The position numbers were made by a program, and so were the translations under genes. The notes below the pieces were generated by a model. It was not told the DNA's origin. It was given only the letters and a program-made list of their open reading frames with translations, and did not search any database. From Oceanibacterium hippocampi (lineage in GTDB: Bacteria; Pseudomonadota; Alphaproteobacteria; Sneathiellales; Sneathiellaceae), in assembly GCF_900172325.1 (NCBI RefSeq), contig NZ_FWFR01000001.1, positions 744,001-808,000 of the forward strand: a DNA stretch of 64,000 bases, read 5' to 3'. This document shows, in pieces, positions 1 to 64,000 of the stretch (the stretch's first letter is position 1; every line of letters starts with the position of its first letter).

Positions 1-1115
1 TTGCAGTCGGTCATGGTGAGCGGCCCGCCGCGCCGGTAGCAGGCGGGGCCGGGGTTGGCGCCGGCCGATTCCGGGCCGACCCGGTAGCGGCTTCCGTCAA
101 AGCGCAGGATCGAGCCGCCGCCGGCTGCCACCGTGTGGATCTGCATCATCGGCGCCCGCATGCGGATGCCGGCGACCTCGGTTTCGAAGGCGCGCTCGTA
201 CTCGCCGTCATAATGGGACACGTCTGTCGAGGTGCCGCCCATGTCGAAGCCGATGATCTTCCCGAAGCCGGCCATCGCGGCCGTCTGAACCGCGCCGACG
301 ATGCCGCCGGCCGGCCCGGAGAGGATCGAATCCTTGCCCTGGAACAGCGAGGCATCGACGAGGCCGCCGTTTGATTGCATGAACATCAGCCGCGCCCCGC
401 CGAGTTCGCTCGCAACCCGGTCCACGTAGCGCCGCAGGATCGGCGAGGTATAGGCGTCCACCACGGTGGTGTCGCCGCGGCTGACGAGCTTCATCAGCGG
501 GCTGGTCCCGTGGCTCGTCGAGACCCGGGCAAAGCCGATTTCCTCGGCGATCGCGGCCACCTGGCGCTCGTGCTCCGGGTAGCGATAGCCATGGATGAAG
601 ACAATGGCGACGGCCGGAATGCCGTCCTCGTGCGCCTCACGCAGGACCTTTCGCGCCGCGTCGAGATCGACGGGAACGAGCTCCTCGCCTTCGCTGCTCA
701 TCCGGCCGCCGACCTCGGCGACCCGCTCGTAGAGCATTTCGGGCAGCAGGATATGCCGGTCGAAGATGCGCGGCCGGTGCTGGTAGCCGATCCGGAGCGA
801 ATCGCGGAAGCCCGGCGTGGTCAGCAGCAGGGTCCGTTCGCCCTTGCGTTCGAGCAGGGCGTTGGTGGCGACGGTCGTACCCATCTTCACCGCCTCGATC
901 CGCTCGGCCGGGATCGCCGCGGCGCCGTCCAGCCCGAGCAGCTCGCGGATCCCCTGGAGCGCCGAATCCCGGTAGCGCTCGGGATTCTCGCTCAACAGCT
1001 TGTGGGTCACCAGGACCCCGTCCGGACGCTTGGCGACGATATCCGTGAAGGTCCCGCCACGGTCGATCCAGAACTGCCATTTGCCATCGGATTTCAACGC
1101 CACCTGCTCGTTCAT
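1..1115 (-). CDS. 5-oxoprolinase / hydantoinase A-type ATPase (5' part, runs off window)
   Basis: This family opens lactam rings such as 5-oxoproline or hydantoins with ATP in the cytoplasm. The first 371 codons are present and the rest lies beyond base 1. The N-terminus has the hydantoinase A opening motif [12 protein letters not shown] near residue 16, and the ATPase-like [11 protein letters not shown] motif lies about 285 residues in. The segment ends at GGPLTMTDC, a form typical of full-length 1,200-residue oxoprolinases that fuse HyuA and HyuB, so a fusion is likely but not proven. The ATG at 1115 is preceded by GGAGGG at good spacing. The gene diverges from the dctPQM transporter, which suggests the transported acid may feed this enzyme. 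The substrate cannot be told from sequence. Confidence 0.85.
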
Positions 1116-1355
1116 CGATCCCTCCGCCGTTTCTTGTGAGATAAACTGTCAATAAAGTGTTGTCAAATTAAGAACGTTATGTCAATAAAATGATATGGTG
1201 TGGAATCGAGTTGCGGGGCGGAGGCCTGCTTCCGGTTCCGAACGACAACCGCACCGGAGGGGGCGGCCGGGCACGAGATGCGAGGAGAAGCAGGGGTCCG
1301 GACGTCGAAACAGACCCGCTTGGCGGGCGTACAGGGAAAAGAGAGGAAACAAGAA
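1116..1355. promoter_or_regulatory. Divergent promoter region with three TGTCAA repeats
   Basis: This 240-base gap separates the oxoprolinase gene from dctP. Its left half is AT-rich, unlike the flanking genes. TGTCAATAAA occurs at 1147-1156 and 1180-1189, with a related TGTCAAATTA at 1161-1170. Read on the minus strand, each core gives TTGACA. The copy at 1161-1166 stands 17 bases from TATCTC (1138-1143), which would make a sigma-70-like promoter for the oxoprolinase. The repeats could alternatively be an operator. No regulator gene is adjacent. Confidence 0.45.
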
Positions 1356-2324
1356 ATGCTGCGTGAAATGGTGACCGGCATCCTGACTGCCGGACTGATG
1401 ACGGGTGCCGCGGCGGCTGCCAGCTGGGACATGCCGACCCCGTATCCGGACAACAACTTCCACACCATGAACATCAAGGAGTTTGCCGAGGACGTCGCGA
1501 AGGCGACCGATGGCGCGCTTGAGATCCGCGTGCACAGCGGCGGATCGCTGTTCAAGCATCCGGAGATCAAGAACGCGGTGCGGAGCGGGCAGGTCCCGAT
1601 CGGCGAGTTCCTGCTGTCGCGCCTGTCCAACGAGAATGCCGTCTTCCAGGTCGATTCCGTGCCCTTCCTGGCGACCTCCTACGCCGACGGCCGGCGGCTC
1701 TGGGCGGCGTCGCGCGAGAAGATCGAGGCGCTTCTCGAGAAGCAGAACATGATGGTTCTGTTCGCGGTGCCGTGGCCGCCGCAGGGGCTTTATGCGAACA
1801 AGCCGATCGAGGCGCTGGACGATCTGAAGGGCGTCAAGTTCCGTGCCTACAACACCGCCACCGAGCGGCTGGCCCAGCTCGCCGGCGCGGTGCCGACGCA
1901 GGTCGAGGCGGCTGATGTTCCGCAGGCCTTCGCCACGGGCCAGGTCCAGGCGATGATCACCTCACCCTCGACGGGCGCCAATTCCAAGGCCTGGGACTTC
2001 CTCGACCATTACTACCAGACAGCGGCCTGGTTGCCGAAGAACGTCGTCGTCGTGAATACGCGGACCTTCCGCAAGCTCGACGAGGCGACCAGGCAGGCGG
2101 TGCTGGATGCGGCCGCGCGTGCCGAGGAACGCGGCTGGGCCGCCAGCGAGGCGGAAACCAACGCCAAGGAGGCCGAGCTCAAGGACAACGGCATCAAGGT
2201 CTCGCCGCCCAATGCCGCGCTCGCAGGCTCGCTTTCCGACATCGGCAAGTCGATGGTCGCGGAATGGAAGGAGACCGCAGGCGCCGATGGCGCGGCGATC
2301 CTGGCCAAATACGAGAACAAGTAG
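1356..2324 (+). CDS. dctP: TRAP transporter solute-binding protein, DctP family
   Basis: This is the periplasmic receptor of a tripartite ATP-independent transporter, which typically binds carboxylates. The product is 322 residues. It starts with a hydrophobic signal peptide rich in Ala and Gly (residues 1-22) and then a DctP fold. The segment LKGVKFRAYNT holds the arginine that usually clamps the substrate carboxylate. The reading frame extends upstream to 1200, but the ATG at 1356 is preceded by GAGGAAAC and begins the signal peptide, so it was chosen. dctQ and dctM follow on the same strand, giving a complete system. The ligand is unknown; the neighbouring oxoprolinase makes a cyclic or keto acid plausible. 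Confidence 0.9.
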   Translation: MLREMVTGILTAGLMTGAAAAASWDMPTPYPDNNFHTMNIKEFAEDVAKATDGALEIRVHSGGSLFKHPEIKNAVRSGQVPIGEFLLSRLSNENAVFQVDSVPFLATSYADGRRLWAASREKIEALLEKQNMMVLFAVPWPPQGLYANKPIEALDDLKGVKFRAYNTATERLAQLAGAVPTQVEAADVPQAFATGQVQAMITSPSTGANSKAWDFLDHYYQTAAWLPKNVVVVNTRTFRKLDEATRQAVLDAAARAEERGWAASEAETNAKEAELKDNGIKVSPPNAALAGSLSDIGKSMVAEWKETAGADGAAILAKYENK

Positions 2325-2437
2325 TCCGTCCATAACGCAGGCGAGGCGGCCGGCCCCGGGTGGCGGGCCGCCTCCGCCAGAACGAACGAGGAGGGGCAGC
2401 GGGGCGCCGGCCGAGCCGTCGTTCCAGCCGAACGGCT

Positions 2438-2980
2438 ATGCGAACATTTCTCGATGCACTCTACAGGTTGAGCGGCGCCTTTGCCGCGCTCTGCCTGATC
2501 GCGATCTGCACCATCGTACTCCTGCAGGTCGGCGCCAACCTGATCGACGCCGTCGCGGCGGCGGTTACCGGGACGGCAATCGGTCTGGTCATTCCGTCCT
2601 ACGCGGAATTCGCCGGGTTCTTCCTGGCGGCGGCGAGCTTCTTCGCGCTCGCCTACACGCTCAGGACCGGCGGCCATATCCGGGTCACCCTGTTCATCCA
2701 GAAAATGACGGGTCTGCCGCGCCGGATCGTCGAGATCTGGTGCACCGGCACCGGGGCGGCGATGGCCGGCTACCTGGCCTACTACCTGGTCCTGCTGGTG
2801 GTCGAATCGTGGGAATACAACGATCTTTCGACGGGCATGGTGGCGATCCCGATCTGGATCCCGCAACTGCCGATGGCCCTCGGGGTGATCGTGCTGACGA
2901 TTTCGCTCACCGACGAATTCCTTCGTGTCCTCCGCGGCCTGCCGCCGAGCTACGAAGGCCTGGAATCGGGGGAGGGCTGA
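2438..2980 (+). CDS. dctQ: TRAP transporter small permease subunit DctQ
   Basis: DctQ is the four-helix inner-membrane subunit that docks the large DctM permease. The 180-residue product begins MRTFLDALYRL and shows about four hydrophobic helices, with the family-typical polar stretch LRTGGHIRVTLFIQKM between helices two and three. The frame can be opened at a GTG at 2360, but that adds an arginine-rich non-membrane leader, so the ATG at 2438 was preferred even though its ribosome site is weak. An unused strong GAGGAGGGG lies at 2388-2396 with no usable in-frame start after it. The stop is 3 bases before dctM, so the two subunits are co-translated. Confidence 0.88.
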   Translation: MRTFLDALYRLSGAFAALCLIAICTIVLLQVGANLIDAVAAAVTGTAIGLVIPSYAEFAGFFLAAASFFALAYTLRTGGHIRVTLFIQKMTGLPRRIVEIWCTGTGAAMAGYLAYYLVLLVVESWEYNDLSTGMVAIPIWIPQLPMALGVIVLTISLTDEFLRVLRGLPPSYEGLESGEG

Positions 2981-2983
2981 GCC

Positions 2984-4288
2984 ATGTCGACGATTCTTCT
3001 CACGGTTCTCCTGATCGTCATCATGTTCGCCCTGCTGGCCAGCGGCCTCTGGGTGGCGCTGTCGCTGCTCGGCGTCGGCATGGTCGGCATGGTGTTCTTC
3101 ACCGACGCGCCGACCGGCCAGATCATGGCAACGACGATCTGGGGGGCGAGCAACTCCTGGGCGCTTGCCGCGCTGCCGCTGTTCATCTGGATGGGCGAGA
3201 TCCTGTTCCGCTCGCGATTGTCGGAAGAGCTGTTCTCAGGTCTCGCACCCTGGATGACCCGGCTGCCCGGCCGTCTCATGCATGTGAACATCATCGGCTG
3301 CGGGATCTTCGCGGCGGTCTCCGGCTCCTCGGCGGCGACGGCGGCGACGATCGGCAAGATGTCGATCCCCGAACTCAACAAGCGTGGTTACGCGGAGCGG
3401 ATGATCATCGGCACGCTGGCCGGCTCCGGGACCCTCGGCTTGCTGATCCCGCCCTCGATCATCCTGATCGTCTACGGCGTTGCGACCGAGGAATCGATTG
3501 CCCGGCTGTTCGTCGCGGGTGTGCTGCCGGGAATCATGCTCGTGGTCTTCTTCATGGGCTATGTCGGCATATGGTCCCTGCTCAACCCGACCCAGGTGCC
3601 GCGCGAACGTTCCGACCTCGGCCTGATGCAGAAGATCTACTCGGCCCGGAACCTGATCCCGGTCGTGCTGCTCATTGCCGGCGTGATCGGCTCGATCTAT
3701 GTCGGCATTGCCTCGCCGACCGACGCCGCGGCCATCGGCGTGGCAATCGCGCTCCTGTTGTCGTGGGTGTCGGGAACGCTCTCCTGGAAGACCTTCGTCG
3801 AGGGCCTGATGGGGGCGACGCGGACCTCCTGCATGATCGCGATGATTCTCGCAGGCGCCGCTTTCCTGACGGTCGCGATGGGCTTCACCGGGATTCCCCG
3901 GCTGCTCGCCGAATGGATCGGCTCGCTCGGTCTAACGCCTTACGAGTTGCTCGCCGCGCTGACCGTGTTCTTCGTCGTGCTCGGGTGCTTCCTTGACGGC
4001 ATTTCGGTCGTGGTGCTGACCGTCGCGGTCATCCTGCCGCTCGTCGAGCAGGCCGGAATCGACCTGATCTGGTTCGGCATCTACATCGTCATCGTGGTCG
4101 AGATGTCGCAGATCACTCCGCCGGTGGGCTTCAACCTGTTTGTCCTGCAGGCGCTGACCGGCAAGAACATCCTCTATGTGGCGCGTGCGGCCCTGCCGTT
4201 CTTCCTGCTGCTCGTTCTCGCGGTCGTCATGGTGGTTGCCTTCCCCGAGATCGTGACCTTCCTCCCCAGCCAGCTGGACGCGTCCTAG
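2984..4288 (+). CDS. dctM: TRAP transporter large permease subunit DctM
   Basis: DctM is the roughly 12-helix permease that drives substrate uptake with a sodium gradient. The product is 434 residues, the usual length for the family, and almost entirely hydrophobic. It carries the conserved SGSSAATAATIGKMSIPEL region near residue 110 and TPPVGFNLFVLQ near residue 382. It starts 3 bases after dctQ, and its stop is about 80 bases before a strong terminator. The three subunits dctP, dctQ and dctM form a self-contained operon. Nothing appears broken. Confidence 0.93.
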   Translation: MSTILLTVLLIVIMFALLASGLWVALSLLGVGMVGMVFFTDAPTGQIMATTIWGASNSWALAALPLFIWMGEILFRSRLSEELFSGLAPWMTRLPGRLMHVNIIGCGIFAAVSGSSAATAATIGKMSIPELNKRGYAERMIIGTLAGSGTLGLLIPPSIILIVYGVATEESIARLFVAGVLPGIMLVVFFMGYVGIWSLLNPTQVPRERSDLGLMQKIYSARNLIPVVLLIAGVIGSIYVGIASPTDAAAIGVAIALLLSWVSGTLSWKTFVEGLMGATRTSCMIAMILAGAAFLTVAMGFTGIPRLLAEWIGSLGLTPYELLAALTVFFVVLGCFLDGISVVVLTVAVILPLVEQAGIDLIWFGIYIVIVVEMSQITPPVGFNLFVLQALTGKNILYVARAALPFFLLLVLAVVMVVAFPEIVTFLPSQLDAS

Positions 4289-4368
4289 CGGGCTGCCCAC
4301 TTGCGGATCGGCGGACCTTCAATTGTGCCATTCGGTGCCTGACGGCGGTCCACCCCTTTCTGTCCGCA

Positions 4369-4415
4369 CCGTCCGGGTATAGGATTTGATCCTCATACCC
4401 GGACGGGCCTTTTTT
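4369..4415 (+). terminator. Strong rho-independent terminator after dctM
   Basis: A perfect 12-base inverted repeat (4369-4380 with 4395-4406) is extended by a second 5-base stem (AGGAT at 4381-4385 with ATCCT at 4389-4393) closed by a TTG loop, with a single bulged C. It is followed by GCC and six T. This is the longest terminator-like hairpin in the window. It sits only 25 bases before the next start codon, so it separates the TAXI gene from the TRAP operon, or acts as an attenuator for it. Confidence 0.85.
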
Positions 4416-4439
4416 CCCCCAGTTATCGAGGCAGGGGCA

Positions 4440-5477
4440 ATGGATGATCGCCGAACGACGGCTTCGGCAGCAGCGCGCCGCATACTGGCCTGGCTGCTGG
4501 TGGCCTTGGGCGTGGTCGTCCTGCCCGGACTTTCCGCGGCCCAGGATCTGCGATTCTTCCAGATCGGAACCGGCTCGACCGGCGGCACCTATTTCCCGAT
4601 TGGCTCGCTGATTGCCGGCGCCATCAGCAACCCGCCCGGCAGCAGGGCCTGCGACGACGGCGGTTCCTGCGGCGTCCCGGGCCTGATCGCGACGGCGCTG
4701 ACGACCCAGGGTTCGGTCGCCAACCTGCGGGCAGTAGCGAGCGGTCGGCTGGAGTCCGGCCTTGCCCAGTCGGACATCGTGCATTCTATCTTTGACGGCG
4801 GCGCCGCGAAGGTGGCGGACGACCAGCCGCTCGACGACATCCGGGTGATCGCCAATCTCTATCCCGAGAGCGTTCACGTCGTCGTTCGCGAGCAGCCGGA
4901 CCTGATCGCGATCGGCGATCTTCGCGGCCGCCGGGTCTCGCTCGACCGGCCGGGGTCGGGCACGCGAATCAATGCCCGCAACATTCTCGACATCTACGGG
5001 CTCGGCGGCGACGCGGTGCAGGAATTTGCCGTGTCGCCGGAAAAGGCCGCGGACATGCTGCTGGCCGGCGAGCTTGACGCCTTCATCTTCGTTGCCGGCT
5101 ATCCGACCCCGGTGGTGACCGAGCTTGCCGATCTCGGCGCAATCCGGCTGCTGCCGATCGAGGGCGACAAGGCGGCCGAGCTGCTCGCCCGCTATCGCTT
5201 CCTATCGCCGGATCACATTCCCCGGAACGCCTATCCGCTGCTGCCCGACGTGCCGACCGTTGCGGTGGTGACGCAATGGGTGGTCTCGAAGGATCTCGAC
5301 GAGGCGCTTGTCTATGATGTCCTGACCGCGCTGTTCCATCCGAGCAACCGGGCGCTTCTCGATTCCGGGCATCCGAAGGGGCGGCAGATCCGCGTCGATT
5401 CGGCCGTGCCGGCCGAGGGGCCGCCGCTCCATCCCGGCGCGCGCCGCTTCTACCAGGAGCGCGGACTGCTGAAATAG
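4440..5477 (+). CDS. TAXI-family TRAP solute-binding protein, without its own permease
   Basis: This is an exported receptor of the TRAP-associated extracytoplasmic immunogenic (TAXI) type. The 345-residue product has a signal peptide ending near LPGLSAAQ and then the family signature GTGSTGGTYFPIG around residue 42. The pair of cysteines in SRACDDGGSCGVPG could form a disulfide. The ATG at 4440 follows GAGGCAGGGG; the longer frame from a TTG at 4386 begins inside the terminator loop and is rejected. TAXI proteins normally work with a fused 4TM-12TM permease, and none is nearby. It may use a distant permease or the DctQM just upstream. The next gene is a cysteine hydrolase. Confidence 0.85.
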   Translation: MDDRRTTASAAARRILAWLLVALGVVVLPGLSAAQDLRFFQIGTGSTGGTYFPIGSLIAGAISNPPGSRACDDGGSCGVPGLIATALTTQGSVANLRAVASGRLESGLAQSDIVHSIFDGGAAKVADDQPLDDIRVIANLYPESVHVVVREQPDLIAIGDLRGRRVSLDRPGSGTRINARNILDIYGLGGDAVQEFAVSPEKAADMLLAGELDAFIFVAGYPTPVVTELADLGAIRLLPIEGDKAAELLARYRFLSPDHIPRNAYPLLPDVPTVAVVTQWVVSKDLDEALVYDVLTALFHPSNRALLDSGHPKGRQIRVDSAVPAEGPPLHPGARRFYQERGLLK

Positions 5478-5571
5478 ACGGCGTCGAAAATTCTGGCTGA
5501 CAGCGGCGACCGCGTCTGAGAATCTGCGGTTGCATTCAGTCATCCCCCTGCATTTCGGGAGTCTCCCTTTC

Positions 5572-6192
5572 ATGACTGCTTCGACGACCGGCGCCGCCGC
5601 GCCCAGGACCCTTCGCCAGTTGGCCGGCGCGCCGAACGACCCGCCGGCCCTCGCCGATGCCGCGCTGGTGCTGATCGACTGCCAGAACGAATATGTCGAC
5701 GGCCGTCTCGCGCTGCCGGGCGTCGCGCCGGCGCTGGCAGAGGTCGAGAAACTCCTCGCCGTCGCCCGGGCGGCCGCCATGCCGATCTTCCACATCGCCC
5801 ATCGCGGCCAGCCCGGCGGGCTGTTCGACCGGGGCGGCGCCGGCGGCGCCATCGCTGATGCCGCGGCCCCGGCGGGAAACGAGACGGTGATCGAGAAAGG
5901 GTTGCCGAACGCCTTTGCCGGAACGTCCCTGCAGGCTGCGCTCCAGGCAAGCGGCCGCAAGCAGATCGTGGTCGCCGGCTTCATGACCCACATGTGCGTA
6001 AGCTCGACGGTGCGTGCGGCGCTCGACCTCGGATACGGCTCGACGGTCGTTGCCCGGGGCTGCGCGACGCGGGACCTGCCGGCGCCCGACGGCGGTGTGG
6101 TCGGGGCGGCCGAACTGCACCGGGCCAGCCTTGCCGCGCTCTCCGATCGCTTTGCGCTGATCGTCGCCGATTCCGGCGCCTGGCAGGGCTGA
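5572..6192 (+). CDS. Isochorismatase-like cysteine hydrolase
   Basis: This family hydrolyses amides or vinyl ethers in the cytoplasm; members include nicotinamidase, N-carbamoylsarcosine amidase and isochorismatase. The 206-residue product has the full catalytic triad: Asp36 in LIDCQNEY, Lys109 in EKGLPNAF, and nucleophile Cys142 in GFMTHMCVSSTVRAA. The ATG at 5572 has GGGAG nine bases upstream and gives a normal family length; an upstream in-frame GTG-type extension to 5530 is less likely. It lies between an orphan TAXI receptor and an aminopeptidase, fitting use of an imported amide or amino compound, but the substrate is not predictable. Confidence 0.88.
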   Translation: MTASTTGAAAPRTLRQLAGAPNDPPALADAALVLIDCQNEYVDGRLALPGVAPALAEVEKLLAVARAAAMPIFHIAHRGQPGGLFDRGGAGGAIADAAAPAGNETVIEKGLPNAFAGTSLQAALQASGRKQIVVAGFMTHMCVSSTVRAALDLGYGSTVVARGCATRDLPAPDGGVVGAAELHRASLAALSDRFALIVADSGAWQG

Positions 6193-6289
6193 TCCCCCGA
6201 CGACCATTTCCCGAGAGAGGCGAATTGCCGCGGCGCGGTGATTGCCGTATTTTGTTGCGGATCGACAACGAATTCTCCCGGAGGTTCTG

Positions 6290-7672
6290 GTGGTTCCCCA
6301 TGTCGCGACCGACGCGCCCGAAGGCGCCGTTCCGCTCAGGCTCGTCGCGGCGAACGAACTCGAAAGTTGGCTCGCCGGCCGGACGGCGGCCGAACGGCAA
6401 TGGCTTTCCCGTCATGGGTTCGCCGCCAAGAGCGGGGAGTGGCTGGCGCTGCCCGGCGCCGACGGCGCTGTTGCCGAGATCGTCGCAGGGGTCGAGAGGC
6501 CGCTCGATGTCTGGTCTATCGCCGGCCTTCCGGGGGTCCTGCCGGCCGGTGCCTACCGGCTGGCCGATTCGCCCGGGGCGGAGAGCGCCACGGCGCTGGC
6601 CACCGGCTGGGCGCTCGGCACCTACGAATTCACTCGCTACAAGACGGGCCGAGGCTCGTTCCCGACCCTGATCGCGCCGGAAGGCACGGATCTCGCCGAG
6701 GTCTCGCGGGTCCGCGAGGCGGTTTTCCTTGCCCGCGACCTGATCAACATGCCGAGCGAGGACCTGGGGCCGGCGGAACTCGCTGCCGTGGCCCTCGACT
6801 TGGCGGGGCAGTTCGGCGCCGAATCGGAGGTCATCGTCGGCGACGATCTGCTCGTCCGGAATTTCCCGATGGTCCATGCGGTCGGCCGCGCCGCGACGGG
6901 GGCGCCGCGCCTGATCGATATCCGCTGGGGCGACCCGACGGCACCCCGGATCACCCTGGTCGGCAAGGGTGTCTGCTTCGATTCCGGCGGCCTCGACCTG
7001 AAAACGGCCGAAGGCATGCGCTGGATGAAGAAGGACATGGGCGGCGCCGCGGCGATGCTGGGCCTTGCCCGCATGGTGATGGATGCCGGGCTGCCGGTCC
7101 GCCTCCGCCTGCTGGTGCCCGCGGTCGAGAATGCGGTCGCCGGCAACGCCTTCCGTCCCGGCGACATCCTGCGCAGCCGGCTCGGCAAGACCGTCGAGAT
7201 CGGCAACACCGACGCCGAGGGGCGGCTGATCTTGGCCGACGCGCTCGCCTACGGGGCGGAGGAGCAGCCCGAGCTGATGATCGACGCGGCGACGCTGACC
7301 GGTGCCGCCCGTGTCGCCGTCGGGCTCGAGCTCGGCGCGACCTTCACCGACGACGACGATCTTTGGCAGGCCCTCGAGCGTCATGCCCGGGCCGAGCGCG
7401 ATCCGCTCTGGCGGATGCCGCTCTGGCAGCCCTACCGGAAATCGATGGAGAGCCGGATCGCCGATATCGACAATGTCGGGACCAGCCGCTACGGCGGCGC
7501 CATCACCGCGGCGCTGTTCCTCCAGGAATTCACCGGCGGGGCGAAAAGCTGGGTCCATTTCGATATCATGGGCTTCAACATGACGCCCCGGCCCGGCCGC
7601 CCGGTCGGCGGCGAGGCATTCGCCATCCGCGCGCTCTATCGTCTGCTTGCCGAGCGCTTCCCGAAACCCTGA
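6290..7672 (+). CDS. Leucyl aminopeptidase family (M17) metallopeptidase
   Basis: M17 enzymes are cytoplasmic hexameric two-metal aminopeptidases that clip N-terminal residues from peptides. The 460-residue product carries the metal-binding block GKGVCFDSGGLDLK near residue 223, and the signature NTDAEGRLILADAL near residue 304. It is shorter at the N-terminus than E. coli PepA. The GTG at 6290 is preceded by GGAGG at five bases, better than the TTG at 6242, so GTG was chosen. The MarR gene follows on the same strand. In related bacteria an NlpC/P60 peptidase often sits between these two genes; here it is absent. Confidence 0.92.
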   Translation: MVPHVATDAPEGAVPLRLVAANELESWLAGRTAAERQWLSRHGFAAKSGEWLALPGADGAVAEIVAGVERPLDVWSIAGLPGVLPAGAYRLADSPGAESATALATGWALGTYEFTRYKTGRGSFPTLIAPEGTDLAEVSRVREAVFLARDLINMPSEDLGPAELAAVALDLAGQFGAESEVIVGDDLLVRNFPMVHAVGRAATGAPRLIDIRWGDPTAPRITLVGKGVCFDSGGLDLKTAEGMRWMKKDMGGAAAMLGLARMVMDAGLPVRLRLLVPAVENAVAGNAFRPGDILRSRLGKTVEIGNTDAEGRLILADALAYGAEEQPELMIDAATLTGAARVAVGLELGATFTDDDDLWQALERHARAERDPLWRMPLWQPYRKSMESRIADIDNVGTSRYGGAITAALFLQEFTGGAKSWVHFDIMGFNMTPRPGRPVGGEAFAIRALYRLLAERFPKP

Positions 7673-7732
7673 CCCCGGCGCGGAAGGAGGCCCACGATCT
7701 CAGGCGAAACAAGCACCCGCATCCTGCTGAAC

Positions 7733-8065
7733 ATGTGGCGCGAGGCCCTTGTCGACAGTGTCCGCGGGGCGACGCCGGACCTCTCGGCCCGGCAGCTCGC
7801 GATCATGCTGACGGTTTATCTGGAGCCGCCGCCGCACACCGTGCGGGGACTCGCGGCCGAGCTGCAAATCTCCAAGCCGGCGGTGACCCGTGCCCTCGAC
7901 ACGCTCAGCCAGTCCGGCCTGATCCGGCGCAAGCGCGACGAGGAGGACAAGCGTTCAGTGCTCGTCATGCGGACCATCAAGGGCTCGGTCTTCCTGACCG
8001 ATTTCGCGAGCCAGATAGAGAAGGCCGCGAAACGCGCGTTCAGCGCGCCGGCGGCGGTCGAGTAG
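7733..8065 (+). CDS. MarR-like winged-helix regulator (true start probably upstream, non-AUG)
   Basis: This is a small DNA-binding regulator. From the first ATG the product has 110 residues, with a winged-helix core (HTVRGLAAELQISKPAVTRALDTL) and a wing containing RRKRDEEDKRSVLV. The frame stays open upstream. A perfect AAGGAGG (7684-7690) stands six bases before an in-frame ATC at 7697 (ACG at 7694), which would add ISGETSTRILLN and give the N-terminus such proteins normally have. No ribosome site precedes the ATG at 7733. Either a rare AUC or ACG start is used or the base call at 7699 is wrong. It follows the aminopeptidase closely and may be co-transcribed with it. Confidence 0.8.
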   Translation: MWREALVDSVRGATPDLSARQLAIMLTVYLEPPPHTVRGLAAELQISKPAVTRALDTLSQSGLIRRKRDEEDKRSVLVMRTIKGSVFLTDFASQIEKAAKRAFSAPAAVE

Positions 8066-8095
8066 ACCGCCGACCGCTAGACCCGCCCGGCGGTC
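8065..8095. terminator. GC-rich hairpin at convergent gene ends (no T-run)
   Basis: GACCGCC at 8065-8071 is the inverted complement of GGCGGTC at 8089-8095, with a 17-base loop. The arms overlap the last base of the MarR stop codon and the end of the XRE gene. It may act as a bidirectional terminator or an RNA-stabilising 3' structure, but the lack of a T-run makes this tentative. Confidence 0.4.
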
Positions 8096-8910
8096 CCGCC
8101 GAGGATCTCCGTGGCGAAGCTGTCGGTCGCCTTGTCGGCGGGAAAGAAGCTTTCGATCCTGAGTTCCTGCATCGTCACGTCCTGCGGGGTGCCGAAGGTG
8201 GTGATCGTCGTGAACCAGGAATGCCGCGCCTCGCCGCGCACGAAGGTGAGCGGCAGCAGCGGCAGTATCGGCTTGTCGGGAACCGCTTCCAGCCAGTCGG
8301 CCGGCGGCAAGTCGTCGCCCAGGATCTCGCGAAGCGCCTCGTGTGCATTGCCGGCGCCGAGTTCGGCAAGGTCGCGCTGGGCACGGACCAGCATGGCGCG
8401 GGCGGCGGTTTCCCAGTTCTCGACCCGCTGACGCAGGCCCCGGGGGGCGAACAGCAGCCTGAGCACGTTCGCCGGCCGACCGTCCTCGCCGACGGCAAGG
8501 CCGAGCCAGCCGATCAGCAGCGCCGCCGCCTGGTTGGTCATCACGATGTCGAAGCGGTGGTCGACGACCAGCGCCGGCCAGGGCTCATGCTTGGCGAGCA
8601 GCCGTTCCAGCATGTCGCGAACCATGGCGAACTCGTCCGCGGAGAGTGCTGTCTCGCGGTAACGGGCGGCGAAGCCCGCCGACGCCATCAGGTCGTTCTG
8701 ATAGCGTAACGGAACAGCCAGCGTTTCCGCCAGCCGGAGCACCATGCCACGGCTGGGATTGGCCCGGCCGGTCTCCAGGAAGCTCAGGTGCCGGGTCGAG
8801 ATCCCGGCCGCCATGGCGAGGTCCATCTGGCTGAGGCCCTTGCCCTTGCGCCAGCGCCGAAGCGCCGCGCCGAAGGGCGTCGCATCGCCTGACGTGTCGT
8901 CGTGGGACAT
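8077..8910 (-). CDS. XRE-family regulator with MmyB-like C-terminal ligand domain
   Basis: This is a transcription factor with an N-terminal Cro/C1-type helix-turn-helix (about residues 14-70, including KGLSQMDLAMAAGISTRHLSFLETGRANPS) followed by the MmyB-type PAS-like sensor domain (PWPALVVDHRFDIVMTN onward). Family members often sense fatty acids or other small hydrophobic ligands. The product has 277 residues from the ATG at 8910, which has GGGGAG upstream; the frame opens slightly earlier but without a better start. It is convergent with the MarR gene and stands alone, so autoregulation or control of a distant target is likely. The ligand is unknown. Confidence 0.88.
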   Translation of the reverse strand: MSHDDTSGDATPFGAALRRWRKGKGLSQMDLAMAAGISTRHLSFLETGRANPSRGMVLRLAETLAVPLRYQNDLMASAGFAARYRETALSADEFAMVRDMLERLLAKHEPWPALVVDHRFDIVMTNQAAALLIGWLGLAVGEDGRPANVLRLLFAPRGLRQRVENWETAARAMLVRAQRDLAELGAGNAHEALREILGDDLPPADWLEAVPDKPILPLLPLTFVRGEARHSWFTTITTFGTPQDVTMQELRIESFFPADKATDSFATEILGGTAGRV

Positions 8911-9007
8911 CGCGTTCTCCCCGTCTTGCCGCAATCGACCCGGAGTCTAGGCGAACCGGGTAGGGTGCGCGATTACCCCGGAGGGAATGGCAGGACCGCT
9001 TTCGCGA

Positions 9008-9937
9008 TCAGTAGCCACGCGCCAGGTCGACGCGGTTGAGCAGCGGCTCGCCGGCCTGGTCCCGGCGGATATTCTCGGCGACCTGGTCGGCGATGGTGCG
9101 CGGATCGGAAATGCTCGCGACATGCGGCGTGACGACGATCTTCGGATGGCGCCAGAAGTCGTGATCGGCGGGCAGGGGCTCGGTCCGGAAGACGTCGAGC
9201 ACGGCGCCGGCGAGATGGCCGCTGTCCAGCGCGCGAATCAGGTCACCCTCGACCAGGTGGCCGCCGCGCGCCGCGTTGATCACATAGGCGCCTTCCGGCA
9301 ATTTCGCGAACAGCCGGCCGTCGAGCATGTCCCCGGTCTCGGGTGTCAGGGGCAGCAGGCAGACGAGAATGTCGGTGCGCGCGAGGAAGGCGTCGAGTTC
9401 AGCTTCGCCGGCGAAGCATTCGACGCCCGGAACCGCGTGCCGCGAGCGCCGCCAGCCGGCGACCGGGAAGCCGATCTGGACGAGCTTGCTGGCCGCATCC
9501 TCTCCGAGCACGCCGAGGCCCATGATCCCGACCCGCCGTTCGCCCGCCGTCGGCGTATAGCATTCCGCCCAGACCGTTTCCCGCTGCTGGCGGTCGTATT
9601 CGCGCTGGCGGCGATGGCAGGCGAGAACCTGCTGGACGACATACTCGGTCATCCGCTGGGTCAGGTTGGGATCGACGACGCGGGTCAGCGGCACCGACTT
9701 CGGCAGCGCCGGGTCGCAGAGGATATGGTCGACGCCGGCGCCGAGGGAGAAGATCGCGCGCAGCCTGTCGCAGCGCGCCAGCAGCCCCGGTTTCGGCTTC
9801 CAGACGAGCGCATAGTCGATTTCCGAGGGATCGCCGATCTCCGGGTAGCGGCGCAGTTCGAGATCCGGAATCCGCTTGGTCAGCTCTGCCCGCCACCAGT
9901 CGGCGCGATCGGCTGTACTCGTGAACATCATCTTCAT
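9008..9937 (-). CDS. D-2-hydroxyacid dehydrogenase, glyoxylate/hydroxypyruvate reductase A-like
   Basis: This is a cytoplasmic NAD(P)H enzyme reducing 2-keto acids such as glyoxylate or hydroxypyruvate. The 309-residue product has the Rossmann motif GIMGLGVLGEDAA near residue 141, catalytic Arg in NAARGGHLVEGDL, Glu in FRTEPLPADHDFW, and His in VTPHVAS. The ATG at 9937 lies two bases after the stop of the yejF-like ABC gene and has GAGGA upstream, so it is the last gene of that transport operon. The link suggests the imported compound yields a hydroxy- or keto-acid, which is an inference. A longer minus frame running into yejF is only an out-of-frame extension. Confidence 0.9.
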   Translation of the reverse strand: MKMMFTSTADRADWWRAELTKRIPDLELRRYPEIGDPSEIDYALVWKPKPGLLARCDRLRAIFSLGAGVDHILCDPALPKSVPLTRVVDPNLTQRMTEYVVQQVLACHRRQREYDRQQRETVWAECYTPTAGERRVGIMGLGVLGEDAASKLVQIGFPVAGWRRSRHAVPGVECFAGEAELDAFLARTDILVCLLPLTPETGDMLDGRLFAKLPEGAYVINAARGGHLVEGDLIRALDSGHLAGAVLDVFRTEPLPADHDFWRHPKIVVTPHVASISDPRTIADQVAENIRRDQAGEPLLNRVDLARGY

Positions 9938-9939
9938 CG

Positions 9940-11562
<1,623 letters not shown>

Positions 11563-11573
11563 GTTCTACGCCC

Positions 11574-12638
11574 TCACCGGAAGGTCTTGCGCGGGTCGAA
11601 GGCGTCGCGCACCGCTTCCTGCATGAAAATCGCCAGGGTCAGCATGATCGAGAGCACGAGGAAGGAGGTAATGCCGAGCCAGGGCGCCTGCAGGTTGGCC
11701 TTGCCCTGGGCGAGCAGTTCGCCGAGCGAGGCCGAGCCCGGCGGCAGGCCGAGGCCGAGAAAGTCGAGCGAGGTCAGGCTGATGATCGAGCCGGTCAGGA
11801 TGAAGGGCAGGAAGGTCAGCGCCGAGACCATCGCGTTCGGCAGGAGATGCTTGAACATGATGACCGTGTCGCGGACGCCGAGCGCGCGGGCGGCGCGCAC
11901 GTAGTCGAAATTCCGGGCGCGCAGGAACTCCGCCCGGACGACGCCGACCAGGCTGGTCCAGGAGAACAGCAGCAGCAGGACGAGCAGGATCGTGAAGGTC
12001 GGCTCGATCACCGCCGCCAGGATGATCAGGATGTAGAGCGCCGGCATGCCGGACCAGATCTCCAGGAAGCGCTGGAAGCCGAGGTCGACCCAGCCGCCGA
12101 AATAGCCCTGCACGGCGCCGGCGGCGACCCCGATCAGCGAACTCAGGATCGTCAGGATCAGGCCGAAGGAGACCGATATCCGCCAGCCGTAGATCACCCG
12201 GGCGAGCACGTCGCGGCCCTGGTCGTCGGTACCGAGCCAGTTGACCAGCGACGGCGGCGCCGGCGCCGGGACCGGCAGATCGTAGTTGATGGTTGAATAA
12301 TCGAACGGAATGGGTGGCCAGAGAATCCAGCCCTTCTCGTTGATCAGGTCGCGGACGAAGGGATCCCGGTAAACCGTTTCGGTTTCGAAATCGCCGCCGA
12401 AGGTGGTCTCCGGATAGGCGACGAAGACCGGAAAATAGTAGCCGCCGTCGTAATTGACGAGGAGCGGCCGCTCATTGGCGATGAACTCGGCGAACAGGCT
12501 GAAGAAGAACAGCCCGAAGAACAGCCACATCGCGACATAGCCGCGCCGGTTCGATTTCAGGTTCAGCCAGCGCCGGTGGTTGAGCGGCGACACGGGGATG
12601 CCGAGCAGGCGGTGGCGGACGGGGGCGATCGTCGTCAT
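11574..12638 (-). CDS. yejE: ABC peptide transporter permease YejE
   Basis: This is an inner-membrane permease of the dipeptide/microcin C importer. The 354-residue product has one N-terminal helix (YVAMWLFFGLFFFSLFAEF), a periplasmic loop typical of YejE (ETTFGGDFETETVYRDPF), then five or so helices with the EAA-type coupling loop EFLRARNFDYVRAARALGV near residue 246. The ATG at 12638 overlaps nothing: it lies one base after the yejB stop (TGAGATG), which suggests translational coupling. A longer frame to 12686 would overlap yejB and is rejected. The length matches the family. Confidence 0.92.
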   Translation of the reverse strand: MTTIAPVRHRLLGIPVSPLNHRRWLNLKSNRRGYVAMWLFFGLFFFSLFAEFIANERPLLVNYDGGYYFPVFVAYPETTFGGDFETETVYRDPFVRDLINEKGWILWPPIPFDYSTINYDLPVPAPAPPSLVNWLGTDDQGRDVLARVIYGWRISVSFGLILTILSSLIGVAAGAVQGYFGGWVDLGFQRFLEIWSGMPALYILIILAAVIEPTFTILLVLLLLFSWTSLVGVVRAEFLRARNFDYVRAARALGVRDTVIMFKHLLPNAMVSALTFLPFILTGSIISLTSLDFLGLGLPPGSASLGELLAQGKANLQAPWLGITSFLVLSIMLTLAIFMQEAVRDAFDPRKTFR

Positions 12639-12639
12639 C

Positions 12640-13749
12640 TCAGGCGTCCCGCGCCTCGAAATCGATCCGCGGATCGACCAGGACATAGGTGAGGTCGCCG
12701 ATGAGATTCATCACCAGGCCGAGCAGGGTGAAGAAATAGACGGTGGCGAAGATCACCGGATAGTCGCGGTTGATCGCCGCCTCGAAGCCGAGCAGGCCGA
12801 GCCCGTCGAGCGAGAAGATGATCTCGATCAGCAGCGAGCCGGTGAACAGGATGCCGACGAAGGCCGAGGGGAAGCCGGCGATCACGATCAGCATCGCGTT
12901 GCGGAAGACATGGCCGTAAAGCACGCGCCGCTCGGACAGGCCCTTGGCGCGCGCGGTCTGGACATATTGCTGGCCGATCTGGTCGAGGAAGGAATTCTTG
13001 GTCAGCATGGTCAGCGCCGCGAAACCGCCGATCGAGAGCGAGAGGACCGGCAGCACGATATGCCAGAGATAATCGAGGACCTTGCCGGCGAGGCTCAGTT
13101 CGCTCCAGTTCTCCGAGGTCAGGCCGCGCAGCGGGAACCAGTTGAAATAGGAGCCGCCGGCGAACAGCACGATCAGCAGGACCGCGAACAGAAAGGCCGG
13201 GATCGCGTTGCCTATCGAGATCACCGACGAGGTCCAGACGTCGAAGCGGCTGCCGTCCCGGACCGCCTTGCGAATGCCGAGCGGGATCGAGATCAGGTAG
13301 ATGATCAGCGTCGTCCAGACCCCGAGCGAGATGGAGACCGGCATCTTCTCCAGTACCAGGTCGACGACGTCGCGGTCGCGGAAATAGCTCTGCCCGAAAT
13401 CGAAACGGGCGTAGCTCCACATCATCTGCAGAAAGCGTTCGTGCGCCGGCTTGTCGAAACCGAACTGCTTCTCGAGGTCCTTGATGAAGGCCGGGTCGAG
13501 GCCCTGGGCGCCGCGATACTTGCTTTCCGCGCCGGTTGCCGGACCGCCGGCCTGCCCGCCCGAGGCGCTGTCGCCGCCACCGCCGCCGCCGATCCGCGCG
13601 GTCGCGTCCACGGCGGTGCCCTGCAGCTCGGCGAGCACACGCTCGACCGGTCCGCCGGGGGCGAACTGCACGATCGCGAAATTGATCACCATGATCCCGA
13701 ACAGGGTCGGGATGATCAGCAGCAGGCGCCGGACGATATAGGCGGTCAT
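12640..13749 (-). CDS. yejB: ABC peptide transporter permease YejB
   Basis: This is the partner permease to YejE. The 369-residue product opens [19 protein letters not shown], the standard OppB/DppB N-terminus. It then has a low-complexity Gly/Ser insertion ([16 protein letters not shown] around residues 53-70) in the periplasmic loop, and the coupling loop [20 protein letters not shown] near residue 272. The glycine-rich insertion is longer than in E. coli YejB and may be a flexible linker. The ATG at 13749 begins the first helix; the upstream extension to 13836 overlaps yejA1 and lacks a membrane segment. It is third in the operon. Confidence 0.92.
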
Positions 13750-13801
13750 CGGCGCGCGCCCTCGGGGTGCCGGTGATTTCCGCGACGAGACGTTCCGGCG
13801 T

Positions 13802-15664
13802 TCATTGCTGCTCCGCGCTCCGCGCCAGCCCGGCATCGATGGCGGCCGACTGCACCGGGTCGTACCACCAGGTCGAGAACACGCCGCGATCGTATTTCGG
13901 CTTCACCTCCGGACGTCCGAAACGGTCCCAGTAGGCAACCGAGTGGGTCGCCTTGTACCAGTTGCCGATGATCGTGTGGTTCCACATGATGACCCGGTCC
14001 AGCGCCCGGCAGGCGGCGCGCAGTTCTTCATAGCTGTCGGCCTTGACCGCGGCGTCGATCAGCGCGTCCACCGCCTCGCTCTTCAGACCCGCGAAGTTGC
14101 GGCTGCCGGACGTGTCGGCTGCGCCCGAGCCCCAGAGATTGCGCAGTTCGGCGCCGGGCAGGGTCGGCTGGCGATGGGCGACGCCGACGAAGTCGAAATC
14201 GAAGTCGTCCATCCGGTTCTGGAAACTGGCGGAATCGACGACACGGATCGACGACTTCACGCCGAGCCGTTCCAGATTCCGGATATAGGGCTGGATGATC
14301 CGTTGCGTGGTCGAATCGTAGAGCAGGAACTCGATCTCGAACGGCTCGCCGGTCTCGGTATTGGTGAGGACGCCGTCGCGAACCTCCCAGCCGGCATCCT
14401 TGAGCAGCCGGATCGCGACCCGCAGGTTGCCCCGGATGTTGCCGCTGCCGTCGTTGACCGGGGCCTGGTAGGCATCGCCGAAGACTTCCGGCGGCAGGCT
14501 GGCCCGGAAGGGTTCGAGCAGCGCCACCTCGTCCGGACCGGGCGGACCGACCGCGGCGAAGTCGGAGTTCTGGAAGATCGAGTTGGTGCGCTGGTAGAGG
14601 TTGTGGAAGAGCTGTCGGTTCAGCCACTCGAAATCGAAGGCCAGGTTGAGGGCCTCGCGCACCCGGATGTCGCTGAACTTGTCGCGCCGCATGTTGAAGT
14701 AATAGGCCTGCAGGTTGGCCGGCGAATCGTTCGGTAGGTCCTCGAGCTTGATCAGGCCGGCGCGGACGGCGGCATTGTCGCGATACTCGGTCGCCCAGCT
14801 CTTCGAGGTATATTCCTCGCGGAAATCGTACTCGCCGGCGAAGAACGCTTCCCGCGCGATCGCGCGGTCGCGGTAGTACTGGACGACGATCTGGTCGAAA
14901 TTGAAGCGACCGCGCATCACCGGAAGATCGCGGGCCCAGAAGTCCGTGACCCGCTCGTAGACGATGCTCCGCCCGGTCTCGACCTGGCCGACACTGTACG
15001 GGCCGGAGCCGAGCAGCGGATCGAGCGTCGTCCTGTTGAACTCGCGCTCGGCGAAGGATGCCTTCGAAAGCACCGGCAGCGAGGCGACGAGCAGCGGCAG
15101 GTCGCGCTTGCGTCCTTCCGGCCTGAAATCGAACCGGACCCGGGAGGGGCCCTCGGCGACCGCACCGGCGACATCGGCGAGCAGGATCCGGTATTGCGGA
15201 TGTCCCTCCGCGACGAGGGTTTCGAAGCTGTAGACGATATCCTCGGCGGTGATCGGGCTGCCGTCGTGGAAGCGTGCCTCGGGGCGGATGTTGTAGGCGA
15301 CCCAGTTACGCTCGGGGTCGAGCTCGGCGCTCTCCGCGACATAGCCGTAGGCCGTCGCCAGTTCGTCGTCGGCCGCCGCCATCAGCGTCGCGAAGGTCAG
15401 CGTCGGGACCATACCGGCGGGATTGCCCTTCAGGATGAAGGGATTCAGGCTGTCGAAGCTGTTCGCCGCGAACTGCTGGTTGACGACGATCCGCCCGCCC
15501 TTCGGCGCCGCCGGGTCGACATAGTCGAAATGCGTGAACCCGGCCGGGTATTTCGGCTCGCCGAAGGTCGTGAGCGCATGCCGGGCCTCGCCTGTCGCGG
15601 TGCCGGCCACGAACGGCAGCACGACCAGAACGAGAGCGGCGAGGATGCTCGGAAGTCGTTTCAT
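13802..15664 (-). CDS. yejA: ABC peptide/microcin-type solute-binding protein, YejA paralogue 1
   Basis: This is a periplasmic cluster-C (SBP_bac_5) receptor. The 620-residue precursor has a signal peptide to about residue 26 ([13 protein letters not shown]), then the YejA start [25 protein letters not shown], and the family block [16 protein letters not shown] near residue 120. It lies directly upstream of yejB and is the second of two tandem paralogues; the next gene upstream (15715-17544) encodes another YejA protein of nearly equal length sharing the same opening motif. Two receptors probably feed the one YejBEF channel with different peptides. Confidence 0.92.
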
Positions 15665-15714
15665 ATCAAGACGTTCGCATGTCGCCCCGAGGCCCGCAAG
15701 GGATTACTCGGGGT

Positions 15715-17544
15715 TTACCGGGCGCTCGATTCCGACGCCTTCAGTCTGGCCGCCTTGTCCGCGTCATACCACCAGGCGATGACCGCGACACCATAGCGGG
15801 GCGTGACCTCGGGATGGCTGAACTTGTTCCAGTAGGCGATCCGGTCGCTGGTGATGTGGAACAGCGGGATCAGGTAATGGCCCTGCTGCAGGACCCGGTC
15901 GAGTGCCCGCGAGGCGGCGACCAGATGTTCCCGGTCCGGGGCGGCGATCAGCTTCTCGATCAGTTCGTCGACAGCCGGGTCCTGGATGCCGATCAGGTTG
16001 CGGCTGCCCGGCTGGTCCGCGGCGGCCGAGCCCCAGAATTCGCGCTGCTCGTTTCCGGGGCTTTCCGACTGGGGAAAACCGGCGGCGATGACGTCGAAGT
16101 CGTAGTCGTTCAGCCGGCTTTCATACTGGGCGCTGTCGACCGTGCGGACCCGGGCGACGATCCCGAGCCGGGCCAAGTTCTTCACGATCGGATTGACGAC
16201 GCGCTCGAAATTGGGCTGCACCAGGAGGATCTCGAAGGCGATCGGCTGGCCGCTTTTCGGGTCGATCAGCTTGCCGTCCCTGAGCTCGTAACCCGCCTCC
16301 TTCAGGATCGTGAGCGCGTTGCCGAGCGACTTCCGGATGTTGCCGGTGCCGTCGGTGACCGGCGGCTGGTAGGCCTCGCCGAAGACATCGTCGGGAATCC
16401 GGCCCCTCAGCGGCTCGAGATACTCGAGTTCCAGTGCGCTCGGCTTGCCGGTCGCCGCCAGGTCCGAGTTCGAGAAGTAGCTCTTCGTCCGGGCATATTG
16501 CCCGTAGAAGAGCTGCCTGTTCGACCATTCGAAGTCGAAGGCATGGTCGAGCGCCTCGCGGAGTGCGGGATTCTGGAAAATCGGCCGGCGCAGGTTGAAG
16601 ACCAGCCCCGACATGCCGGTCGGCTGGTAATGGCGGATCTCCTCCTTCTTGACGAGACCGGCCTCGCGCGCCGGGAAATCGTAGGCGGTCGCCCAGGCCG
16701 AGGCGGAATTCTCCGACCAGTAATCGAACTGGTGCGAGGTGAAGGCCTCGAAGGCGATGCTCCGGTCGCGGAAATAGTCGTAGCGGATGCGGTCGAAATT
16801 GTGCAGGCCGCGACGCAGCGGCAGGTCCCTTGCCCAGTAGTCCTCGACCCGCTCAAGCTCGACGAAACGGTTGCTCTCGAACTTGCCGATCCGGTACGGG
16901 CCGGAGCCGAGAAACGGGGTGAGCGAGGTTTCAGCGAAGGCATGGGTCTCGTAATAGCGCTTCGAGAGAACCGGGAGCTGGCCGAGGATCTGTGCCAGTT
17001 CCTTGTTCTGGTCGGTGGCGAAGTCGAACCGCACGCTGTGGGCATCCAGCGCGGCGGCGTTGGTGACGTCGTTGTAATAATGCCGGTAGATCGGGCGCCC
17101 GTCGGTCTTCAGCGCGTTGAACGTCCAGATGACGTCCTCGGCGGTAATCGGGCTGCCGTCGTGGAAACGGGCTTCGGGGCGGAGATGGAAGACGACCGAG
17201 AGATTGTCCGGCGCGACCTCGATCGATTCGGCGATCAGCCCGTATTCGGCGCTCGCGTCATCCATCGTCTGTTCCATCAGGCTGTCGACGGTCAGTCCGA
17301 CGCCGGCGGCGACATTGCCGCGCACGATGAACGGGTTGAAGCTGTCGAACCCGCCGATCGCCGAGAGCCGGAGCGAGCCGCCCTTCGGCGCGTCCGGGTT
17401 GGCATAGTCGAGATGGCTGAAGTCGGCCGCATACTTCGGCTCGCCAAGCAGCGACAGGGCGTGTCTGGGCTCGGCCATCGCGGGCGCGCCGAGCATCCCC
17501 TGAAGGGCGAGAATTGCGGCCAGAAGGCTCGCGGATCGGAACAT
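15715..17544 (-). CDS. ABC peptide/microcin-type solute-binding protein, YejA paralogue 2
   Basis: This is the second periplasmic SBP_bac_5 receptor, 609 residues, and the first gene of the Yej operon. A signal peptide (AAILALQGMLGAPAMA) leads to EPRHALSLLGEPKYAADFSHLDYANP, matching the first YejA paralogue in position and motif. [16 protein letters not shown] near residue 121 is the solute-binding family signature. The ATG at 17544 has GGGAGA upstream; the open frame runs further to 17736 but as arginine-rich non-signal sequence. The two copies differ enough to suggest an old duplication with different ligands. The 50-base gap to the next receptor holds no terminator. Confidence 0.9.
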   Translation of the reverse strand: MFRSASLLAAILALQGMLGAPAMAEPRHALSLLGEPKYAADFSHLDYANPDAPKGGSLRLSAIGGFDSFNPFIVRGNVAAGVGLTVDSLMEQTMDDASAEYGLIAESIEVAPDNLSVVFHLRPEARFHDGSPITAEDVIWTFNALKTDGRPIYRHYYNDVTNAAALDAHSVRFDFATDQNKELAQILGQLPVLSKRYYETHAFAETSLTPFLGSGPYRIGKFESNRFVELERVEDYWARDLPLRRGLHNFDRIRYDYFRDRSIAFEAFTSHQFDYWSENSASAWATAYDFPAREAGLVKKEEIRHYQPTGMSGLVFNLRRPIFQNPALREALDHAFDFEWSNRQLFYGQYARTKSYFSNSDLAATGKPSALELEYLEPLRGRIPDDVFGEAYQPPVTDGTGNIRKSLGNALTILKEAGYELRDGKLIDPKSGQPIAFEILLVQPNFERVVNPIVKNLARLGIVARVRTVDSAQYESRLNDYDFDVIAAGFPQSESPGNEQREFWGSAAADQPGSRNLIGIQDPAVDELIEKLIAAPDREHLVAASRALDRVLQQGHYLIPLFHITSDRIAYWNKFSHPEVTPRYGVAVIAWWYDADKAARLKASESSAR

Positions 17545-17668
17545 GCGCAACGTCTCCCGTCGTCGTCGCGGTCTGCCGGTGTCGCGGCGCCGCCGATGTG
17601 GCAACAGATGGGCGGCGTGACGCCCGCCATCAAGGTTGCGTCCGGACGCTCGCGGATCCGTGACGGCG

Positions 17669-18448
17669 TCAGTCGCGGACGAGCGCCAGCACCGTCTCGT
17701 GGAGGCGCCGGTCGCCGGCGGCGATGACCCTGCCATCGCTCCCGATCGTCAGCCGTTTGCCCTGCCAGTCGGTCATGATACCGCCGGCGCCCTCGACGAC
17801 CGGCTGAAGGGCGCAGAAATCGTGCGGCTTCAGCCCGTCCTCGACGACCAGGTCGACGAAGCCGAGGGCGAGCAGACCGTAGGCATAGCAGTCGGCGCTG
17901 AAACGCATCAGCTTGACCCGGCGGAACAGCGCCCCCAGGATCGCGCCCGCATCGCCGTCGAGCGCCTCGATACCATAGGAATAGCAGGTCGCGTCCTCGA
18001 TCCGGGTGCAATCGCGGACCCCGATCGGCTGGCCGTTGTGATGCGCCTGGCCGTTGGCGCCGACCCAGCGTTCGCCGGTCATCGGATGGTCGATGACGCC
18101 GAGGATCGGCTGACCGCGATGGACCAGGCTGATCAATGTCCCGAACAGCGGCGAGCCGGAGATGAAAGAGCGCGTGCCGTCGATCGGATCCAGCGACCAG
18201 ACGAAATCGCGATCCATCCCCTCCTCGCCGAATTCCTCGCCGGCGATGCCGTGATCGGGATACCGGCGCGCGATCAGGTCCCGCATGCGCCGCTCGGTCT
18301 CGCGATCGGCGACGGTCACGGGGCTCTGGTCCGCCTTGTCGTCGACCGGGATCTGCGTCCGGAAATAGCGTCGGACGACCTTTCCCGCCTCGTCGGCCAG
18401 GTGGCCGGCGAAGGCGACGAACTCAGGATCGCAGGATCGTTCCGCCAT
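17669..18448 (-). CDS. hisN: Histidinol-phosphatase, inositol monophosphatase type (HisN)
   Basis: This is a cytoplasmic Mg-dependent phosphatase. In alphaproteobacteria this family member usually removes phosphate from L-histidinol phosphate. The 259-residue product has the metal-binding signature GIAGEEFGEE near residue 67 and SLDPIDGTRSFISG near residue 84, and the C-terminal region DFCALQPVVEGAGGIMTDW. The ATG at 18448 gives a normal length; the frame can be opened into the upstream cytochrome gene, but that part is arginine-rich shadow sequence. A general inositol-phosphate phosphatase cannot be excluded. It is 29 bases after the cytochrome gene. Confidence 0.88.
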   Translation of the reverse strand: MAERSCDPEFVAFAGHLADEAGKVVRRYFRTQIPVDDKADQSPVTVADRETERRMRDLIARRYPDHGIAGEEFGEEGMDRDFVWSLDPIDGTRSFISGSPLFGTLISLVHRGQPILGVIDHPMTGERWVGANGQAHHNGQPIGVRDCTRIEDATCYSYGIEALDGDAGAILGALFRRVKLMRFSADCYAYGLLALGFVDLVVEDGLKPHDFCALQPVVEGAGGIMTDWQGKRLTIGSDGRVIAAGDRRLHETVLALVRD

Positions 18449-18477
18449 CGTCGGGTCGCCGGGCGGCGACGCGAGCG

Positions 18478-19023
18478 CTACTCGGCCGCGGGCAGGGGAA
18501 CGTCCTGGTCGCCGAGGCTGCGCAGATAGAGGATGAGATCGGCCCGGTCGCCCGGCTTCTTGAGGCCGGCGAAGGCCATCTTGGTGCCCTGGATGAAGCC
18601 CTTCGGATTGGCGAGGAAGTGGTCCAGATCCTCGTAGGTCCATTCGCCCGGATGCGACTTCAGGGCGTCCGAATAGGCGAAATCGGAATGCACGCCGCGG
18701 GCATTCATCAGCACGCCATAGAGATTCGGACCGACCTTGTTCGGGCCGCCCTCCTCGAAGCTGTGGCAGGAGGCGCACTTCTTGGCGACCTTCTCGCCCT
18801 TCGCGGCGTCGCCCTCGGAAAGCAGCACGGCGAGACTCGGACCGGCTTCCTCTTCCGTGGCGTCACCGTCGGCGTCCGAGCTCTCGGCGACCTCGATCAC
18901 GTAGCCGGGCTGATCCGGAATCGTGGGATGAACGAGTATACCCGACAGGTTCACCAGCCCGACCGTGATCAGCAGGCAGAACAGGAACGCGCCGATGAAT
19001 TTATTGAGCTCGAAGGAGTCCAT
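18478..19023 (-). CDS. Membrane-anchored c-type cytochrome (CycM/c552-like)
   Basis: This is a monohaem electron carrier facing the periplasm, which usually passes electrons from the bc1 complex to cytochrome oxidase. The 181-residue product has one N-terminal transmembrane helix (FIGAFLFCLLITVGLVNLSGIL, uncleaved anchor), an acidic linker (about residues 46-60), then a haem site C83-ASC-H87 and a Met ligand at 149 in GTKMAFAG. The start ATG at 19023 has AGAGGTG upstream. It diverges from kdsB, an arrangement common in alphaproteobacteria. The haem pocket is complete. Confidence 0.92.
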   Translation of the reverse strand: MDSFELNKFIGAFLFCLLITVGLVNLSGILVHPTIPDQPGYVIEVAESSDADGDATEEEAGPSLAVLLSEGDAAKGEKVAKKCASCHSFEEGGPNKVGPNLYGVLMNARGVHSDFAYSDALKSHPGEWTYEDLDHFLANPKGFIQGTKMAFAGLKKPGDRADLILYLRSLGDQDVPLPAAE

Positions 19024-19168
19024 TACGATGCACCTCTTTACGGGCGCGGCAGGAGGGCCACATTTGCCGAAATCGAGCGGGACATTACTTAATTTCCCGC
19101 CGCGGGCGCAAGCCGTATAAATCGCCAAGGCCCGGCATCGGGCACCCGGCCGGTAATCGGAGCAGAGC

Positions 19169-19921
19169 ATGACGGCATCCAATCCCTCCCTGATCATCGT
19201 TCCCGCGCGGATGGCCTCGACCCGCCTGCCGGGCAAGCCGCTGGCCGACATTCTCGGCGAGCCGATGATCGTGCATGTCTGGCGCCGGGCGGTGGAGGCG
19301 GATGTCGGCCCGGTCGTGGTCGCCTGCGCGGAGGCGGAGATCGCCGACGCGGTACGCGCCGCCGGCGGCCACGCGGTGCTGACCCGGCCGGACCATCCGT
19401 CGGGCTCCGACCGGATCGAGGAGGCGGCGAGGATCTTCGACCCGGACGGCCGGCACGAGACCGTCATCAACCTCCAGGGTGACCTGCCGACCCTCGATCC
19501 GGCGGCGATTCGCGCCGTCGTTGCCCCGCTTGACGACCCGGATGTCGACATCGCGACCCTGGTCGCCGAGATCGTCGACCCGGAGGAGCGCGACGATCCC
19601 AACGCGGTGAAGGCCGTCGTCAGTCTCGCCGGGGGCGAACGCCAGGGGCGCGCGCTCTGGTTCACCCGCCTGCCGGCGCCGGGCGGCGAGGGGCCGTGCT
19701 GGCACCATATCGGGATCTACGCCTATCGGCGGAGGGCACTGGAACGCTTCGTCGCGCTCGCCCCGACGCCGCTGGAGAAGCGCGAACGGCTCGAGCAGCT
19801 GCGCGCGCTGGAGCACGGCTTTCACATCGCTGCGGCGGTCGTTGACACCGTTCCGCTGGGTGTCGATACTCCGGCCGACCTGGCGCGAATCCGCGAAATT
19901 GCGGCTGCGCGCGCGACATGA
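19169..19921 (+). CDS. kdsB: 3-deoxy-manno-octulosonate cytidylyltransferase
   Basis: KdsB activates Kdo with CTP to make CMP-Kdo for lipopolysaccharide inner core. The 250-residue product shows the nucleotide-binding start [20 protein letters not shown] (residues 8-27) and the QGDLPTLDP metal/CTP region near residue 105. The length is standard. The ATG at 19169 follows CGGAGCAG. The gene ends 33 bases before pheA on the same strand. It shows that the organism makes Kdo-containing lipopolysaccharide. Confidence 0.93.
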
Positions 19922-19954
19922 CGCGCGGCCCTCTGGCGGCGCTGGAGATGGACA

Positions 19955-20857
19955 ATGAGCGGATCCCAGAACGTGGAAAAAGCGGCGAAGACGGCGCCGG
20001 CTGCCGAGCCGGAAACCTCGATCTCCTACCAGGGCGCGCCGGGCGCCTTCTCGAACCTTGCCTGCCGCCAGGTTTTTCCCGATCTGACGGCCGTGCCGTG
20101 CAACACGTTCGCCGAGGCGCTCAGCGCGGTTCATGATCGCCGCGTCCGGCTGGCGATGATCCCGATCGAGAATTCGCTGGGCGGCCGGGTCGCCGACATT
20201 CACCGCCTGCTGCCGGGTTCCGGGCTGTTCATCATCGGCGAGCATTTCCTGCCGGTGCATCACTATCTGCTGGCGCCGAAGGGCGCGACGATCGAGACCG
20301 TGAAGCGGGTGCACAGCCACGAGCAGGCACTCGCCCAGTGCCGCGACCTGATCCGCGAGCTTGGCATCGAGGCCGTCGTCCATGCCGATACCGCGGGCGC
20401 GGCGCGCGACATCGCTGCGGCCGGCGACCCGAGCGATGCGGCGATCGCCTCCAGTCTTGCCGGCGAGGTCTACGACCTGCAGGCACTGCGGAGCCGGATC
20501 GAGGACAAGCTCAACAACACCACGCGCTTCCTCGTGATGTCGCGCGACCGGGTCGAGCCGCCGGTCGACGGCCAGCCCTGCATGACCAGCTTCATCTTCG
20601 AGGTGCGCAGCCAGCCGGCGGCGCTCTACAAGGCGCTCGGCGGCTTCGCGACAAACGGCGTCAACGTCACCAAGCTGGAGAGCTACATCACCGATGCGAG
20701 CTTCCAGGCGGCGCAGTTCTATGCCGAGCTCGAAGGGCATGTCGCCGAACGCCATGTTGCCCGGGCGATGGAGGAATTGCAGTTCTTCTCGTCGCGGCTG
20801 CGGGTGCTCGGCGTCTACCCGGCGCATTCCTTCCGGCGCCAGTTCCGCACCGAGTAG
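19955..20857 (+). CDS. pheA: Prephenate dehydratase
   Basis: This enzyme converts prephenate to phenylpyruvate in phenylalanine synthesis. The 300-residue product has the catalytic domain (YQGAPGAFSNLACRQVFPD near residue 25; NTTRFLVMSRD near residue 188, containing the essential Thr-Arg) and a C-terminal ACT regulatory domain (TSFIFEVRSQPAALYKALGGF onward, with an ESYI motif). There is no chorismate mutase domain, so that activity must be encoded elsewhere. The ACT domain implies feedback control by phenylalanine. kdsB lies just upstream and the gene is convergent with nudC. Confidence 0.94.
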   Translation: MSGSQNVEKAAKTAPAAEPETSISYQGAPGAFSNLACRQVFPDLTAVPCNTFAEALSAVHDRRVRLAMIPIENSLGGRVADIHRLLPGSGLFIIGEHFLPVHHYLLAPKGATIETVKRVHSHEQALAQCRDLIRELGIEAVVHADTAGAARDIAAAGDPSDAAIASSLAGEVYDLQALRSRIEDKLNNTTRFLVMSRDRVEPPVDGQPCMTSFIFEVRSQPAALYKALGGFATNGVNVTKLESYITDASFQAAQFYAELEGHVAERHVARAMEELQFFSSRLRVLGVYPAHSFRRQFRTE

Positions 20858-20875
20858 CCGGCGGCGCGCCCCGGG

Positions 20876-20892
20876 GCCGGCCTCAGGCCGGC
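20876..20892. terminator. Inverted repeat between convergent pheA and nudC
   Basis: GCCGGCC (20876-20882) and GGCCGGC (20886-20892) are perfect inverted arms with a 3-base loop that is the nudC stop codon itself. The compact GC hairpin lies in the 25-base convergent gap and may end transcription from both sides, but there is no T-run on either strand. Confidence 0.4.
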
Positions 20893-21833
20893 TCGCGCCC
20901 CTCGATCCAGGCCTTGGCGAGCTGGTGGGCGAGCGACAGCGGCGGCGGTATCCTGAGCGGCGCTTCCATGTCGAGGCTTCGCTCCATCATCGCCCGGACC
21001 TGGTCGCGGTCGAACCAGCGCGCATCCTCGAGTTCGTCGTCGGCGAGATCGATCGCCTCGCTCGTCGCCTCGGCGAAACAGCCGATCATCAGCGACGACG
21101 GGAACGGCCAGGGTTGCGAGGCGTGATAACGGACATGGCGCGTGGCGATGCCGGCTTCCTCCATGATCTCCCGGCTGACCGCCTGTTCGATGGTCTCGCC
21201 CGGCTCCATGAAGCCCGCGAGGCAGGAATAGGAACCCTTCGGGAAATGCCGGCTGCGACCGAGCAGGCAGCGGTCGCCGCGGGTCACCATCATGATGACG
21301 ACCGGGTCGGTGCGCGGGAAATGGCTCGCCTTGCAGGTATCGTTACGGCAATGGCGCGAATAGCCGGCATCCGCGACCTGGGTCGGGTTGCCGCAGCGGG
21401 CGCAGAAGCCGTGCCGGTCGTGCCAGTCGATCATCGAGCGTGCCTGGGCGAGCGCTGCCGCCTCGCCCGGCTTCAGGTCGGGAGCGATGGAACGGACATC
21501 GATGAACTTGCCCCAATCGGCGAACGGCGGTCCCTTCGGATCGTCCGCCGCCGAAACATCGACCGCGAAATGACCGGCAAAGTCGGCCATGCCGAGAAAG
21601 ATCGTCGTCGCGCCCTGATCGAGCCAGGGACGGACATCGATCGCGCCGCGCCAGCCAAGCGTCGGCCCGCCGTCGAGCTCGATCAGCCCCCGCAACTCGT
21701 GCATGGGCAGGAACCGGCTGCTCGGGTCGCTCAGCCGCGACGCGAGCCAAGCCTTGTCGGTGCGACGCGCGCTGGCGCGGTCGAATCGGCCGCCGGTAAA
21801 GGTGATGGGGCGCGGGATTGCAGGATGATTCAT
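20883..21833 (-). CDS. nudC: NAD(+) diphosphatase (NADH pyrophosphatase)
   Basis: NudC hydrolyses NADH to NMNH and AMP and can remove NAD caps from RNA. The 316-residue product has a four-cysteine zinc ribbon (CARCGNPTQ ... HCRNDTC), a Nudix box (GFMEPGETIEQAVSREIMEEAG), and downstream the NudC-specific SQPWPFPSSLMIG motif, so the specificity call is firm. The ATG at 21833 begins MNHPAIPRPITFTGG; an upstream ATG at 21950 would add 39 residues overlapping the SRP RNA promoter and is rejected. The ribosome site is weak. Confidence 0.93.
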   Translation of the reverse strand: MNHPAIPRPITFTGGRFDRASARRTDKAWLASRLSDPSSRFLPMHELRGLIELDGGPTLGWRGAIDVRPWLDQGATTIFLGMADFAGHFAVDVSAADDPKGPPFADWGKFIDVRSIAPDLKPGEAAALAQARSMIDWHDRHGFCARCGNPTQVADAGYSRHCRNDTCKASHFPRTDPVVIMMVTRGDRCLLGRSRHFPKGSYSCLAGFMEPGETIEQAVSREIMEEAGIATRHVRYHASQPWPFPSSLMIGCFAEATSEAIDLADDELEDARWFDRDQVRAMMERSLDMEAPLRIPPPLSLAHQLAKAWIEGREPA

Positions 21834-21931
21834 GTCCGGGCGAGATTTGCACAAGCGGGCCGGGGCGGCAATGGCCCGAATGGGTTGGCGCCCGGCGCGC
21901 CGCTCAAAGCTATTATTCGCCCCATCTCCCC

Positions 21932-21962
21932 TTGCGGAACATGGCGTCATGTTTGATATAGT
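21932..21962 (+). promoter_or_regulatory. Probable promoter of the SRP RNA gene
   Basis: TTGCGG at 21932-21937 and TATAGT at 21957-21962 resemble -35 and -10 boxes, with a spacing of 19 bases (17 if GATATA at 21955-21960 is used). The predicted start near 21969 coincides with the 5' end of the SRP RNA stem. The area is AT-rich compared with its surroundings. Confidence 0.5.
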
Positions 21963-21967
21963 GCCTT

Positions 21968-22064
21968 CGGGAGGTTGGCGGTGGACGAACTATTCGCCAA
22001 CCCGGTCAGATCCGGAAGGAAGCAGCCGTAACGAAATTCGTTCGGGTCGCTGCCAACCTCCCAC
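21968..22064 (+). ncRNA. ffs: Signal recognition particle RNA, small bacterial (4.5S) type
   Basis: This RNA joins Ffh to target membrane proteins to the translocon. The conserved apical segment GGTCAGATCCGGAAGGAAGC is present at 22004-22023, and the helix is closed by GGGAGGTTGGCG (21969-21980) pairing with the CGCTGCCAACCTCCC segment near 22049-22062. The length of about 97 bases fits the 4.5S type. Its place between nudC and dnaX is common in alphaproteobacteria. The ends were set by the outer pairing and are approximate by a few bases. Confidence 0.93.
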
Positions 22065-22165
22065 CGATTTCCCAGCGAGCCACGGACCGGATATCGCGTG
22101 ACTGCGCCCGCTCTCCATTTCCCGTTCCATCGACTGTCCGCCCGGGCCGGCAGCGGCCGTCGCTC

Positions 22166-24037
22166 ATGAGCGAGGCAGGGCAGGCCGCCTACCGGGTTCT
22201 GGCGCGGAAATACCGACCCCGCAATTTTGCCGAGCTGATCGGCCAGGAACCGATGGTCCGGACGCTCCGGAACGCCATCGAGACCGGCCGACTCGCCCAT
22301 GCCTTCGTGCTGACCGGCGTGCGCGGCGTGGGCAAGACGACGACCGCGCGGATCATCGCCCGGGCGCTCAACTGCATCGGCGCCGACGGCGGCGGGGGGG
22401 CGACCATCGAGCCCTGCGGGGTTTGCGAGAACTGCGTCGCGATCGCCGAGGATCGCCATCAGGACGTGCTCGAGATGGACGCGGCGAGCCGCACCGGCGT
22501 CGACGACATCCGCGAGCTGATCGACGGCGTGCGCTACCTGCCGGTCGCCGCGCGCTACAAGATCTACATCATCGACGAAGTGCACATGCTGTCGCGGAAC
22601 GCCTTCAACGCGCTCCTCAAGACGCTCGAGGAGCCGCCGGCGCATGTGAAGTTCATCTTTGCCACCACCGAGATTCGCAAGGTGCCGGTTACCGTGCTGT
22701 CGCGCTGCCAGCGTTTCGACCTGCGCCGGGTCGAGGGCGCGCGGCTGGTCGACTATTTCCGCGAGATCACGGCGAAGGAAACGGTCGAGGCCGACGACGA
22801 GGCGCTGGCGCTGATCGCCCGCGCCGCCGAAGGCTCGGTCCGCGACGGGCTCTCGCTGCTCGACCAGGCGATCGCCCACACGGGCGGTGCGATCGGTGGC
22901 GACGCGGTGCGCGACATGCTCGGCCTTGCCGACCGGGCCCGGACGCTGGAGCTGTTCGAGGCCGTGCTCGGCGGCGGCATCAAGGCGGCGCTCGCCAACC
23001 TGCGCGCCCAGTATGCGGCCGGCGCCGACCCGATGGTCGTGTTCCAGGACCTGCTCGCCCTCTGTCACTGGGTCACCGACGTCAAGATCAATCCCGATGC
23101 TGGCGGCGACGTCACGGTTTCGGAAGCGGAACGGGTGCGCGGCCAGGCGCTCGCCGGCCAGCTCGGGATGGCCGACCTGGCGCGGGCCTGGCAGATGCTG
23201 CTGAAAGGCCTGAAAGAGGTACAGGGCGCGCCGCAGCCGATCGCGGCGGCTGAAATGGCGCTGATCCGCCTTGCCTATGCCGCCGACCTGCCGTCGCCGG
23301 CCGACCTGGTGACGCGGCTGACCCGCGACGGCGGCCAGCCGTCCGCCTCCGCCGGTGCCCCGGCTCAGGCGACGACCTCGCCCCCGGCCCCGTCCGGCAG
23401 TGGCCGTTCCGCTGGAGATGGCGGGGCGACCCGTGCGGTGGCGAGTTCGGCGGTTCGGGGGGGCGCCTCGGTCGAGAGCGCGCCGCGCGCGCTTGCCCGT
23501 CCGCAGGCGGAGCCGGCGGCCGACGACTTTCCCGACGACGATCCCCGGTTCGCGGCTGAGGCGATGAGCAGCGTCGAGGCGGCGCCCGACGGTGGGCCCG
23601 GGATCGCGCCGGACGCGGCGCCCGACGGCGAACGCCCGCAGCCGACGACGCTCGAGGAGGTGGTCGCCCTGCTCACCCGTCGCGACGACCTGCGGCTCCA
23701 GGCCAACCTGGTCAATTTCGTCCGCCTTGTCCGTATCGAGCCCGGCCGGATCGAGTTGCACCCGCTCGAGAATGCGCCGCGCGACCTGGCCGCTCAGCTT
23801 GCCGGCCGGCTTGACGAGATTACCGGGCGGCGCTGGATGATCTCGGTGACGACGAGCCAGCCTGGCGAGCCGACGCTGGCGGAGCAGCGCCGCGAACGGG
23901 CGGAGACGGAGCGGGCGCGAATTGCCGCCCATCCGATGGTGCGCGCTGTGATCGATCAGTTCCCCGGTGCGGCGATCGATGCGTTCCGTGCGAGCGATGC
24001 CCCGGACGACAACCCCGATGAAGACGGAGAGCGCTGA
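22166..24037 (+). CDS. dnaX: DNA polymerase III subunit tau (and gamma)
   Basis: This is the clamp-loader ATPase subunit that ties together the replisome. The 623-residue product has Walker A GVRGVGKTTTARI near residue 50, zinc-binding cysteines in LNC...PCGVCENC, Walker B IIDEVHMLS near residue 133, and the SRC sensor motif VTVLSRCQRFDLRR. A low-complexity Ala/Pro/Gly linker (about residues 390-490) precedes a C-terminal tau domain. No A-rich slippery site was seen, so a gamma form by frameshifting is not evident. The gene begins about 100 bases after the SRP RNA and is followed by ybaB and recR in the standard order. Confidence 0.95.
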   Translation: MSEAGQAAYRVLARKYRPRNFAELIGQEPMVRTLRNAIETGRLAHAFVLTGVRGVGKTTTARIIARALNCIGADGGGGATIEPCGVCENCVAIAEDRHQDVLEMDAASRTGVDDIRELIDGVRYLPVAARYKIYIIDEVHMLSRNAFNALLKTLEEPPAHVKFIFATTEIRKVPVTVLSRCQRFDLRRVEGARLVDYFREITAKETVEADDEALALIARAAEGSVRDGLSLLDQAIAHTGGAIGGDAVRDMLGLADRARTLELFEAVLGGGIKAALANLRAQYAAGADPMVVFQDLLALCHWVTDVKINPDAGGDVTVSEAERVRGQALAGQLGMADLARAWQMLLKGLKEVQGAPQPIAAAEMALIRLAYAADLPSPADLVTRLTRDGGQPSASAGAPAQATTSPPAPSGSGRSAGDGGATRAVASSAVRGGASVESAPRALARPQAEPAADDFPDDDPRFAAEAMSSVEAAPDGGPGIAPDAAPDGERPQPTTLEEVVALLTRRDDLRLQANLVNFVRLVRIEPGRIELHPLENAPRDLAAQLAGRLDEITGRRWMISVTTSQPGEPTLAEQRRERAETERARIAAHPMVRAVIDQFPGAAIDAFRASDAPDDNPDEDGER

Positions 24038-24040
24038 ATC

Positions 24041-24364
24041 ATGAAAAACCTCGCGAACCTGATGAAGCAGGCGCAGGAGATGCAGGGCAAGATGGCCGAA
24101 ATGCAGGCGAGCCTCGAAGGTCACGAGGAAACCGGCTCGGCCGGCGCCGGCATGGTCGAGGTGACGCTCAACGGCCGGAGCGAGCTTCGCCGCGTCAAGA
24201 TCGATCCGAGCCTTGCCAATCCGGACGATCTGGAAATGATCGAGGACCTGCTGGTCGCCGCCCACAAGGACGCCAAGGCGAAGGTCGAGGCCTTCTCGGC
24301 CGAGAAGATGCAGGAGCTGACCGGCGGCCTGCAACTTCCCGGCGGTATGAAGCTGCCTTTCTGA
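24041..24364 (+). CDS. YbaB/EbfC nucleoid-associated protein
   Basis: This is a small dimeric DNA-binding protein, conserved between dnaX and recR in most bacteria. The 107-residue product has the expected N-terminal helix ([20 protein letters not shown]), the [20 protein letters not shown] strand region, and a C-terminal [14 protein letters not shown]-like end (seen as [16 protein letters not shown]). It starts 3 bases after the dnaX stop, so the two are translationally linked. Its role in nucleoid organisation or expression control is inferred from the family. Confidence 0.93.
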
Positions 24365-24389
24365 ACCCGGGCCGAAGCGGGAAATCCTC

Positions 24390-24992
24390 ATGGGTGGCGC
24401 CGAGATCGAGCAGCTGATCCGCCTGCTCGCCAGGCTGCCGGGGCTCGGGCCCCGGTCGGCCCGGCGCGCGGCCCTGCAACTGATCAAGCAGCGCGAGGCG
24501 TTGATGCTGCCGCTCGTCCGGGCGATCACCGAGGTCGCCGAGACGGTCACCGCCTGCTCTGTCTGCGGCAATGTCGACAGTCGCGATCCCTGCGTCATCT
24601 GCGCCGACCAGCGGCGCGACGGCAGCCTGCTCTGCGTCGTCGAGGATGTCGCCGATCTCTGGGCGATCGAACGCAGCGCCGTCTATCGCGGCCGCTATCA
24701 CGTGCTGGGCGGCACGCTTTCGGCGCTCGACGGGGTCGGCCCGGAGGATCTGAAGATCGACCAGCTGATCGCCCGCGCCGCCGAACCGGGCGTCGAGGAA
24801 GTCGTGCTCGCCACCAACGCCACCGTCGACGGTCAGACGACGGCCCATTACATCACCGACCGGCTGGAGGGTTCCGGCGTCAGGATCTCGCGCCTCGCCT
24901 CGGGCGTTCCGGTCGGCGGCGAGCTCGACTATCTGGACGACGGCACGCTCAGCGCCGCGTTCCGCACCCGGCGCCCGGTCGCCGGCGAGTAG
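24390..24992 (+). CDS. recR: Recombination mediator RecR
   Basis: RecR loads RecA with RecFO during gap repair. The 200-residue product has the N-terminal helix-hairpin-helix ([20 protein letters not shown]), a four-cysteine zinc finger ([16 protein letters not shown], about residues 56-71), and a Toprim domain ([17 protein letters not shown]). The length is standard. It is the third gene in dnaX-ybaB-recR. Its stop codon lies inside a hairpin shared with convergent rmuC. Confidence 0.95.
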
Positions 24993-25015
24993 GCGCGCCC
25001 TCAGGCCTCGCCGGC
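24981..25015. terminator. 9-base inverted repeat spanning both stop codons of recR and rmuC
   Basis: GCCGGCGAG (24981-24989) and CTCGCCGGC (25007-25015) pair perfectly around a 17-base loop that contains the recR stop (24990-24992) and the rmuC stop (25001-25003). The arms are coding sequence for the last residues of each protein. It is a candidate two-way terminator lacking a T-run. Confidence 0.45.
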
Positions 25016-26254
25016 AGAGGCCCCGTTGCCGAGCAACCGCCCGTCCGGACTTGAATCCTGCGGGCCGGATTCGGGCGGTGCAGCAATCCCGGCCGCCTCG
25101 GCGCTTCCGGATTCGTCGCCAAGCTGCAGTTCCTCGATCCGTTCGCCCTTGCGCTTGATCTTCTGGCTCGAGGTCTCGATGTCGCGGATGTCCTTCTCCG
25201 CCTGGGTGAAGTGTCTTCTCAGGTTGTCGACCCGGTCGTCCAGTCGCTCGACATCCTTGAGCAGTTCAAGGACCTGTTTCTGGATGACGCCCGCCTGTTC
25301 CCGCATCCGGGCGTCCTTGAGCACGGCGCGGACGGTGTTGAGCGTCGCCATCAGCGTGGTCGGCGAGACGATCCAGACCCGGGCCCGGTAGGAGCGTTGC
25401 AGGGTCTCCGGGAAACCGGCGTGGATCTCGGCATAGACCGCCTCCGACGGCAGGAAGAGAAGCGCCGATTCCGCGGTTTCCCCGGGCACGATATAGCGTG
25501 CCGCGATGTCGTCGATATGCTTCTGCAGCGCCGAGCCGAAGGCGCGCCGGGCCAGCGTCTTCTCGGCGTCGGTCTCGGCTTTGCGCAGCTGGTGGTAGCT
25601 TTCCAGCGGGAATTTCGCATCGACCACGATGGAGCCCGGTGGCTTGGGCAACTCGATCAGGCAGTCGGCCCGCTTGCCGTTCGAGAGTGTCGCCTGCATC
25701 GAATAGGCCGACGGCGGCAGGGCGGCGGCGACCAGATCGTTGAGCTGCAGTTCGCCGAAGGCGCCGCGCGCCTGCTTGTTGGCGAGGATGTCCTGCAACC
25801 CGACCACCTGGCCCGACAGTTCGGTGATGTTCTGCTGGGCCCGGTCGATAACCTCGAGCCGGGTCTTGAGCTCGCCGATCGTCTTGCCGGTCTTCTCGGT
25901 CTGCTCGCTCAACCCGTCGCCGAGTCGCTTGCTGACCGTGTCCAGCCGCTCGGTCAGCGTCCGGTTGGTCCGTTCGGTGGATTCGGCCAGGCTGTCGCCG
26001 AGCCGTTTGGTCACATGGTCGAGGCGCTCGGCAAGGGTCTTCTGGATCTCGCCCTGGGCATACTGGTTCGCCTGCGACAGGCTCTCGACCTGGCCGAACA
26101 GCCGCTGCTGGGTCTCGGCCATCTGCTGGGTGAGGAGCTTCAGCGCCTCGGTCTCCCGGCGCGCCTGCCGGGCGCCGCGAAGCACCGCCAGCCAGGCGAT
26201 CGCCAGCACGAGGACGACAATCGCGGCAATGCCGACAAGGATGGTTTCGTTCAT
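25001..26254 (-). CDS. rmuC: DNA recombination protein RmuC
   Basis: RmuC is a predicted nuclease that limits inversions at short inverted repeats. The 417-residue product has one N-terminal transmembrane helix (ILVGIAAIVVLVLAIAWLAVL), a long coiled-coil region (about residues 35-140) with repeated segments such as RLDHVTKRLGDSL and RLDTVSKRLGDGL, then the RmuC nuclease-like domain (IVVDAKFPLESYHQL near residue 205). The C-terminal 50 residues are low complexity. It stands alone and is convergent with recR. Biochemical activity in this organism is inferred only. Confidence 0.92.
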   Translation of the reverse strand: MNETILVGIAAIVVLVLAIAWLAVLRGARQARRETEALKLLTQQMAETQQRLFGQVESLSQANQYAQGEIQKTLAERLDHVTKRLGDSLAESTERTNRTLTERLDTVSKRLGDGLSEQTEKTGKTIGELKTRLEVIDRAQQNITELSGQVVGLQDILANKQARGAFGELQLNDLVAAALPPSAYSMQATLSNGKRADCLIELPKPPGSIVVDAKFPLESYHQLRKAETDAEKTLARRAFGSALQKHIDDIAARYIVPGETAESALLFLPSEAVYAEIHAGFPETLQRSYRARVWIVSPTTLMATLNTVRAVLKDARMREQAGVIQKQVLELLKDVERLDDRVDNLRRHFTQAEKDIRDIETSSQKIKRKGERIEELQLGDESGSAEAAGIAAPPESGPQDSSPDGRLLGNGASAGEA

Positions 26255-26410
26255 CGATTTCCCGCTTTCCGGCGGCAGGCCGGTTCCCGCTATGGTTGAT
26301 TCGGGGCGAGCCTAGCATGGCCGCCCGGCACGGTCACATGCGCCGGCGCTTGACCTCCGGCCCGCCGCCGCCTACCTAGGCTTTCGTGAATAACCGTAGT
26401 GCGTGAGACC

Positions 26411-26935
26411 ATGTCGCTGTTGCCGATCATCGAAGCGCCCGACCCGCGCCTGAAAGTCATCTCGGACAAGGTATCCGTGGTCGACGACCAGTTGCGCCGC
26501 CTCGCCGACGACATGCTGGAGACGATGTATGCCGCGCCCGGCGTCGGCCTCGCTGCGATCCAGGTCGGCGTGCCGAAGCGGCTGCTCGTGGTCGATACCG
26601 CCCGACAGGGGGAGGCGCCGGATCCGCGGGTGTTCATCAACCCGGAGATCGTCTGGCTGTCCGACGAGGACAACACCTACGAGGAAGGCTGCCTTTCGGT
26701 GCCCGAGCATTACGCCGAAGTGACCCGACCGGCGGCGCTCCGGGTGTCCTATCTGGATCGCGATGGCAAGGCGTCGGAGGTCGAGGCCGACGGCCTGCTC
26801 GCCACGGTCCTCCAGCACGAGATGGACCATCTCGATGGCATCCTGTTCCTCGACCATATCTCGGCGATCAAGCGCAACATGATCCTCCGCAAGATGGTCA
26901 AGGCGAAGAAGCAGAAGGCCAGCGAGAGCGCCTGA
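26411..26935 (+). CDS. def: Peptide deformylase
   Basis: This enzyme removes the formyl group from new proteins. The 174-residue product has all three catalytic motifs: [10 protein letters not shown] (residues 44-53), EEGCLS with metal ligand Cys94, and QHEMDHLDG with His136, Glu137 and His140. The ATG at 26411 ([14 protein letters not shown]) fits the family start; a GTG four codons earlier is possible. The gene overlaps fmt by TGATG, coupling removal and addition of the formyl group. Confidence 0.96.
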
Positions 26936-27861
26936 TGCCGGCGCCGCTCAAGCTCGCATTTCTCGGCACCCCGGATTTCTCGATACCCGTTCTGGACGCG
27001 CTCGTCGCTGCCGGCCACGAGATCGCCGTCGTCTATACCCAGCCGCCGCGCCCGGCGGGCCGGGGCAAGAAGGACAGGATCTCGCCCGTGCACGAACGGG
27101 CAATGGCGCTCGGCATCGAGGTCCGCACGCCGAAGAGCCTGCGCGATCCCGACGCCCAGGCGGCCTTCTCCGCGCTGGATCTCGATGCCGCCGTCGTCGT
27201 CGCCTACGGCCTGATCCTGCCGAAGGCGATCCTCGACGCGCCCCGCCTCGGCTGCATCAATGTCCATGCCTCGCTGTTGCCGCGCTGGCGCGGCGCGGCG
27301 CCGATCCAGCGCGCTGTCATGGCCGGTGACGCGGAAACCGGGATCGCCATCATGCAGATGGCGGAGGGTCTCGATACCGGGCCCGTCCTGATGGAAGCGC
27401 GCTGTCGGATCGGATCCGGAACGACTGCCGGCGAGCTTCATGACCAGCTTTCCCGGATGGGGGCCGAGCTGATCGTGCCGGCCCTGGAGGGGCGGGCGGC
27501 GGGCACGCTGCGGGCGGTTTCCCAGGACGAGGCCGGCGCCAGCTACGCGAAGAAGATCGAGAAGGCCGAGGCGCGCATCGACTGGGATCTGCCGGCGGTC
27601 GAGATCGAGCGCCGGATCCGCGGTCTCAATCCGTCGCCGGGTGCCTTCTTCGAAACGGGCGCCGAGCGCATCAAGGTGCATCGCGCGGAATTGGTCGAGG
27701 GGACCGGCCGACCCGGCGAAGTGCTCGACGAGCAGCCGACGATCGCCTGCGGCGAAGGCGCGCTCAGGCTGATCGAGGTGCAGCGCCAGGGCAAGGCGCC
27801 GATGGCCGCGGCCGATTTCTGGCGCGGCTTCCGGCTGCGCCCGGGCGAGCGGCTCGGCTGA
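26935..27861 (+). CDS. fmt: Methionyl-tRNA formyltransferase
   Basis: Fmt formylates initiator methionyl-tRNA using 10-formyl-tetrahydrofolate. The 308-residue product has the Rossmann-type start [19 protein letters not shown], the catalytic Asn-His-Asp region with [19 protein letters not shown] near residue 104, and the OB-fold C-terminus. Its ATG overlaps the def stop codon by one base and its stop is 5 bases before truA. def-fmt-truA therefore form one translation-maturation operon. Confidence 0.96.
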
Positions 27862-27866
27862 GCCGG

Positions 27867-28616
27867 ATGGCCCGCTACAAGCTCACCGTCGAATATGACG
27901 GCGGCCCCTACGTCGGCTGGCAGCACCAGGAGAACGGCCGGTCGGTCCAGCAGGCGCTGGAAGAGGCGGTGCGGGCCTTCTGCGGCGAGACCGTCCGCAT
28001 CGTCACCGCCGGACGGACCGACGCCGGGGTGCACGCGCTGGGCCAGGTCGTCCATCTGGATCTCGCCCGTGACTGGCCGGCAGAGACCGTGATGCATGCC
28101 ATCAACCAGCATCTGAAGCCGGAACCGGTCGCGGTGCTGGCATCGGTGGCGGTGTCGGAGGATTTCCATGCCCGGTTCTCGGCGCTCGCCCGGCATTACC
28201 GCTACCGGATCGTCAACCGGCGGGCGCCGCTCGCCCTCGAGCACGACCGGGCCTGGCGGGTATCGCGGCCGCTCGACGCGGCGGCGATGCACGCGGCGGC
28301 GCAGGTCCTGATCGGACGGCACGACTTCACCACCTTCAGGGCCGCCCAGTGCCAGGCGAAGTCGCCGCTCCGCACGCTCGACCGGCTCGCCGTCCGGCGC
28401 GAGGGCGAGACGGTACTGATCGAGGCGAGCGCGCGCTCGTTCCTGCACAATCAGGTCCGGGCGATGGCCGGCACCCTGTCACTGGTGGGCGAGGGAAAAT
28501 GGAGCGCCGGACGGCTCGCCGAGGCGCTCGCGGCGTGCGACCGTGCCGCCGCCGGTCCGAACGCCCCGCCGCACGGGCTCTATCTCGTCGCCGTCGACTA
28601 TCCGCCCGAAAGTTAG
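27867..28616 (+). CDS. truA: tRNA pseudouridine(38-40) synthase
   Basis: TruA makes pseudouridine in the anticodon stem-loop of many tRNAs. The 249-residue product has the catalytic aspartate in [14 protein letters not shown] (about residue 52) and the conserved [16 protein letters not shown] block near residue 93. Length and order after fmt are typical. It is convergent with an unknown membrane protein, with only four bases between their stops. Confidence 0.96.
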
Positions 28617-28620
28617 TTGG

Positions 28621-29199
28621 TCAGCCGAGCAGGCGCCCGGTCAGGGCGAGCAGCAGCAGGCTCACCAGGGTTTCCACGGCGACCAGGAGCCCGGCAAACA
28701 CCGGCGTGACGCCGAGCGCGCTCCGGGTCACGAACCAGAGGAAGAAGAGCAGGATTCCCTGGACCAGAAAGATTGCCATCGCGAGCAATCCTTCCGAGAG
28801 AATCCCGGAATAGATGATCGGCGTGTAGAGCAGGACGGCGCCGATGATCGCCGCCTTGCACCAGTTGTAGGCGACGATGTAGCGCACATAGACATGCTTC
28901 AGGTGGTAGTTCCAGGCGATCACGGCCATGACTGCCGGAAAGGCGATCCAGTCGAGGCTGTAGGCGACGAACTCGGCGACAAGGTAATCGGTCGCGGTCG
29001 AGCCGTCGTCGGTGGCCAGCGGCGAGACGGCGCGCAGCAGGATGATCAGGAGAAAGAGCGGCGCCGCGTAGATCGCCGCTCCGAAGGAACGCCAGAAACC
29101 TGTGAAGCTGGCGTCGAAACAGCCGAGCCCCTTCGGGTCGAGATGGGCGAGCCGCCAGACGCCGTAAAGTGAGAGCAGGGCCTCGCGCAGGGTCGGCAT
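28621..29199 (-). CDS. Conserved hypothetical integral membrane protein
   Basis: The function is not recognised. The 192-residue product has a soluble N-terminus (about 40 residues, MPTLREALLSLYGVWRLAHLDPKGLGCFDAS), then roughly five hydrophobic segments (starting at AAIYAAPLFLLIILLRAV, WIAFPAVMAVIAW, CKAAIIGAVLLYTPII, LLAMAIFLVQGILLFFLWFV and VFAGLLVAVETLVSLLLLAL). There are no charged catalytic motifs. It starts three bases before the dapE stop region, directly downstream of dapE on the same strand, so it is probably co-transcribed with it. The close spacing and clean codon use support a real gene. A transporter role is possible but unsupported. Confidence 0.8.
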   Translation of the reverse strand: MPTLREALLSLYGVWRLAHLDPKGLGCFDASFTGFWRSFGAAIYAAPLFLLIILLRAVSPLATDDGSTATDYLVAEFVAYSLDWIAFPAVMAVIAWNYHLKHVYVRYIVAYNWCKAAIIGAVLLYTPIIYSGILSEGLLAMAIFLVQGILLFFLWFVTRSALGVTPVFAGLLVAVETLVSLLLLALTGRLLG

Positions 29200-29202
29200 C
29201 GC

Positions 29203-30378
29203 TCAGGTGAAGAAACGCGCCAGGACATCGTGATAGATGTCCGTCAACGCCGCGATGTCCGACAGCTCCGCCCGTTCGTCGATCTTGTGCATGGTTTCGC
29301 CGATCATGCCGAACTCGACCACCGGGCAATAGTCCTTGATGAAGCGCGCGTCGGAGGTCCCGCCGGTGGTCGACAGTTCGGGCGTCCGGCCGAGCCTGGT
29401 CTCGACGGCGGCGACGACCACTTCCGCGAGCTTGCCGGGCGGCGAGAAGAAGGGCTCGGAGTTGCGCCGGATATCGAGGTCGTAGGCGATGCCGGATGGC
29501 GCCGCCTCGGCGACGCGGGCACGCAGCCAGGTCTCCAGGCTCTCGCCACTGTGCGTGGTGTTGAAGCGGATGTTGAAGGTCGCCCTGGCCTCGCCCGGTG
29601 TCACGTTGGTCGCCGGATTGCCGACATCGACGGTGGTGATCTCGAGGTTCGAGGCCTGGAAATGCTCGGTCCCCTCGTCCAGCACCGGCTCGGCGATCGC
29701 CTGCAGCATCTTCATGAGCGGCGGGATCGGGTTGGCCGCCAGGTGAGGATAGGCAACGTGGCCCTGCACGCCGTGCACCGTCAGAAAGCCGGTCAGCGAG
29801 CCGCGTCGGCCGATCTTGATCATGTCGCCGATCGCCTGCGGATTGGTCGGCTCGCCGACCAGGCAGGCGTCCAGAGTCTCGCCCTCGGCAGCGAGCGCCT
29901 GCAACATCTTGACGGTGCCGTTGACCGATGGGCCTTCCTCGTCGCCGGTGATCAGCAGGCTGATCGAGCCGGGGAAATCGGGCCGTTCGCCGATGAAGCG
30001 GGCGCATGCGGCGGTGAAGGCGGCGATCGCCGTCTTCATGTCGGTGGCGCCCCGGCCATAGAGGACGTCGTCGCGGATCTCGGCGGCGAACGGATCGCTT
30101 GCCCAGTGATCGACCGGGCCGGGCGGAACCACGTCGGTATGGCCGGCGAAGCAGAAATTCGGCGCGCCCGAGCCGAAGCGGGCATAGAGATTGTCGACGT
30201 CCGCCGTGCCGCTCTCGCTGAAGCGGAGGCGCCGGCAGGCGAAGCCCAGTTCCCCGAGCGTCCGGCCGAGAATGTCGAGCGCGCCGGCATCCGCCGGCGT
30301 CACGCTGGGGCAGCGGATCAGCGCCTGTGAGAGCGCGACCGCATCGATCCTGTCACTGATCGGGTTGTTCTCGTTCAT
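29203..30378 (-). CDS. dapE: Succinyl-diaminopimelate desuccinylase
   Basis: This is a di-zinc hydrolase in the lysine and peptidoglycan precursor pathway; it frees LL-diaminopimelate from its N-succinyl form. The 391-residue product has the metal motifs [12 protein letters not shown] (about residue 68), the bridging Asp in GRGATDMKT, and the catalytic Glu pair in TGDEEGPS. The C-terminal His lies in [12 protein letters not shown]. The ATG at 30378 (MNENNPISD) gives standard length; an upstream extension to 30483 overlaps the caspase gene's end. dapD lies 1.9 kb upstream, separated by a caspase-family gene. Confidence 0.94.
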
Positions 30379-30452
30379 CGGTCCCGAATACAGACCGGGC
30401 CGGCAAGCGTCAACGGCGATGGTCGGGACGAACCGCGTCGCCGAAGCGATGT

Positions 30453-32192
30453 TCAGGGCAGGCGCACCAGATCGAACCGGCAATTGTTGATCTCGGCCGG
30501 GGCGAACTCGCTCAGCCCGTCGAAACTGACCTTCAGCAGCGTCTTGAACTTCGGATCGCGGATCGACAGCGCCCCGTCGTCGCCGATGGTGCCGCGCGCC
30601 TGGCTGGCCACCTCGCGTCCGTAGGTGACCCGGTAGAAGGTCGCGGCGACGTTGCGGCCGCGCACGACCAGTTCGACGCGCGGCGGTTCCTGGTTGTAGC
30701 CGCTGGCGATCTGCGGACAGCGGCCGACCCCGCGGCTCCGCCAGCGCCCGGTATAGGGCTCGAACGCGGGTGCCTGGTAGACCGGCGCGGCGACGGCCGG
30801 CGGGGCAATGCTTGCCGTCTGCTGCTGTTGCGGACGAGCTTCCGCCGCCTGCAATTCGGCCAGCAGGGCGCGGGCCTCGCCGGAATAGGCGCCGGTCGGA
30901 TACTTGCCGAGATAGGTCTGGATGACCTTCATGCTGGCGCTGTCGCGGGCCAGTTCCCAGAGATCGCGTTCCCGCGCCGCCTCCTGCATTGCCTGGTTCC
31001 GGTCGACGCGAAGCGCGTCAAGGCGGAGCCGGGCGACATTGGCATAGATGCCGTCGGGGAACTCCTCGAGGAAGCTCTCGAGCAGGATCGGCTCGTTGCT
31101 GTCGCGGATCTTGCCCCAGATCTTCTGTTCCTGCTCGCGCGCCGCCTTCTCCTCCGGCGAGAGCGTGCTGGCGTCGCCGGTCCCGCGGGTCAGTGCGCCA
31201 CCGGCCCGCAGTTCCTCGAGCCTGAGCGCGGCAAGGGTGGCGAAGCGGCCCTCGGGATATTTCTCGAGGTAGCTTTCGACCATGGCCGGGTTGCTGCTGT
31301 CCTTGACCGAGGCCCAGTAGGCGAGTTCGGTCGAGCCGTCCCCGCCGGCGGTCAGCATGGTCGCGGCATCGAAGTTCGCAGGTACGAACAGGAAGTCGCC
31401 GCCCTGGTCGTTGGCATAGGGGATCGGGTTGTAGCGCGGCGTCTGCTCGGCGTTGGCGACGACGTTCGAGCGCAGGTTGTCGAACAGCTGCTGCCCCTCC
31501 ATGACCCCGGGATTGTCGCCGAGGGCCCGCAGCAGCGCATAGGTGAAGACCGAATGGCCGTCGGTCCCGGTGTCGAGCACCGGTTCCTCGCCGCCGGAAC
31601 TCATGACCCGCCGGGTCCGCTTCTCCGACAGCCGGCGGAGCAGCGCCATGCGGCTTTCGCTGGCGTTGAAGCTGGTATCGACGCTGCGGGTGAGCGCCCC
31701 CGAATAGCAGGAATCGGCGATCACCAGCGCATGCTTGGCGGCCATCGCGCGCAGGTTCCCGGTGATCGCGGACGCGGAGACCCAGTTCGCCTGGTCGTCG
31801 AGCGTGGCGTCGATCGGCAGCCAGAAGCCCTCGTCGGCGCCCTCGTCGAGAATGCCGTGCCCGGCGTAATAGAGCAGGAAATTGTCGCTCTCGCCGAGGA
31901 TCTTCCGGTAGTGGCCGATGCGGGCGATGATCTCGCTCCGCGTCGGGTTGATCAGAAGCTCCGACTGGAAGCCGTATTTCTCGGTCAGCAGCTTGTGCAC
32001 CGCCGTCGCGTCCGAGATCGCCGTCTTCAGCTTGTTCAGATTGGGGTAGTCGTTGATGCCGATGACCAGCGCGTGGTAGCGGCCGAACTGGATACTCTCC
32101 GAATCGGCCGCCGCGCGCGCCGCGCCCGGAATGGCAACGGCGAGAAGGAAAAGGGCGCACAGACCGGCGGCAAGACGTCGAGCGATTGTCAT
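30453..32192 (-). CDS. Secreted caspase-family (peptidase C14/orthocaspase) protein with three helical repeats
   Basis: The 579-residue product has a signal peptide (residues 1-28, [15 protein letters not shown]) and a caspase p20-like domain (about residues 34-275). The catalytic dyad is complete: His112 in YYAGHGI and Cys162 in [10 protein letters not shown]. Three similar 38-residue segments follow at about 291-328, 357-394 and 410-447, each with a pattern like W..I.DS..P...E.FLEKFP.G.YA..A...L..L, which may be a TPR-like protein-binding array. The C-terminal 110 residues form a separate domain with two cysteines. Export to the periplasm is predicted. The substrate is unknown. It is placed between dapD and dapE but has no obvious pathway link to them. 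Confidence 0.88.
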
Positions 32193-32259
32193 GGGGCCAA
32201 TTTACGCCCGCCGCTCCTGCCGGTCCAGTGTCACCAATGAGGCGCTGAACGGGCCCGTT

Positions 32260-33105
32260 TCAGGCGCGCAGCAACTCGTTGATCGAGGTCTTCGAGCGGG
32301 TCTTCTCGTCGACCCGCTTGACGATGACCGCGCAATAGAGGCCCGGTCCCGGCGTGCCGTCGGGAAAGGGCTTGCCCGGCATGGTGCCGGATACCACCAC
32401 CGAATAGGGCGGTACGCGGCCATACATGACCTCGCCCGTCGCGCGGTCGACGATCTTGGTCGAGGCGCCGATATAGACGCCCATCGAGAGCACCGAGCCT
32501 TCACCGACGATGACCCCTTCGGCGACCTCGGCGCGGGCGCCGATGAAGCAGTTGTCCTCGATGATGACCGGACCGGCCTGCAGCGGCTCCAGAACGCCGG
32601 CGATCCCGGCGCCGCCCGAGATATGACAGTTCTTGCCGACCTGGGCGCAGGACCCGACGGTCGCCCAGGTGTCGATCATGGTGCCGGAATCGACATGGGC
32701 GCCGAGATTGACGAAGGACGGCATGAGCACGACGCCGGGCGCGATATAGGCCGAGCGGCGGACGACGCAGTTCGGCACGGCGCGGAAGCCGGCGGCGCGG
32801 AAGCGCGCCTCGTCCCAGCCCTCGAACTTCGACGCGACCTTGTCGAACCAGGGCGCGGCCTCGCCCGGACCGCCCGGGATCGCCGTCATGTCGTTGAGAC
32901 GGAAGGAGAGCAGCACCGCCTTCTTCAGCCACTGGTTCACGTGCCAGTCGCCGTCGCGCTTCTCGGCGACCCGGAGCGCGCCGGTATCGAGCCCCTCCAG
33001 GGCGTCCTCGACGGCGTCGCGGATCTCGCCCCTGGTCGCGGTCGTGACGGTGTCACGGTTGTCCCATGCCTGATCGATGACGGCGGCGAGTTGCTCCATG
33101 CTCAT
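32260..33105 (-). CDS. dapD: Tetrahydrodipicolinate N-succinyltransferase
   Basis: DapD succinylates tetrahydrodipicolinate in diaminopimelate synthesis. The 281-residue product has an N-terminal helical domain and a left-handed beta-helix made of hexapeptide repeats (for example [31 protein letters not shown] from about residue 113). The length matches E. coli DapD. Together with dapE it shows that this organism uses the succinylase branch of lysine synthesis. The gap of about 70 bases to the caspase gene holds no clear terminator. Confidence 0.95.
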
Positions 33106-33201
33106 GGCAGGGTTCCTTGTCTCTGGACTCTGGTGGCGGTCGACCGGTGAAAGGATCCGGCGATACGGGGTCGCCGCAAGATAGCCGCCGTCGACCGGCT
33201 G

Positions 33202-33903
33202 TCAATCGGCGGGCGCGCCGTGCGCCGCCAGCCATTCCGCGAGATCGTCCGCGACATAATGGACATGCTCGCCCTCGGCGCCCTCGGCCGCCCAGTCAAC
33301 GGGACCCGGTATCCACAGCGTGGTCATCCCGAGGTCATGGGCCGGTACCAGGTTCTTGGCGATATCCTCGGCCATCAGAGCCGTTTCCGCCTTCGCCCCG
33401 AATCGCTTCAGCATGGCCTCGTACGGACCCCGTTCCGGTTTGGGAACGAAATCTGCGGCGACGATGTCGAAGATTCCCTCGAAGATGTCGGCGATGCCGA
33501 GACGGTCGAGGATGCGCTCGGCATGGGCCGTGGAGCCGTTGGTATAGACGACCAGGCGGCCCGGCAGGGCGGCGAGCGCGGCGCCGAGCGCCGGTGCCGG
33601 TTCGAGGACCGAGAGGTCGATATCGTGGACATAGTCGAGGAAACGCTGGGCATCGATTCCATGCTCCAGCATCAGCCCTCTCAGGGTCGTTCCATGCTGC
33701 CTGAAATAGTGTTTCTGCATCGCCCTCGCGGCCTCGAGATCGACGTCGAAATGGCCGGCGATGAATTCGCCCATGCGGCGAGAGACCTGGGGGAACAGGT
33801 TGCTGCTCGCCGGATAGAGCGTGTTGTCCAAATCGAAGACCCAGAATCGGACGTGGGCGAGGTCGGGTTTCCTGCTGTCGGCAGCGTTCATCGCGTTCTT
33901 CAT
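33202..33903 (-). CDS. HAD-family pyrimidine 5'-nucleotidase-like hydrolase
   Basis: This is a cytoplasmic phosphatase of the SDT1/YjjG-like group. The 233-residue product has the nucleophile motif VFDLDNTLYPAS (about residue 21), motif II in LVVYTNGSTAHAERIL, and motif III/IV around KPERGPYEAML and LMAEDIAKNL. The FDLDNTLY form and the helical cap match pyrimidine 5'-nucleotidases found beside dapD in many alphaproteobacteria. The exact nucleotide substrate is inferred. It lies about 100 bases upstream of dapD on the same strand and is likely in the same operon. Confidence 0.88.
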   Translation of the reverse strand: MKNAMNAADSRKPDLAHVRFWVFDLDNTLYPASSNLFPQVSRRMGEFIAGHFDVDLEAARAMQKHYFRQHGTTLRGLMLEHGIDAQRFLDYVHDIDLSVLEPAPALGAALAALPGRLVVYTNGSTAHAERILDRLGIADIFEGIFDIVAADFVPKPERGPYEAMLKRFGAKAETALMAEDIAKNLVPAHDLGMTTLWIPGPVDWAAEGAEGEHVHYVADDLAEWLAAHGAPAD

Positions 33904-33969
33904 GGCGCCATTCTCGACCGCCGGCGCGGCCCCGGCAAGTGCCTGCGCGCGGGGCCGCGCCGGCGGAGC

Positions 33970-34002
33970 TTAAGCGGGCGTTAATGCTCTGGTCGCTATG
34001 GT
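33970..34002 (+). promoter_or_regulatory. CtrA-type box and -10 upstream of the GGDEF gene
   Basis: TTAA (33970-33973), seven bases, TTAA (33981-33984) is an exact match to the CtrA full site TTAA-N7-TTAA. A TATGGT at 33997-34002 could be the -10 box, which would put the site centre near -32, where CtrA activates promoters in Caulobacter. Such a site is rare by chance in DNA this GC-rich. Confidence 0.6.
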
Positions 34003-34061
34003 TGCAGAGCTTTTCTGCGCTGGCATCGACGGGACAATGGCCGCATGGATAGGAAACACAG

Positions 34062-35786
34062 TTGAACGTTCCGCTTGGTTTGGAGGCTTGGGATTCGGCG
34101 GCGGATGCAGCCCTGCCCGAAGCCCTGGCCAATCTCATCGAGATGTTTCCCGGTCCTGCTTTCCTGGTCGACGGCGACGGCGTGCATATGCATGGCAATG
34201 TCATCGCCGAACCGTTGCTCGCGGTGCTGGACAGCCTGCCGCTCGACGCACCGCTCCGGCGCAGCCTGATCCAGGTCGTTCGCAGCGGGAAGAGCGTGCA
34301 GCGCTCGATGAAGCTGCCGGACCTGATGCCCGAACGGGTCTACGACCTGTCGCTGATCCCGATGCCCGGAGACGGGCAACCGGTCAGCCTCGTGCTCGGC
34401 CGCGATGTCAGCGTCGAGCGCAATCTCAAGACGGCGCTGATCTCGGCCCGCGAGATGTACAAGAGCCTCGTCGAATGCTCCGCCGACTTTGCCTGGGAGA
34501 CCGACGCGAGGGGGCAGTTCTCCTTCGTCTCGCCGCGCGGCGCGCTTGGCTACAGCGCCTCGGAACTTGCCGGCTCGCCGGTCGCCCGGCTGTTCCGTCC
34601 GGCGGCCGACGAGATCGATCCGTTCCAGAGCTCCGAGCCGGTCGATGCGCACGAGATCGTCGCCGAGCGGGCCGACGGCAAGGAAGCTGTGCTCGTCGCC
34701 TCGAGCCGCCCCTATTTCGGTGCGGGCGGCGCCTGGCGCGGGTGCCGCGGCGTCTGCAAGGACGTGACGGCCGAGCGCCGGCAGGCCGCCGCGCTCGCCC
34801 GGGCCGACGAGCGGGAGCGGCTCCTCGGCGGCATCATCGCGGCCATCCGGGCGGAGGTCGAGGCGTCCGACATGTACGACGCCTGCCTGCAGCGCCTGGT
34901 ACCGGCGATGGCCGCCGGCGGTGCGATCATCTTCCGCTGGCCGCATGCCGCGGGCGAGGGACCTGTTGCGGTCGCACGCCTTGGCGTCAAGGCGCGCGAT
35001 GCGCTGGCGGTCGCACGCACCCTGCCGCGCGATCCGGACGGCCGGGCGACGATCGAAATGCGGTCCGACGACGACAACTGGCTCTACGCGGTCTGCGGCA
35101 CGGGCAAGGCGCCGCTCGGCGGCATCGCGGTCCGGCGCGACCGGTCCCGGGAAACCTGGAACGGCGACGAACGGAACCTGCTCGAGCGCGTCGGCGGTCA
35201 TCTCGGGATCGCCCTCGAGCAACTCGATCACCGCGAGGAGCTGCTGCGGCTGGCGCGGACCGATCCGTTGTCCGGGTTGCTCAACCGGCATGCCTTCGAG
35301 AGCGAACTCAAGATGCGCCTCGAACGGTTCTCCGAGCCGCATCATGCCGGCGCGCTGCTCTATGTCGATCTGGACGGCTTCAAGAAGATCAACGACGAGC
35401 TCGGCCATCACGCCGGAGACGAGGCGCTCGTTAGGGTTGCCAGCATCCTGCGCACCGGCAGTCGGGCGGCGGACCTGGTGTCCCGCTATGGCGGCGACGA
35501 ATTCGTCGTCTGGCTGCACAAGACGGATCTGGACGGGGCACGAAAGCGGGCGGCGCGCCTGCTGTCCGACATCGCCGAACTGCGCGCAAGCAACCCGTCA
35601 CTTCCGTCGACGTTCGGCGCCTCGATCGGGATCGCGGTCGGCAGCGGGGCCGGATTGAAGACGGTCGGCGCGCTGCTGCAGGCCGCCGACCGGGCGATGT
35701 ACGAATCGAAACACAAGGGCCGCAACATGATCAGCGTCATGGACGACGCGGCACTGCGGCCCGGACGGGGGAAGGGCGATGCTTAA
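34062..35786 (+). CDS. PAS-GAF-like-GGDEF diguanylate cyclase
   Basis: This protein is predicted to make cyclic di-GMP. The 574-residue product has a PAS-like N-terminal segment (about residues 22-120), a PAS domain (about 133-240, SLVECSADFAWETDARGQF), a GAF-like region (about 260-385) and a C-terminal GGDEF domain (about 395-560). The active-site loop is RYGGDEF (GGDEF at 477-481), and the inhibitory I-site RAAD (468-471) lies exactly five residues before it, so product feedback is likely. The start is a TTG at 34062 behind AGGAAA; no in-frame ATG gives the full first domain. It overlaps the next gene by 8 bases. There is no transmembrane segment, so it is cytoplasmic. Confidence 0.9.
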   Translation: MNVPLGLEAWDSAADAALPEALANLIEMFPGPAFLVDGDGVHMHGNVIAEPLLAVLDSLPLDAPLRRSLIQVVRSGKSVQRSMKLPDLMPERVYDLSLIPMPGDGQPVSLVLGRDVSVERNLKTALISAREMYKSLVECSADFAWETDARGQFSFVSPRGALGYSASELAGSPVARLFRPAADEIDPFQSSEPVDAHEIVAERADGKEAVLVASSRPYFGAGGAWRGCRGVCKDVTAERRQAAALARADERERLLGGIIAAIRAEVEASDMYDACLQRLVPAMAAGGAIIFRWPHAAGEGPVAVARLGVKARDALAVARTLPRDPDGRATIEMRSDDDNWLYAVCGTGKAPLGGIAVRRDRSRETWNGDERNLLERVGGHLGIALEQLDHREELLRLARTDPLSGLLNRHAFESELKMRLERFSEPHHAGALLYVDLDGFKKINDELGHHAGDEALVRVASILRTGSRAADLVSRYGGDEFVVWLHKTDLDGARKRAARLLSDIAELRASNPSLPSTFGASIGIAVGSGAGLKTVGALLQAADRAMYESKHKGRNMISVMDDAALRPGRGKGDA

Positions 35787-37038
35787 GCGGCTACTGAACC
35801 GGAGCAGGGCGCTCGATCGCGCGAAATCCGAAACGGAACGTTACGAGATCAGCCGGGAACTGCTGGAAGGCGCGGACCCGAAAACGCGCGCCGACATGGC
35901 CCGCCGTGAGGATGTCCGTCCCGAGGTCCTCTATTATCTGGCGGGTGACGACGAGGCGGTGGTACGTCTCGAGATCGCCGGCAACGCCAAGACACCCGCC
36001 CAGGCAAACCTGCTGCTCGCCAGCGACCGGGACGACGAGGTCCGTTGCCAGCTTGCGCTCAAGATCGGCCGCCTTCTGCCGACGCTTGACTGCGAAACCC
36101 AGGTCGTGGTGCGCGAGCGGACGATCGAGGTGCTCGACATTCTCGCCAACGACCAGTTGCCAAAGGTCCGGGCGATCCTGGCCGAGGAGCTCAAGACCTG
36201 CGTCGCCGCGCCGAAGTCGGTGATTCTCAAATTAGCGCAGGATATCGAGGCGATCGTTGCCGCGCCGATCCTGGAATACTCGCCGCTGCTCAGCGACCAG
36301 GATCTCCTGGAAATCATCGCGGCGGGTGTTGCCGAGGGCGCGATGCCGGCCATTGCCCGGCGCCGTGACCTGCCGGCGGAGGTGAGCGATGCCGTCGTCG
36401 CCTCGCTCGAGATTCCGGCGATCGCGGCCCTGCTCGCCAACCCGTCGACGCAGATCCGCGAGGAGACCCTCGACATGATCCTCGACCATGCGGAGGATCT
36501 CGAATGCCTGCACGAGCCAGTGGTGATGCGGGCCGACCTGTCGGTGCGCGCGATCAAGCGGATCGCCGGTTTCGTCGCGGCGTCGCTGGTCGATATCCTG
36601 GTCTCCAATAACGAGCTGCCGGACGATGTCGAGCAGGATCTCAAGGAGGCCGTCCGCAAGCGGATTGCCGAGGCGGAGGCGGCACCGAACGATGACGATC
36701 CGGGCGAGGTCGAGGCGCAGAGGCTGAGCAGCCTCGGGAAGCTCGACGAAGAGGCGATCACCTTCGCTCTCGACGCAAATCATGCCGAGTTCGTGATCCA
36801 TGGACTGGCCCTGCGGTCGGACATCGCGCCGGGGACGGTGCGGCGGATCTTCGCGGCACGGAACGCCAAGGCGATTACCGCGCTGGCCTGGAAGAGCAAT
36901 CTGTCGATGCGCTGCGCGTTGAAGATGCAGAATTTCGCCCGGGTGCCGCCGAAGGAGCGGGTCAATGCCCGGAACGGCGTGCATTTCGCGCTCAAGCCCG
37001 AGGACATGGAATGGCAGCTCTCGTTCTTCGTCGGCTGA
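35779..37038 (+). CDS. DUF2336 domain protein (HEAT-like repeats)
   Basis: The function is unknown. The 419-residue product fits the DUF2336 family found mainly in alphaproteobacteria. It is nearly all alpha-helical with repeating short helices such as RREDVRPEVLYYLAGDDEAVVRLEIAGNA, which suggests a HEAT-like scaffold. There is no signal peptide. The ATG overlaps the TAA of the GGDEF gene (GGGCGATGCTTAA), so the two are translationally coupled, and the pair lies behind a CtrA-like box. The context points to a partner or effector of cyclic di-GMP signalling, which is an inference. It is convergent with the PhoX gene. Confidence 0.88.
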   Translation: MLKRLLNRSRALDRAKSETERYEISRELLEGADPKTRADMARREDVRPEVLYYLAGDDEAVVRLEIAGNAKTPAQANLLLASDRDDEVRCQLALKIGRLLPTLDCETQVVVRERTIEVLDILANDQLPKVRAILAEELKTCVAAPKSVILKLAQDIEAIVAAPILEYSPLLSDQDLLEIIAAGVAEGAMPAIARRRDLPAEVSDAVVASLEIPAIAALLANPSTQIREETLDMILDHAEDLECLHEPVVMRADLSVRAIKRIAGFVAASLVDILVSNNELPDDVEQDLKEAVRKRIAEAEAAPNDDDPGEVEAQRLSSLGKLDEEAITFALDANHAEFVIHGLALRSDIAPGTVRRIFAARNAKAITALAWKSNLSMRCALKMQNFARVPPKERVNARNGVHFALKPEDMEWQLSFFVG

Positions 37039-37054
37039 GCCCGGAACGAGAGGC

Positions 37055-37077
37055 CGGGGCGCCCGCCGGACGCCCCG
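37055..37077. terminator. GC hairpin in the convergent gap after the DUF2336 gene
   Basis: CGGGGCG (37055-37061) pairs with CGCCCCG (37071-37077) around a 9-base loop. It lies in the 64-base gap between the DUF2336 and phoX genes. There is no T-run, so its termination role is uncertain. Confidence 0.4.
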
Positions 37078-37102
37078 ACCCCGCTGCCAATGATGCCGCG
37101 GA

Positions 37103-39031
37103 TCAGCCCATCGGGCCCTGATCCTTCCGCGTGATCGCGATGATCGACGAGCGCGGCACGGCATTGCCGCCGCCGGGGAAGTGGCTGTCGCCCTTTTCGC
37201 CCGGATGCTGGATGCCGACGAACATCGTCGACTGGTCGGCGCTCCAGGCGATGCCGGTCACCTCGCATTGCTTCGGCCCGACCAGGAAGCGGCGGATCTC
37301 GCCGGTCTCCGGGTTGCCGAGCAGCATCTGGTTGTTGCCCTGCCCGGCGAAGTCCTTGTCGTTCGAGTAATTGCCGTCGGTCTGGATCCAGAGGCCACCC
37401 CGGCTGTCGAAGATCAGTCCGTCCGGCGAATTGAACATGTTCTCCGTCGTCACGTTCGACGAACCCCGGCGCGCATCGTCATGGACCGCCGGGTTGCCGG
37501 CGACGACATAGAGGTCCCAGTCGAAGCCCCGGGCCGCGTGATCCCCGCCATCGGGCCGCCAGCGCACGATCTGGCCGAACAGGTTGGCCTCGCGCGGGTT
37601 CGGCCCGCTGACCGGCGTCGCGTCCCCGCCGGCATTCGGCTTCTGGCCGCGATTCTTGTTGTTGGTCAGACAGCAATAGGCCTCCGCCTTGTGTGGATTG
37701 GCGGCGACCCATTCGGGACGGTCCATGGTCGTCGCGCCGACCGCCGAGGCGGCCTGCCGGGTATGAACGCAGATGTCCGCCCGGGAGGCCATGCCGGTCG
37801 CCTGGGGCGTGAGTTCGAGCCATTCGCCGCGACCGTCGTCGGAGAATTTCGCGACATGAAGGCTGCCATCCTCGAGCAGGTCGCGGTTGTCGCTGCCCTC
37901 GGTGTAGATACCGGCGGAAACGAAGCGATAGAGGAACTCGCCCCGCTCGTCATCGCCAAGATAGACGACGACCTTGCCGTTCCGGGCGATCACCAGTTCC
38001 GCGTTCTCGTGCTTGAAGCGACCGAGCGCCGTGCGCTTCCTCGGTGTCGAGGCGGGATCGAGCGGATCGATCTCGACGACATAACCGGCCCGGTTGGGCT
38101 CGTTCGGATGCTTCGAGATATCGAAGCGCTCGTCGGTCCGGGCCCAGCCATAGCCCCAGTCCTTGTTGCCCACGCCGTAGCGGGCGAGCTCCGCGGACGG
38201 CTTGTTGTCCGGATCGCTCGAGGAGAAGTAGCCGTTGAAATTCTCCTCGCAGGTCAGGTAGGTGCCCCACGGCGTGCGGCCGTTGCCGCAATTGTTCCAG
38301 GTGCCGAGCGCGACGGTGCCGGTCGGATCGGCCTGCGTCTTCAGAAGGTCGTGGCCGCGCGCCGGGCCGGTGATCGCCATCGGGGTATCGGGAGTGATGC
38401 GCCGGTTGACCGGCGAATCGGCCACCATCCGCCACTTGCCGTCCTGCCGGGCGATCTCGATGACGCTGACGCCGTGGCCGTTCTTGCCCTTGCGCACGTC
38501 GTCGTCGGTCTCGGGCGTGCCCGATGCCCGATTGCCGAAGATGATCGCGTTGTTCACATACTCGTTGTTCACCGCGAGGATCGAGCGGCCGACGTCGGTG
38601 AACAGGGCCATGCCGTCGTTGTTGTCACCGAAGGCGAGCGCCTGGGACGCGGCGGTGCCCCGCGTCGCGTCGTCGAAGGCCACTCCCTTCGCCCACATCG
38701 GATCGCCCCAGCTCACCAGGAGCTGCCAGTCGAAGCCGTCCGGGAGCGTGATGGTATCCTCGCCGTTCGCGGCGATCGGCGTGAAGTCGAGCCAGTTTCC
38801 GGCCCCTGCGGCGAGTGCCCGGGACGAGGTCAGGCAGCCGGCGCCGAGCACCAGCGCCGAGGCGCCGATCGCGGCCGAACCGGCCAGGAAGCCGCGCCGG
38901 TTGAGAAGCCGTTCCGCGATGGCGTTGAAGGCGGGCTCCGCGGCTGGCGGTTTGTTGGCGTCGTCGAATTCGTCGAACGATAGGTCGGATCGGTTGGTCA
39001 CGGGCTTGTCCCTTTTCCCCGGATGCTGCAT
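37103..39031 (-). CDS. phoX: PhoX-type (DUF839) alkaline phosphatase, Tat-exported
   Basis: PhoX releases phosphate from phosphoesters in the periplasm, using iron and calcium. The 642-residue product has a twin-arginine signal (Arg45-Arg46 in RLLNRRGFLAGS, followed by a hydrophobic stretch), then the PhoX beta-propeller, with characteristic segments GTWNNCGNGRTPWGTYLTCEEN (contains the cofactor-coordinating Cys/Glu region) and TTENMFNSPDGLIFD. A GTG at 39001 (VTNRSD) is an alternative start with a fair ribosome site; it keeps the Tat motif. No PhoB box was recognised upstream. The product may serve phosphate starvation, which is inferred from the family. Confidence 0.9.
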   Translation of the reverse strand: MQHPGKRDKPVTNRSDLSFDEFDDANKPPAAEPAFNAIAERLLNRRGFLAGSAAIGASALVLGAGCLTSSRALAAGAGNWLDFTPIAANGEDTITLPDGFDWQLLVSWGDPMWAKGVAFDDATRGTAASQALAFGDNNDGMALFTDVGRSILAVNNEYVNNAIIFGNRASGTPETDDDVRKGKNGHGVSVIEIARQDGKWRMVADSPVNRRITPDTPMAITGPARGHDLLKTQADPTGTVALGTWNNCGNGRTPWGTYLTCEENFNGYFSSSDPDNKPSAELARYGVGNKDWGYGWARTDERFDISKHPNEPNRAGYVVEIDPLDPASTPRKRTALGRFKHENAELVIARNGKVVVYLGDDERGEFLYRFVSAGIYTEGSDNRDLLEDGSLHVAKFSDDGRGEWLELTPQATGMASRADICVHTRQAASAVGATTMDRPEWVAANPHKAEAYCCLTNNKNRGQKPNAGGDATPVSGPNPREANLFGQIVRWRPDGGDHAARGFDWDLYVVAGNPAVHDDARRGSSNVTTENMFNSPDGLIFDSRGGLWIQTDGNYSNDKDFAGQGNNQMLLGNPETGEIRRFLVGPKQCEVTGIAWSADQSTMFVGIQHPGEKGDSHFPGGGNAVPRSSIIAITRKDQGPMG

Positions 39032-39165
39032 GCCCGCCTGACCCGGGGCGCGCCGGAGGGCGCACCGTCGGCCGCGGGCGTCGCATCTCAGCAGGGTGCT
39101 GTTGCAGTGGTGGGACCGATGCGTGACGGGACCGTGACGGCGTGGCCGGGCCGTGCGCGGCGACG

Positions 39166-40119
39166 CTATTCCTCGTCGTCGTCGGCGGCGCGCGGTTCGC
39201 TGATCATCGTCCCGATGCCGTGCTCGGTGAATATCTCGAGCAGCAGTGCGTGCGGGATCTTGCCGTTCAGGACGTGCGCCGCGTCGACGCCGTGCTCGAC
39301 CGCGTAAAGGCAGGTCTCGAGCTTCGGGATCATGCCGCCGGAGATCACGCCGTCATCCTCGAGCTGGCTGATCTCGGCCGGCGTGAGATTGGGGATGAGC
39401 TGCTTGGCCTCGTCGAGGACGCCGATGACGTCGGTCATCATGATCAGCTTGCTGGCCCCGATCGCCGCGGCGATGTGACCGGCCGCGGTATCCGCGTTGA
39501 TGTTGTAGGTCTCGCCCTTGGTGCCGATGCCGATCGGCGCGATGACCGGGATCAGGCTGCTTTCGGCAAGGCTGATCAGGATTTCCGGATTGATCCGGAA
39601 GGGTTCGCCGACGAAGCCGAGATCGAGGATCCGCTCGATGTTGGAATCCGGGTCGCGCGCCGCGCGGCGAAGCTTGCGCGCCTCGATCAGGCGGCCGTCC
39701 TTGCCGGAAATGCCGACGGCGGTGCCGCCGGCGCCGTTGATCTCGGTCACGATCTGCTTGTTGATCGAGCCCGAAAGGACCATCTCGACGATCTCGACGG
39801 TTGCTTTGTCGGTGACCCGGAGGCCGTCGATGAACGAGCTCTGGATCTTCAGCCGCTCCAGCATCTTGCCGATCTGCGGCCCGCCGCCGTGCACGACGAC
39901 GGGGTTGATGCCGACCTGCTTCATCAGCGTGATGTCTTCGGCGAAGAAACGTCCCAGATCCTCGTCGCCCATGGCATGGCCACCGAACTTGACCACGAAG
40001 GTCTGCCCGGTGAAACGCCGCATGTAGGGCAGGGCCTCGGCGAGAATATGGGCCTTGGCCATCTGGTCCTTGTTGTAGGCGGGCAGGGCCCCGCCGTCGG
40101 TCGTCGGCTTGTCGTTCAT
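39166..40119 (-). CDS. argB: Acetylglutamate kinase
   Basis: ArgB phosphorylates N-acetylglutamate in arginine synthesis. The 317-residue product has the ATP loop [12 protein letters not shown] near residue 41, [14 protein letters not shown] near residue 73, and the kinase C-terminal [18 protein letters not shown]. The start ATG is at 40119. The short poly-acidic C-terminus (ADDDEE) is unusual but harmless. It lies about 20 bases downstream of engB in the rpmH-rnpA-yidD-yidC-engB-argB block. Confidence 0.95.
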
Positions 40120-40138
40120 GGCGGCTCTTATAGTTGAA

Positions 40139-40840
40139 TCACCCGGCTTCGGCCAGCGCCGCCAGTTCGGCGCGCAGGCTCTCGATGCCATGTCTGGTTT
40201 CCGAACTGGTGACGGCGATGTCGGGATGTGCCGCCGGTCGCTTGCGAAGCGAGGCCTCGACCGTCTCGCGCACCTGGGCGAGGGCCGACGCACCGACCTT
40301 GTCGGCCTTGGTCAGGACCACCTGGTAGACCACGGCCGCCTGGTCGAGCATCGTCATGACCTCGATGTCGGTCTCCTTCAGCCCATGCCGGCTGTCGACC
40401 AGGACGAGCACGCGGCGCAGCACCGGCCGGCCTTTGAGATAGAGACGGATCAGTTCCTGCCAGGCGCCGACCTTGGCCTTGGAGGCCTTGGCGTAGCCGT
40501 AGCCCGGCAGATCGACGAGGCGCATCCGGCCGCCGAGATCGAAGAAATTGATCTGCTGCGTGCGGCCCGGCGTCTGCGAGGTCCGGGCCAGGCTGCGCCG
40601 GCCGGTGAGCGCGTTCAGCAGGCTCGACTTGCCGACGTTCGAGCGTCCGGCGAAGGCGATCTCGATGATATCGGATGGCGGCAGGGCGGATTCGGTCGCG
40701 GCCCCGGCGACGAACTCGCAGGGGCCGGCGAAGAGCAGCCGCCCGGCTTCGAGGCGGGCGGTCTCGTTCGCTTCCGCGCCAGCCGGCTCGTCGGGGGTAC
40801 TCAGGTCTTTTTCACCTTCATGCGATGCATGATCAGCCAT
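40139..40840 (-). CDS. engB: Ribosome biogenesis GTPase EngB (YsxC/YihA)
   Basis: EngB is an essential GTPase for 50S assembly. The 233-residue product has G1 [14 protein letters not shown] near residue 65, G2 [15 protein letters not shown]3 DLPGYGYA and G4 LTKADKVG. The first 30 residues are an Asp/Glu/Ala-rich extension not seen in E. coli. The ATG at 40840 lies inside the end of yidC, giving a 40-base overlap in another frame; a shorter start without the extension is possible but no good internal start was found. It belongs to the block from rpmH to argB. Confidence 0.93.
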
Positions 40841-42537
40841 TGCTGGCCCATCGACAGCAGGTTGTTGCAGGTCCAGTAGATCACCAGGCCGGCCGGGAAG
40901 CTGGCCAGCAGGAAGGTGAACATGATCGGCATGATTAGGAAGATGCGGGCCTGCATCGGATCGACCGGCTGCGGGTTCAGCTTCTGCTGCAGGAACATCG
41001 AGACGCCCATCAGGAGCGGCCAGATGCCGAGATGCAGGAAGCTCGGGGCGTCCCAGGGGATCATTCCGAAGGCGGTGAAGATGTTGGTCGGATCGGGCGC
41101 CGAGAGATCCGAAATCCAGCCGTAGAAGGGCTGGTGACGCATCTCGATCGAGACGAACAGCACCTTGTAAAGGGCGAAGAAGACCGGGATCTGCAGCAGG
41201 ATCGGCAGGCAGCCGGAGGCCGGGTTGACCTTCTCCTTCTTGTAGAGCCCCATCATCTCCTGATTGAGCTTGGCGCGATCCTCGCCGTAGCGTTCGCGCA
41301 GCTTCATCATTTCCGGCTGCAGGTTCTTCATCTTGCTCATCGACACGTAGGATTTGTGCGCGAGCGGAAGGAAGACGATCTTGATCGCGATGACGAGGAT
41401 GATGATGGCGAGGCCGAAGTTGCCGACGACGCCGTAGATGTAATCGAGGGCGTAGAAGATCGGCTTGGTCAGGAAGTAGAACCAGCCCCAGTCGATCGCG
41501 AGGTCGAAGCGCTGGATGCCGAGGGAATCCTCGTAGCCCTCGAGGACGCCGACCTCCTTGGCACCGGCGAACAGCCGGTTGGTGGTCTCGGCGCTGGCCC
41601 CGGCGGGAACCGTTACCGCGTCCTTCAGATAGTCGGCCTGGAATTTCTCGCCGGCGGGGCTGTGCCGGAAGCTGCCCTCGAAATGCTCGCCCTGCGACGG
41701 CACGAGCGCGGTCAGCCAGTATTTGTCGGTGATCCCGAGCCAGCCGTCATTCGACGATTCGCGGACCCGGCCGTCCTCGGCGATGTCGTCGTACTTCTCT
41801 TCCAGCAGCTTCTCGTTGAACACCCCGAGGAAGCCTTCATGCAGGATGTAGAAGCCGACCGTCTTCGGCATGCCGTGCCGGGAGACGAGGCCGTAGGGAT
41901 AGAGCGTCACCGGCTCTTCCCCGTAGTTCACGACGCTGTCCTTGACGGTGAACATGTACTGCCGGTCGAGCGCCACGACGCGCTCGAAGCGCAGGCCCTC
42001 GCCGTTGTCCCAGGTGAGCTTGAGCGGCGAGGCCGGAGTGAGCGGGCCGCCCTCCGCCTGCCAGAGCGTGCGCGAGGTCGGTACCTTGACATCGCTGCCC
42101 GGTTCCGGTGTCCAGCCGAATTCGGCGTAGTAGGGATTGGCCGAGCCGACCGGGGAGAGCAGGGTGATCTCCGGGCTCTGCTTCTCGACGGTCACGTGGT
42201 AGTCGGCCAGCGTCAGATCGTCGATCCGCGCGCCCCGCAGGGCGATCGAGCCGTGCAGCCGGGGCGAATTGATGGCGACCCGGGGGCTGGCGGCCATCGC
42301 CGATTCCGCGGTCGCCGCCGGCGCCTCGGCGCTGCCCGAGGCGGGCGCGTCCGGACCGGGCTTCAGCGGGTCGCTCGTCGCCTCCGGGCCCGGGGTCTGC
42401 GTGCCGGAGGCCGCGAGCTGACGGGCCTGTTCGGCCTGCTGCTGCTCGGTCCGCGGTACTTCATAGAAGAACTGGAAGCCGAGCAGGATGGCAACGCTCA
42501 GGGCGATCGCAACGATCAGGTTTTTCTGATCCGACAT
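40801..42537 (-). CDS. yidC: Membrane protein insertase YidC
   Basis: YidC inserts proteins into the inner membrane with or without SecYEG. The 578-residue product has an N-terminal helix (NLIVAIALSVAILLGFQFFY), a Pro/Ala-rich linker, a large periplasmic domain (about residues 90-340) and five conserved core helices (IFYALDYIYGVVGNFGLAIIILVIAIKIV onward). The conserved region KEKVNPASGCLPILLQIPVFFALYKVLF is present. It follows yidD and rnpA in normal order, and engB starts within its last 40 bases. Confidence 0.96.
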   Translation of the reverse strand: MSDQKNLIVAIALSVAILLGFQFFYEVPRTEQQQAEQARQLAASGTQTPGPEATSDPLKPGPDAPASGSAEAPAATAESAMAASPRVAINSPRLHGSIALRGARIDDLTLADYHVTVEKQSPEITLLSPVGSANPYYAEFGWTPEPGSDVKVPTSRTLWQAEGGPLTPASPLKLTWDNGEGLRFERVVALDRQYMFTVKDSVVNYGEEPVTLYPYGLVSRHGMPKTVGFYILHEGFLGVFNEKLLEEKYDDIAEDGRVRESSNDGWLGITDKYWLTALVPSQGEHFEGSFRHSPAGEKFQADYLKDAVTVPAGASAETTNRLFAGAKEVGVLEGYEDSLGIQRFDLAIDWGWFYFLTKPIFYALDYIYGVVGNFGLAIIILVIAIKIVFLPLAHKSYVSMSKMKNLQPEMMKLRERYGEDRAKLNQEMMGLYKKEKVNPASGCLPILLQIPVFFALYKVLFVSIEMRHQPFYGWISDLSAPDPTNIFTAFGMIPWDAPSFLHLGIWPLLMGVSMFLQQKLNPQPVDPMQARIFLIMPIMFTFLLASFPAGLVIYWTCNNLLSMGQQWLIMHRMKVKKT

Positions 42538-42561
42538 GGGTTCTGCTTTCGTCCTTGCAAT

Positions 42562-42840
42562 TCAGGCCGTCAGGTCGCGCGCGCTGGTGGCGTCGCGGCC
42601 GACAGTGCCGTGGTCGAGGGATTCGGGTACCGGGTCGCAGCCATGGCCGCCGAACGGGTTGCAGCGCAGGATCCGGCGTGTCGCCAGCCAGCCGCCGCGC
42701 AGCGGACCATGCCGTTCGATGGCTTCCGCGGCATAGGCCGAGCAACTCGGGTGATAGCGACAGGAGCCCGCCATATAGGGAGAGATGCAGTAACGGTAGA
42801 ACGCGATCAGGGCCTGCAGGAAGACAGCGACGATCTTCAT
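42562..42840 (-). CDS. yidD: Membrane protein insertion efficiency factor YidD
   Basis: YidD is a small amphipathic peripheral membrane protein that helps insertion by YidC. The 92-residue product has the family pattern [31 protein letters not shown] with conserved cysteines. Its ATG overlaps the rnpA stop by four bases, so the two are coupled. The C-terminal 20 residues are divergent. It is placed between rnpA and yidC as usual. Confidence 0.94.
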
Positions 42841-43220
42841 GGTCTGCTTCCGTCATCCTGCGCGTGATTCGCGGCGTCGGCACGCTCGTCGGCCCAGACT
42901 TGCAGCTTGCGCATCGATTTTTCCAGGTCCCTGCGAAGCGCGTCGAACGGCCGTCCCGGCGTCGTCCCGCGCCCGATCAGGACGTAGTCATAGTCGCTGT
43001 GCGCATGCGGTGCGAGGATTTCCATCGCCAGCGCACGCAGGCGGCGCTTGGCGCGGTTCCGGGTGACCGCGTTGCCGACCTTGCGTGTGACGGTGAAGCC
43101 GATGCGGGGTCGTTCCTCGTGGCGTGACAGCGCCGCTTGCAGAACCAGCCCGGGCGCCGCGCATTTGCGACCCTTCGCGGCAATCCTGAGGAAGTCCGCC
43201 CGCCGTTTCAGATGTCGCAT
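42837..43220 (-). CDS. rnpA: Ribonuclease P protein component
   Basis: RnpA aids the catalytic RNA of RNase P in tRNA 5' maturation. The 127-residue product has the family start [21 protein letters not shown] and the signature [19 protein letters not shown], containing the RNR motif. It begins 15 bases after rpmH and overlaps yidD. The RNA subunit gene is not in this window. The length is normal. Confidence 0.95.
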
Positions 43221-43235
43221 GCGGGCGACCTCGAT

Positions 43236-43370
43236 CTAGGCCGAGAGGCGCTTCCGGCCCTTCGCGCGACGCTGTGCGAGCACGCGGCGTCCGCCGACAG
43301 TGGCCATGCGCGCACGAAATCCGTGGCGCCGCTTGCGCACCAGCCTGCTGGGTTGAAAAGTCCGTTTCAC
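43236..43370 (-). CDS. rpmH: 50S ribosomal protein L34
   Basis: This is a 44-residue basic ribosomal protein with the invariant sequence (V)[19 protein letters not shown] and [18 protein letters not shown]. The start is a GTG at 43370 with GGAG eight bases upstream, an uncommon start for such a highly expressed gene. A longer frame to 43418 is the untranslated leader. A near-consensus promoter lies 72 bases upstream. It is the first gene of the rpmH-rnpA-yidD-yidC-engB-argB block. Confidence 0.96.
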
Positions 43371-43441
43371 TTGCCCACTCCGTGGAACGAGACACGCCCC
43401 AGAAGTCGGGGCGCGCACTTGGTCAATGAGATAAGGGTCGC

Positions 43442-43470
43442 TGTATACGGATTAGACTGCCGCAAGTCAA
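43442..43470 (-). promoter_or_regulatory. Sigma-70-like promoter of rpmH
   Basis: On the minus strand, TTGACT (43470-43465) and TATACA (43447-43442) are separated by exactly 17 bases. This is the closest match to the consensus seen in the window and lies upstream of rpmH with a leader of about 65 bases. Confidence 0.75.
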
Positions 43471-43610
43471 TGCGCGACGCCCGCGCCGCCGTCCGGCCGG
43501 ATTCGACGTCATCCGGCGGTCACTTGCTCTCACGTTTGAGTGATGCGCGCTATTGTTCGCTCGACGGCTCGCTATGTTCGCGAAGGGCGACGTTGCGCAG
43601 GGATCGATGC

Positions 43611-44534
43611 ATGGGAATTCAAGGATGCGGGCGGACCGGGTGGGCCTCGAAACGATGCCTTTCCGAATCGACGCTGGCGCTGTCTCTGCTGCTGCTTGTG
43701 TCCCTGGTGGCCGCACCGGCCGGTGCGGCGCCCGCGGCGGAACCCTGGCCGCGCTGGGAACGGCACGACCCGGACTCCACGGCGACTGTGGATCATGACG
43801 CCTGGGACGATCTTCTCGACCGTTACCTGGGCGCCGAGCAAGACGGACTGCGGCGTTTCGACTATGGCGCGGTCAGCGCGGCCGACCGGGCCCGGCTGGA
43901 CGGATACCTCGGGGCCCTCCAGGGCATCGCGATTTCCGGGTTCAACCGGGCCGAGCAGATGGCCTACTGGATCAATCTTTACAACGCGCTGACGGTGAAG
44001 GTCGTGCTCGATCACTATCCGGTCGCCACGATCCGCGATATCGACATTTCCCCGGGCCTTTTCTCGAACGGCCCCTGGGACGCCGCGTTGGCCACGGTGG
44101 AAGGACAGGAACTGACCCTGAACGATATCGAACATCGAATCCTGCGGCCGATCCTCCGCGATCCCCGCGTCCATTACGCGGTCAACTGCGCGTCGGTGGG
44201 CTGCCCGTCGCTGGCGCCGCGAGCCTGGCGGGGCTCGGCGCTCGACAGGATGTTCGACGAGGCCGCCGCCGCCTACGTGAACTCCAGCCGCGGCATCCGC
44301 GCGGTGGCGGGCGGCATCGAGGTGTCGCGAATCTATGACTGGTACCGGGACGACTTCCCGCCGGGCGAAGCGGGCCTGCTTGGGCATTTCAGGCGCCACG
44401 CGAAGGCGCCCCTGGCCGGGCTGCTCGCCGAGCGGCCGACGATCGAGGGCCATTTCTACGACTGGTCGCTGAACGGAATCACCGGCCCGGACGCCGGTAC
44501 CAAGAATGGAGGGTCGGTTGACGGCCAACGATAA
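43611..44534 (+). CDS. Secreted DUF547 protein
   Basis: The exact function is unknown. The 307-residue product has a signal peptide (LALSLLLLVSLVAAPAGAAPA, ending near residue 41) and a DUF547 domain (about residues 85-215). The conserved segments are QMAYWINLYNALTVKVVLDHYP and HYAVNCASVGCPSLAPRAW, the latter with the family's paired cysteines. Related proteins are sometimes compared with transglutaminase or thiol-protease folds. The ATG at 43611 has AGGGA upstream. The last codons overlap the next gene by 17 bases, so it is the first member of the DUF547-TVP38-disulfide reductase operon. The protein should act in the periplasm. Confidence 0.85.
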   Translation: MGIQGCGRTGWASKRCLSESTLALSLLLLVSLVAAPAGAAPAAEPWPRWERHDPDSTATVDHDAWDDLLDRYLGAEQDGLRRFDYGAVSAADRARLDGYLGALQGIAISGFNRAEQMAYWINLYNALTVKVVLDHYPVATIRDIDISPGLFSNGPWDAALATVEGQELTLNDIEHRILRPILRDPRVHYAVNCASVGCPSLAPRAWRGSALDRMFDEAAAAYVNSSRGIRAVAGGIEVSRIYDWYRDDFPPGEAGLLGHFRRHAKAPLAGLLAERPTIEGHFYDWSLNGITGPDAGTKNGGSVDGQR

Positions 44535-45321
44535 CCTGTCCCGCCAGCCGGCATCCTGGGCGCGCCGCCTGTGGGCCCCGGCGCTGCTCGTCCTGGCCTT
44601 CGCCGCGGTTTTTGCCCTCGGCCTTGACGATTATCTGTCGTTCCGGGCGCTTTCGGACCATCGCGACCAGTTGAAGACCTTCGTCGACAACCATTTCGTG
44701 GCCGGGTTGCTGATCTATGCCGGACTTTACGCGGTGGCGGTGGCGCTCTCGCTGCCGGGCGGACTGCTGCTGACCGTGTCCGGCGGCTTCCTCTTCGGCT
44801 GGTTCGCGGCGGGCTCGGTCACCGTGCTCGCGGCCACGGTCGGCGCCACGGCGATCTTCCTGATCGCCCGGACCTCGCTTGGCGAGCCGCTGCGTGCGCG
44901 CGCCGGCAACACCCTGAAGCGGCTCGAGGCGGGCTTCCGCGAGGATGCGATGCATTACCTGCTGTTTCTCCGGCTGGTCCCGCTCTTCCCCTTCTGGCTG
45001 GTCAATATCGCGCCGGCGTTCCTCGGCGTCCGGCTGCGGACCTTCTTCCTGGCGACTCTCTTCGGGATACTCCCGGGCACGTTCGTTTTCGCGTTCCTCG
45101 GAACCGGGCTCGACAGCGTCATCCGCGAACAGCAGGCCGCGCACCAGGCGTGCCTGGACACCCACGCGGCGGACGGCGCATCGGCGGCGGCCACGGCCTG
45201 CCCGTTTGATTTCGACCTCGGGGCGCTGGTCACATGGGAGATTCTGGTTGCCCTGGCCGGCCTCGGGGTGATCGCGCTACTACCGGTGATCTTCAAGAAA
45301 TTGCGGGCGCAGCGCGCCTGA
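44518..45321 (+). CDS. TVP38/TMEM64 (SNARE-associated/VTT domain) membrane protein
   Basis: This is an inner-membrane protein of the VTT/DedA-related group, which is linked in various bacteria to lipid scrambling, selenite or metal handling. The 267-residue product has an N-terminal helix, then the VTT core with LSLPGGLLLTVSGGFLFGWFAAG and FLRLVPLFPFWLVNIAPAFLGV. A periplasmic loop near residue 210 carries two cysteines, and a last helix follows. A TTG at 44518 preceded by GGAGGG was chosen; an ATG at 44506 has no ribosome site. It overlaps the DUF547 gene and is followed after 18 bases by a disulfide reductase. Fusions of TVP38 and MerA-like domains are known in other bacteria. Confidence 0.85.
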   Translation: MTANDNLSRQPASWARRLWAPALLVLAFAAVFALGLDDYLSFRALSDHRDQLKTFVDNHFVAGLLIYAGLYAVAVALSLPGGLLLTVSGGFLFGWFAAGSVTVLAATVGATAIFLIARTSLGEPLRARAGNTLKRLEAGFREDAMHYLLFLRLVPLFPFWLVNIAPAFLGVRLRTFFLATLFGILPGTFVFAFLGTGLDSVIREQQAAHQACLDTHAADGASAAATACPFDFDLGALVTWEILVALAGLGVIALLPVIFKKLRAQRA

Positions 45322-45339
45322 TCTGGGCAGGGTGACAGG

Positions 45340-46758
45340 ATGAACGAACGCATCGAAGCCGATATCTGCGTGATCGGCGGAGGCTCCGGCGGGCTCACCG
45401 TCGCAGCCGGCGCGAGCCAGATGGGCGCCAGTGTCGTGCTTATCGAACGCGGCGAGATGGGCGGCGACTGCCTGAACTACGGCTGTGTTCCCTCGAAGGC
45501 GCTGCTGTCGAGCGCCAAGGCTGCCTATCGGCGGCACGGTCTGACGCCGGAAGAAGGCGCCGCGCGCGCGGAATTCGGCAACGCGATGCGCCATGTGCAG
45601 TCGGCCATAGCGGCGATACAGCCGATGGATTCGGTCGAGCGTTACGAGGGTCTCGGCGTGCGGGTGATCGCGGAGTCCGCCCGATTCACAGGTCCGACCA
45701 GCATCGTGGCCGGCGATTACCGGATCGACGCCCGGCGTTTCGTCGTTGCCACCGGATCGCGGGCCGGGCTGCCGCCGATCCCGGGGCTCGATACGGTGCC
45801 TTATCTGACCAACGAGACCCTGTTCCGGAACACGGTCCTGCCGACCCACCTGATCGTCGTCGGTGCGGGGCCGATCGGCCTCGAGATGGCCCAGGCGCAT
45901 CGGCGACTGGGCGCGCGGGTGACCGTGCTCGAAGCCTACCGGGCGCTCGCCAAGGACGACCGGGAACTGGCTGCCATCGTCATCGACCGGCTGCGCGGCG
46001 AGGGCATCGAGATCGTCGAGGGTGCCGAGATCACCGGCGTGAAGTCGCGCGACGGCATCGTGGTCACGCTGGCCGGCAAGGGCGGCGGCGACCCGCGCGA
46101 GATCCGCGGCAGCCATCTCCTGGTCGCCGCCGGACGTCGACCCAACGTCGACGGTCTCGACCTCGAGAAGGCCGGCATCGAGTACGACAAGGGCGGGATC
46201 AGCGTCGACCGCCGGATGCGCACCACCAACCGCAAGGTCTTTGCCGTGGGCGACGTCGCGGGCGGGCCGCAGTTCACCCATGTCGCGGGCTACCAGGCGG
46301 GCATCGTGATCCGGAACGCGCTGTTCCGGCTGCCCGCCAAGGTCGATTACGCGGCGCTGCCCTGGGTCACTTTCACCGATCCGGAGCTCGCCCAGGTCGG
46401 CCTCGCGGAGGATGCGGCACGGGAGCGCCATGGCCGCATCAGCATCCTGCGCTGGCCCTATGCGGAGAACGACCGGGCCCAGACCGAGGGCCTGACCGAC
46501 GGGCTGATCAAGGTGATCGTCGGCCGCCGCGGGCGGATCCTCGGCGCCTCGATCGTCGGTGCGCAGGCCGGCGAGCTCATCCAGCCCTGGGGCCTTGCCA
46601 TCGCCAACGGGCTGAAGATCGGCGCGATGGCCGGTGCGATGGTCGCCTATCCGACGCTCGGCGAGATCAGCAAGCGCGCTGCCGGCAGCTACTATACCCC
46701 GTCGCTGTTCAGCAACCGGACGCGGGCGCTGGTCCGTTTCCTCGCCCGCTTTGGCTGA
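45340..46758 (+). CDS. FAD-dependent disulfide oxidoreductase, mercuric reductase-like
   Basis: This is a cytoplasmic flavoenzyme. The 472-residue product has the FAD motif ICVIGGGSGGLTVAAGAS (residues 9-26), redox-active Cys44 and Cys49 in GGDCLNYGCVPSK, an NAD(P)H motif VVGAGPIGLEMAQ near residue 175, and a dimerisation domain. At the C-terminal catalytic position it has AYPTLGE rather than the HPTLSE of dihydrolipoamide dehydrogenase, so it is closer to MerA-type enzymes. There is no N-terminal HMA domain and no vicinal C-terminal cysteines as in true MerA, so mercury reduction is doubtful. It is the third gene of the DUF547-TVP38 operon. Quinone, thiol or metal substrates are possible. 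Confidence 0.88.
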   Translation: MNERIEADICVIGGGSGGLTVAAGASQMGASVVLIERGEMGGDCLNYGCVPSKALLSSAKAAYRRHGLTPEEGAARAEFGNAMRHVQSAIAAIQPMDSVERYEGLGVRVIAESARFTGPTSIVAGDYRIDARRFVVATGSRAGLPPIPGLDTVPYLTNETLFRNTVLPTHLIVVGAGPIGLEMAQAHRRLGARVTVLEAYRALAKDDRELAAIVIDRLRGEGIEIVEGAEITGVKSRDGIVVTLAGKGGGDPREIRGSHLLVAAGRRPNVDGLDLEKAGIEYDKGGISVDRRMRTTNRKVFAVGDVAGGPQFTHVAGYQAGIVIRNALFRLPAKVDYAALPWVTFTDPELAQVGLAEDAARERHGRISILRWPYAENDRAQTEGLTDGLIKVIVGRRGRILGASIVGAQAGELIQPWGLAIANGLKIGAMAGAMVAYPTLGEISKRAAGSYYTPSLFSNRTRALVRFLARFG

Positions 46759-46883
46759 GCGGGCGCGTCACAGGGTCGTGATGCGAGTTGATTCGCGTGC
46801 CTTGCGCCCCGGTTCCATGTTGGAAGCGGCAATGCGAACCCGCATCCGCCCTGCGAACGACATGAGCTACTGGAGGCTTCACA

Positions 46884-47135
46884 ATGCTCAAGGAACTGAT
46901 GACTGCGGCCGCGATCTCGGCTCTGGCAAGCGCTGCCATCGTGCCGACGGCGATCGCCGCCTGCGCGCCGACCAAGAAGGCCGCCTGCAATCCCTGCGCC
47001 GCGAAGGCCTGCAATCCGTGCGCGGCGAAAGCCTGCAATCCCTGCGCGGCAAAGGCCTGCAACCCCTGCGCTGCGAAGAATCCGTGCGCCGCGAAGGCGT
47101 GCAATCCGTGTGCCGCGAAAAAGACGACCGACTGA
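46884..47135 (+). CDS. Secreted cysteine-rich protein of tandem CNPCAAK repeats
   Basis: This 83-residue protein has a signal peptide (residues 1-26, AAAISALASAAIVPTAIAA) followed almost entirely by repeats of ACNPCAAK: four full copies, one shortened NPCAAK and one more full copy. There are twelve cysteines in the mature part. Similar CNPC-repeat proteins exist in proteobacteria, but no function is firmly known to me. The regular CxxC spacing suggests metal or redox chemistry in the periplasm. TGGAGG stands before the ATG. It has its own terminator and sits 125 bases after the disulfide reductase. Confidence 0.85.
   Translation: MLKELMTAAAISALASAAIVPTAIAACAPTKKAACNPCAAKACNPCAAKACNPCAAKACNPCAAKNPCAAKACNPCAAKKTTD
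46983..47120 (+). repeat. Tandem 24-base repeats inside the CNPC gene
   Basis: Unit boundaries are 46983-47006, 47007-47030, 47031-47054, 47055-47078, a shortened 18-base unit 47079-47096, and 47097-47120. Units differ only at a few, mostly third-codon, positions. The array is likely to gain or lose copies by slippage or recombination without shifting the reading frame. Confidence 0.92.
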
Positions 47136-47182
47136 ACCTGCGACCACGGGGCGGGCGCTCCGGCGCCTGTCCGACCCGGTTC

Positions 47183-47221
47183 CGGAACCCGGCGTCTGCA
47201 ATGGCGCCGGGTTCCGATTTT
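47183..47221 (+). terminator. Terminator after the CNPC gene
   Basis: CGGAACCCGGCG (47183-47194) pairs perfectly with CGCCGGGTTCCG (47205-47216) around a 10-base loop, followed by ATTTT. It ends 15 bases before the histidine kinase start, so the kinase likely depends on readthrough or a promoter within this short gap. Confidence 0.8.
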
Positions 47222-47236
47222 CGCTAACGTGGCGCG

Positions 47237-48661
47237 ATGTCGAGCCCCCTACGCGCCATGCCCGTCGCGGCGGACAGCCTTTCAGCCCGACTGCTTGTCC
47301 TGACCGTCGCGTTCGTGATGCTGAGCGAAGTCCTGATCTTCGTTCCATCGGTCGCCTTCTTCCGGGTCAATTACCTGGAGAAGATGGTCGAATCGGCGCA
47401 TCTCGCGTCGCTGACGCTGATTTCCTCGCCCGACTACATGATCAGCGAGGCGCTGAAAGAGGAGCTCCTGGCCGCGATCGGCGCCCGCGCCATTGCCTTC
47501 AAGAGCCCGAATACCCGCTCGCTGATCCTCAGCGAGGCAATGCCGCCGAAAGTCGATGCCCGCTTCGATCTCGAGGAGCGCAGCCCGCTGACCCTGATGG
47601 CGGACGCGCTCGCCACCCTGATGATGCCGGACGGCAGGATCATCGAGGTCAGCGGACCGATCGCGCAGAATCCGAATGCCTCGATCGAGGTGCTGATGGA
47701 CGAGACGCCGTTGCGCGCCTCGATGCTCGGCTATGCCTGGAACATCCTGCAGCTCTCGGTGATCATCTCGCTGCTCACCGCGACGCTGGTCTACCTGGCC
47801 CTGCAATGGATGATGGTCCGGCCGATGCGACAGTTGACCGCCAGCATGGTCGCCTTCCGGCGCGAGCCGGAGAACGCGTCCCGGGTCGTCGAGGCAACGC
47901 GCCGCCGGGACGAGATCGGCGTCGCCGAGCGGGAATTGCGCGAGATGCAGATCGGGCTTCGCCAGGCGCTCCACCAGAAAACCCATCTCGCGGCGCTCGG
48001 CGCGGCGATGACCAAGGTCAACCATGATCTCCGCAACATGCTGGCGGCGGCGCAGATCCTCTCGGACCGGCTGAGCCAGAGCAGCGACCCGGAGGTCACG
48101 CGCCTTGTGCCCCGGCTGTTCTCCAGCATCGACCGGGCAATCGACCTTTGCACCTCGACGCTGCGTTACGGGCGCGCGGTCGAGCCGGAACCGAAGGCAA
48201 GCTGGTTCCCGCTGCTCGGGCTGCTGCACGAGGTCGAGGGCGCGGCGGGATTGCCGGCGGAGGGCGCCAGCGGCTGGCAACTCGACGTTCCAGCGGATCT
48301 CGCGGTTCATGCCGACCGGGAACAGCTGTTCCGGGTCTTTCTCAATCTCGGACGGAACGCAGTCGAAGCGCTCGGCGAGGGCGGCCGGATCTGTGTGGAA
48401 GCGCGTCCCGTCGGCGACATGCTTGTCATTGAATTCGCCGATAACGGTCCGGGCCTGCCGCAACGTGCCCGGGACCATCTGTTCGAGCCGTTCGCCGGTT
48501 CGACCCGTGCTGGCGGCACCGGCCTCGGCCTGTCGATCGCGCGCGAGCTGCTGCAGGCCCATGGCGGGGCGATCGAGCTCGCCCGGAGCGATGCATCCGG
48601 TACGGTATTCCGGATCACGTTGCCCATGCGGAAACTGCGTCGGGTCGAAACGGCGGCGTAA
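47237..48661 (+). CDS. Orphan membrane sensor histidine kinase
   Basis: This is an inner-membrane sensor that autophosphorylates on a histidine. The 474-residue product has a first helix (LLVLTVAFVMLSEVLIFVPSVAFF), a periplasmic sensor region (about residues 45-165), a second helix (ILQLSVIISLLTATLVYLAL), a HAMP segment, an H-box (TKVNHDLRNMLAA) and catalytic N (NLGRNAVEAL), G1 (DNGPGLP) and G2 (GGTGLGLSIARELL) boxes. All kinase boxes are intact. No response regulator is adjacent, so its partner is elsewhere. The H-box form NHDLRN is typical of the HPK4-like group. The start ribosome site is weak. Confidence 0.9.
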   Translation: MSSPLRAMPVAADSLSARLLVLTVAFVMLSEVLIFVPSVAFFRVNYLEKMVESAHLASLTLISSPDYMISEALKEELLAAIGARAIAFKSPNTRSLILSEAMPPKVDARFDLEERSPLTLMADALATLMMPDGRIIEVSGPIAQNPNASIEVLMDETPLRASMLGYAWNILQLSVIISLLTATLVYLALQWMMVRPMRQLTASMVAFRREPENASRVVEATRRRDEIGVAERELREMQIGLRQALHQKTHLAALGAAMTKVNHDLRNMLAAAQILSDRLSQSSDPEVTRLVPRLFSSIDRAIDLCTSTLRYGRAVEPEPKASWFPLLGLLHEVEGAAGLPAEGASGWQLDVPADLAVHADREQLFRVFLNLGRNAVEALGEGGRICVEARPVGDMLVIEFADNGPGLPQRARDHLFEPFAGSTRAGGTGLGLSIARELLQAHGGAIELARSDASGTVFRITLPMRKLRRVETAA

Positions 48662-48737
48662 GGGTCTGTTTACGATTTCCTGCTCTGCTGTACGGCGAAA
48701 ACAACCGTCTTCCGCCTGCGCGAGCCCGACCCCGCCG

Positions 48738-49100
48738 ATGAACCGCCTGATCGCCCATGCTGCCCTCCTCGCTATGACGGCGATGCTGCTTGCCGGCTGT
48801 ACCTCGGCTGCGATCGCGGTCATCGACGAGAAGATTTCCTCGATCGTCGACATGGACTGCACCTCGGTCGGCCTGATCCTCAACGGCAGTTATTGCCGGA
48901 GCCGCGATAGCGACGTCGCGGCCGCGGCCCCGGTCTACTGCTATCGCACGCTCGGTCGCATCGACTGTTATGCAAGCGAAGCGGAAGAGGGCAGCGGCAC
49001 CAGCCCGCGCGTTGCGCCAAAGGCCACGGTCGCCAGCCCCTTGCCACCGGCCGCCGGGCAGGATGACCATGACGGCGAGCGGCTGGCAACGACCGAGTAG
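48738..49100 (+). CDS. Small hypothetical lipoprotein
   Basis: The 120-residue product has a lipoprotein signal with lipobox LLAGC (Cys21), then a short conserved-looking core (AVIDEKISSIVDMDCTSVGLILNGSYCRS and YCYRTLGRIDCY, four further cysteines) and a disordered C-terminus rich in Pro, Ala and Asp. It is predicted to be anchored in the envelope. The function is unknown. The gene lies 76 bases after the histidine kinase on the same strand. Longer frames upstream overlap the kinase gene out of frame. Confidence 0.75.
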   Translation: MNRLIAHAALLAMTAMLLAGCTSAAIAVIDEKISSIVDMDCTSVGLILNGSYCRSRDSDVAAAAPVYCYRTLGRIDCYASEAEEGSGTSPRVAPKATVASPLPPAAGQDDHDGERLATTE

Positions 49101-49200
49101 GCCGGGCGACCGCCGCCGCGGCGAGGCTCGCTTCCCCCATTGCGGCCCGAGGCGGGCATCGTCATCATGAAGTGCGCTTTCGCCAACTGACGGACGCTTC

Positions 49201-49968
49201 ATGACCTGGGATCCCGCCACCTACCTGCAATTCGCCGACCAGCGCCTGCGCCCCGCGATCGACCTGATGGCACGCATCGACCTCAGCCGGCCGATGCTCA
49301 TCTACGATCTCGGTTGCGGTGCGGGCAATGTCACGAGCCTGCTCCGCGAACGCTGGCGCGAGGCGGTCATCACCGGCGTCGATTCCTCGGCGGAAATGCT
49401 GAAGGCCGCCGCCGACAGCCATCACGGCATCGAGTGGCGGCAGGCCGACATCGCCAGCTTCAGCCCGACCGATCGCGCCGAGCTGATCTTCTCGAATGCC
49501 GCCCTGCACTGGCTCGGCGACCATGAGACGCTGTTCCCGCGTCTGCTCGGCCTGGCCGCGCGGGACGGCATGCTCGCCGTCCAGATGCCGGACAATTTCG
49601 ACCAGCCGTCCCATGTCGCCCTCGCCGAAACGGCGGAGGATCGGCGCTGGCGGGACAAGCTTGCCCACCTGATCCGCCCGGCCCCGGTGCATGGCGCGGA
49701 ATTCTACCGTTCCTGCCTCGGCCCGCAGGCCAGCGATGTCGATGTCTGGCGGACCACCTATTATCACGAGATGGAGGGTGAGGACCCGGTCTACCGCTGG
49801 ACGTCGGGGACCGCGCTCAGGCCCTTTCTCGCCCCGCTTGACGAAACCGAGAAGGCATCCTTCGTCGAGATCTACAAGGCGCGCCTGCGCGAGGCCTATC
49901 GCCCTGCCGCGGACGGGCGGATGCTGTTTCCGTTCCGCCGGCTCTTCATCGTCGCCCGCCGCGCCTGA
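49201..49968 (+). CDS. tam: Trans-aconitate 2-methyltransferase
   Basis: Tam methylates trans-aconitate, a by-product that inhibits aconitase, using SAM. The 255-residue product has the start WDPATYLQFADQRLRPAIDLMARI typical of Tam, the SAM loop YDLGCGAGNVTSLL near residue 38, and NAALHWLGDHE in the middle. The start motif separates it from other class I methyltransferases. The length is normal. It is followed after 18 bases by the SAM-hydrolase family gene, so both may be co-transcribed. Confidence 0.88.
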   Translation: MTWDPATYLQFADQRLRPAIDLMARIDLSRPMLIYDLGCGAGNVTSLLRERWREAVITGVDSSAEMLKAAADSHHGIEWRQADIASFSPTDRAELIFSNAALHWLGDHETLFPRLLGLAARDGMLAVQMPDNFDQPSHVALAETAEDRRWRDKLAHLIRPAPVHGAEFYRSCLGPQASDVDVWRTTYYHEMEGEDPVYRWTSGTALRPFLAPLDETEKASFVEIYKARLREAYRPAADGRMLFPFRRLFIVARRA

Positions 49969-49986
49969 TCCGGGCGTGTCGCGGCG

Positions 49987-50718
49987 ATGATCTTTCTCGT
50001 CACCGACTTCGGGCTGGAAGGACCCTATGTCGGGCAGATGAAGGCGGTGCTGGCGTCGAGGGCGCCCGGAGTTCCGGTCATCGACCTGTTCGCCGACGCG
50101 CCCGCCTTCCGGCCGCGACCGTCTGCCTACCTGCTGGCCGCCTATGCGGCGATCGGGGCGCCGGGGTCGGTGTTCCTCGCGGTTGTCGATCCGGGGGTCG
50201 GCAGCGAACGCGCGGCGCTCTTCCTGCAGGCCGGCGGGCGCTGGTTCGTCGGTCCCGACAACGGCCTGCTGGCGATCGCCGCGCGCGCCGGCGAGGCGCG
50301 TGTCTGGCGGGCTGGGACCAATGCTGCGCCGCTCTCGGCGACCTTCCACGGCCGCGACCTGTTCGCCCCGCTGGCCGCCGATCTGGCGCTCGGCCGGCAG
50401 CCCGATCGAGACGAAGGTGCGCTTGCCGACATGGTCGGCGCGGATTGGCCGGACGACCTTGCGGAGATCGTCTATCTGGATCATTACGGAAACGGAATGA
50501 CGGGTATCCGGGCGGCGACACTCGGCCCCGATGCGACCGTGGAGGTAGCCGGGCAGCGACTCGGCCACGCCCGGACCTTCTCGGATGTCGCGGCGGGGGC
50601 GGCCTTCTGGTACGGCAACGCCAACGGACTGGTCGAGATCGCCGTCAGCGGCGGTCGCGCGGACGCCGTGCTCGGCCTCGAGATCGGCATGGCCGTGACG
50701 GTCGGCATTCGGCCCTGA
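49987..50718 (+). CDS. SAM hydroxide adenosyltransferase family protein (DUF62)
   Basis: Members split S-adenosylmethionine to adenosine and methionine using hydroxide; rare ones use fluoride or chloride. The 243-residue product has the N-terminal substrate motif TDFGLEGPYVGQMKAVL, VVDPGVGSERAAL, and the C-terminal-domain residues GPDNGLL and HGRDLFAPLA. The Asp-Arg-His set typical of hydroxide adenosyltransferases appears present (Asp in TDFG, Arg in VGSERA, His in FHGRD), which argues against halogenase activity. It sits behind tam, another SAM-related gene. Confidence 0.87.
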   Translation: MIFLVTDFGLEGPYVGQMKAVLASRAPGVPVIDLFADAPAFRPRPSAYLLAAYAAIGAPGSVFLAVVDPGVGSERAALFLQAGGRWFVGPDNGLLAIAARAGEARVWRAGTNAAPLSATFHGRDLFAPLAADLALGRQPDRDEGALADMVGADWPDDLAEIVYLDHYGNGMTGIRAATLGPDATVEVAGQRLGHARTFSDVAAGAAFWYGNANGLVEIAVSGGRADAVLGLEIGMAVTVGIRP

Positions 50719-50730
50719 GCGGTCTTGCGA

Positions 50731-52098
50731 TCAGGTGGTCTGGTAGCCCGCCGAGCGCCAGGCCCCCATCGATCCGAGGAAGACGTCGACTTTCGTGAAG
50801 CCGGCCCTGAGCAGGACCGATGCGGCGATCGTCGCGCGGGCGCCGCTCGCGCACATCACCGTGTAGTGGCGATCCTTCTCGAGCCCGTCGAGTTCCGTCG
50901 GAAGCTTGCCGACATAGACATGCCGCGCCCCTTCGACGCTGTCGGCGTCGAACTCGGCATCGTCGCGCACATCCAGCAGAGTCCAGCCGTCAGGACCATC
51001 CGCGACGCGGCGCGCGACCTCGCCAACGTCGACGGCGGCGACCGATCGGAACGGCCGCCCGTTGGCCGCCCAGCCCGTCGGCGCCGCGGCCAGGAACCCG
51101 GTGACGCGGTCGTAACCGATCCGCGCCAGATGCCGGGCCGCCGTCTCGGCCTGGGCGGCGTCGGTGGCGACCAGCATCAGGTCCTGTTCCGGGTCGAGCA
51201 GCCAGCCGGCGAAGGCCGGCACCATGTCGTCCGGGATGGCGAGGCTGTCGGGAAAATGCGCGCCCAGAAACGCGGCCACGCCGCGCACGTCGATCGTTAC
51301 CGCCTTGCCGCTACACTCCACGAATGTCGCCAGGTCGAGGGACGGCGGGGTAACGACCCGGTTCATCGCGGTGCCGCCTTCCAGGTTGAGACGCTCCATC
51401 CGTCGGAAATAGGGCGGCTGATCGTGATGCTCGGCGACTTTCCGTGCGACGAAGGTTTCCCGGTCGGCGATCCGCAGCATCGGGTTCGACTGGCGTTCGT
51501 AGCCGATCGTCGAGAACTCGCGGTCAGCCATGTTGTCGCCGCATACCGAACCGGCGCCATGTGCCGGGTAGACGATGGCCTGGTCGCCGAGTGCTGTGAT
51601 CTTCCGCAGGCTGTCGAACAGCAGGCCGGCGACCTCCTCGGCGCGGTCCGGATAGAAGTCGGTCCGTCCGACATCGCCGACGAACAGCGCATCGCCCGTG
51701 AAGACGCCGACCGGCTGGTCGCCGAAGTCGGTGTCGAAGACGGCGAAAGAGAGGCTGTCGTCGGTATGACCGGGCGTCTCGACGACCTTGAGACGGAGCT
51801 TGCCGAAGGTGAAGTCATCGCCCTCGCGTACGGTTTCCGCATAGCGCACGGCGCCGTCCGGGTTGGGACCGTGATGCACCGTCGCCCCGGTCAGGCGGGC
51901 GAGTATCGGCGCCCCTGACACGAGGTCCTCGTTGCGATGGGTCTCGAAGACACGGGTGATGCGGCAGCCCAGCGCCCGGGCCTTCTCGACATAGATCTCG
52001 CAATCGCGGCGCGGGTCGATCACCGCGGCCACGCCGCCGTCCCCCAGTAGATAGGAGAGATGGGCAAGGCCGTCCGATTTCACTTTCTCGATGAACAT
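50731..52098 (-). CDS. Metallo-beta-lactamase fold / double rhodanese protein
   Basis: This protein is probably involved in sulfane-sulfur or persulfide handling. The 455-residue product has an MBL domain (about residues 1-250) with VETPGHTDDS, FTGDALFVGDVGRTDF and VYPAHGAGSVCGDN. Its first metal motif is THRNEDL rather than HxHxDH, as in a known subfamily with altered metal binding. Two rhodanese domains follow: the first lacks the active cysteine and the second has it in MCASGARATIA. The ATG at 52098 has GGAG upstream. It diverges from the glutaredoxin-MauE gene. Persulfide dioxygenase activity is possible but uncertain because of the altered site. Confidence 0.87.
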   Translation of the reverse strand: MFIEKVKSDGLAHLSYLLGDGGVAAVIDPRRDCEIYVEKARALGCRITRVFETHRNEDLVSGAPILARLTGATVHHGPNPDGAVRYAETVREGDDFTFGKLRLKVVETPGHTDDSLSFAVFDTDFGDQPVGVFTGDALFVGDVGRTDFYPDRAEEVAGLLFDSLRKITALGDQAIVYPAHGAGSVCGDNMADREFSTIGYERQSNPMLRIADRETFVARKVAEHHDQPPYFRRMERLNLEGGTAMNRVVTPPSLDLATFVECSGKAVTIDVRGVAAFLGAHFPDSLAIPDDMVPAFAGWLLDPEQDLMLVATDAAQAETAARHLARIGYDRVTGFLAAAPTGWAANGRPFRSVAAVDVGEVARRVADGPDGWTLLDVRDDAEFDADSVEGARHVYVGKLPTELDGLEKDRHYTVMCASGARATIAASVLLRAGFTKVDVFLGSMGAWRSAGYQTT

Positions 52099-52273
52099 GA
52101 TCCGTCGCTCCGCAAGTTGGTGGTTGCCGATCACCGGTCATAACGAATCTGCCCGGTAGAGGTTCCGGTGCGCATTCCGTCCGGTCCGTGCTTTCGCCCC
52201 GAACGGGAACATCGCGGGCCCGGGCTGCGTTGACCGGTCACGTTCCGGTCGGAAACGGAGAGAAGGAGCCAAG

Positions 52274-53035
52274 ATGTCCACGTCTGCATCCTCGGCGCTT
52301 ACAACCCGAGAAGAAGCCGCGCTTTATCGCATGGTCACGGCCGAGCATATCTGCCCGTTCGGTCTGAAGGCCCGCCATCTGCTCAGGCGCAAGGGCTACG
52401 ACGTCGAGGATCATCCGCTCGAATCGCGCGCCGAGGCCGACGCCTTCATGGCGCAGCACGATGTCGAGACCACGCCGCAGGTTTTCATCGGCGGCGAGCG
52501 GATCGGCGGCTACGACGCGCTTCGCCGTCATTTCGGCCTCGCGTCCGAGCAGGGCGAGGGAACCTCCTACCAGCCGGTGCTCGCGGTTTTCGCGGTGGCC
52601 GCCCTCATGGCGCTGGCGACGAGCTGGTCGCAGTTCGGCGCACTGCTGACCGTCAGGACCGGCGAATGGTTCATCGCCTTCAGCATGGCCGTTCTCGCGA
52701 CCCTGAAGCTCCGCGATCTGGTCGCCTTCTCGAACCAATTCCTCGGTTACGACCTGGTCGCCCAGCGATGGCCGCCCTACGCCTGTCTCTATCCGTTCGG
52801 CGAGGCGCTCGCGGCGATCCTGATGATCGCCGGCGCGTTGATCTGGATCGCGGCGCCGGTCGCCTTCGTGGTTGGATCGATCGGCGCGGTGTCCGTCTTC
52901 AAGGCGGTCTACATCGACCGGCGCGAGCTGAAATGCGCCTGCGTCGGCGGCAACAGCAACGTGCCACTCGGCGCGGTCTCGCTCACCGAGAATCTCATGA
53001 TGGTGGCCATGGCGGTCTGGATGACCGTCAGCTAG
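52274..53035 (+). CDS. Glutaredoxin-MauE/DoxX-like membrane fusion protein
   Basis: The 253-residue product joins an N-terminal glutaredoxin domain (about residues 15-95; single active cysteine in ICPFGLKAR at Cys27, TTPQVFIGG cis-proline loop, GGYDAL) to a four-helix MauE-type membrane domain with the paired cysteines of ELKCACVGGNSNVPLG near residue 220. The glutaredoxin is monothiol (CPFG). Electrons or sulfur could pass between the cytoplasmic glutaredoxin and the membrane domain. GAAGGAG stands before the ATG. It diverges from the MBL-rhodanese gene, which suggests a shared sulfur or thiol role. Confidence 0.85.
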   Translation: MSTSASSALTTREEAALYRMVTAEHICPFGLKARHLLRRKGYDVEDHPLESRAEADAFMAQHDVETTPQVFIGGERIGGYDALRRHFGLASEQGEGTSYQPVLAVFAVAALMALATSWSQFGALLTVRTGEWFIAFSMAVLATLKLRDLVAFSNQFLGYDLVAQRWPPYACLYPFGEALAAILMIAGALIWIAAPVAFVVGSIGAVSVFKAVYIDRRELKCACVGGNSNVPLGAVSLTENLMMVAMAVWMTVS

Positions 53036-53045
53036 AGCCCCGGCC

Positions 53046-54788
53046 TCAGTCGCCGAGCGCCACGCCCTCGCGCCGCGGATCGGCGCCACCGAGCAGACCG
53101 TCTTTGGTGACCTGGATGCCATGCAGGCCGCTGGTCAGCGAACGGATGTCGACCTTGTGCCCGATCGCTTCGAGTGACGGCCCGAGCGCCGCCGCATCGG
53201 TATCCGCCTCGAGATCGATTGCCCCCGTCCGCGTGACGTAATGAGGCAGTTCGATCGCCGCCTGGATATCCAGCTCCCAGTCGAGCACGGCGAGCAGGGT
53301 CTGGGCGACAAAGCCGATGATCCGGCTGCCGCCCGGTGAGCCCACGGCGAGCATGAGGTTGCCGTCGCGGTCGAGCACCAGGGTCGGCGACATCGAGCTG
53401 CGCGGCCGCTTGCCCGGTTCGACCCGATTGGCGACCGGTCCGTCCGGCCCGTCCGGGCGGAACGAGAAATCGGTGAGCTGGTTATTGAGGATGAAGCCGC
53501 GCACCATGTGGCGCGAGCCGAAGACATTCTCGACCGAGGTCGTCATCGAGACCGCGTTGCCGTCGCCGTCGACGACCGCGAGATGGCTGGTCGAGGGCAG
53601 CGCCAGGTCATGCCCGGGAACGACTTGCCCGGCCCGGCCGGGGGGATCGCCGGCGGCGGCCGGTTCACCGGCCCGCTCCGGGTCGATCAGGTCCGCCCTG
53701 GCAGCCAGGTAGCCCCGGTCGAGCAGGCCCGCGACAGGCACCGAAACGAAGTCCGGGTCGCCCAGGTAAGCGCCCCGGTCAGCGAAGGCGAGGTGGCTCG
53801 CGCGGGCGAACAGATGCGCTGCCTCGGGCGACAAAGGCGCCATGGTGGACAGCGGAAAGCGTTCGAGCAGGCCGAGGATCTGCAGTACCGCGACCCCGCC
53901 GGAGGTCGGCGGTGGCATGCCGCAGACCCGCCAGTCCCGATAGGGCCGGCAGAGCGCCGACCGTTCCTTGGCCACATAGCCTGCAAGATCCGCGACCGAG
54001 AGCGCGCCCGGGTTGCTTGCCGCGTTGCGGACCGCATCGACGATATCGGCAGCGATCGGACCGGTGTAGAAGGCGTCGGCGCCGCCCTCGGCGATCTGGC
54101 GGAGCGTGTCGGCAAGCGCCGGGTTTCTCAGCAGGGTGCCGACTGCCTTCGCCGTGCCGTCTGGTTCGTAGAAATAGGCCCCGGCCGCCGGCTGAAGCGG
54201 CAGAAACCGGTCGATCGACAGCAGGTAGTGCAGCCGCTCGGAAATCTCGAATCCGTCGCGGGCGAGCGCGATCGCGGGCTCGAACAACCTTGCCCAGGCG
54301 AGCTTGCCATGCGCCCGGTGGGCGAGCTCGAGCATGCGGAGCACGCCGGGCGCGCCGACCGAGCGGCCGCCGACCACGGCCTCGTAGAATTTCATCGGCT
54401 CGCCGTCCGCCTGCAGGAACAGCGTCGGAGCGACCGCCGCCGGCGCGGTCTCGCGTCCGTCGTAGGCGGCGACCGCGCGATCGCTCTGCCGGAAATGCAG
54501 CATGAAGGCGCCGCCGCCGATGCCCGACGATTGCGGCTCGACGAGGGTGAGAACGAGCTGGGCGGCGATCGCCGCGTCGACCGCAGATCCGCCGGCCCGC
54601 AGCATCTCCAGTCCGGCCTCGGTCGCCAGCGGATTGGCCGCCGCGATCATGTATTTCCCGGCATGCGCCGGCGGCTTGGCGTGCGCATCCGGCGCGAGGC
54701 CGCCGGCCAGCAGGGCCAGGAGCATCAGCAACGGGGCGAAGAGGCCGGGGTTTCGGTACGGGCGTGAACGGGTCCGGTCGGGCAACAT
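53046..54788 (-). CDS. ggt: Gamma-glutamyltransferase
   Basis: Ggt is a self-cleaving periplasmic enzyme that breaks the gamma-glutamyl bond of glutathione. The 580-residue precursor has a signal peptide (LFAPLLMLLALLAGGLAPDAHA), glutamate-site residues in SSGIGGGAFMLHF and YDGRETAP, and the autoprocessing Thr400 in LPSTSHLAVVD that begins the small subunit; SMSPTLV and GSPGGSRII complete the active site. The ATG at 54788 lies very close to GGGAGG; the TTG directly after it is an alternative. It diverges from a P1 peptidase and an ABC receptor, fitting use of released peptides. Confidence 0.93.
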   Translation of the reverse strand: MLPDRTRSRPYRNPGLFAPLLMLLALLAGGLAPDAHAKPPAHAGKYMIAAANPLATEAGLEMLRAGGSAVDAAIAAQLVLTLVEPQSSGIGGGAFMLHFRQSDRAVAAYDGRETAPAAVAPTLFLQADGEPMKFYEAVVGGRSVGAPGVLRMLELAHRAHGKLAWARLFEPAIALARDGFEISERLHYLLSIDRFLPLQPAAGAYFYEPDGTAKAVGTLLRNPALADTLRQIAEGGADAFYTGPIAADIVDAVRNAASNPGALSVADLAGYVAKERSALCRPYRDWRVCGMPPPTSGGVAVLQILGLLERFPLSTMAPLSPEAAHLFARASHLAFADRGAYLGDPDFVSVPVAGLLDRGYLAARADLIDPERAGEPAAAGDPPGRAGQVVPGHDLALPSTSHLAVVDGDGNAVSMTTSVENVFGSRHMVRGFILNNQLTDFSFRPDGPDGPVANRVEPGKRPRSSMSPTLVLDRDGNLMLAVGSPGGSRIIGFVAQTLLAVLDWELDIQAAIELPHYVTRTGAIDLEADTDAAALGPSLEAIGHKVDIRSLTSGLHGIQVTKDGLLGGADPRREGVALGD

Positions 54789-54915
54789 CCCCTCCCTGCG
54801 GATTGTCGCGCGCCGCAGGTTCGCGGCGGTCGCTGGAAGTCCGGCATGCGCGGCGCGTTGACCGCCGCCGGGGGCGCCGCTAGGCTCGGCGCACGGTTCG
54901 AGAGTAGGGGGTTCA

Positions 54916-55923
54916 GTGAGGCCGGGGAAACGAAATCTCATCACCGATGTGGACGGCCTGAAAGTCGGCAATGCCGCCGATCCGGTCCTCCGCAGCGGTG
55001 TTACCGTCGTCATGCCGGACACCCGCGGGGTGGCCGGTGTCGATGTCCGCGGCGGTGGTCCCGGGACGCGCGAGACCGAGGTTCTGCGTCCCGATTGCAT
55101 GGTCCAGCAGATCGACGCGATCTGCCTGAGCGGCGGCTCGGTCTACGGCCTCGACGCCGCTTCCGGTGTGGTCGGCTGGCTGCGCCGTGCCGGCCGGGGG
55201 ATTCCGGTGCATGGCCATCACGTGCCGATCGTTCCGGCAGCGATCCTGTTCGATCTCGGCAATGGCGGGGTGAAGGACTGGGCGGATGAATCGCCGTACC
55301 GGGCGCTTGGCCGGCGCGCCGCCGGGGCGCTCGATCTCGACTTCGATCTCGGCAATGTCGGCGCCGGTTACGGGGCCATGGCCGGCCGCATCAAGGGCGG
55401 CCTTGGCAGCGTGTCGCTGGAGAGCGACGACGGCATCGTCGTCGGCGCGCTGGTCGCGGCCAACCCGGTCGGATCAGTCACCATGCCGGGCACGGCGCAA
55501 TTCTGGGCCTGGCCGTTCGAGCAGGACGATGAATTCGGCGGCCTCGGCGGACCAGCCGAGATGCCGTCGATCGACCGGGAAATTCCGGTCGAGTCGCGGC
55601 TCGCGGGCAACACCACGATCGGCGTCGTCGCAACCAACGTGACGCTCGGCAAGGCCGAGGCCCAGCGTGTCGCGATGATGGCCCAGGACGGCCTGGCGCG
55701 CGCGATCCGGCCGATTCATACGCCTTTCGACGGCGACACGATCTTTACGCTTTCGACCGGGAAGAAGGCGATGCCCGAGCCGGCACCGCTGACAATCGCC
55801 CGGATCGGATCGATGGCCGCCGATTGCGTGGCGCGGGCGGTGGCGCGCGCGATATACTCGGCGGAGACTCTGGGGGAGTTACGGAGTTACCGCTCGTTCC
55901 ACGCTGGCAGGACGGCCGGCTGA
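54916..55923 (+). CDS. P1/S58 family aminopeptidase (DmpA-like)
   Basis: DmpA-type enzymes are self-processing Ntn-hydrolases that release N-terminal residues from small peptides or beta-peptides. The 335-residue product has LITDVDGLKVGNA at the start, the oxyanion-type SGGSVYGLDAASGV near residue 75, NVGAGYGAMAGRIKGG, and the cleavage/nucleophile segment GNTTIGVVATNVTLGKAEAQRVA near residue 234, where Thr would replace Ser as nucleophile. The start is a GTG at 54916 after GGGGG. There is no signal peptide. It ends 17 bases before a peptide-binding protein gene. Confidence 0.88.
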   Translation: MRPGKRNLITDVDGLKVGNAADPVLRSGVTVVMPDTRGVAGVDVRGGGPGTRETEVLRPDCMVQQIDAICLSGGSVYGLDAASGVVGWLRRAGRGIPVHGHHVPIVPAAILFDLGNGGVKDWADESPYRALGRRAAGALDLDFDLGNVGAGYGAMAGRIKGGLGSVSLESDDGIVVGALVAANPVGSVTMPGTAQFWAWPFEQDDEFGGLGGPAEMPSIDREIPVESRLAGNTTIGVVATNVTLGKAEAQRVAMMAQDGLARAIRPIHTPFDGDTIFTLSTGKKAMPEPAPLTIARIGSMAADCVARAVARAIYSAETLGELRSYRSFHAGRTAG

Positions 55924-55940
55924 TTCAGGAGGAGGCAAGA

Positions 55941-57422
55941 ATGAGAAAATTGTTTGCAGCGGCGGCACTGGGGTCGCTCGCCCTGGTGCCGTTCCAGGCC
56001 CAGGCAGCGAACGACAGCGTTGTCGTCGGAATGCAGCTGGAGCCGCCGGGACTGGACCCGACGACCGGTGCCGCGGCGGCGATCAGCCAGATCACGCTTT
56101 ACAACCTGTTCGAGGGGCTGACCCGGATCGATGCCGACGGCAAGGTACAGCCGTTGCTCGCCGAAAGCTGGACGACCAGCGACGACTACATGACCTGGAC
56201 GTTCAAGCTGCGTTCCGGCGTCACCTTCCATGATGGCGAGGCGCTCGATTCCAGCGACGTGAAGTTCACCTTCGAACACAACGCCGTCGAGGGCACCCAG
56301 AACAAGCGGGCCGACCGGTTCCGCAACATGGAATCGATCGAGACCCCGGATGCGACGACCGTGGTCATCAAGCTGAAGACCCCGAGCGCGACCTTCCTCG
56401 CCAGTCTCGCGGAAGCCACCGCGGTGATCGTCGATCCCTCGGACATCGAGACCAACGAGACCGAACCGGTCGGCAGCGGCCCGTTCAAGTTCGTCAAATG
56501 GAACAAGGGACAGTCGGTCGAGCTCGCCAAGTACGACGGCTATCGCGACGCCGCCGACATCAAGCTCAACTCGGTCACCTTCCGCTTCGTCGCCGATGCG
56601 GCGGCGCAGGCCGCGTCGCTGCTGTCCGGCGACGTCGATTACTACCCGCTGTTCGGTGCGGTCGAGGCGCTTGGTCAGTTCGAGAACAACCCGGACTTCG
56701 AGGTTCTCGTCGGCACCACCAACGGCGAGACCATCCTCTCGACCAACAACAAGGCGAAGGCGCTCTCGGACCTCCGCGTCCGCCAGGCGATCGCGCACGC
56801 GATCAACCGCAAGGAACTGATCGACGGAGCGATGTACGGTTACGGCACGCCGATCGGTTCGCATTTCGCGCCGCATCACCCGGCCTACGAGGATCTCACG
56901 GGCACCTATCCCTACGATCCGGAGAAGTCGAAGGCGCTGCTCAAGGAAGCCGGCTATGGCGACGGCCTCGAGCTCTCGCTCAAGCTGCCGCCGACCGCCT
57001 ATGCCCGCAACGGCGGCCAGATCATCGCCGATCAGCTCGGCAAGGTCGGCATCACCGCGAAAATCGAGAATGTCGAATGGGCGCAGTGGCTCGATCAGGT
57101 CTACAAGAAGAAGAACTACGATCTCTCGATCGTCAGCCATGTGGAGCCGATGGACATCGGGATCTACGCCCGGCCCGACTATTACTTCCAGTATGAGAAC
57201 CCGACCTTCAACGAACTGATCGAGAAGGCGGATTCCGCGGTGACCGAGGAAGAGCAGGACAAGTATCTCCGCGAAGCGCAGGAGATCCTCGCCAAGGATG
57301 CCGTCAACGGCTACCTCTTCCAGCTTGCCAAGGTCGCTGTCTACAAGAAGGGCCTGGTCGGCGCCTGGAAGGATTCCCACCTCTTCGCCAACGACATGGC
57401 GCGGATGCACTGGGAGAACTGA
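55941..57422 (+). CDS. ABC transporter peptide-binding protein (SBP_bac_5), orphan
   Basis: This is a periplasmic DppA/OppA-type receptor. The 493-residue product has a signal peptide (LFAAAALGSLALVPFQAQA) and the family signature FKLRSGVTFHDGEALDSSDVKFTFEH near residue 86. AGGAGG precedes the ATG at 55941. It lies 17 bases after the P1 peptidase gene and close to ggt, so uptake of short peptides or glutathione fragments is a fair guess. No permease or ATPase gene follows; a strong terminator comes right after. It must use a transporter encoded elsewhere, or the Yej system. Confidence 0.92.
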   Translation: MRKLFAAAALGSLALVPFQAQAANDSVVVGMQLEPPGLDPTTGAAAAISQITLYNLFEGLTRIDADGKVQPLLAESWTTSDDYMTWTFKLRSGVTFHDGEALDSSDVKFTFEHNAVEGTQNKRADRFRNMESIETPDATTVVIKLKTPSATFLASLAEATAVIVDPSDIETNETEPVGSGPFKFVKWNKGQSVELAKYDGYRDAADIKLNSVTFRFVADAAAQAASLLSGDVDYYPLFGAVEALGQFENNPDFEVLVGTTNGETILSTNNKAKALSDLRVRQAIAHAINRKELIDGAMYGYGTPIGSHFAPHHPAYEDLTGTYPYDPEKSKALLKEAGYGDGLELSLKLPPTAYARNGGQIIADQLGKVGITAKIENVEWAQWLDQVYKKKNYDLSIVSHVEPMDIGIYARPDYYFQYENPTFNELIEKADSAVTEEEQDKYLREAQEILAKDAVNGYLFQLAKVAVYKKGLVGAWKDSHLFANDMARMHWEN

Positions 57423-57446
57423 TCCGCCGCGAACGCGCGGAGATCG

Positions 57447-57478
57447 AAGGCCCGCCGGCTGACCCCGGCGGGCCTTTT
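57447..57478 (+). terminator. Rho-independent terminator after the peptide-binding protein
   Basis: AAGGCCCGCCGG (57447-57458) pairs perfectly with CCGGCGGGCCTT (57465-57476) around a 6-base loop, with a TTTT run overlapping the stem end. It cleanly ends the peptidase-receptor transcript. Confidence 0.85.
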
Positions 57479-57635
57479 CCTTTGCCTGCTCGGCAGGTCG
57501 TCTGCCGTCGGGGCTGTGTCCGGAAAGATGGGGCTGCGCACGCGGCGCACGAAAGAGGCCGGCGCGCGTGTCGCGGCCGGCCCGGTTCGTGTGCTCTGCT
57601 CCGACGGCGCTCTATGCAGCGGCGCCTGCCCGGCT

Positions 57636-58844
57636 TCAGCGGACGTAGATATGGACCTCGTTGGTCGCGGCCGCCGGGCTGGTGGTCGAGGAAAGCGCGA
57701 CGCGCGACGGCGGCAGGCCCATGTCGGTCAGCGTCCGGAGCACGCGCTGCGCCTGTCGCGAGGCGGCCGTCTGGTTCTGCGCATTGCTTGCCGCGCTACC
57801 CTGGGCCGGGACCACGGCGACCAGGTTAAACTGGGCCTCGGGGCGCTGTTGCAGGGCGCGGGACACGGCGTTGTAAAGCGCCTGTTCGTAGGCCACGTCC
57901 GGCCGGTCGAAGCGGATCACCACCAGCGGCCGGCGATTCTCGATGGCGAAGCTCGAACGCCCGGCCGCCGACGAGGAGAGCGCCGGGGCCTGGGAGGCCA
58001 TCGGCGCGGCCGAAAGATAGGCGCGGTTGGCCAGGCTCTGGCCGTATATCTCGCCGTTCTTGATCGCCAGCGAGAGCGTCGTGAGGTTGCCGCGCTCGTT
58101 GCTGAGATAGGTGGTCTGGCGCGAAACGTCCTCGGACAGTTCGTTGAGCAGCCGGTCGATCAAGACGACGGTGCGGTTGGTCTCGTCCTCGAGGATCGCG
58201 AGTTGGCGGTGGTCCTCGTCGATCGCGCCCGACAGGCCGTAGGTCGCGCGCGCGGATTCGAGAAGGAAGGCGGACATCGAGCTGTCGGCCGCGACCTCGT
58301 TGGCGAGGCTGTTCATGGCCGCGATATCGATCGCGATTCGGTCGAGCTCGGCCTGGGCCTGGTTCCACTGGTTGATCAGGACCGGGTTGCCGGGTGTCGT
58401 GCCGAGCTGCAGGCGCGTGTTGATGGCCGCCATCGTGCCGTGATAGCGCTGCGAATTCTGTGTCGTCGAGACGCGGATCTGCTGAAGCTGGCGGTTGCGC
58501 GCGTTGAGCCGGAGCTGAAGCTGCTGCAGTTCGCCCCGCATCTGCTGGGTCTTCTGGCCGACGAAGGTGCCGGTGGTCGAGAAGGGGGTGACGCCCGGTG
58601 CCTCGAACGAGCCGGTGCCGAGTTGCGGCGGCTGATTCGGCAGCGACGATGGCTGTCCATACGGGCTCAGCGTCGGCTGGGCACTGCCCTCCGACGGCGC
58701 GGCCGCAATGGCGATCTTCTCGGGCGTCTCGCCGCTCGGGTCGTCACCGGTCAGCGACGGCCAGAGCGAATCCGACATGAAGGAGCAGCCGCCAAGCAAC
58801 AGCGCAGCGCTCATCGCGATTGAAAAACCGGCCCGTGAACTCAT
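57636..58844 (-). CDS. Coiled-coil lipoprotein of unknown function
   Basis: The 402-residue product has a lipoprotein signal with lipobox LLGGC (Cys20), a disordered Pro/Ser/Gly segment (about residues 30-90), then long amphipathic helices with coiled-coil character (MRGELQQLQLRLNARNRQLQQIRV; LAILEDETNRTVVLIDRLLNEL), and a C-terminal globular domain (about residues 300-402). That end (SRQAQRVLRTLTDMGLPPSRVALSS) resembles the OmpA-like region that counts residues for peptidoglycan binding, but the match is weak. It is predicted to be outer-membrane anchored and facing the periplasm. It stands alone on the minus strand. Confidence 0.82.
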   Translation of the reverse strand: MSSRAGFSIAMSAALLLGGCSFMSDSLWPSLTGDDPSGETPEKIAIAAAPSEGSAQPTLSPYGQPSSLPNQPPQLGTGSFEAPGVTPFSTTGTFVGQKTQQMRGELQQLQLRLNARNRQLQQIRVSTTQNSQRYHGTMAAINTRLQLGTTPGNPVLINQWNQAQAELDRIAIDIAAMNSLANEVAADSSMSAFLLESARATYGLSGAIDEDHRQLAILEDETNRTVVLIDRLLNELSEDVSRQTTYLSNERGNLTTLSLAIKNGEIYGQSLANRAYLSAAPMASQAPALSSSAAGRSSFAIENRRPLVVIRFDRPDVAYEQALYNAVSRALQQRPEAQFNLVAVVPAQGSAASNAQNQTAASRQAQRVLRTLTDMGLPPSRVALSSTTSPAAATNEVHIYVR

Positions 58845-59157
58845 GTGGTTGGATACTTCCGCGTTGCCAACAAATCCGCCACCCCGCTGGCGGGCAGGAC
58901 CAGCCTGCCGGACAAGCCCTAATCACTCGTGAAGGAGCGGAAGCCCCTCCGCGAGTAGCGGCGAGTGTAACCAAAGGAGGGTACTGCCACAAGGCGCATT
59001 TCCCTTGCGATTCCGCCACTTTTGGCAATTTCTTCGGGTGTTGCTTTTTTCGCCCGCATGGGCGCTTGCCTTGGACGCCGCTTTTGAGTAGTGTCCCGGC
59101 CTCGGTCGCGGCAGGCGCTGACAATGCGTGCGACGCGGCCGTTCTTATACCCCTCGG
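58845..59157. other. 313-base gap before tRNA-Arg
   Basis: This stretch separates the lipoprotein gene from the tRNA. It contains a perfect ribosome-binding-like AAAGGAGG at 58973-58980 with no ATG, GTG or TTG start at proper spacing, a small inverted repeat around GCGGAAGCCCCTCCGC (58937-58952), a T-rich patch near 59040-59050, and a TTATAC at 59145-59150 that could be the -10 of the tRNA. No convincing coding region was found. Confidence 0.5.
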
Positions 59158-59234
59158 GCGCCGGTAGCTCAGCTGGATAGAGCACCAGACTACGAATCTG
59201 GGGGTCGGGAGTTCGAATCTTCCCCGGCGCGCCA
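59158..59234 (+). tRNA. tRNA-Arg (anticodon ACG)
   Basis: The cloverleaf is complete. The acceptor stem GCGCCGG (59158-59164) pairs with CCGGCGC (59224-59230), the D arm has AGCTCAGCTGGATAGAGC, and the anticodon stem CCAGA/TCTGG encloses loop CTACGAA with anticodon ACG. The T arm GGGAG-TTCGAAT-CTTCC has one G-U pair. The discriminator is G and CCA is encoded. The anticodon adenine should be edited to inosine by TadA to read CGU, CGC and CGA. The 3' half lies antisense to the end of the neighbouring methyltransferase gene. Confidence 0.97.
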
Positions 59235-59930
59235 CTTTTCCACCATATCCGTACGAACCGCGGCCTGATCCGGCCCCTGGGCTGACGCTCGGCTGCGTCC
59301 GCGCCGTCGGGAACCCGGCCGCACGAAGGCGAGTCGGGTCCAGCGGATGCCAGGCCGGGGAATGATCGCCGCCTGGTTTTCCAGCACGCGGCGCGTGGCA
59401 AGGCCGTTCGCCGCGGCAAGCCCCAGGGTCTCGGCGGTTCCCACCTCGAACATCCGCCGGCCTGGCGGCACCGTCCCGTGGCGGATCGTGAGTGTTAGCA
59501 GTCCGCCTGGCGCGAGCAACCCGGCGATGACCGGCATCGCCCGGGCCCGTTCCGCCGCATCCAGATGCATCCAGACCGCCGTCAGCATGACGATATCGAA
59601 TGAGACGTCGCGCCAGGCGAGGCGGGACAGCTCGGGCAGTGCGTCGTCGAGCCACTCGATGGCCGGATCCGGATGCACCAGGCGCGCGCGCTCGCGGAAC
59701 TCGCGAACCGGTTCGACCGCGACGACCCGGTGACCTCGTGCGGCCAGCGCGGCGGCATCCCGTCCGGTCCCGGCGCCGATGTCGAGTGCCCGGCCCGGCC
59801 GGTCCGGCATGAGATCGAGAAACTGCCGATGAACCTGCTCGAGCGTGAGCGCTTCATACGGGGCAACGAGGGCATCGGCTTCCGCGGCGTAGCCGGCTGT
59901 GCTCGCCGGCATCTCGCCGTCGGTCATCAA
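59190..59930 (-). CDS. Class I SAM-dependent methyltransferase with C-terminus antisense to tRNA-Arg
   Basis: The 246-residue product has the SAM loop ALDIGAGTGRDAAALAARGHRVVAVEP (about residues 47-73) and the catalytic-side strand IVMLTAVWMHLD. The function is unknown, but the small size and TPR-free layout fit a generic SAM methyltransferase. Its last 15 codons (ending GEDSNSRPPDS) are read from the complement of tRNA-Arg, with the stop in the tRNA anticodon loop. These residues are a hallmark of reading through an antisense tRNA, so the natural C-terminus is constrained by the tRNA rather than by the family. It overlaps the upstream TylF-like gene by four bases (ATGA). Confidence 0.82.
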   Translation of the reverse strand: MMTDGEMPASTAGYAAEADALVAPYEALTLEQVHRQFLDLMPDRPGRALDIGAGTGRDAAALAARGHRVVAVEPVREFRERARLVHPDPAIEWLDDALPELSRLAWRDVSFDIVMLTAVWMHLDAAERARAMPVIAGLLAPGGLLTLTIRHGTVPPGRRMFEVGTAETLGLAAANGLATRRVLENQAAIIPRPGIRWTRLAFVRPGSRRRGRSRASAQGPDQAAVRTDMVEKWRAGEDSNSRPPDS

Positions 59931-60703
59931 GCGGATGCGCCGAACTTGATGACGAGCGACTGGCCGGTCGGCAGGAAGAGCGGCTTCTCCGGCTTGTCGG
60001 CGAAGAAATCGTCGATCGCGCGGCGGGCGCCCGGGCAGGAAACGAGGCCGTAGTCGTCGCAGATCATCATCCCGCCGGGCGTCATGCGATCGTAGAGGAA
60101 GCGGAAGGAGGCAAGCGTCGGCTCGTAGAGATCGACATCGATATGCGCCAGCGCGAAACGTGTATCCGTCAATTCGGCAAGGCTGTCCGGTATCCAGCCC
60201 GGATGATAGACGCAGTTCCCGAACCCGGCGAGCAGATGTTCTACCTCGGCCCGGGTCACCGCGAGATCCCCGGCCCGCCAGTCGTTGGCAAGCCCGGTCT
60301 GGCGCACCTGGTCAACCGGCTGCGGTGTCGACAGGCCGGCGAAGGAATCGACCAGGTGATGCGGCCGCGACGGCTCGGCGAAGCCGGACAGGATGAAATG
60401 CGAGCCGCGGCCGTAACGCACCCCGCATTCGATGCTGTCGCCCTTGATGCCCTCGTGTCGAAGCGTTTCGGCGGCCGAGAAAAGCGTGAAACAGCGGTCG
60501 ATCGGAATGCCCGGCGTGACGCCCCAGCGGTCAGTCGCCGCCTGAAAGGCACCGGGCAGCATCCAGGCGATATGGGACTTGTAGACATGCAGCTTGTGAT
60601 CGCCGGCCAGTGCTTCGAGATGGCGGTGCCAGGCTTTCCGTCGCCGGTCCGGCGTCCCGAAATAGCGCTTCCAGAGATTTCTCGGCTTGAGGATCGCGCG
60701 CAT
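59927..60703 (-). CDS. TylF/MycF-family O-methyltransferase-like protein
   Basis: These are SAM-dependent methyltransferases of sugars in macrolide or polysaccharide pathways. The 258-residue product has the SAM-binding GDSIECGVRYGRGSHFILSG near residue 87 and the metal and catalytic Asp cluster in ALAHIDVDLYEPTLASFRFLYDRM and GGMMICDDYG. The ATG at 60703 lies at the start of a 244-base upstream gap. Its stop overlaps the start of the next methyltransferase (ATGA), so the two form a small operon, possibly for surface glycan or secondary metabolite methylation. Confidence 0.85.
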   Translation of the reverse strand: MRAILKPRNLWKRYFGTPDRRRKAWHRHLEALAGDHKLHVYKSHIAWMLPGAFQAATDRWGVTPGIPIDRCFTLFSAAETLRHEGIKGDSIECGVRYGRGSHFILSGFAEPSRPHHLVDSFAGLSTPQPVDQVRQTGLANDWRAGDLAVTRAEVEHLLAGFGNCVYHPGWIPDSLAELTDTRFALAHIDVDLYEPTLASFRFLYDRMTPGGMMICDDYGLVSCPGARRAIDDFFADKPEKPLFLPTGQSLVIKFGASA

Positions 60704-60883
60704 CGTCGACTGGTGAAATATCCCCCGGGAATCGCCATCATATTAGAAAAGCGTCGATTTCCGGCAGATCTTTTTTCCGCCCGGCTCAGCCCCCTGCCGG
60801 AAAGCAAGACGGCGACCCGAAGGCCGCCGTCCACTGCTACTACCGTAACTCGGTACTCGGGTCGTGATACGCTGACGCCACTC

Positions 60884-60930
60884 TTACGCGGTCACTGCGT
60901 TACTGGTGTTACGCGGTTACGCTACGCGGT
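60884..60930. repeat. Three TACGCGGT short direct repeats
   Basis: TTACGCGGT occurs at 60884-60892 and 60909-60917, and CTACGCGGT at 60922-60930. They lie in the gap between the PEP-CTERM gene's end and the TylF-like gene's start, and could be an operator for the methyltransferase operon. Confidence 0.45.
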
Positions 60931-60947
60931 ACTGAAGGCGGGCGAGG

Positions 60948-61643
60948 TCATGCGGTCGACGGCATAGCCCGAGTGCGACGGAAATAGCCGAGGCCGAGGA
61001 GGGCCAGGCCGAGGAGGCCGAGCGCGCCCGGCGCCGGAACCTCGTAGTTTCCGCTGTAGAGCACGCCGAACGGGTTCGCCTGCGGGCTGGCGCCGGTGCC
61101 GGTCTGGTAGGCGACGATGGTCAGCTCGTGCAGGCCGGTGCCGAGCAGGAGTTCGACGATCCTGTAGCCCTCGTTCGGCTCGCAGCCGATGGTGCCCCGG
61201 GCGCAGACATTGTCGGTGAAGTTGGCGGCGATCAGCAGCGCGCCGTCGAGATAGAGGTCGGCGGTGTCATCGGCCCAGACGGCGAAGTTCAGCAGGCCGG
61301 TGTTGGCACCGAAATCGAAGCTCTCGGTAATCGTCATGATCGACCGGCGGCCGTCCGGATTGCTCACCGAACCGGATTTCGGCGCCAGCGTCGAGCCATC
61401 GATACCTGTGTCCGCGTAGGAAACCCAGGCCGCTCCCCGGCCGTCCGGATTGGCCGGCTGCCAGAGCGGGTGCGCCTGGATCTGCTGCAACGTGCAGGCG
61501 CCGGCGCTGCCGGAACCGGGGCCGAGCGTGCAACTGCCGCCGCCGGCCTTGGAAACGATCGGCGTCGCGGCGGCAAGGCCGGCGATGGCGGTCATCATGA
61601 AGCCCGCGACTGCAACACCGGCGATCCTGATCAATGCATTCAT
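60948..61643 (-). CDS. PEP-CTERM sorting domain protein with PA14-like core
   Basis: This is an exported surface protein. The 231-residue product has a signal peptide (residues 1-26, VAVAGFMMTAIAGLAAA), a beta-rich core with WADDTADLYLDGALLI (about residues 123-138), similar to PA14-type sugar-binding folds, two cysteine pairs, and a C-terminal PEP-CTERM tail: VPAPGAL at 202-208, a hydrophobic helix and a basic end YFRRTRA. Such tails are cut by exosortase/EpsH, linked to exopolysaccharide. AGGGGA precedes the ATG. No exosortase gene is in the window. Confidence 0.87.
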   Translation of the reverse strand: MNALIRIAGVAVAGFMMTAIAGLAAATPIVSKAGGGSCTLGPGSGSAGACTLQQIQAHPLWQPANPDGRGAAWVSYADTGIDGSTLAPKSGSVSNPDGRRSIMTITESFDFGANTGLLNFAVWADDTADLYLDGALLIAANFTDNVCARGTIGCEPNEGYRIVELLLGTGLHELTIVAYQTGTGASPQANPFGVLYSGNYEVPAPGALGLLGLALLGLGYFRRTRAMPSTA

Positions 61644-62009
61644 GGTCGTTGTCCCCTGAAAAAGCCGTTCTCGTGCATCAAGGAAAGAAAATGCCGTGCC
61701 AAGAATGGGAAATATAGAATCAATCACTTAGATAATTAACAAACGATTAACACGATTCAGTGTCAGAACGACTTACAACATTCGGCTTCATTAGAGAGAT
61801 TATCGCATGCGAATCTTCACAAGTGATGAACAGTGGTTAAGATCGCTTAATAATATGTGTTCCACATGCCGAACTGGCTCGTGCTTATCGCAATATTCCC
61901 GCGCGAATATTTACTTCCTATTAACGATTATGGCATTAACTGCTCCGTGAGCAGTAATAATTGAACGCCGACGCGCCGAAGCGCCGACCGGCAGGAGACA
62001 CCACCCGCC
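61644..62009. other. 366-base AT-rich divergent intergenic region
   Basis: This gap lies between the PEP-CTERM gene and the 62010 gene and is far richer in A and T than anything else in the window. It holds an exact TTAA-N7-TTAA CtrA-type box (61736-61750), an inverted repeat TTAAG-N4-CTTAA (61837-61850), paired TTAAC half-sites at 61921 and 61936, and a 7-base palindrome ACTGCTC-N3-GAGCAGT (61939-61955). No open reading frame of note was found. It is probably a shared control region. Confidence 0.6.
61736..61750. promoter_or_regulatory. CtrA-type full site TTAA-N7-TTAA
   Basis: TTAA at 61736-61739, seven bases, then TTAA at 61747-61750 followed by C, an exact consensus. It lies 93 bases before the PEP-CTERM start on the minus strand. 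The other exact copy noticed in the window is before the GGDEF gene. Confidence 0.6.
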
Positions 62010-62387
62010 ATGTCCCGTCGCCCGGAAGACTGTCTGCCACCCGGTGTTCTTGCCGATTTCGCGCATGCCCTCGCCGACGAGGATCCGGCGCCGTGCGGCA
62101 CGAACATGCTTCTGTCGGCGCATCTGACCGGCCTGCCGCCGCATGCGGAAGTGATCGCGGGCGGTGCCACCTTCACGGGCAAGACCAATTACACGATCAC
62201 CCCCGACGAATTCGACAGTCTCGAGATCCGCCTTCCGGCCGGCGAGATCTGCCATGCGGTCCGGGTCGAACTGGTGTGGCTGGACGGCTCCGGCCGGCCC
62301 GGCAGGCGCGAAATCTCCCTGCCGCTCGAACGGCAGCCGGCGCCCGCCGTCGCGCCGGCGACGGCAAGGGCAACCGTCGCTGCCTGA
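62010..62387 (+). CDS. Hypothetical protein with a single adhesin-repeat-like domain
   Basis: The function is unknown. The 125-residue product has no signal peptide. A middle block, LLSAHLTGLPPHAEVIAGG followed by TNYTITPDEFDSLEIRLPAGE, reminds me of the LxGLPxGAxLSAG...LTPxxLxGLTLxxP units found many times over in large VCBS/RTX-type surface proteins, here present once. The Ala/Pro-rich C-terminus looks disordered. Codon use (GC-rich third positions) supports it over the overlapping minus-strand frame. AGGAG lies about 12 bases before the ATG. It is next to the AT-rich control region, opposite the PEP-CTERM gene. Confidence 0.65.
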   Translation: MSRRPEDCLPPGVLADFAHALADEDPAPCGTNMLLSAHLTGLPPHAEVIAGGATFTGKTNYTITPDEFDSLEIRLPAGEICHAVRVELVWLDGSGRPGRREISLPLERQPAPAVAPATARATVAA

Positions 62388-62467
62388 GCCGTTCCGTGTT
62401 CGCGTCGGGCTAGGCCCGGTCGATGACTTGTGCCGATGCAGTTCGGGGCGGCTGTCCCCGGAACGCA

Positions 62468-62498
62468 CGAGGCGCGCCCGGTGGCCGGACGCGCCTCG
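62468..62498. terminator. Strong GC hairpin in the convergent gap before the thiolase
   Basis: CGAGGCGCG (62468-62476) pairs with CGCGCCTCG (62490-62498), and inside it CCGG (62478-62481) pairs with CCGG (62485-62488). Very stable, no T-run. It lies between convergent genes, so a two-way terminator role is likely. Confidence 0.5.
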
Positions 62499-62582
62499 CA
62501 TCTTGAACCGGCGCTGTTGCGCCGTCGTGTCAGCCGGCCTCGCCTGGCGGTCCGTCGAACCGCCGGGAGGTCCGGGGCCGGG

Positions 62583-63767
62583 TCAGGCGACCTCGAACAA
62601 TCCCGCCGCGCCCATGCCGCCGCCGATGCACATCGTGCAGACGACATACTTGGCGCCGCGCCGCTTGCCCTCGATCAGGGCGTGGCCGACCATCCGCGAT
62701 CCGGACATGCCGTAGGGATGGCCGATCGCGATCGCGCCACCGTCCACGTTCAGCCTGTCGTTCGGAATGCCGAGCTTGTCACGGCAATAGAGGACCTGGA
62801 CGGCGAAGGCCTCGTTGAGCTCCCAGAGATCGATATCGTCCATCTTGAGGCCGTTGCGCTCGAGCAGGCGGGGTACAGCGAAGACCGGGCCGATGCCCAT
62901 CTCGTCCGGCTCGCAGCCGGCAACGGCGAGGCCGCGGAAAAAGCCGAGCGGCTCGATATTGCGCTTCTCGGCAAGCTTCGCGTCCATCACCACGCAGGCC
63001 GAGGCGCCGTCCGAGAGCTGGCTGGCATTGCCGGCGGTGATGAAGGCGTCCTCACCCATGACCGGCTTCAGCTTGGCGAGCCCGTCAAGCGAGGTGTCGG
63101 GCCGGTTGCCCTCGTCGCGGGAGAGGGTCACTTCCTCTTCCAGGGTTTCGCCCGTCTCCTTGTTGACCAGCAGCTTGACCGTCGTCATCGGCACGATCTC
63201 GGCGTCGAGACGGCCGGCCTGCTGGGCGGCGGCGATCCGCATCTGGCTCTGCAGGCCGTACTCGTCCTGGGCCTCGCGGCTGATGCCGTAACGCTTGGCG
63301 ACCACCTCGGCGGTCTGGATCATCGGGTAATAGACTTCCGGCTTGTGCTCGGCGATCCAGGCGTTCTCCGACCGGAAGCGGTTCATGTGCTCGTTCTGCA
63401 CGAGGCTGATCGATTCGAGGCCGCCGCCGATCGCCACCGGCACGCCGTCGACGATGACCCGCTGGGCCGCCATCGCGATGGTCTGCATGCCGGACGAGCA
63501 GAACCGGTTGACCGTTACGCCGGACGTCGTGACCGGCAGCCCCGCGCGAATCGCGGCCTGGCGGGCGATATTGCCACCGGCGGCGCCTTCCGGGTTGGCT
63601 ACGCCCATGATCACGTCCTCGATCTCGGCCGGATCGACGCCGGCCCGCTCGACGGCATGCTTGATGGCGTGGGCGCCGAGATCGGCGCCGTGGGTGTTGT
63701 TGAAGGCACCGCGATAAGCCTTGCCGATCGGGGTGCGGGCGGTCGAGACGATTGCGGCCTCAGCCAT
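62583..63767 (-). CDS. Acetyl-CoA acyltransferase (thiolase)
   Basis: Thiolases cleave or condense 3-ketoacyl-CoA in fatty-acid breakdown or polyhydroxyalkanoate supply. The 394-residue product has the nucleophile Cys90 in [21 protein letters not shown] near residue 315, [11 protein letters not shown] with the catalytic His, and the second cysteine in [13 protein letters not shown]. It appears fully active and is closest to long-chain beta-oxidation thiolases rather than PhaA, though this is by feel only. The ATG at 63767 has GGAGG upstream. The partner hydratase/dehydrogenase gene is not in the window; the truncated gene upstream might be related. Confidence 0.92.
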
Positions 63768-63880
63768 GGTCGGTGTTCCTCCGGAGATCTTGAACGCTGG
63801 TTCTGAATTCGCCACCGACTTTATGCAGGGACTTGGCCCAGGTAAAGCGGATGACGACGATTCAGGTCGCCCGGCGCCCG

Positions 63881-64000
63881 CTACCTGTCGGCGTCGCGCC
63901 CGCCGAACAGAGCGATTGCGGCATCCGCGGCGGCCTCGAAACTGGTGTCGCCCCGGGCGAGTCGATCGCAGAGCGCCTCGAGTGCCGGTCCGGTGCCGTC
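63881..64000 (-). CDS. 3' end of an unidentified gene at the window edge
   Basis: Only the last 39 codons and the stop (TAG at 63883-63881) are visible. The peptide [25 protein letters not shown] is helical and its codon use fits a real gene. It is not recognised. It would lie upstream of, and on the same strand as, the thiolase, 113 bases apart, so it may belong to the same operon. Confidence 0.5.

Follow-up and report, generated by a model that had tools for sequence, protein, structure and literature searches.

The window, that is, the whole 64,000-nucleotide stretch of Oceanibacterium hippocampi DNA analyzed here, harbors a gene block lying divergently from yidC. The original prediction had proposed neighboring genes for a DUF547 protein, a VTT membrane protein, a MerA-like reductase and a CNPC-repeat protein, and their coordinates, together with Pfam matches, confirmed all four to be present as placed. 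The features of the locus are as follows.

39166-40293, divergent side, with yidC: argB, named by eye from its translation
40139-40840, divergent side, with yidC: engB, named by eye from its translation
40801..42537, minus strand: yidC, the divergent-side anchor, named by eye from its translation
42562-42840, divergent side, with yidC: yidD, named by eye from its translation
43611..44534, plus strand: DUF547 secreted protein (Pfam PF04784, 82.6 bits, cut-off 27); optional block member
44518..45321, plus strand: VTT/TVP38 (COG0398-type) membrane protein (PF09335, 73.6 bits, cut-off 33.9); core member
45340..46758, plus strand: MerA-like NAD(P)H flavin disulfide reductase (Pyr_redox_2 and dimerisation domain); core member
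46884..47135, plus strand: small, putatively secreted CNPC-repeat protein with 12 cysteines; optional member, upstream of the kinase
47183..47216, plus strand: intrinsic-terminator-like stem of 14 pairs, 3' of the CNPC gene
47237..48661, plus strand: orphan membrane histidine kinase (HATPase_c); core member
49201..49968, plus strand: SAM-dependent methyltransferase (Pfam); frequent further neighbor, in 27 of 121 loci

The genes are tightly packed. As predicted, DUF547 and VTT overlap by 17 bases, provided that VTT starts at the TTG at 44518, directly 3' of GGAGGG (an alternative in-frame ATG at 44506 gives a 29-base overlap), and 18 bases separate VTT from MerA. The MerA-CNPC gap measures 125 bases. 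The stem downstream of CNPC is one of four terminator-like stems in the whole stretch, shuffled sequences averaging 2.5. The cysteines were likewise as described: 12 in the CNPC protein, a pair in the DUF547 protein (C193, C198) and two in a loop of VTT (C216, C232). Five CNPC motifs account for ten of the twelve, the remaining two belonging to one lone NPC and to residue 27, and the N-terminus of this protein contains a signal-like segment, judged by eye in an alignment. Pfam returned only a sub-cut-off Cornifin match and no DUF2282 for it, and NCBIfam no match. The histidine kinase, absent from the original prediction, proved to be the commonest further block partner in relatives.

Inspecting these relatives revealed a conserved core of VTT, MerA-like flavoenzyme and orphan histidine kinase, divergent from yidD-yidC-engB-argB. 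We considered 121 alphaproteobacterial loci, namely stretches fetched around the best-scoring MerA-like matches, including the second MerA-VTT copy of the O. hippocampi genome and excluding the window's own cluster, the weakest matches, several second copies and unlisted ones. VTT lies upstream of MerA in 96 of them, the kinase downstream of MerA in 82, and a yidC, yidD or engB relative is present in 79 of the fetched stretches; as some contigs are cut, absences among these loci may be artefacts. Sinorhizobium meliloti, for example, has VTT-MerA-kinase along with genes annotated as yihA and yidC. The reversed order, MerA-VTT, occurs elsewhere, including in the second copy of the window's own genome. 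DUF547 was found in 19 of the 121 loci (14 times upstream of VTT, five times at another position near the block) and a CNPC gene in nine. The anticipated association of these genes holds beyond chance, VTT and MerA being the tightest pair, but the window is the only place in which the full set of four was seen. Among the examined CNPC operons, DUF547 accompanies CNPC in the window and in genome G051 only (three others were viewed only 1.5 kb to each side), and a fixed four-gene system was rejected on these grounds. DUF547 and CNPC are optional additions to the VTT-MerA-kinase core. Literature searches listed no paper describing a DUF547-VTT-MerA system or a CNPC one.

The MerA-like protein shares its sequence family with mercuric reductase yet falls below the TIGR02053 cut-off (363.3 bits vs 454.45). 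Its CxxxxC pair (C44 and C49 in the window protein) is kept in 141 of 141 MerA-like proteins. Tyr437, found where lipoamide dehydrogenase has its catalytic histidine, is conserved in 140 of them, and the same replacement is seen in the aligned mercuric reductase. Mercuric reductase MerA possesses a C-terminal vicinal cysteine pair, which is missing from the window protein, whose only cysteines are residues 10, 44 and 49; the last 30 residues of the MerA-like proteins contain no cysteine in 138 of 141 cases and one in the other three. No mer genes were recognized beside the MerA-like gene.

Fusions of COG0398 DedA/TVP38 to a pyridine nucleotide-disulfide oxidoreductase are already in print (excerpts of PMC10127716), and NCBI annotates the plasmid-borne examples as 'bifunctional TVP38/TMEM64 family protein/FAD-dependent oxidoreductase', bearing out the original remark that TVP38-MerA fusions are known in other bacteria. 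These proteins join the two domains of the window genes in an identical order: in the Acinetobacter fusion, the reductase portion aligns with the window MerA over 465 residues (36% identity; CxxxxC and tyrosine kept) and the VTT portion with the window VTT over 170 residues (30%). Unlike the fusions, the window has two separate genes, accompanied by the kinase, DUF547 and CNPC and positioned beside yidC. The fusion gene directly follows DUF2282-DUF692-DNA-binding-DoxX in Burkholderia glumae, Salmonella and Providencia plasmids, and in Paracoccus lies three genes beyond this series. Bufferins sequester periplasmic copper (excerpts of PMC12452194). As in these bufferin-type (DUF2282/DUF692; gig) operons, a small protein is encoded near VTT-MerA in the window, DUF2282 there and CNPC here; however, the window CNPC protein matches no DUF2282 model, and MNIO, DUF2063 and DoxX were unrecognized in the block. 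CNPC as an MNIO substrate was rejected, MNIO being present in 15 of 40 CNPC genomes vs 106 of 249 others (289 genomes; Fisher p 0.61); the sole MNIO of the window's own genome is on another contig. The main texts of two MNIO papers do not mention TVP38, DedA, mercuric or DUF547, and a Brucella copper Tn-seq paper contains none of the terms sought.

Another small secreted protein, cupredoxin-like and not encoded in the window, adjoins MerA at ten places in three arrangements. Its gene is next to MerA in 4 of 20 held-out places (20 on recount, from 31 rows with one place split and ten in the profile; the chance estimate used 21). Three of four such proteins tried matched Cupredoxin_1 with at best 16.9 bits, under the cut-off of 27; a profile search returned no solved relative, and a plasmid search no match. 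Judged by eye, the neighbors of stand-alone cupredoxin-like genes include no clear metal genes except a His-rich ORF in one locus (L332).

What might VTT and MerA do together? Conceivably, they constitute a membrane-lipid or quinone module, with lipid scrambling or presentation as the task of VTT and reduction of a lipid-soluble acceptor as that of the flavoenzyme; the secreted Cys-rich neighbors would then be only loosely related. Such a role would fit with the fact that eukaryotic COG0398 relatives are phospholipid scramblases, and with what is reported for bacterial COG0398 proteins, a link to aerobic metabolism and essentiality in Caulobacter and Dinoroseobacter (excerpts of PMC10127716). 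The same applies to the CDP-alcohol phosphatidyltransferases encoded beside fusions or within a few genes of them, and also near a fusion-sized oxidoreductase, as well as to the position of the block next to yidC. On this view, however, it would be coincidence that CNPC, cupredoxin-like and bufferin-type genes attach to the pair, and we regard a lipid or quinone role as somewhat unlikely.

With respect to CNPC, the kinase is its nearest constant partner. Fifteen genomes, representing 12 family codes, have CNPC upstream of the kinase, with 113–257 bases between the matched stretches in 12 of the 15. Immediate adjacency is lacking in G289 (2.1 kb, with an intervening ORF), G040 (1.3 kb) and G025 (an intervening cupredoxin-like gene), and in G283 the CNPC match reads through stops. 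Among loci held out from the CNPC profile, the pairing recurred in 5 of 20 vs 0.0065 expected, an estimate that assumes random placement and independent places although some places share a genus. The link between CNPC and the block is genuine. These contexts derive from 30 loci, one per genome, of 40 genomes, the remaining rows having been compared by eye. Outside the block, too, CNPC genes are found, in some cases as fusions with cytochrome P460; in these fusion proteins a signal-like segment likewise precedes CNPC/NPC repeats, whereas the window protein consists of repeats only and has no haem domain. A search for the kinase itself, at an E limit of 1e-70, gave a single match per genome in 142 of 289 genomes, and its structure model (pLDDT 79.5, pTM 0.49) matched known kinases. 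In kinases next to CNPC, the sensor segment is no richer in cysteine (2 of 10 contain Cys vs 15 of 94).

CNPC and kinase could form a separate envelope-stress signaling unit, with the Cys-rich secreted protein as redox or metal signal, merely sharing an address with VTT-MerA. The pairing indeed persists where MerA is not adjacent, both in G098, G195 and G084, with neither VTT nor MerA adjacent, and in G051 and G031, with VTT only, and the 125-base gap in the window would suit a separate unit. Yet MerA is adjacent too in 10 of the 15 cases, VTT-MerA is elsewhere tied to other small secreted proteins without this kinase, and in the window the terminator-like stem stands between CNPC and kinase; we consider a separate unit unlikely.

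The DUF547 gene finds a parallel in an Acinetobacter portensis plasmid cluster, arsS-[VTT-MerA]-DUF547-TIGR04283-TIGR04282-methyltransferase, in which DUF547 also directly adjoins VTT-MerA and is 31% identical to the window protein. In B. glumae, TIGR04282/TIGR04283 genes lie a few genes from the fusion, and Roseomonas has a gene resembling TIGR04283 (165 bits vs a cut-off of 182) near VTT-MerA-DUF547. DUF547-VTT-MerA processing or exporting methylated arsenic or a related metabolite, as part of an arsenosugar-type pathway, would account for this company. Unlike the Acinetobacter cluster, however, the window's own genome, to which the search was confined, has neither ArsS (best 23.9 bits, cut-off 300) nor TIGR04283 above cut-off. 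An arsenosugar pathway was thus rejected for this organism, and we deem an organo-metalloid role very unlikely.

The DUF547 protein additionally carries C6 and C16, before or in its signal region. Its NCA...CP motif is strongly conserved, C193 and C198 each occurring in 98% of 69 proteins. The DUF547 loci surveyed were the best 80 of 455 obtained with a profile built from four DUF547 genes of the block. Searched against the PDB at an E limit of 0.001, a confident structure model (pLDDT 92) gave no match, the best VIA Z among re-aligned chains being 4.4; this outcome establishes neither a function nor that the fold is new. Most of the papers listed for DUF547 alone concern plants.

VTT proteins contain two loop cysteines in 27 of 104 cases and none in 77, never one. 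Where DUF547 lies upstream, the pair is enriched (8 of 13 vs 5 of 67; Fisher p 4e-5), an association inseparable from common descent because the tree holds only three supported independent pairs. In CNPC operons with a full VTT gene, two of 11 (the window and L122) have both cysteines and nine have none. The relay envisaged originally, with MerA electrons hopping via the VTT loop cysteines to those of DUF547 and CNPC, can therefore be set aside as highly improbable: the two-or-none pattern expected of a disulfide pair and the enrichment beside DUF547 would speak for it, but the latter signal is lost on the tree, most CNPC operons lack the loop pair and most blocks lack DUF547.

Of the proposed envelope thiol/metal module, the beyond-chance gene association and the metal-type company stood, while the fixed four-part set and the cysteine relay did not. 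Judging from the sequences, we tentatively favor a reading of the block as a chromosomal, alphaproteobacterial version of a VTT-MerA module serving metal/thiol chemistry at the inner membrane and envelope. The suggestion builds on conserved neighborhoods with accessory genes attached at several positions and on the DUF2282 bufferin-type and arsS company around VTT-MerA fusions; the tyrosine replacing the catalytic histidine, as in the aligned mercuric reductase, argues for it as well. Its biochemical steps we infer throughout. The cytoplasmic MerA-like flavoenzyme would take electrons from NAD(P)H and reduce a substrate via its CxxxxC pair, while VTT would hold or move this substrate in the inner membrane; adjacent here and fused in other species, the two proteins may be physically coupled. 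On the outer side, CNPC, the cupredoxin-like protein and DUF547 would bind, buffer or process metal/thiol species, and the orphan kinase would sense this side and adjust the response. Since CNPC is most directly the kinase's neighbor, it may be a buffered signal as well as a buffer. Several observations argue against the metal/thiol module: DUF547 and CNPC are each missing from most clusters; CNPC also occurs elsewhere, in part with cytochrome P460, and independently of MNIO, the bufferin enzyme; Pfam scores of the cupredoxin-like protein stay below cut-off and its stand-alone genes have no clear metal genes nearby, as judged by eye; ArsS and TIGR04283 are not above cut-off in the window's own genome; and the kinase sensor segment is not Cys-richer beside CNPC. 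A more specific version, a chromosomal envelope system in which the NAD(P)H flavoenzyme acts via VTT on repeat-built, Cys-rich periplasmic CNPC peptides, an MNIO-independent counterpart of copper bufferins, and in which a dedicated kinase monitors the metal or redox state of the peptide, appears quite unlikely.

COG0398 VTT proteins are widespread and, as reported in excerpts of PMC10127716, essential in two alphaproteobacteria, and the block offers testable candidates for their substrate and signal. Within a conserved setting, it ties VTT to one flavoenzyme and one orphan kinase and to a small number of partners that are Cys-rich or cupredoxin-like, thereby connecting genes of alphaproteobacterial chromosomes with bufferin-type and arsS clusters on plasmids.

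The original prediction had joined a DUF547, a VTT, a MerA-like and a CNPC gene into a four-part envelope thiol/metal module passing electrons via cysteines. All four genes lie at the predicted positions and strands, with their 17-base overlap and 18-base gap. By Pfam, the DUF547 protein falls in PF04784, the VTT protein in PF09335 and the MerA-like enzyme among the pyridine nucleotide-disulfide oxidoreductases. The CNPC protein carries 12 cysteines, ten of them within five CNPC motifs, and its sole Pfam match falls under the cut-off. Missing from the predicted set was a histidine kinase, which follows the CNPC gene and a terminator-like stem:

43611-44534, DUF547 protein
44518-45321, VTT protein
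45340-46758, MerA-like flavoenzyme
46884-47135, CNPC protein
3' of the CNPC gene and 5' of the kinase, terminator-like stem
47237-48661, histidine kinase

Searching 289 alphaproteobacterial genomes for the MerA-like enzyme (E 1e-100 or better) returned it in 157. Among the 121 loci fetched, 96 had VTT 5' of MerA and 82 had the kinase 3' of it; a yidC, yidD or engB relative fell within 79 of the stretches, and VTT, kinase and yid/eng genes occurred together in 65; a methyltransferase was present in 27, DUF547 in 19, and CNPC at most 1 kb downstream in nine. The kinase gave a single match per genome in 142 of the 289 genomes (E 1e-70 or better), and a Sinorhizobium meliloti record is annotated in the same order, with TVP38, oxidoreductase and HAMP kinase genes pointing away from yihA and yidC. 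The core is therefore VTT-MerA-kinase, with DUF547 and CNPC optional: the predicted gene association is genuine and recurring, but larger and more modular than a four-part arrangement.

By profile, the CNPC family occurs in 40 of the 289 genomes. When ten CNPC proteins from such blocks were aligned, they shared a signal-like N-terminus, which in most leads into VQ(L/V)A(A/S)CNPC or a closely similar motif. By coordinates, the gene lies same-strand upstream of the kinase in 15 genomes (12 family codes), with 113-257 bases between matched stretches in 12 of them, and five of 20 CNPC loci outside the profile set adjoin the kinase (0.0065 expected under random placement). Since MerA also adjoins in ten of these 15 cases, VTT without MerA in two and neither in three, CNPC tracks the kinase more closely than it tracks MerA. 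A quick tree built from 122 MerA proteins gave eight changes of the CNPC trait for ten carriers, consistent with a gene lost or gained repeatedly at a single location.

Away from the block, there are fusions of CNPC repeats with cytochrome P460 domains, including one in the O. hippocampi genome (PF16694; fetched stretch L269:7274-8380, contig C16 about 2031273-2032379); L271 was likewise confirmed, and similar fusions were seen by eye in L270, L276, L279, L282, L283 and L288. Often near CNPC and CNPC-P460 genes is a DUF6969-type protein (L270, L275, L276, L282, L283, L285, L286), and near some of them an FGE-sulfatase-like protein. Pfam confirmed one protein of each type; the rest were assigned by eye.

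The proposed cysteine relay through VTT is not supported: where a CNPC operon includes a full VTT gene (11 cases), the loop has no cysteine in nine and two cysteines in the window and L122. Among 104 VTT proteins, 27 have two loop cysteines (26 at the same positions as the window protein), 77 none and none a single one, a two-or-none pattern suggesting that the pair, when present, forms a disulfide. Two loop cysteines are found more often beside an upstream DUF547 (8/13 versus 5/67), an association that descent can explain because there are only three supported independent pairs. As for the reductase, it scores under the MerA cut-off, keeps CxxxxC and has no C-terminal cysteine pair; compared with lipoamide dehydrogenase, Tyr replaces the catalytic His, with Tyr in 140 of 141 proteins. 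It is a MerA-like enzyme rather than MerA itself.

DUF547 varies in position across the 121 loci: upstream of VTT in 14, after the kinase in three, and after the methyltransferase and after MerA in one each. In a separate collection of 80 DUF547 loci, 20 had VTT and MerA, and four had the kinase without either. Beyond this block, DUF547 comes directly after a VTT-MerA fusion on plasmids of Acinetobacter and Catenovulum; in Pseudoalteromonas the gene immediately before it is of fusion size and annotated as an FAD-dependent oxidoreductase, and in Roseomonas it immediately follows VTT-MerA in unfused form. Its link to VTT-MerA is real, yet not obligatory. Its two cysteines, C193 and C198, kept in 98% of 69 DUF547 proteins, are a family hallmark, not a local adaptation. 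The confident predicted model of the window protein (pLDDT 92) matched no recognised fold among PDB structures.

A further partner, present in 24 of the 289 genomes, is a secreted cupredoxin-like protein whose Cupredoxin_1 match is weak and under the cut-off. Its gene lies between MerA and the kinase in genomes G025 (with CNPC), G192 and G271, and between VTT and MerA in G315; it precedes MerA or MerA-VTT at the second O. hippocampi copy, twice in G084, and in G025, G312 and G031. Overall, ten of its 30 places are at VTT/MerA/kinase genes (4/20 outside its profile); it also occurs near off-block CNPC genes (G002, G003, G077, G139). Because its position differs, this attachment argues for function over inherited order. 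The second O. hippocampi MerA-VTT pair, with the cupredoxin-like gene upstream, spans C16:1249414-1251401 and beyond (L119). In one genome, a cupredoxin-like-MerA-VTT operon has about 2 kb away, on its 3' side, a Rhodanese-ChrB_C gene and what by eye resembles a ChrA-like transporter gene (L193:10354-12479).

The VTT-MerA pairing is already known, fusions being described in PMC10127716. On Burkholderia glumae, Salmonella and Providencia plasmids, DUF2282-DUF692-DNA-binding-DoxX is directly followed by the fusion, and on a Paracoccus aestuarii plasmid the fusion lies three genes further on; the stretches shown around the Sphingopyxis and Paracoccus seriniphilus fusions hold no DUF2282-DUF692 operon. 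This operon type is that of copper-sequestering bufferins (passages of PMC12452194) and includes gigPABT, credited with a slight contribution to Cupriavidus copper resistance (passages of PMC10304878). An Acinetobacter arsS cluster holds the fusion and DUF547. Such bufferin-type, arsS and ChrB company represents associations, not functions. The Salmonella and Providencia IncC plasmids (L344, L353), typed conjugative, combine a bufferin-type operon and the fusion with an ABC transporter and a CDP-alcohol phosphatidyltransferase. O. hippocampi itself has, by eye, an apparently complete bufferin operon at a site separate from the CNPC gene (L342, contig C7 about 511487-514155; DUF2282-like ORF, DUF692/MNIO over cut-off, DUF2063-like, DoxX-like).

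In searches of open-licence papers, no account turned up of this yidC-linked block together with the kinase and the CNPC proteins. The best reading, though tentative, is that the block may constitute an envelope metal/thiol redox module; its strongest rival invokes lipid or quinone chemistry.
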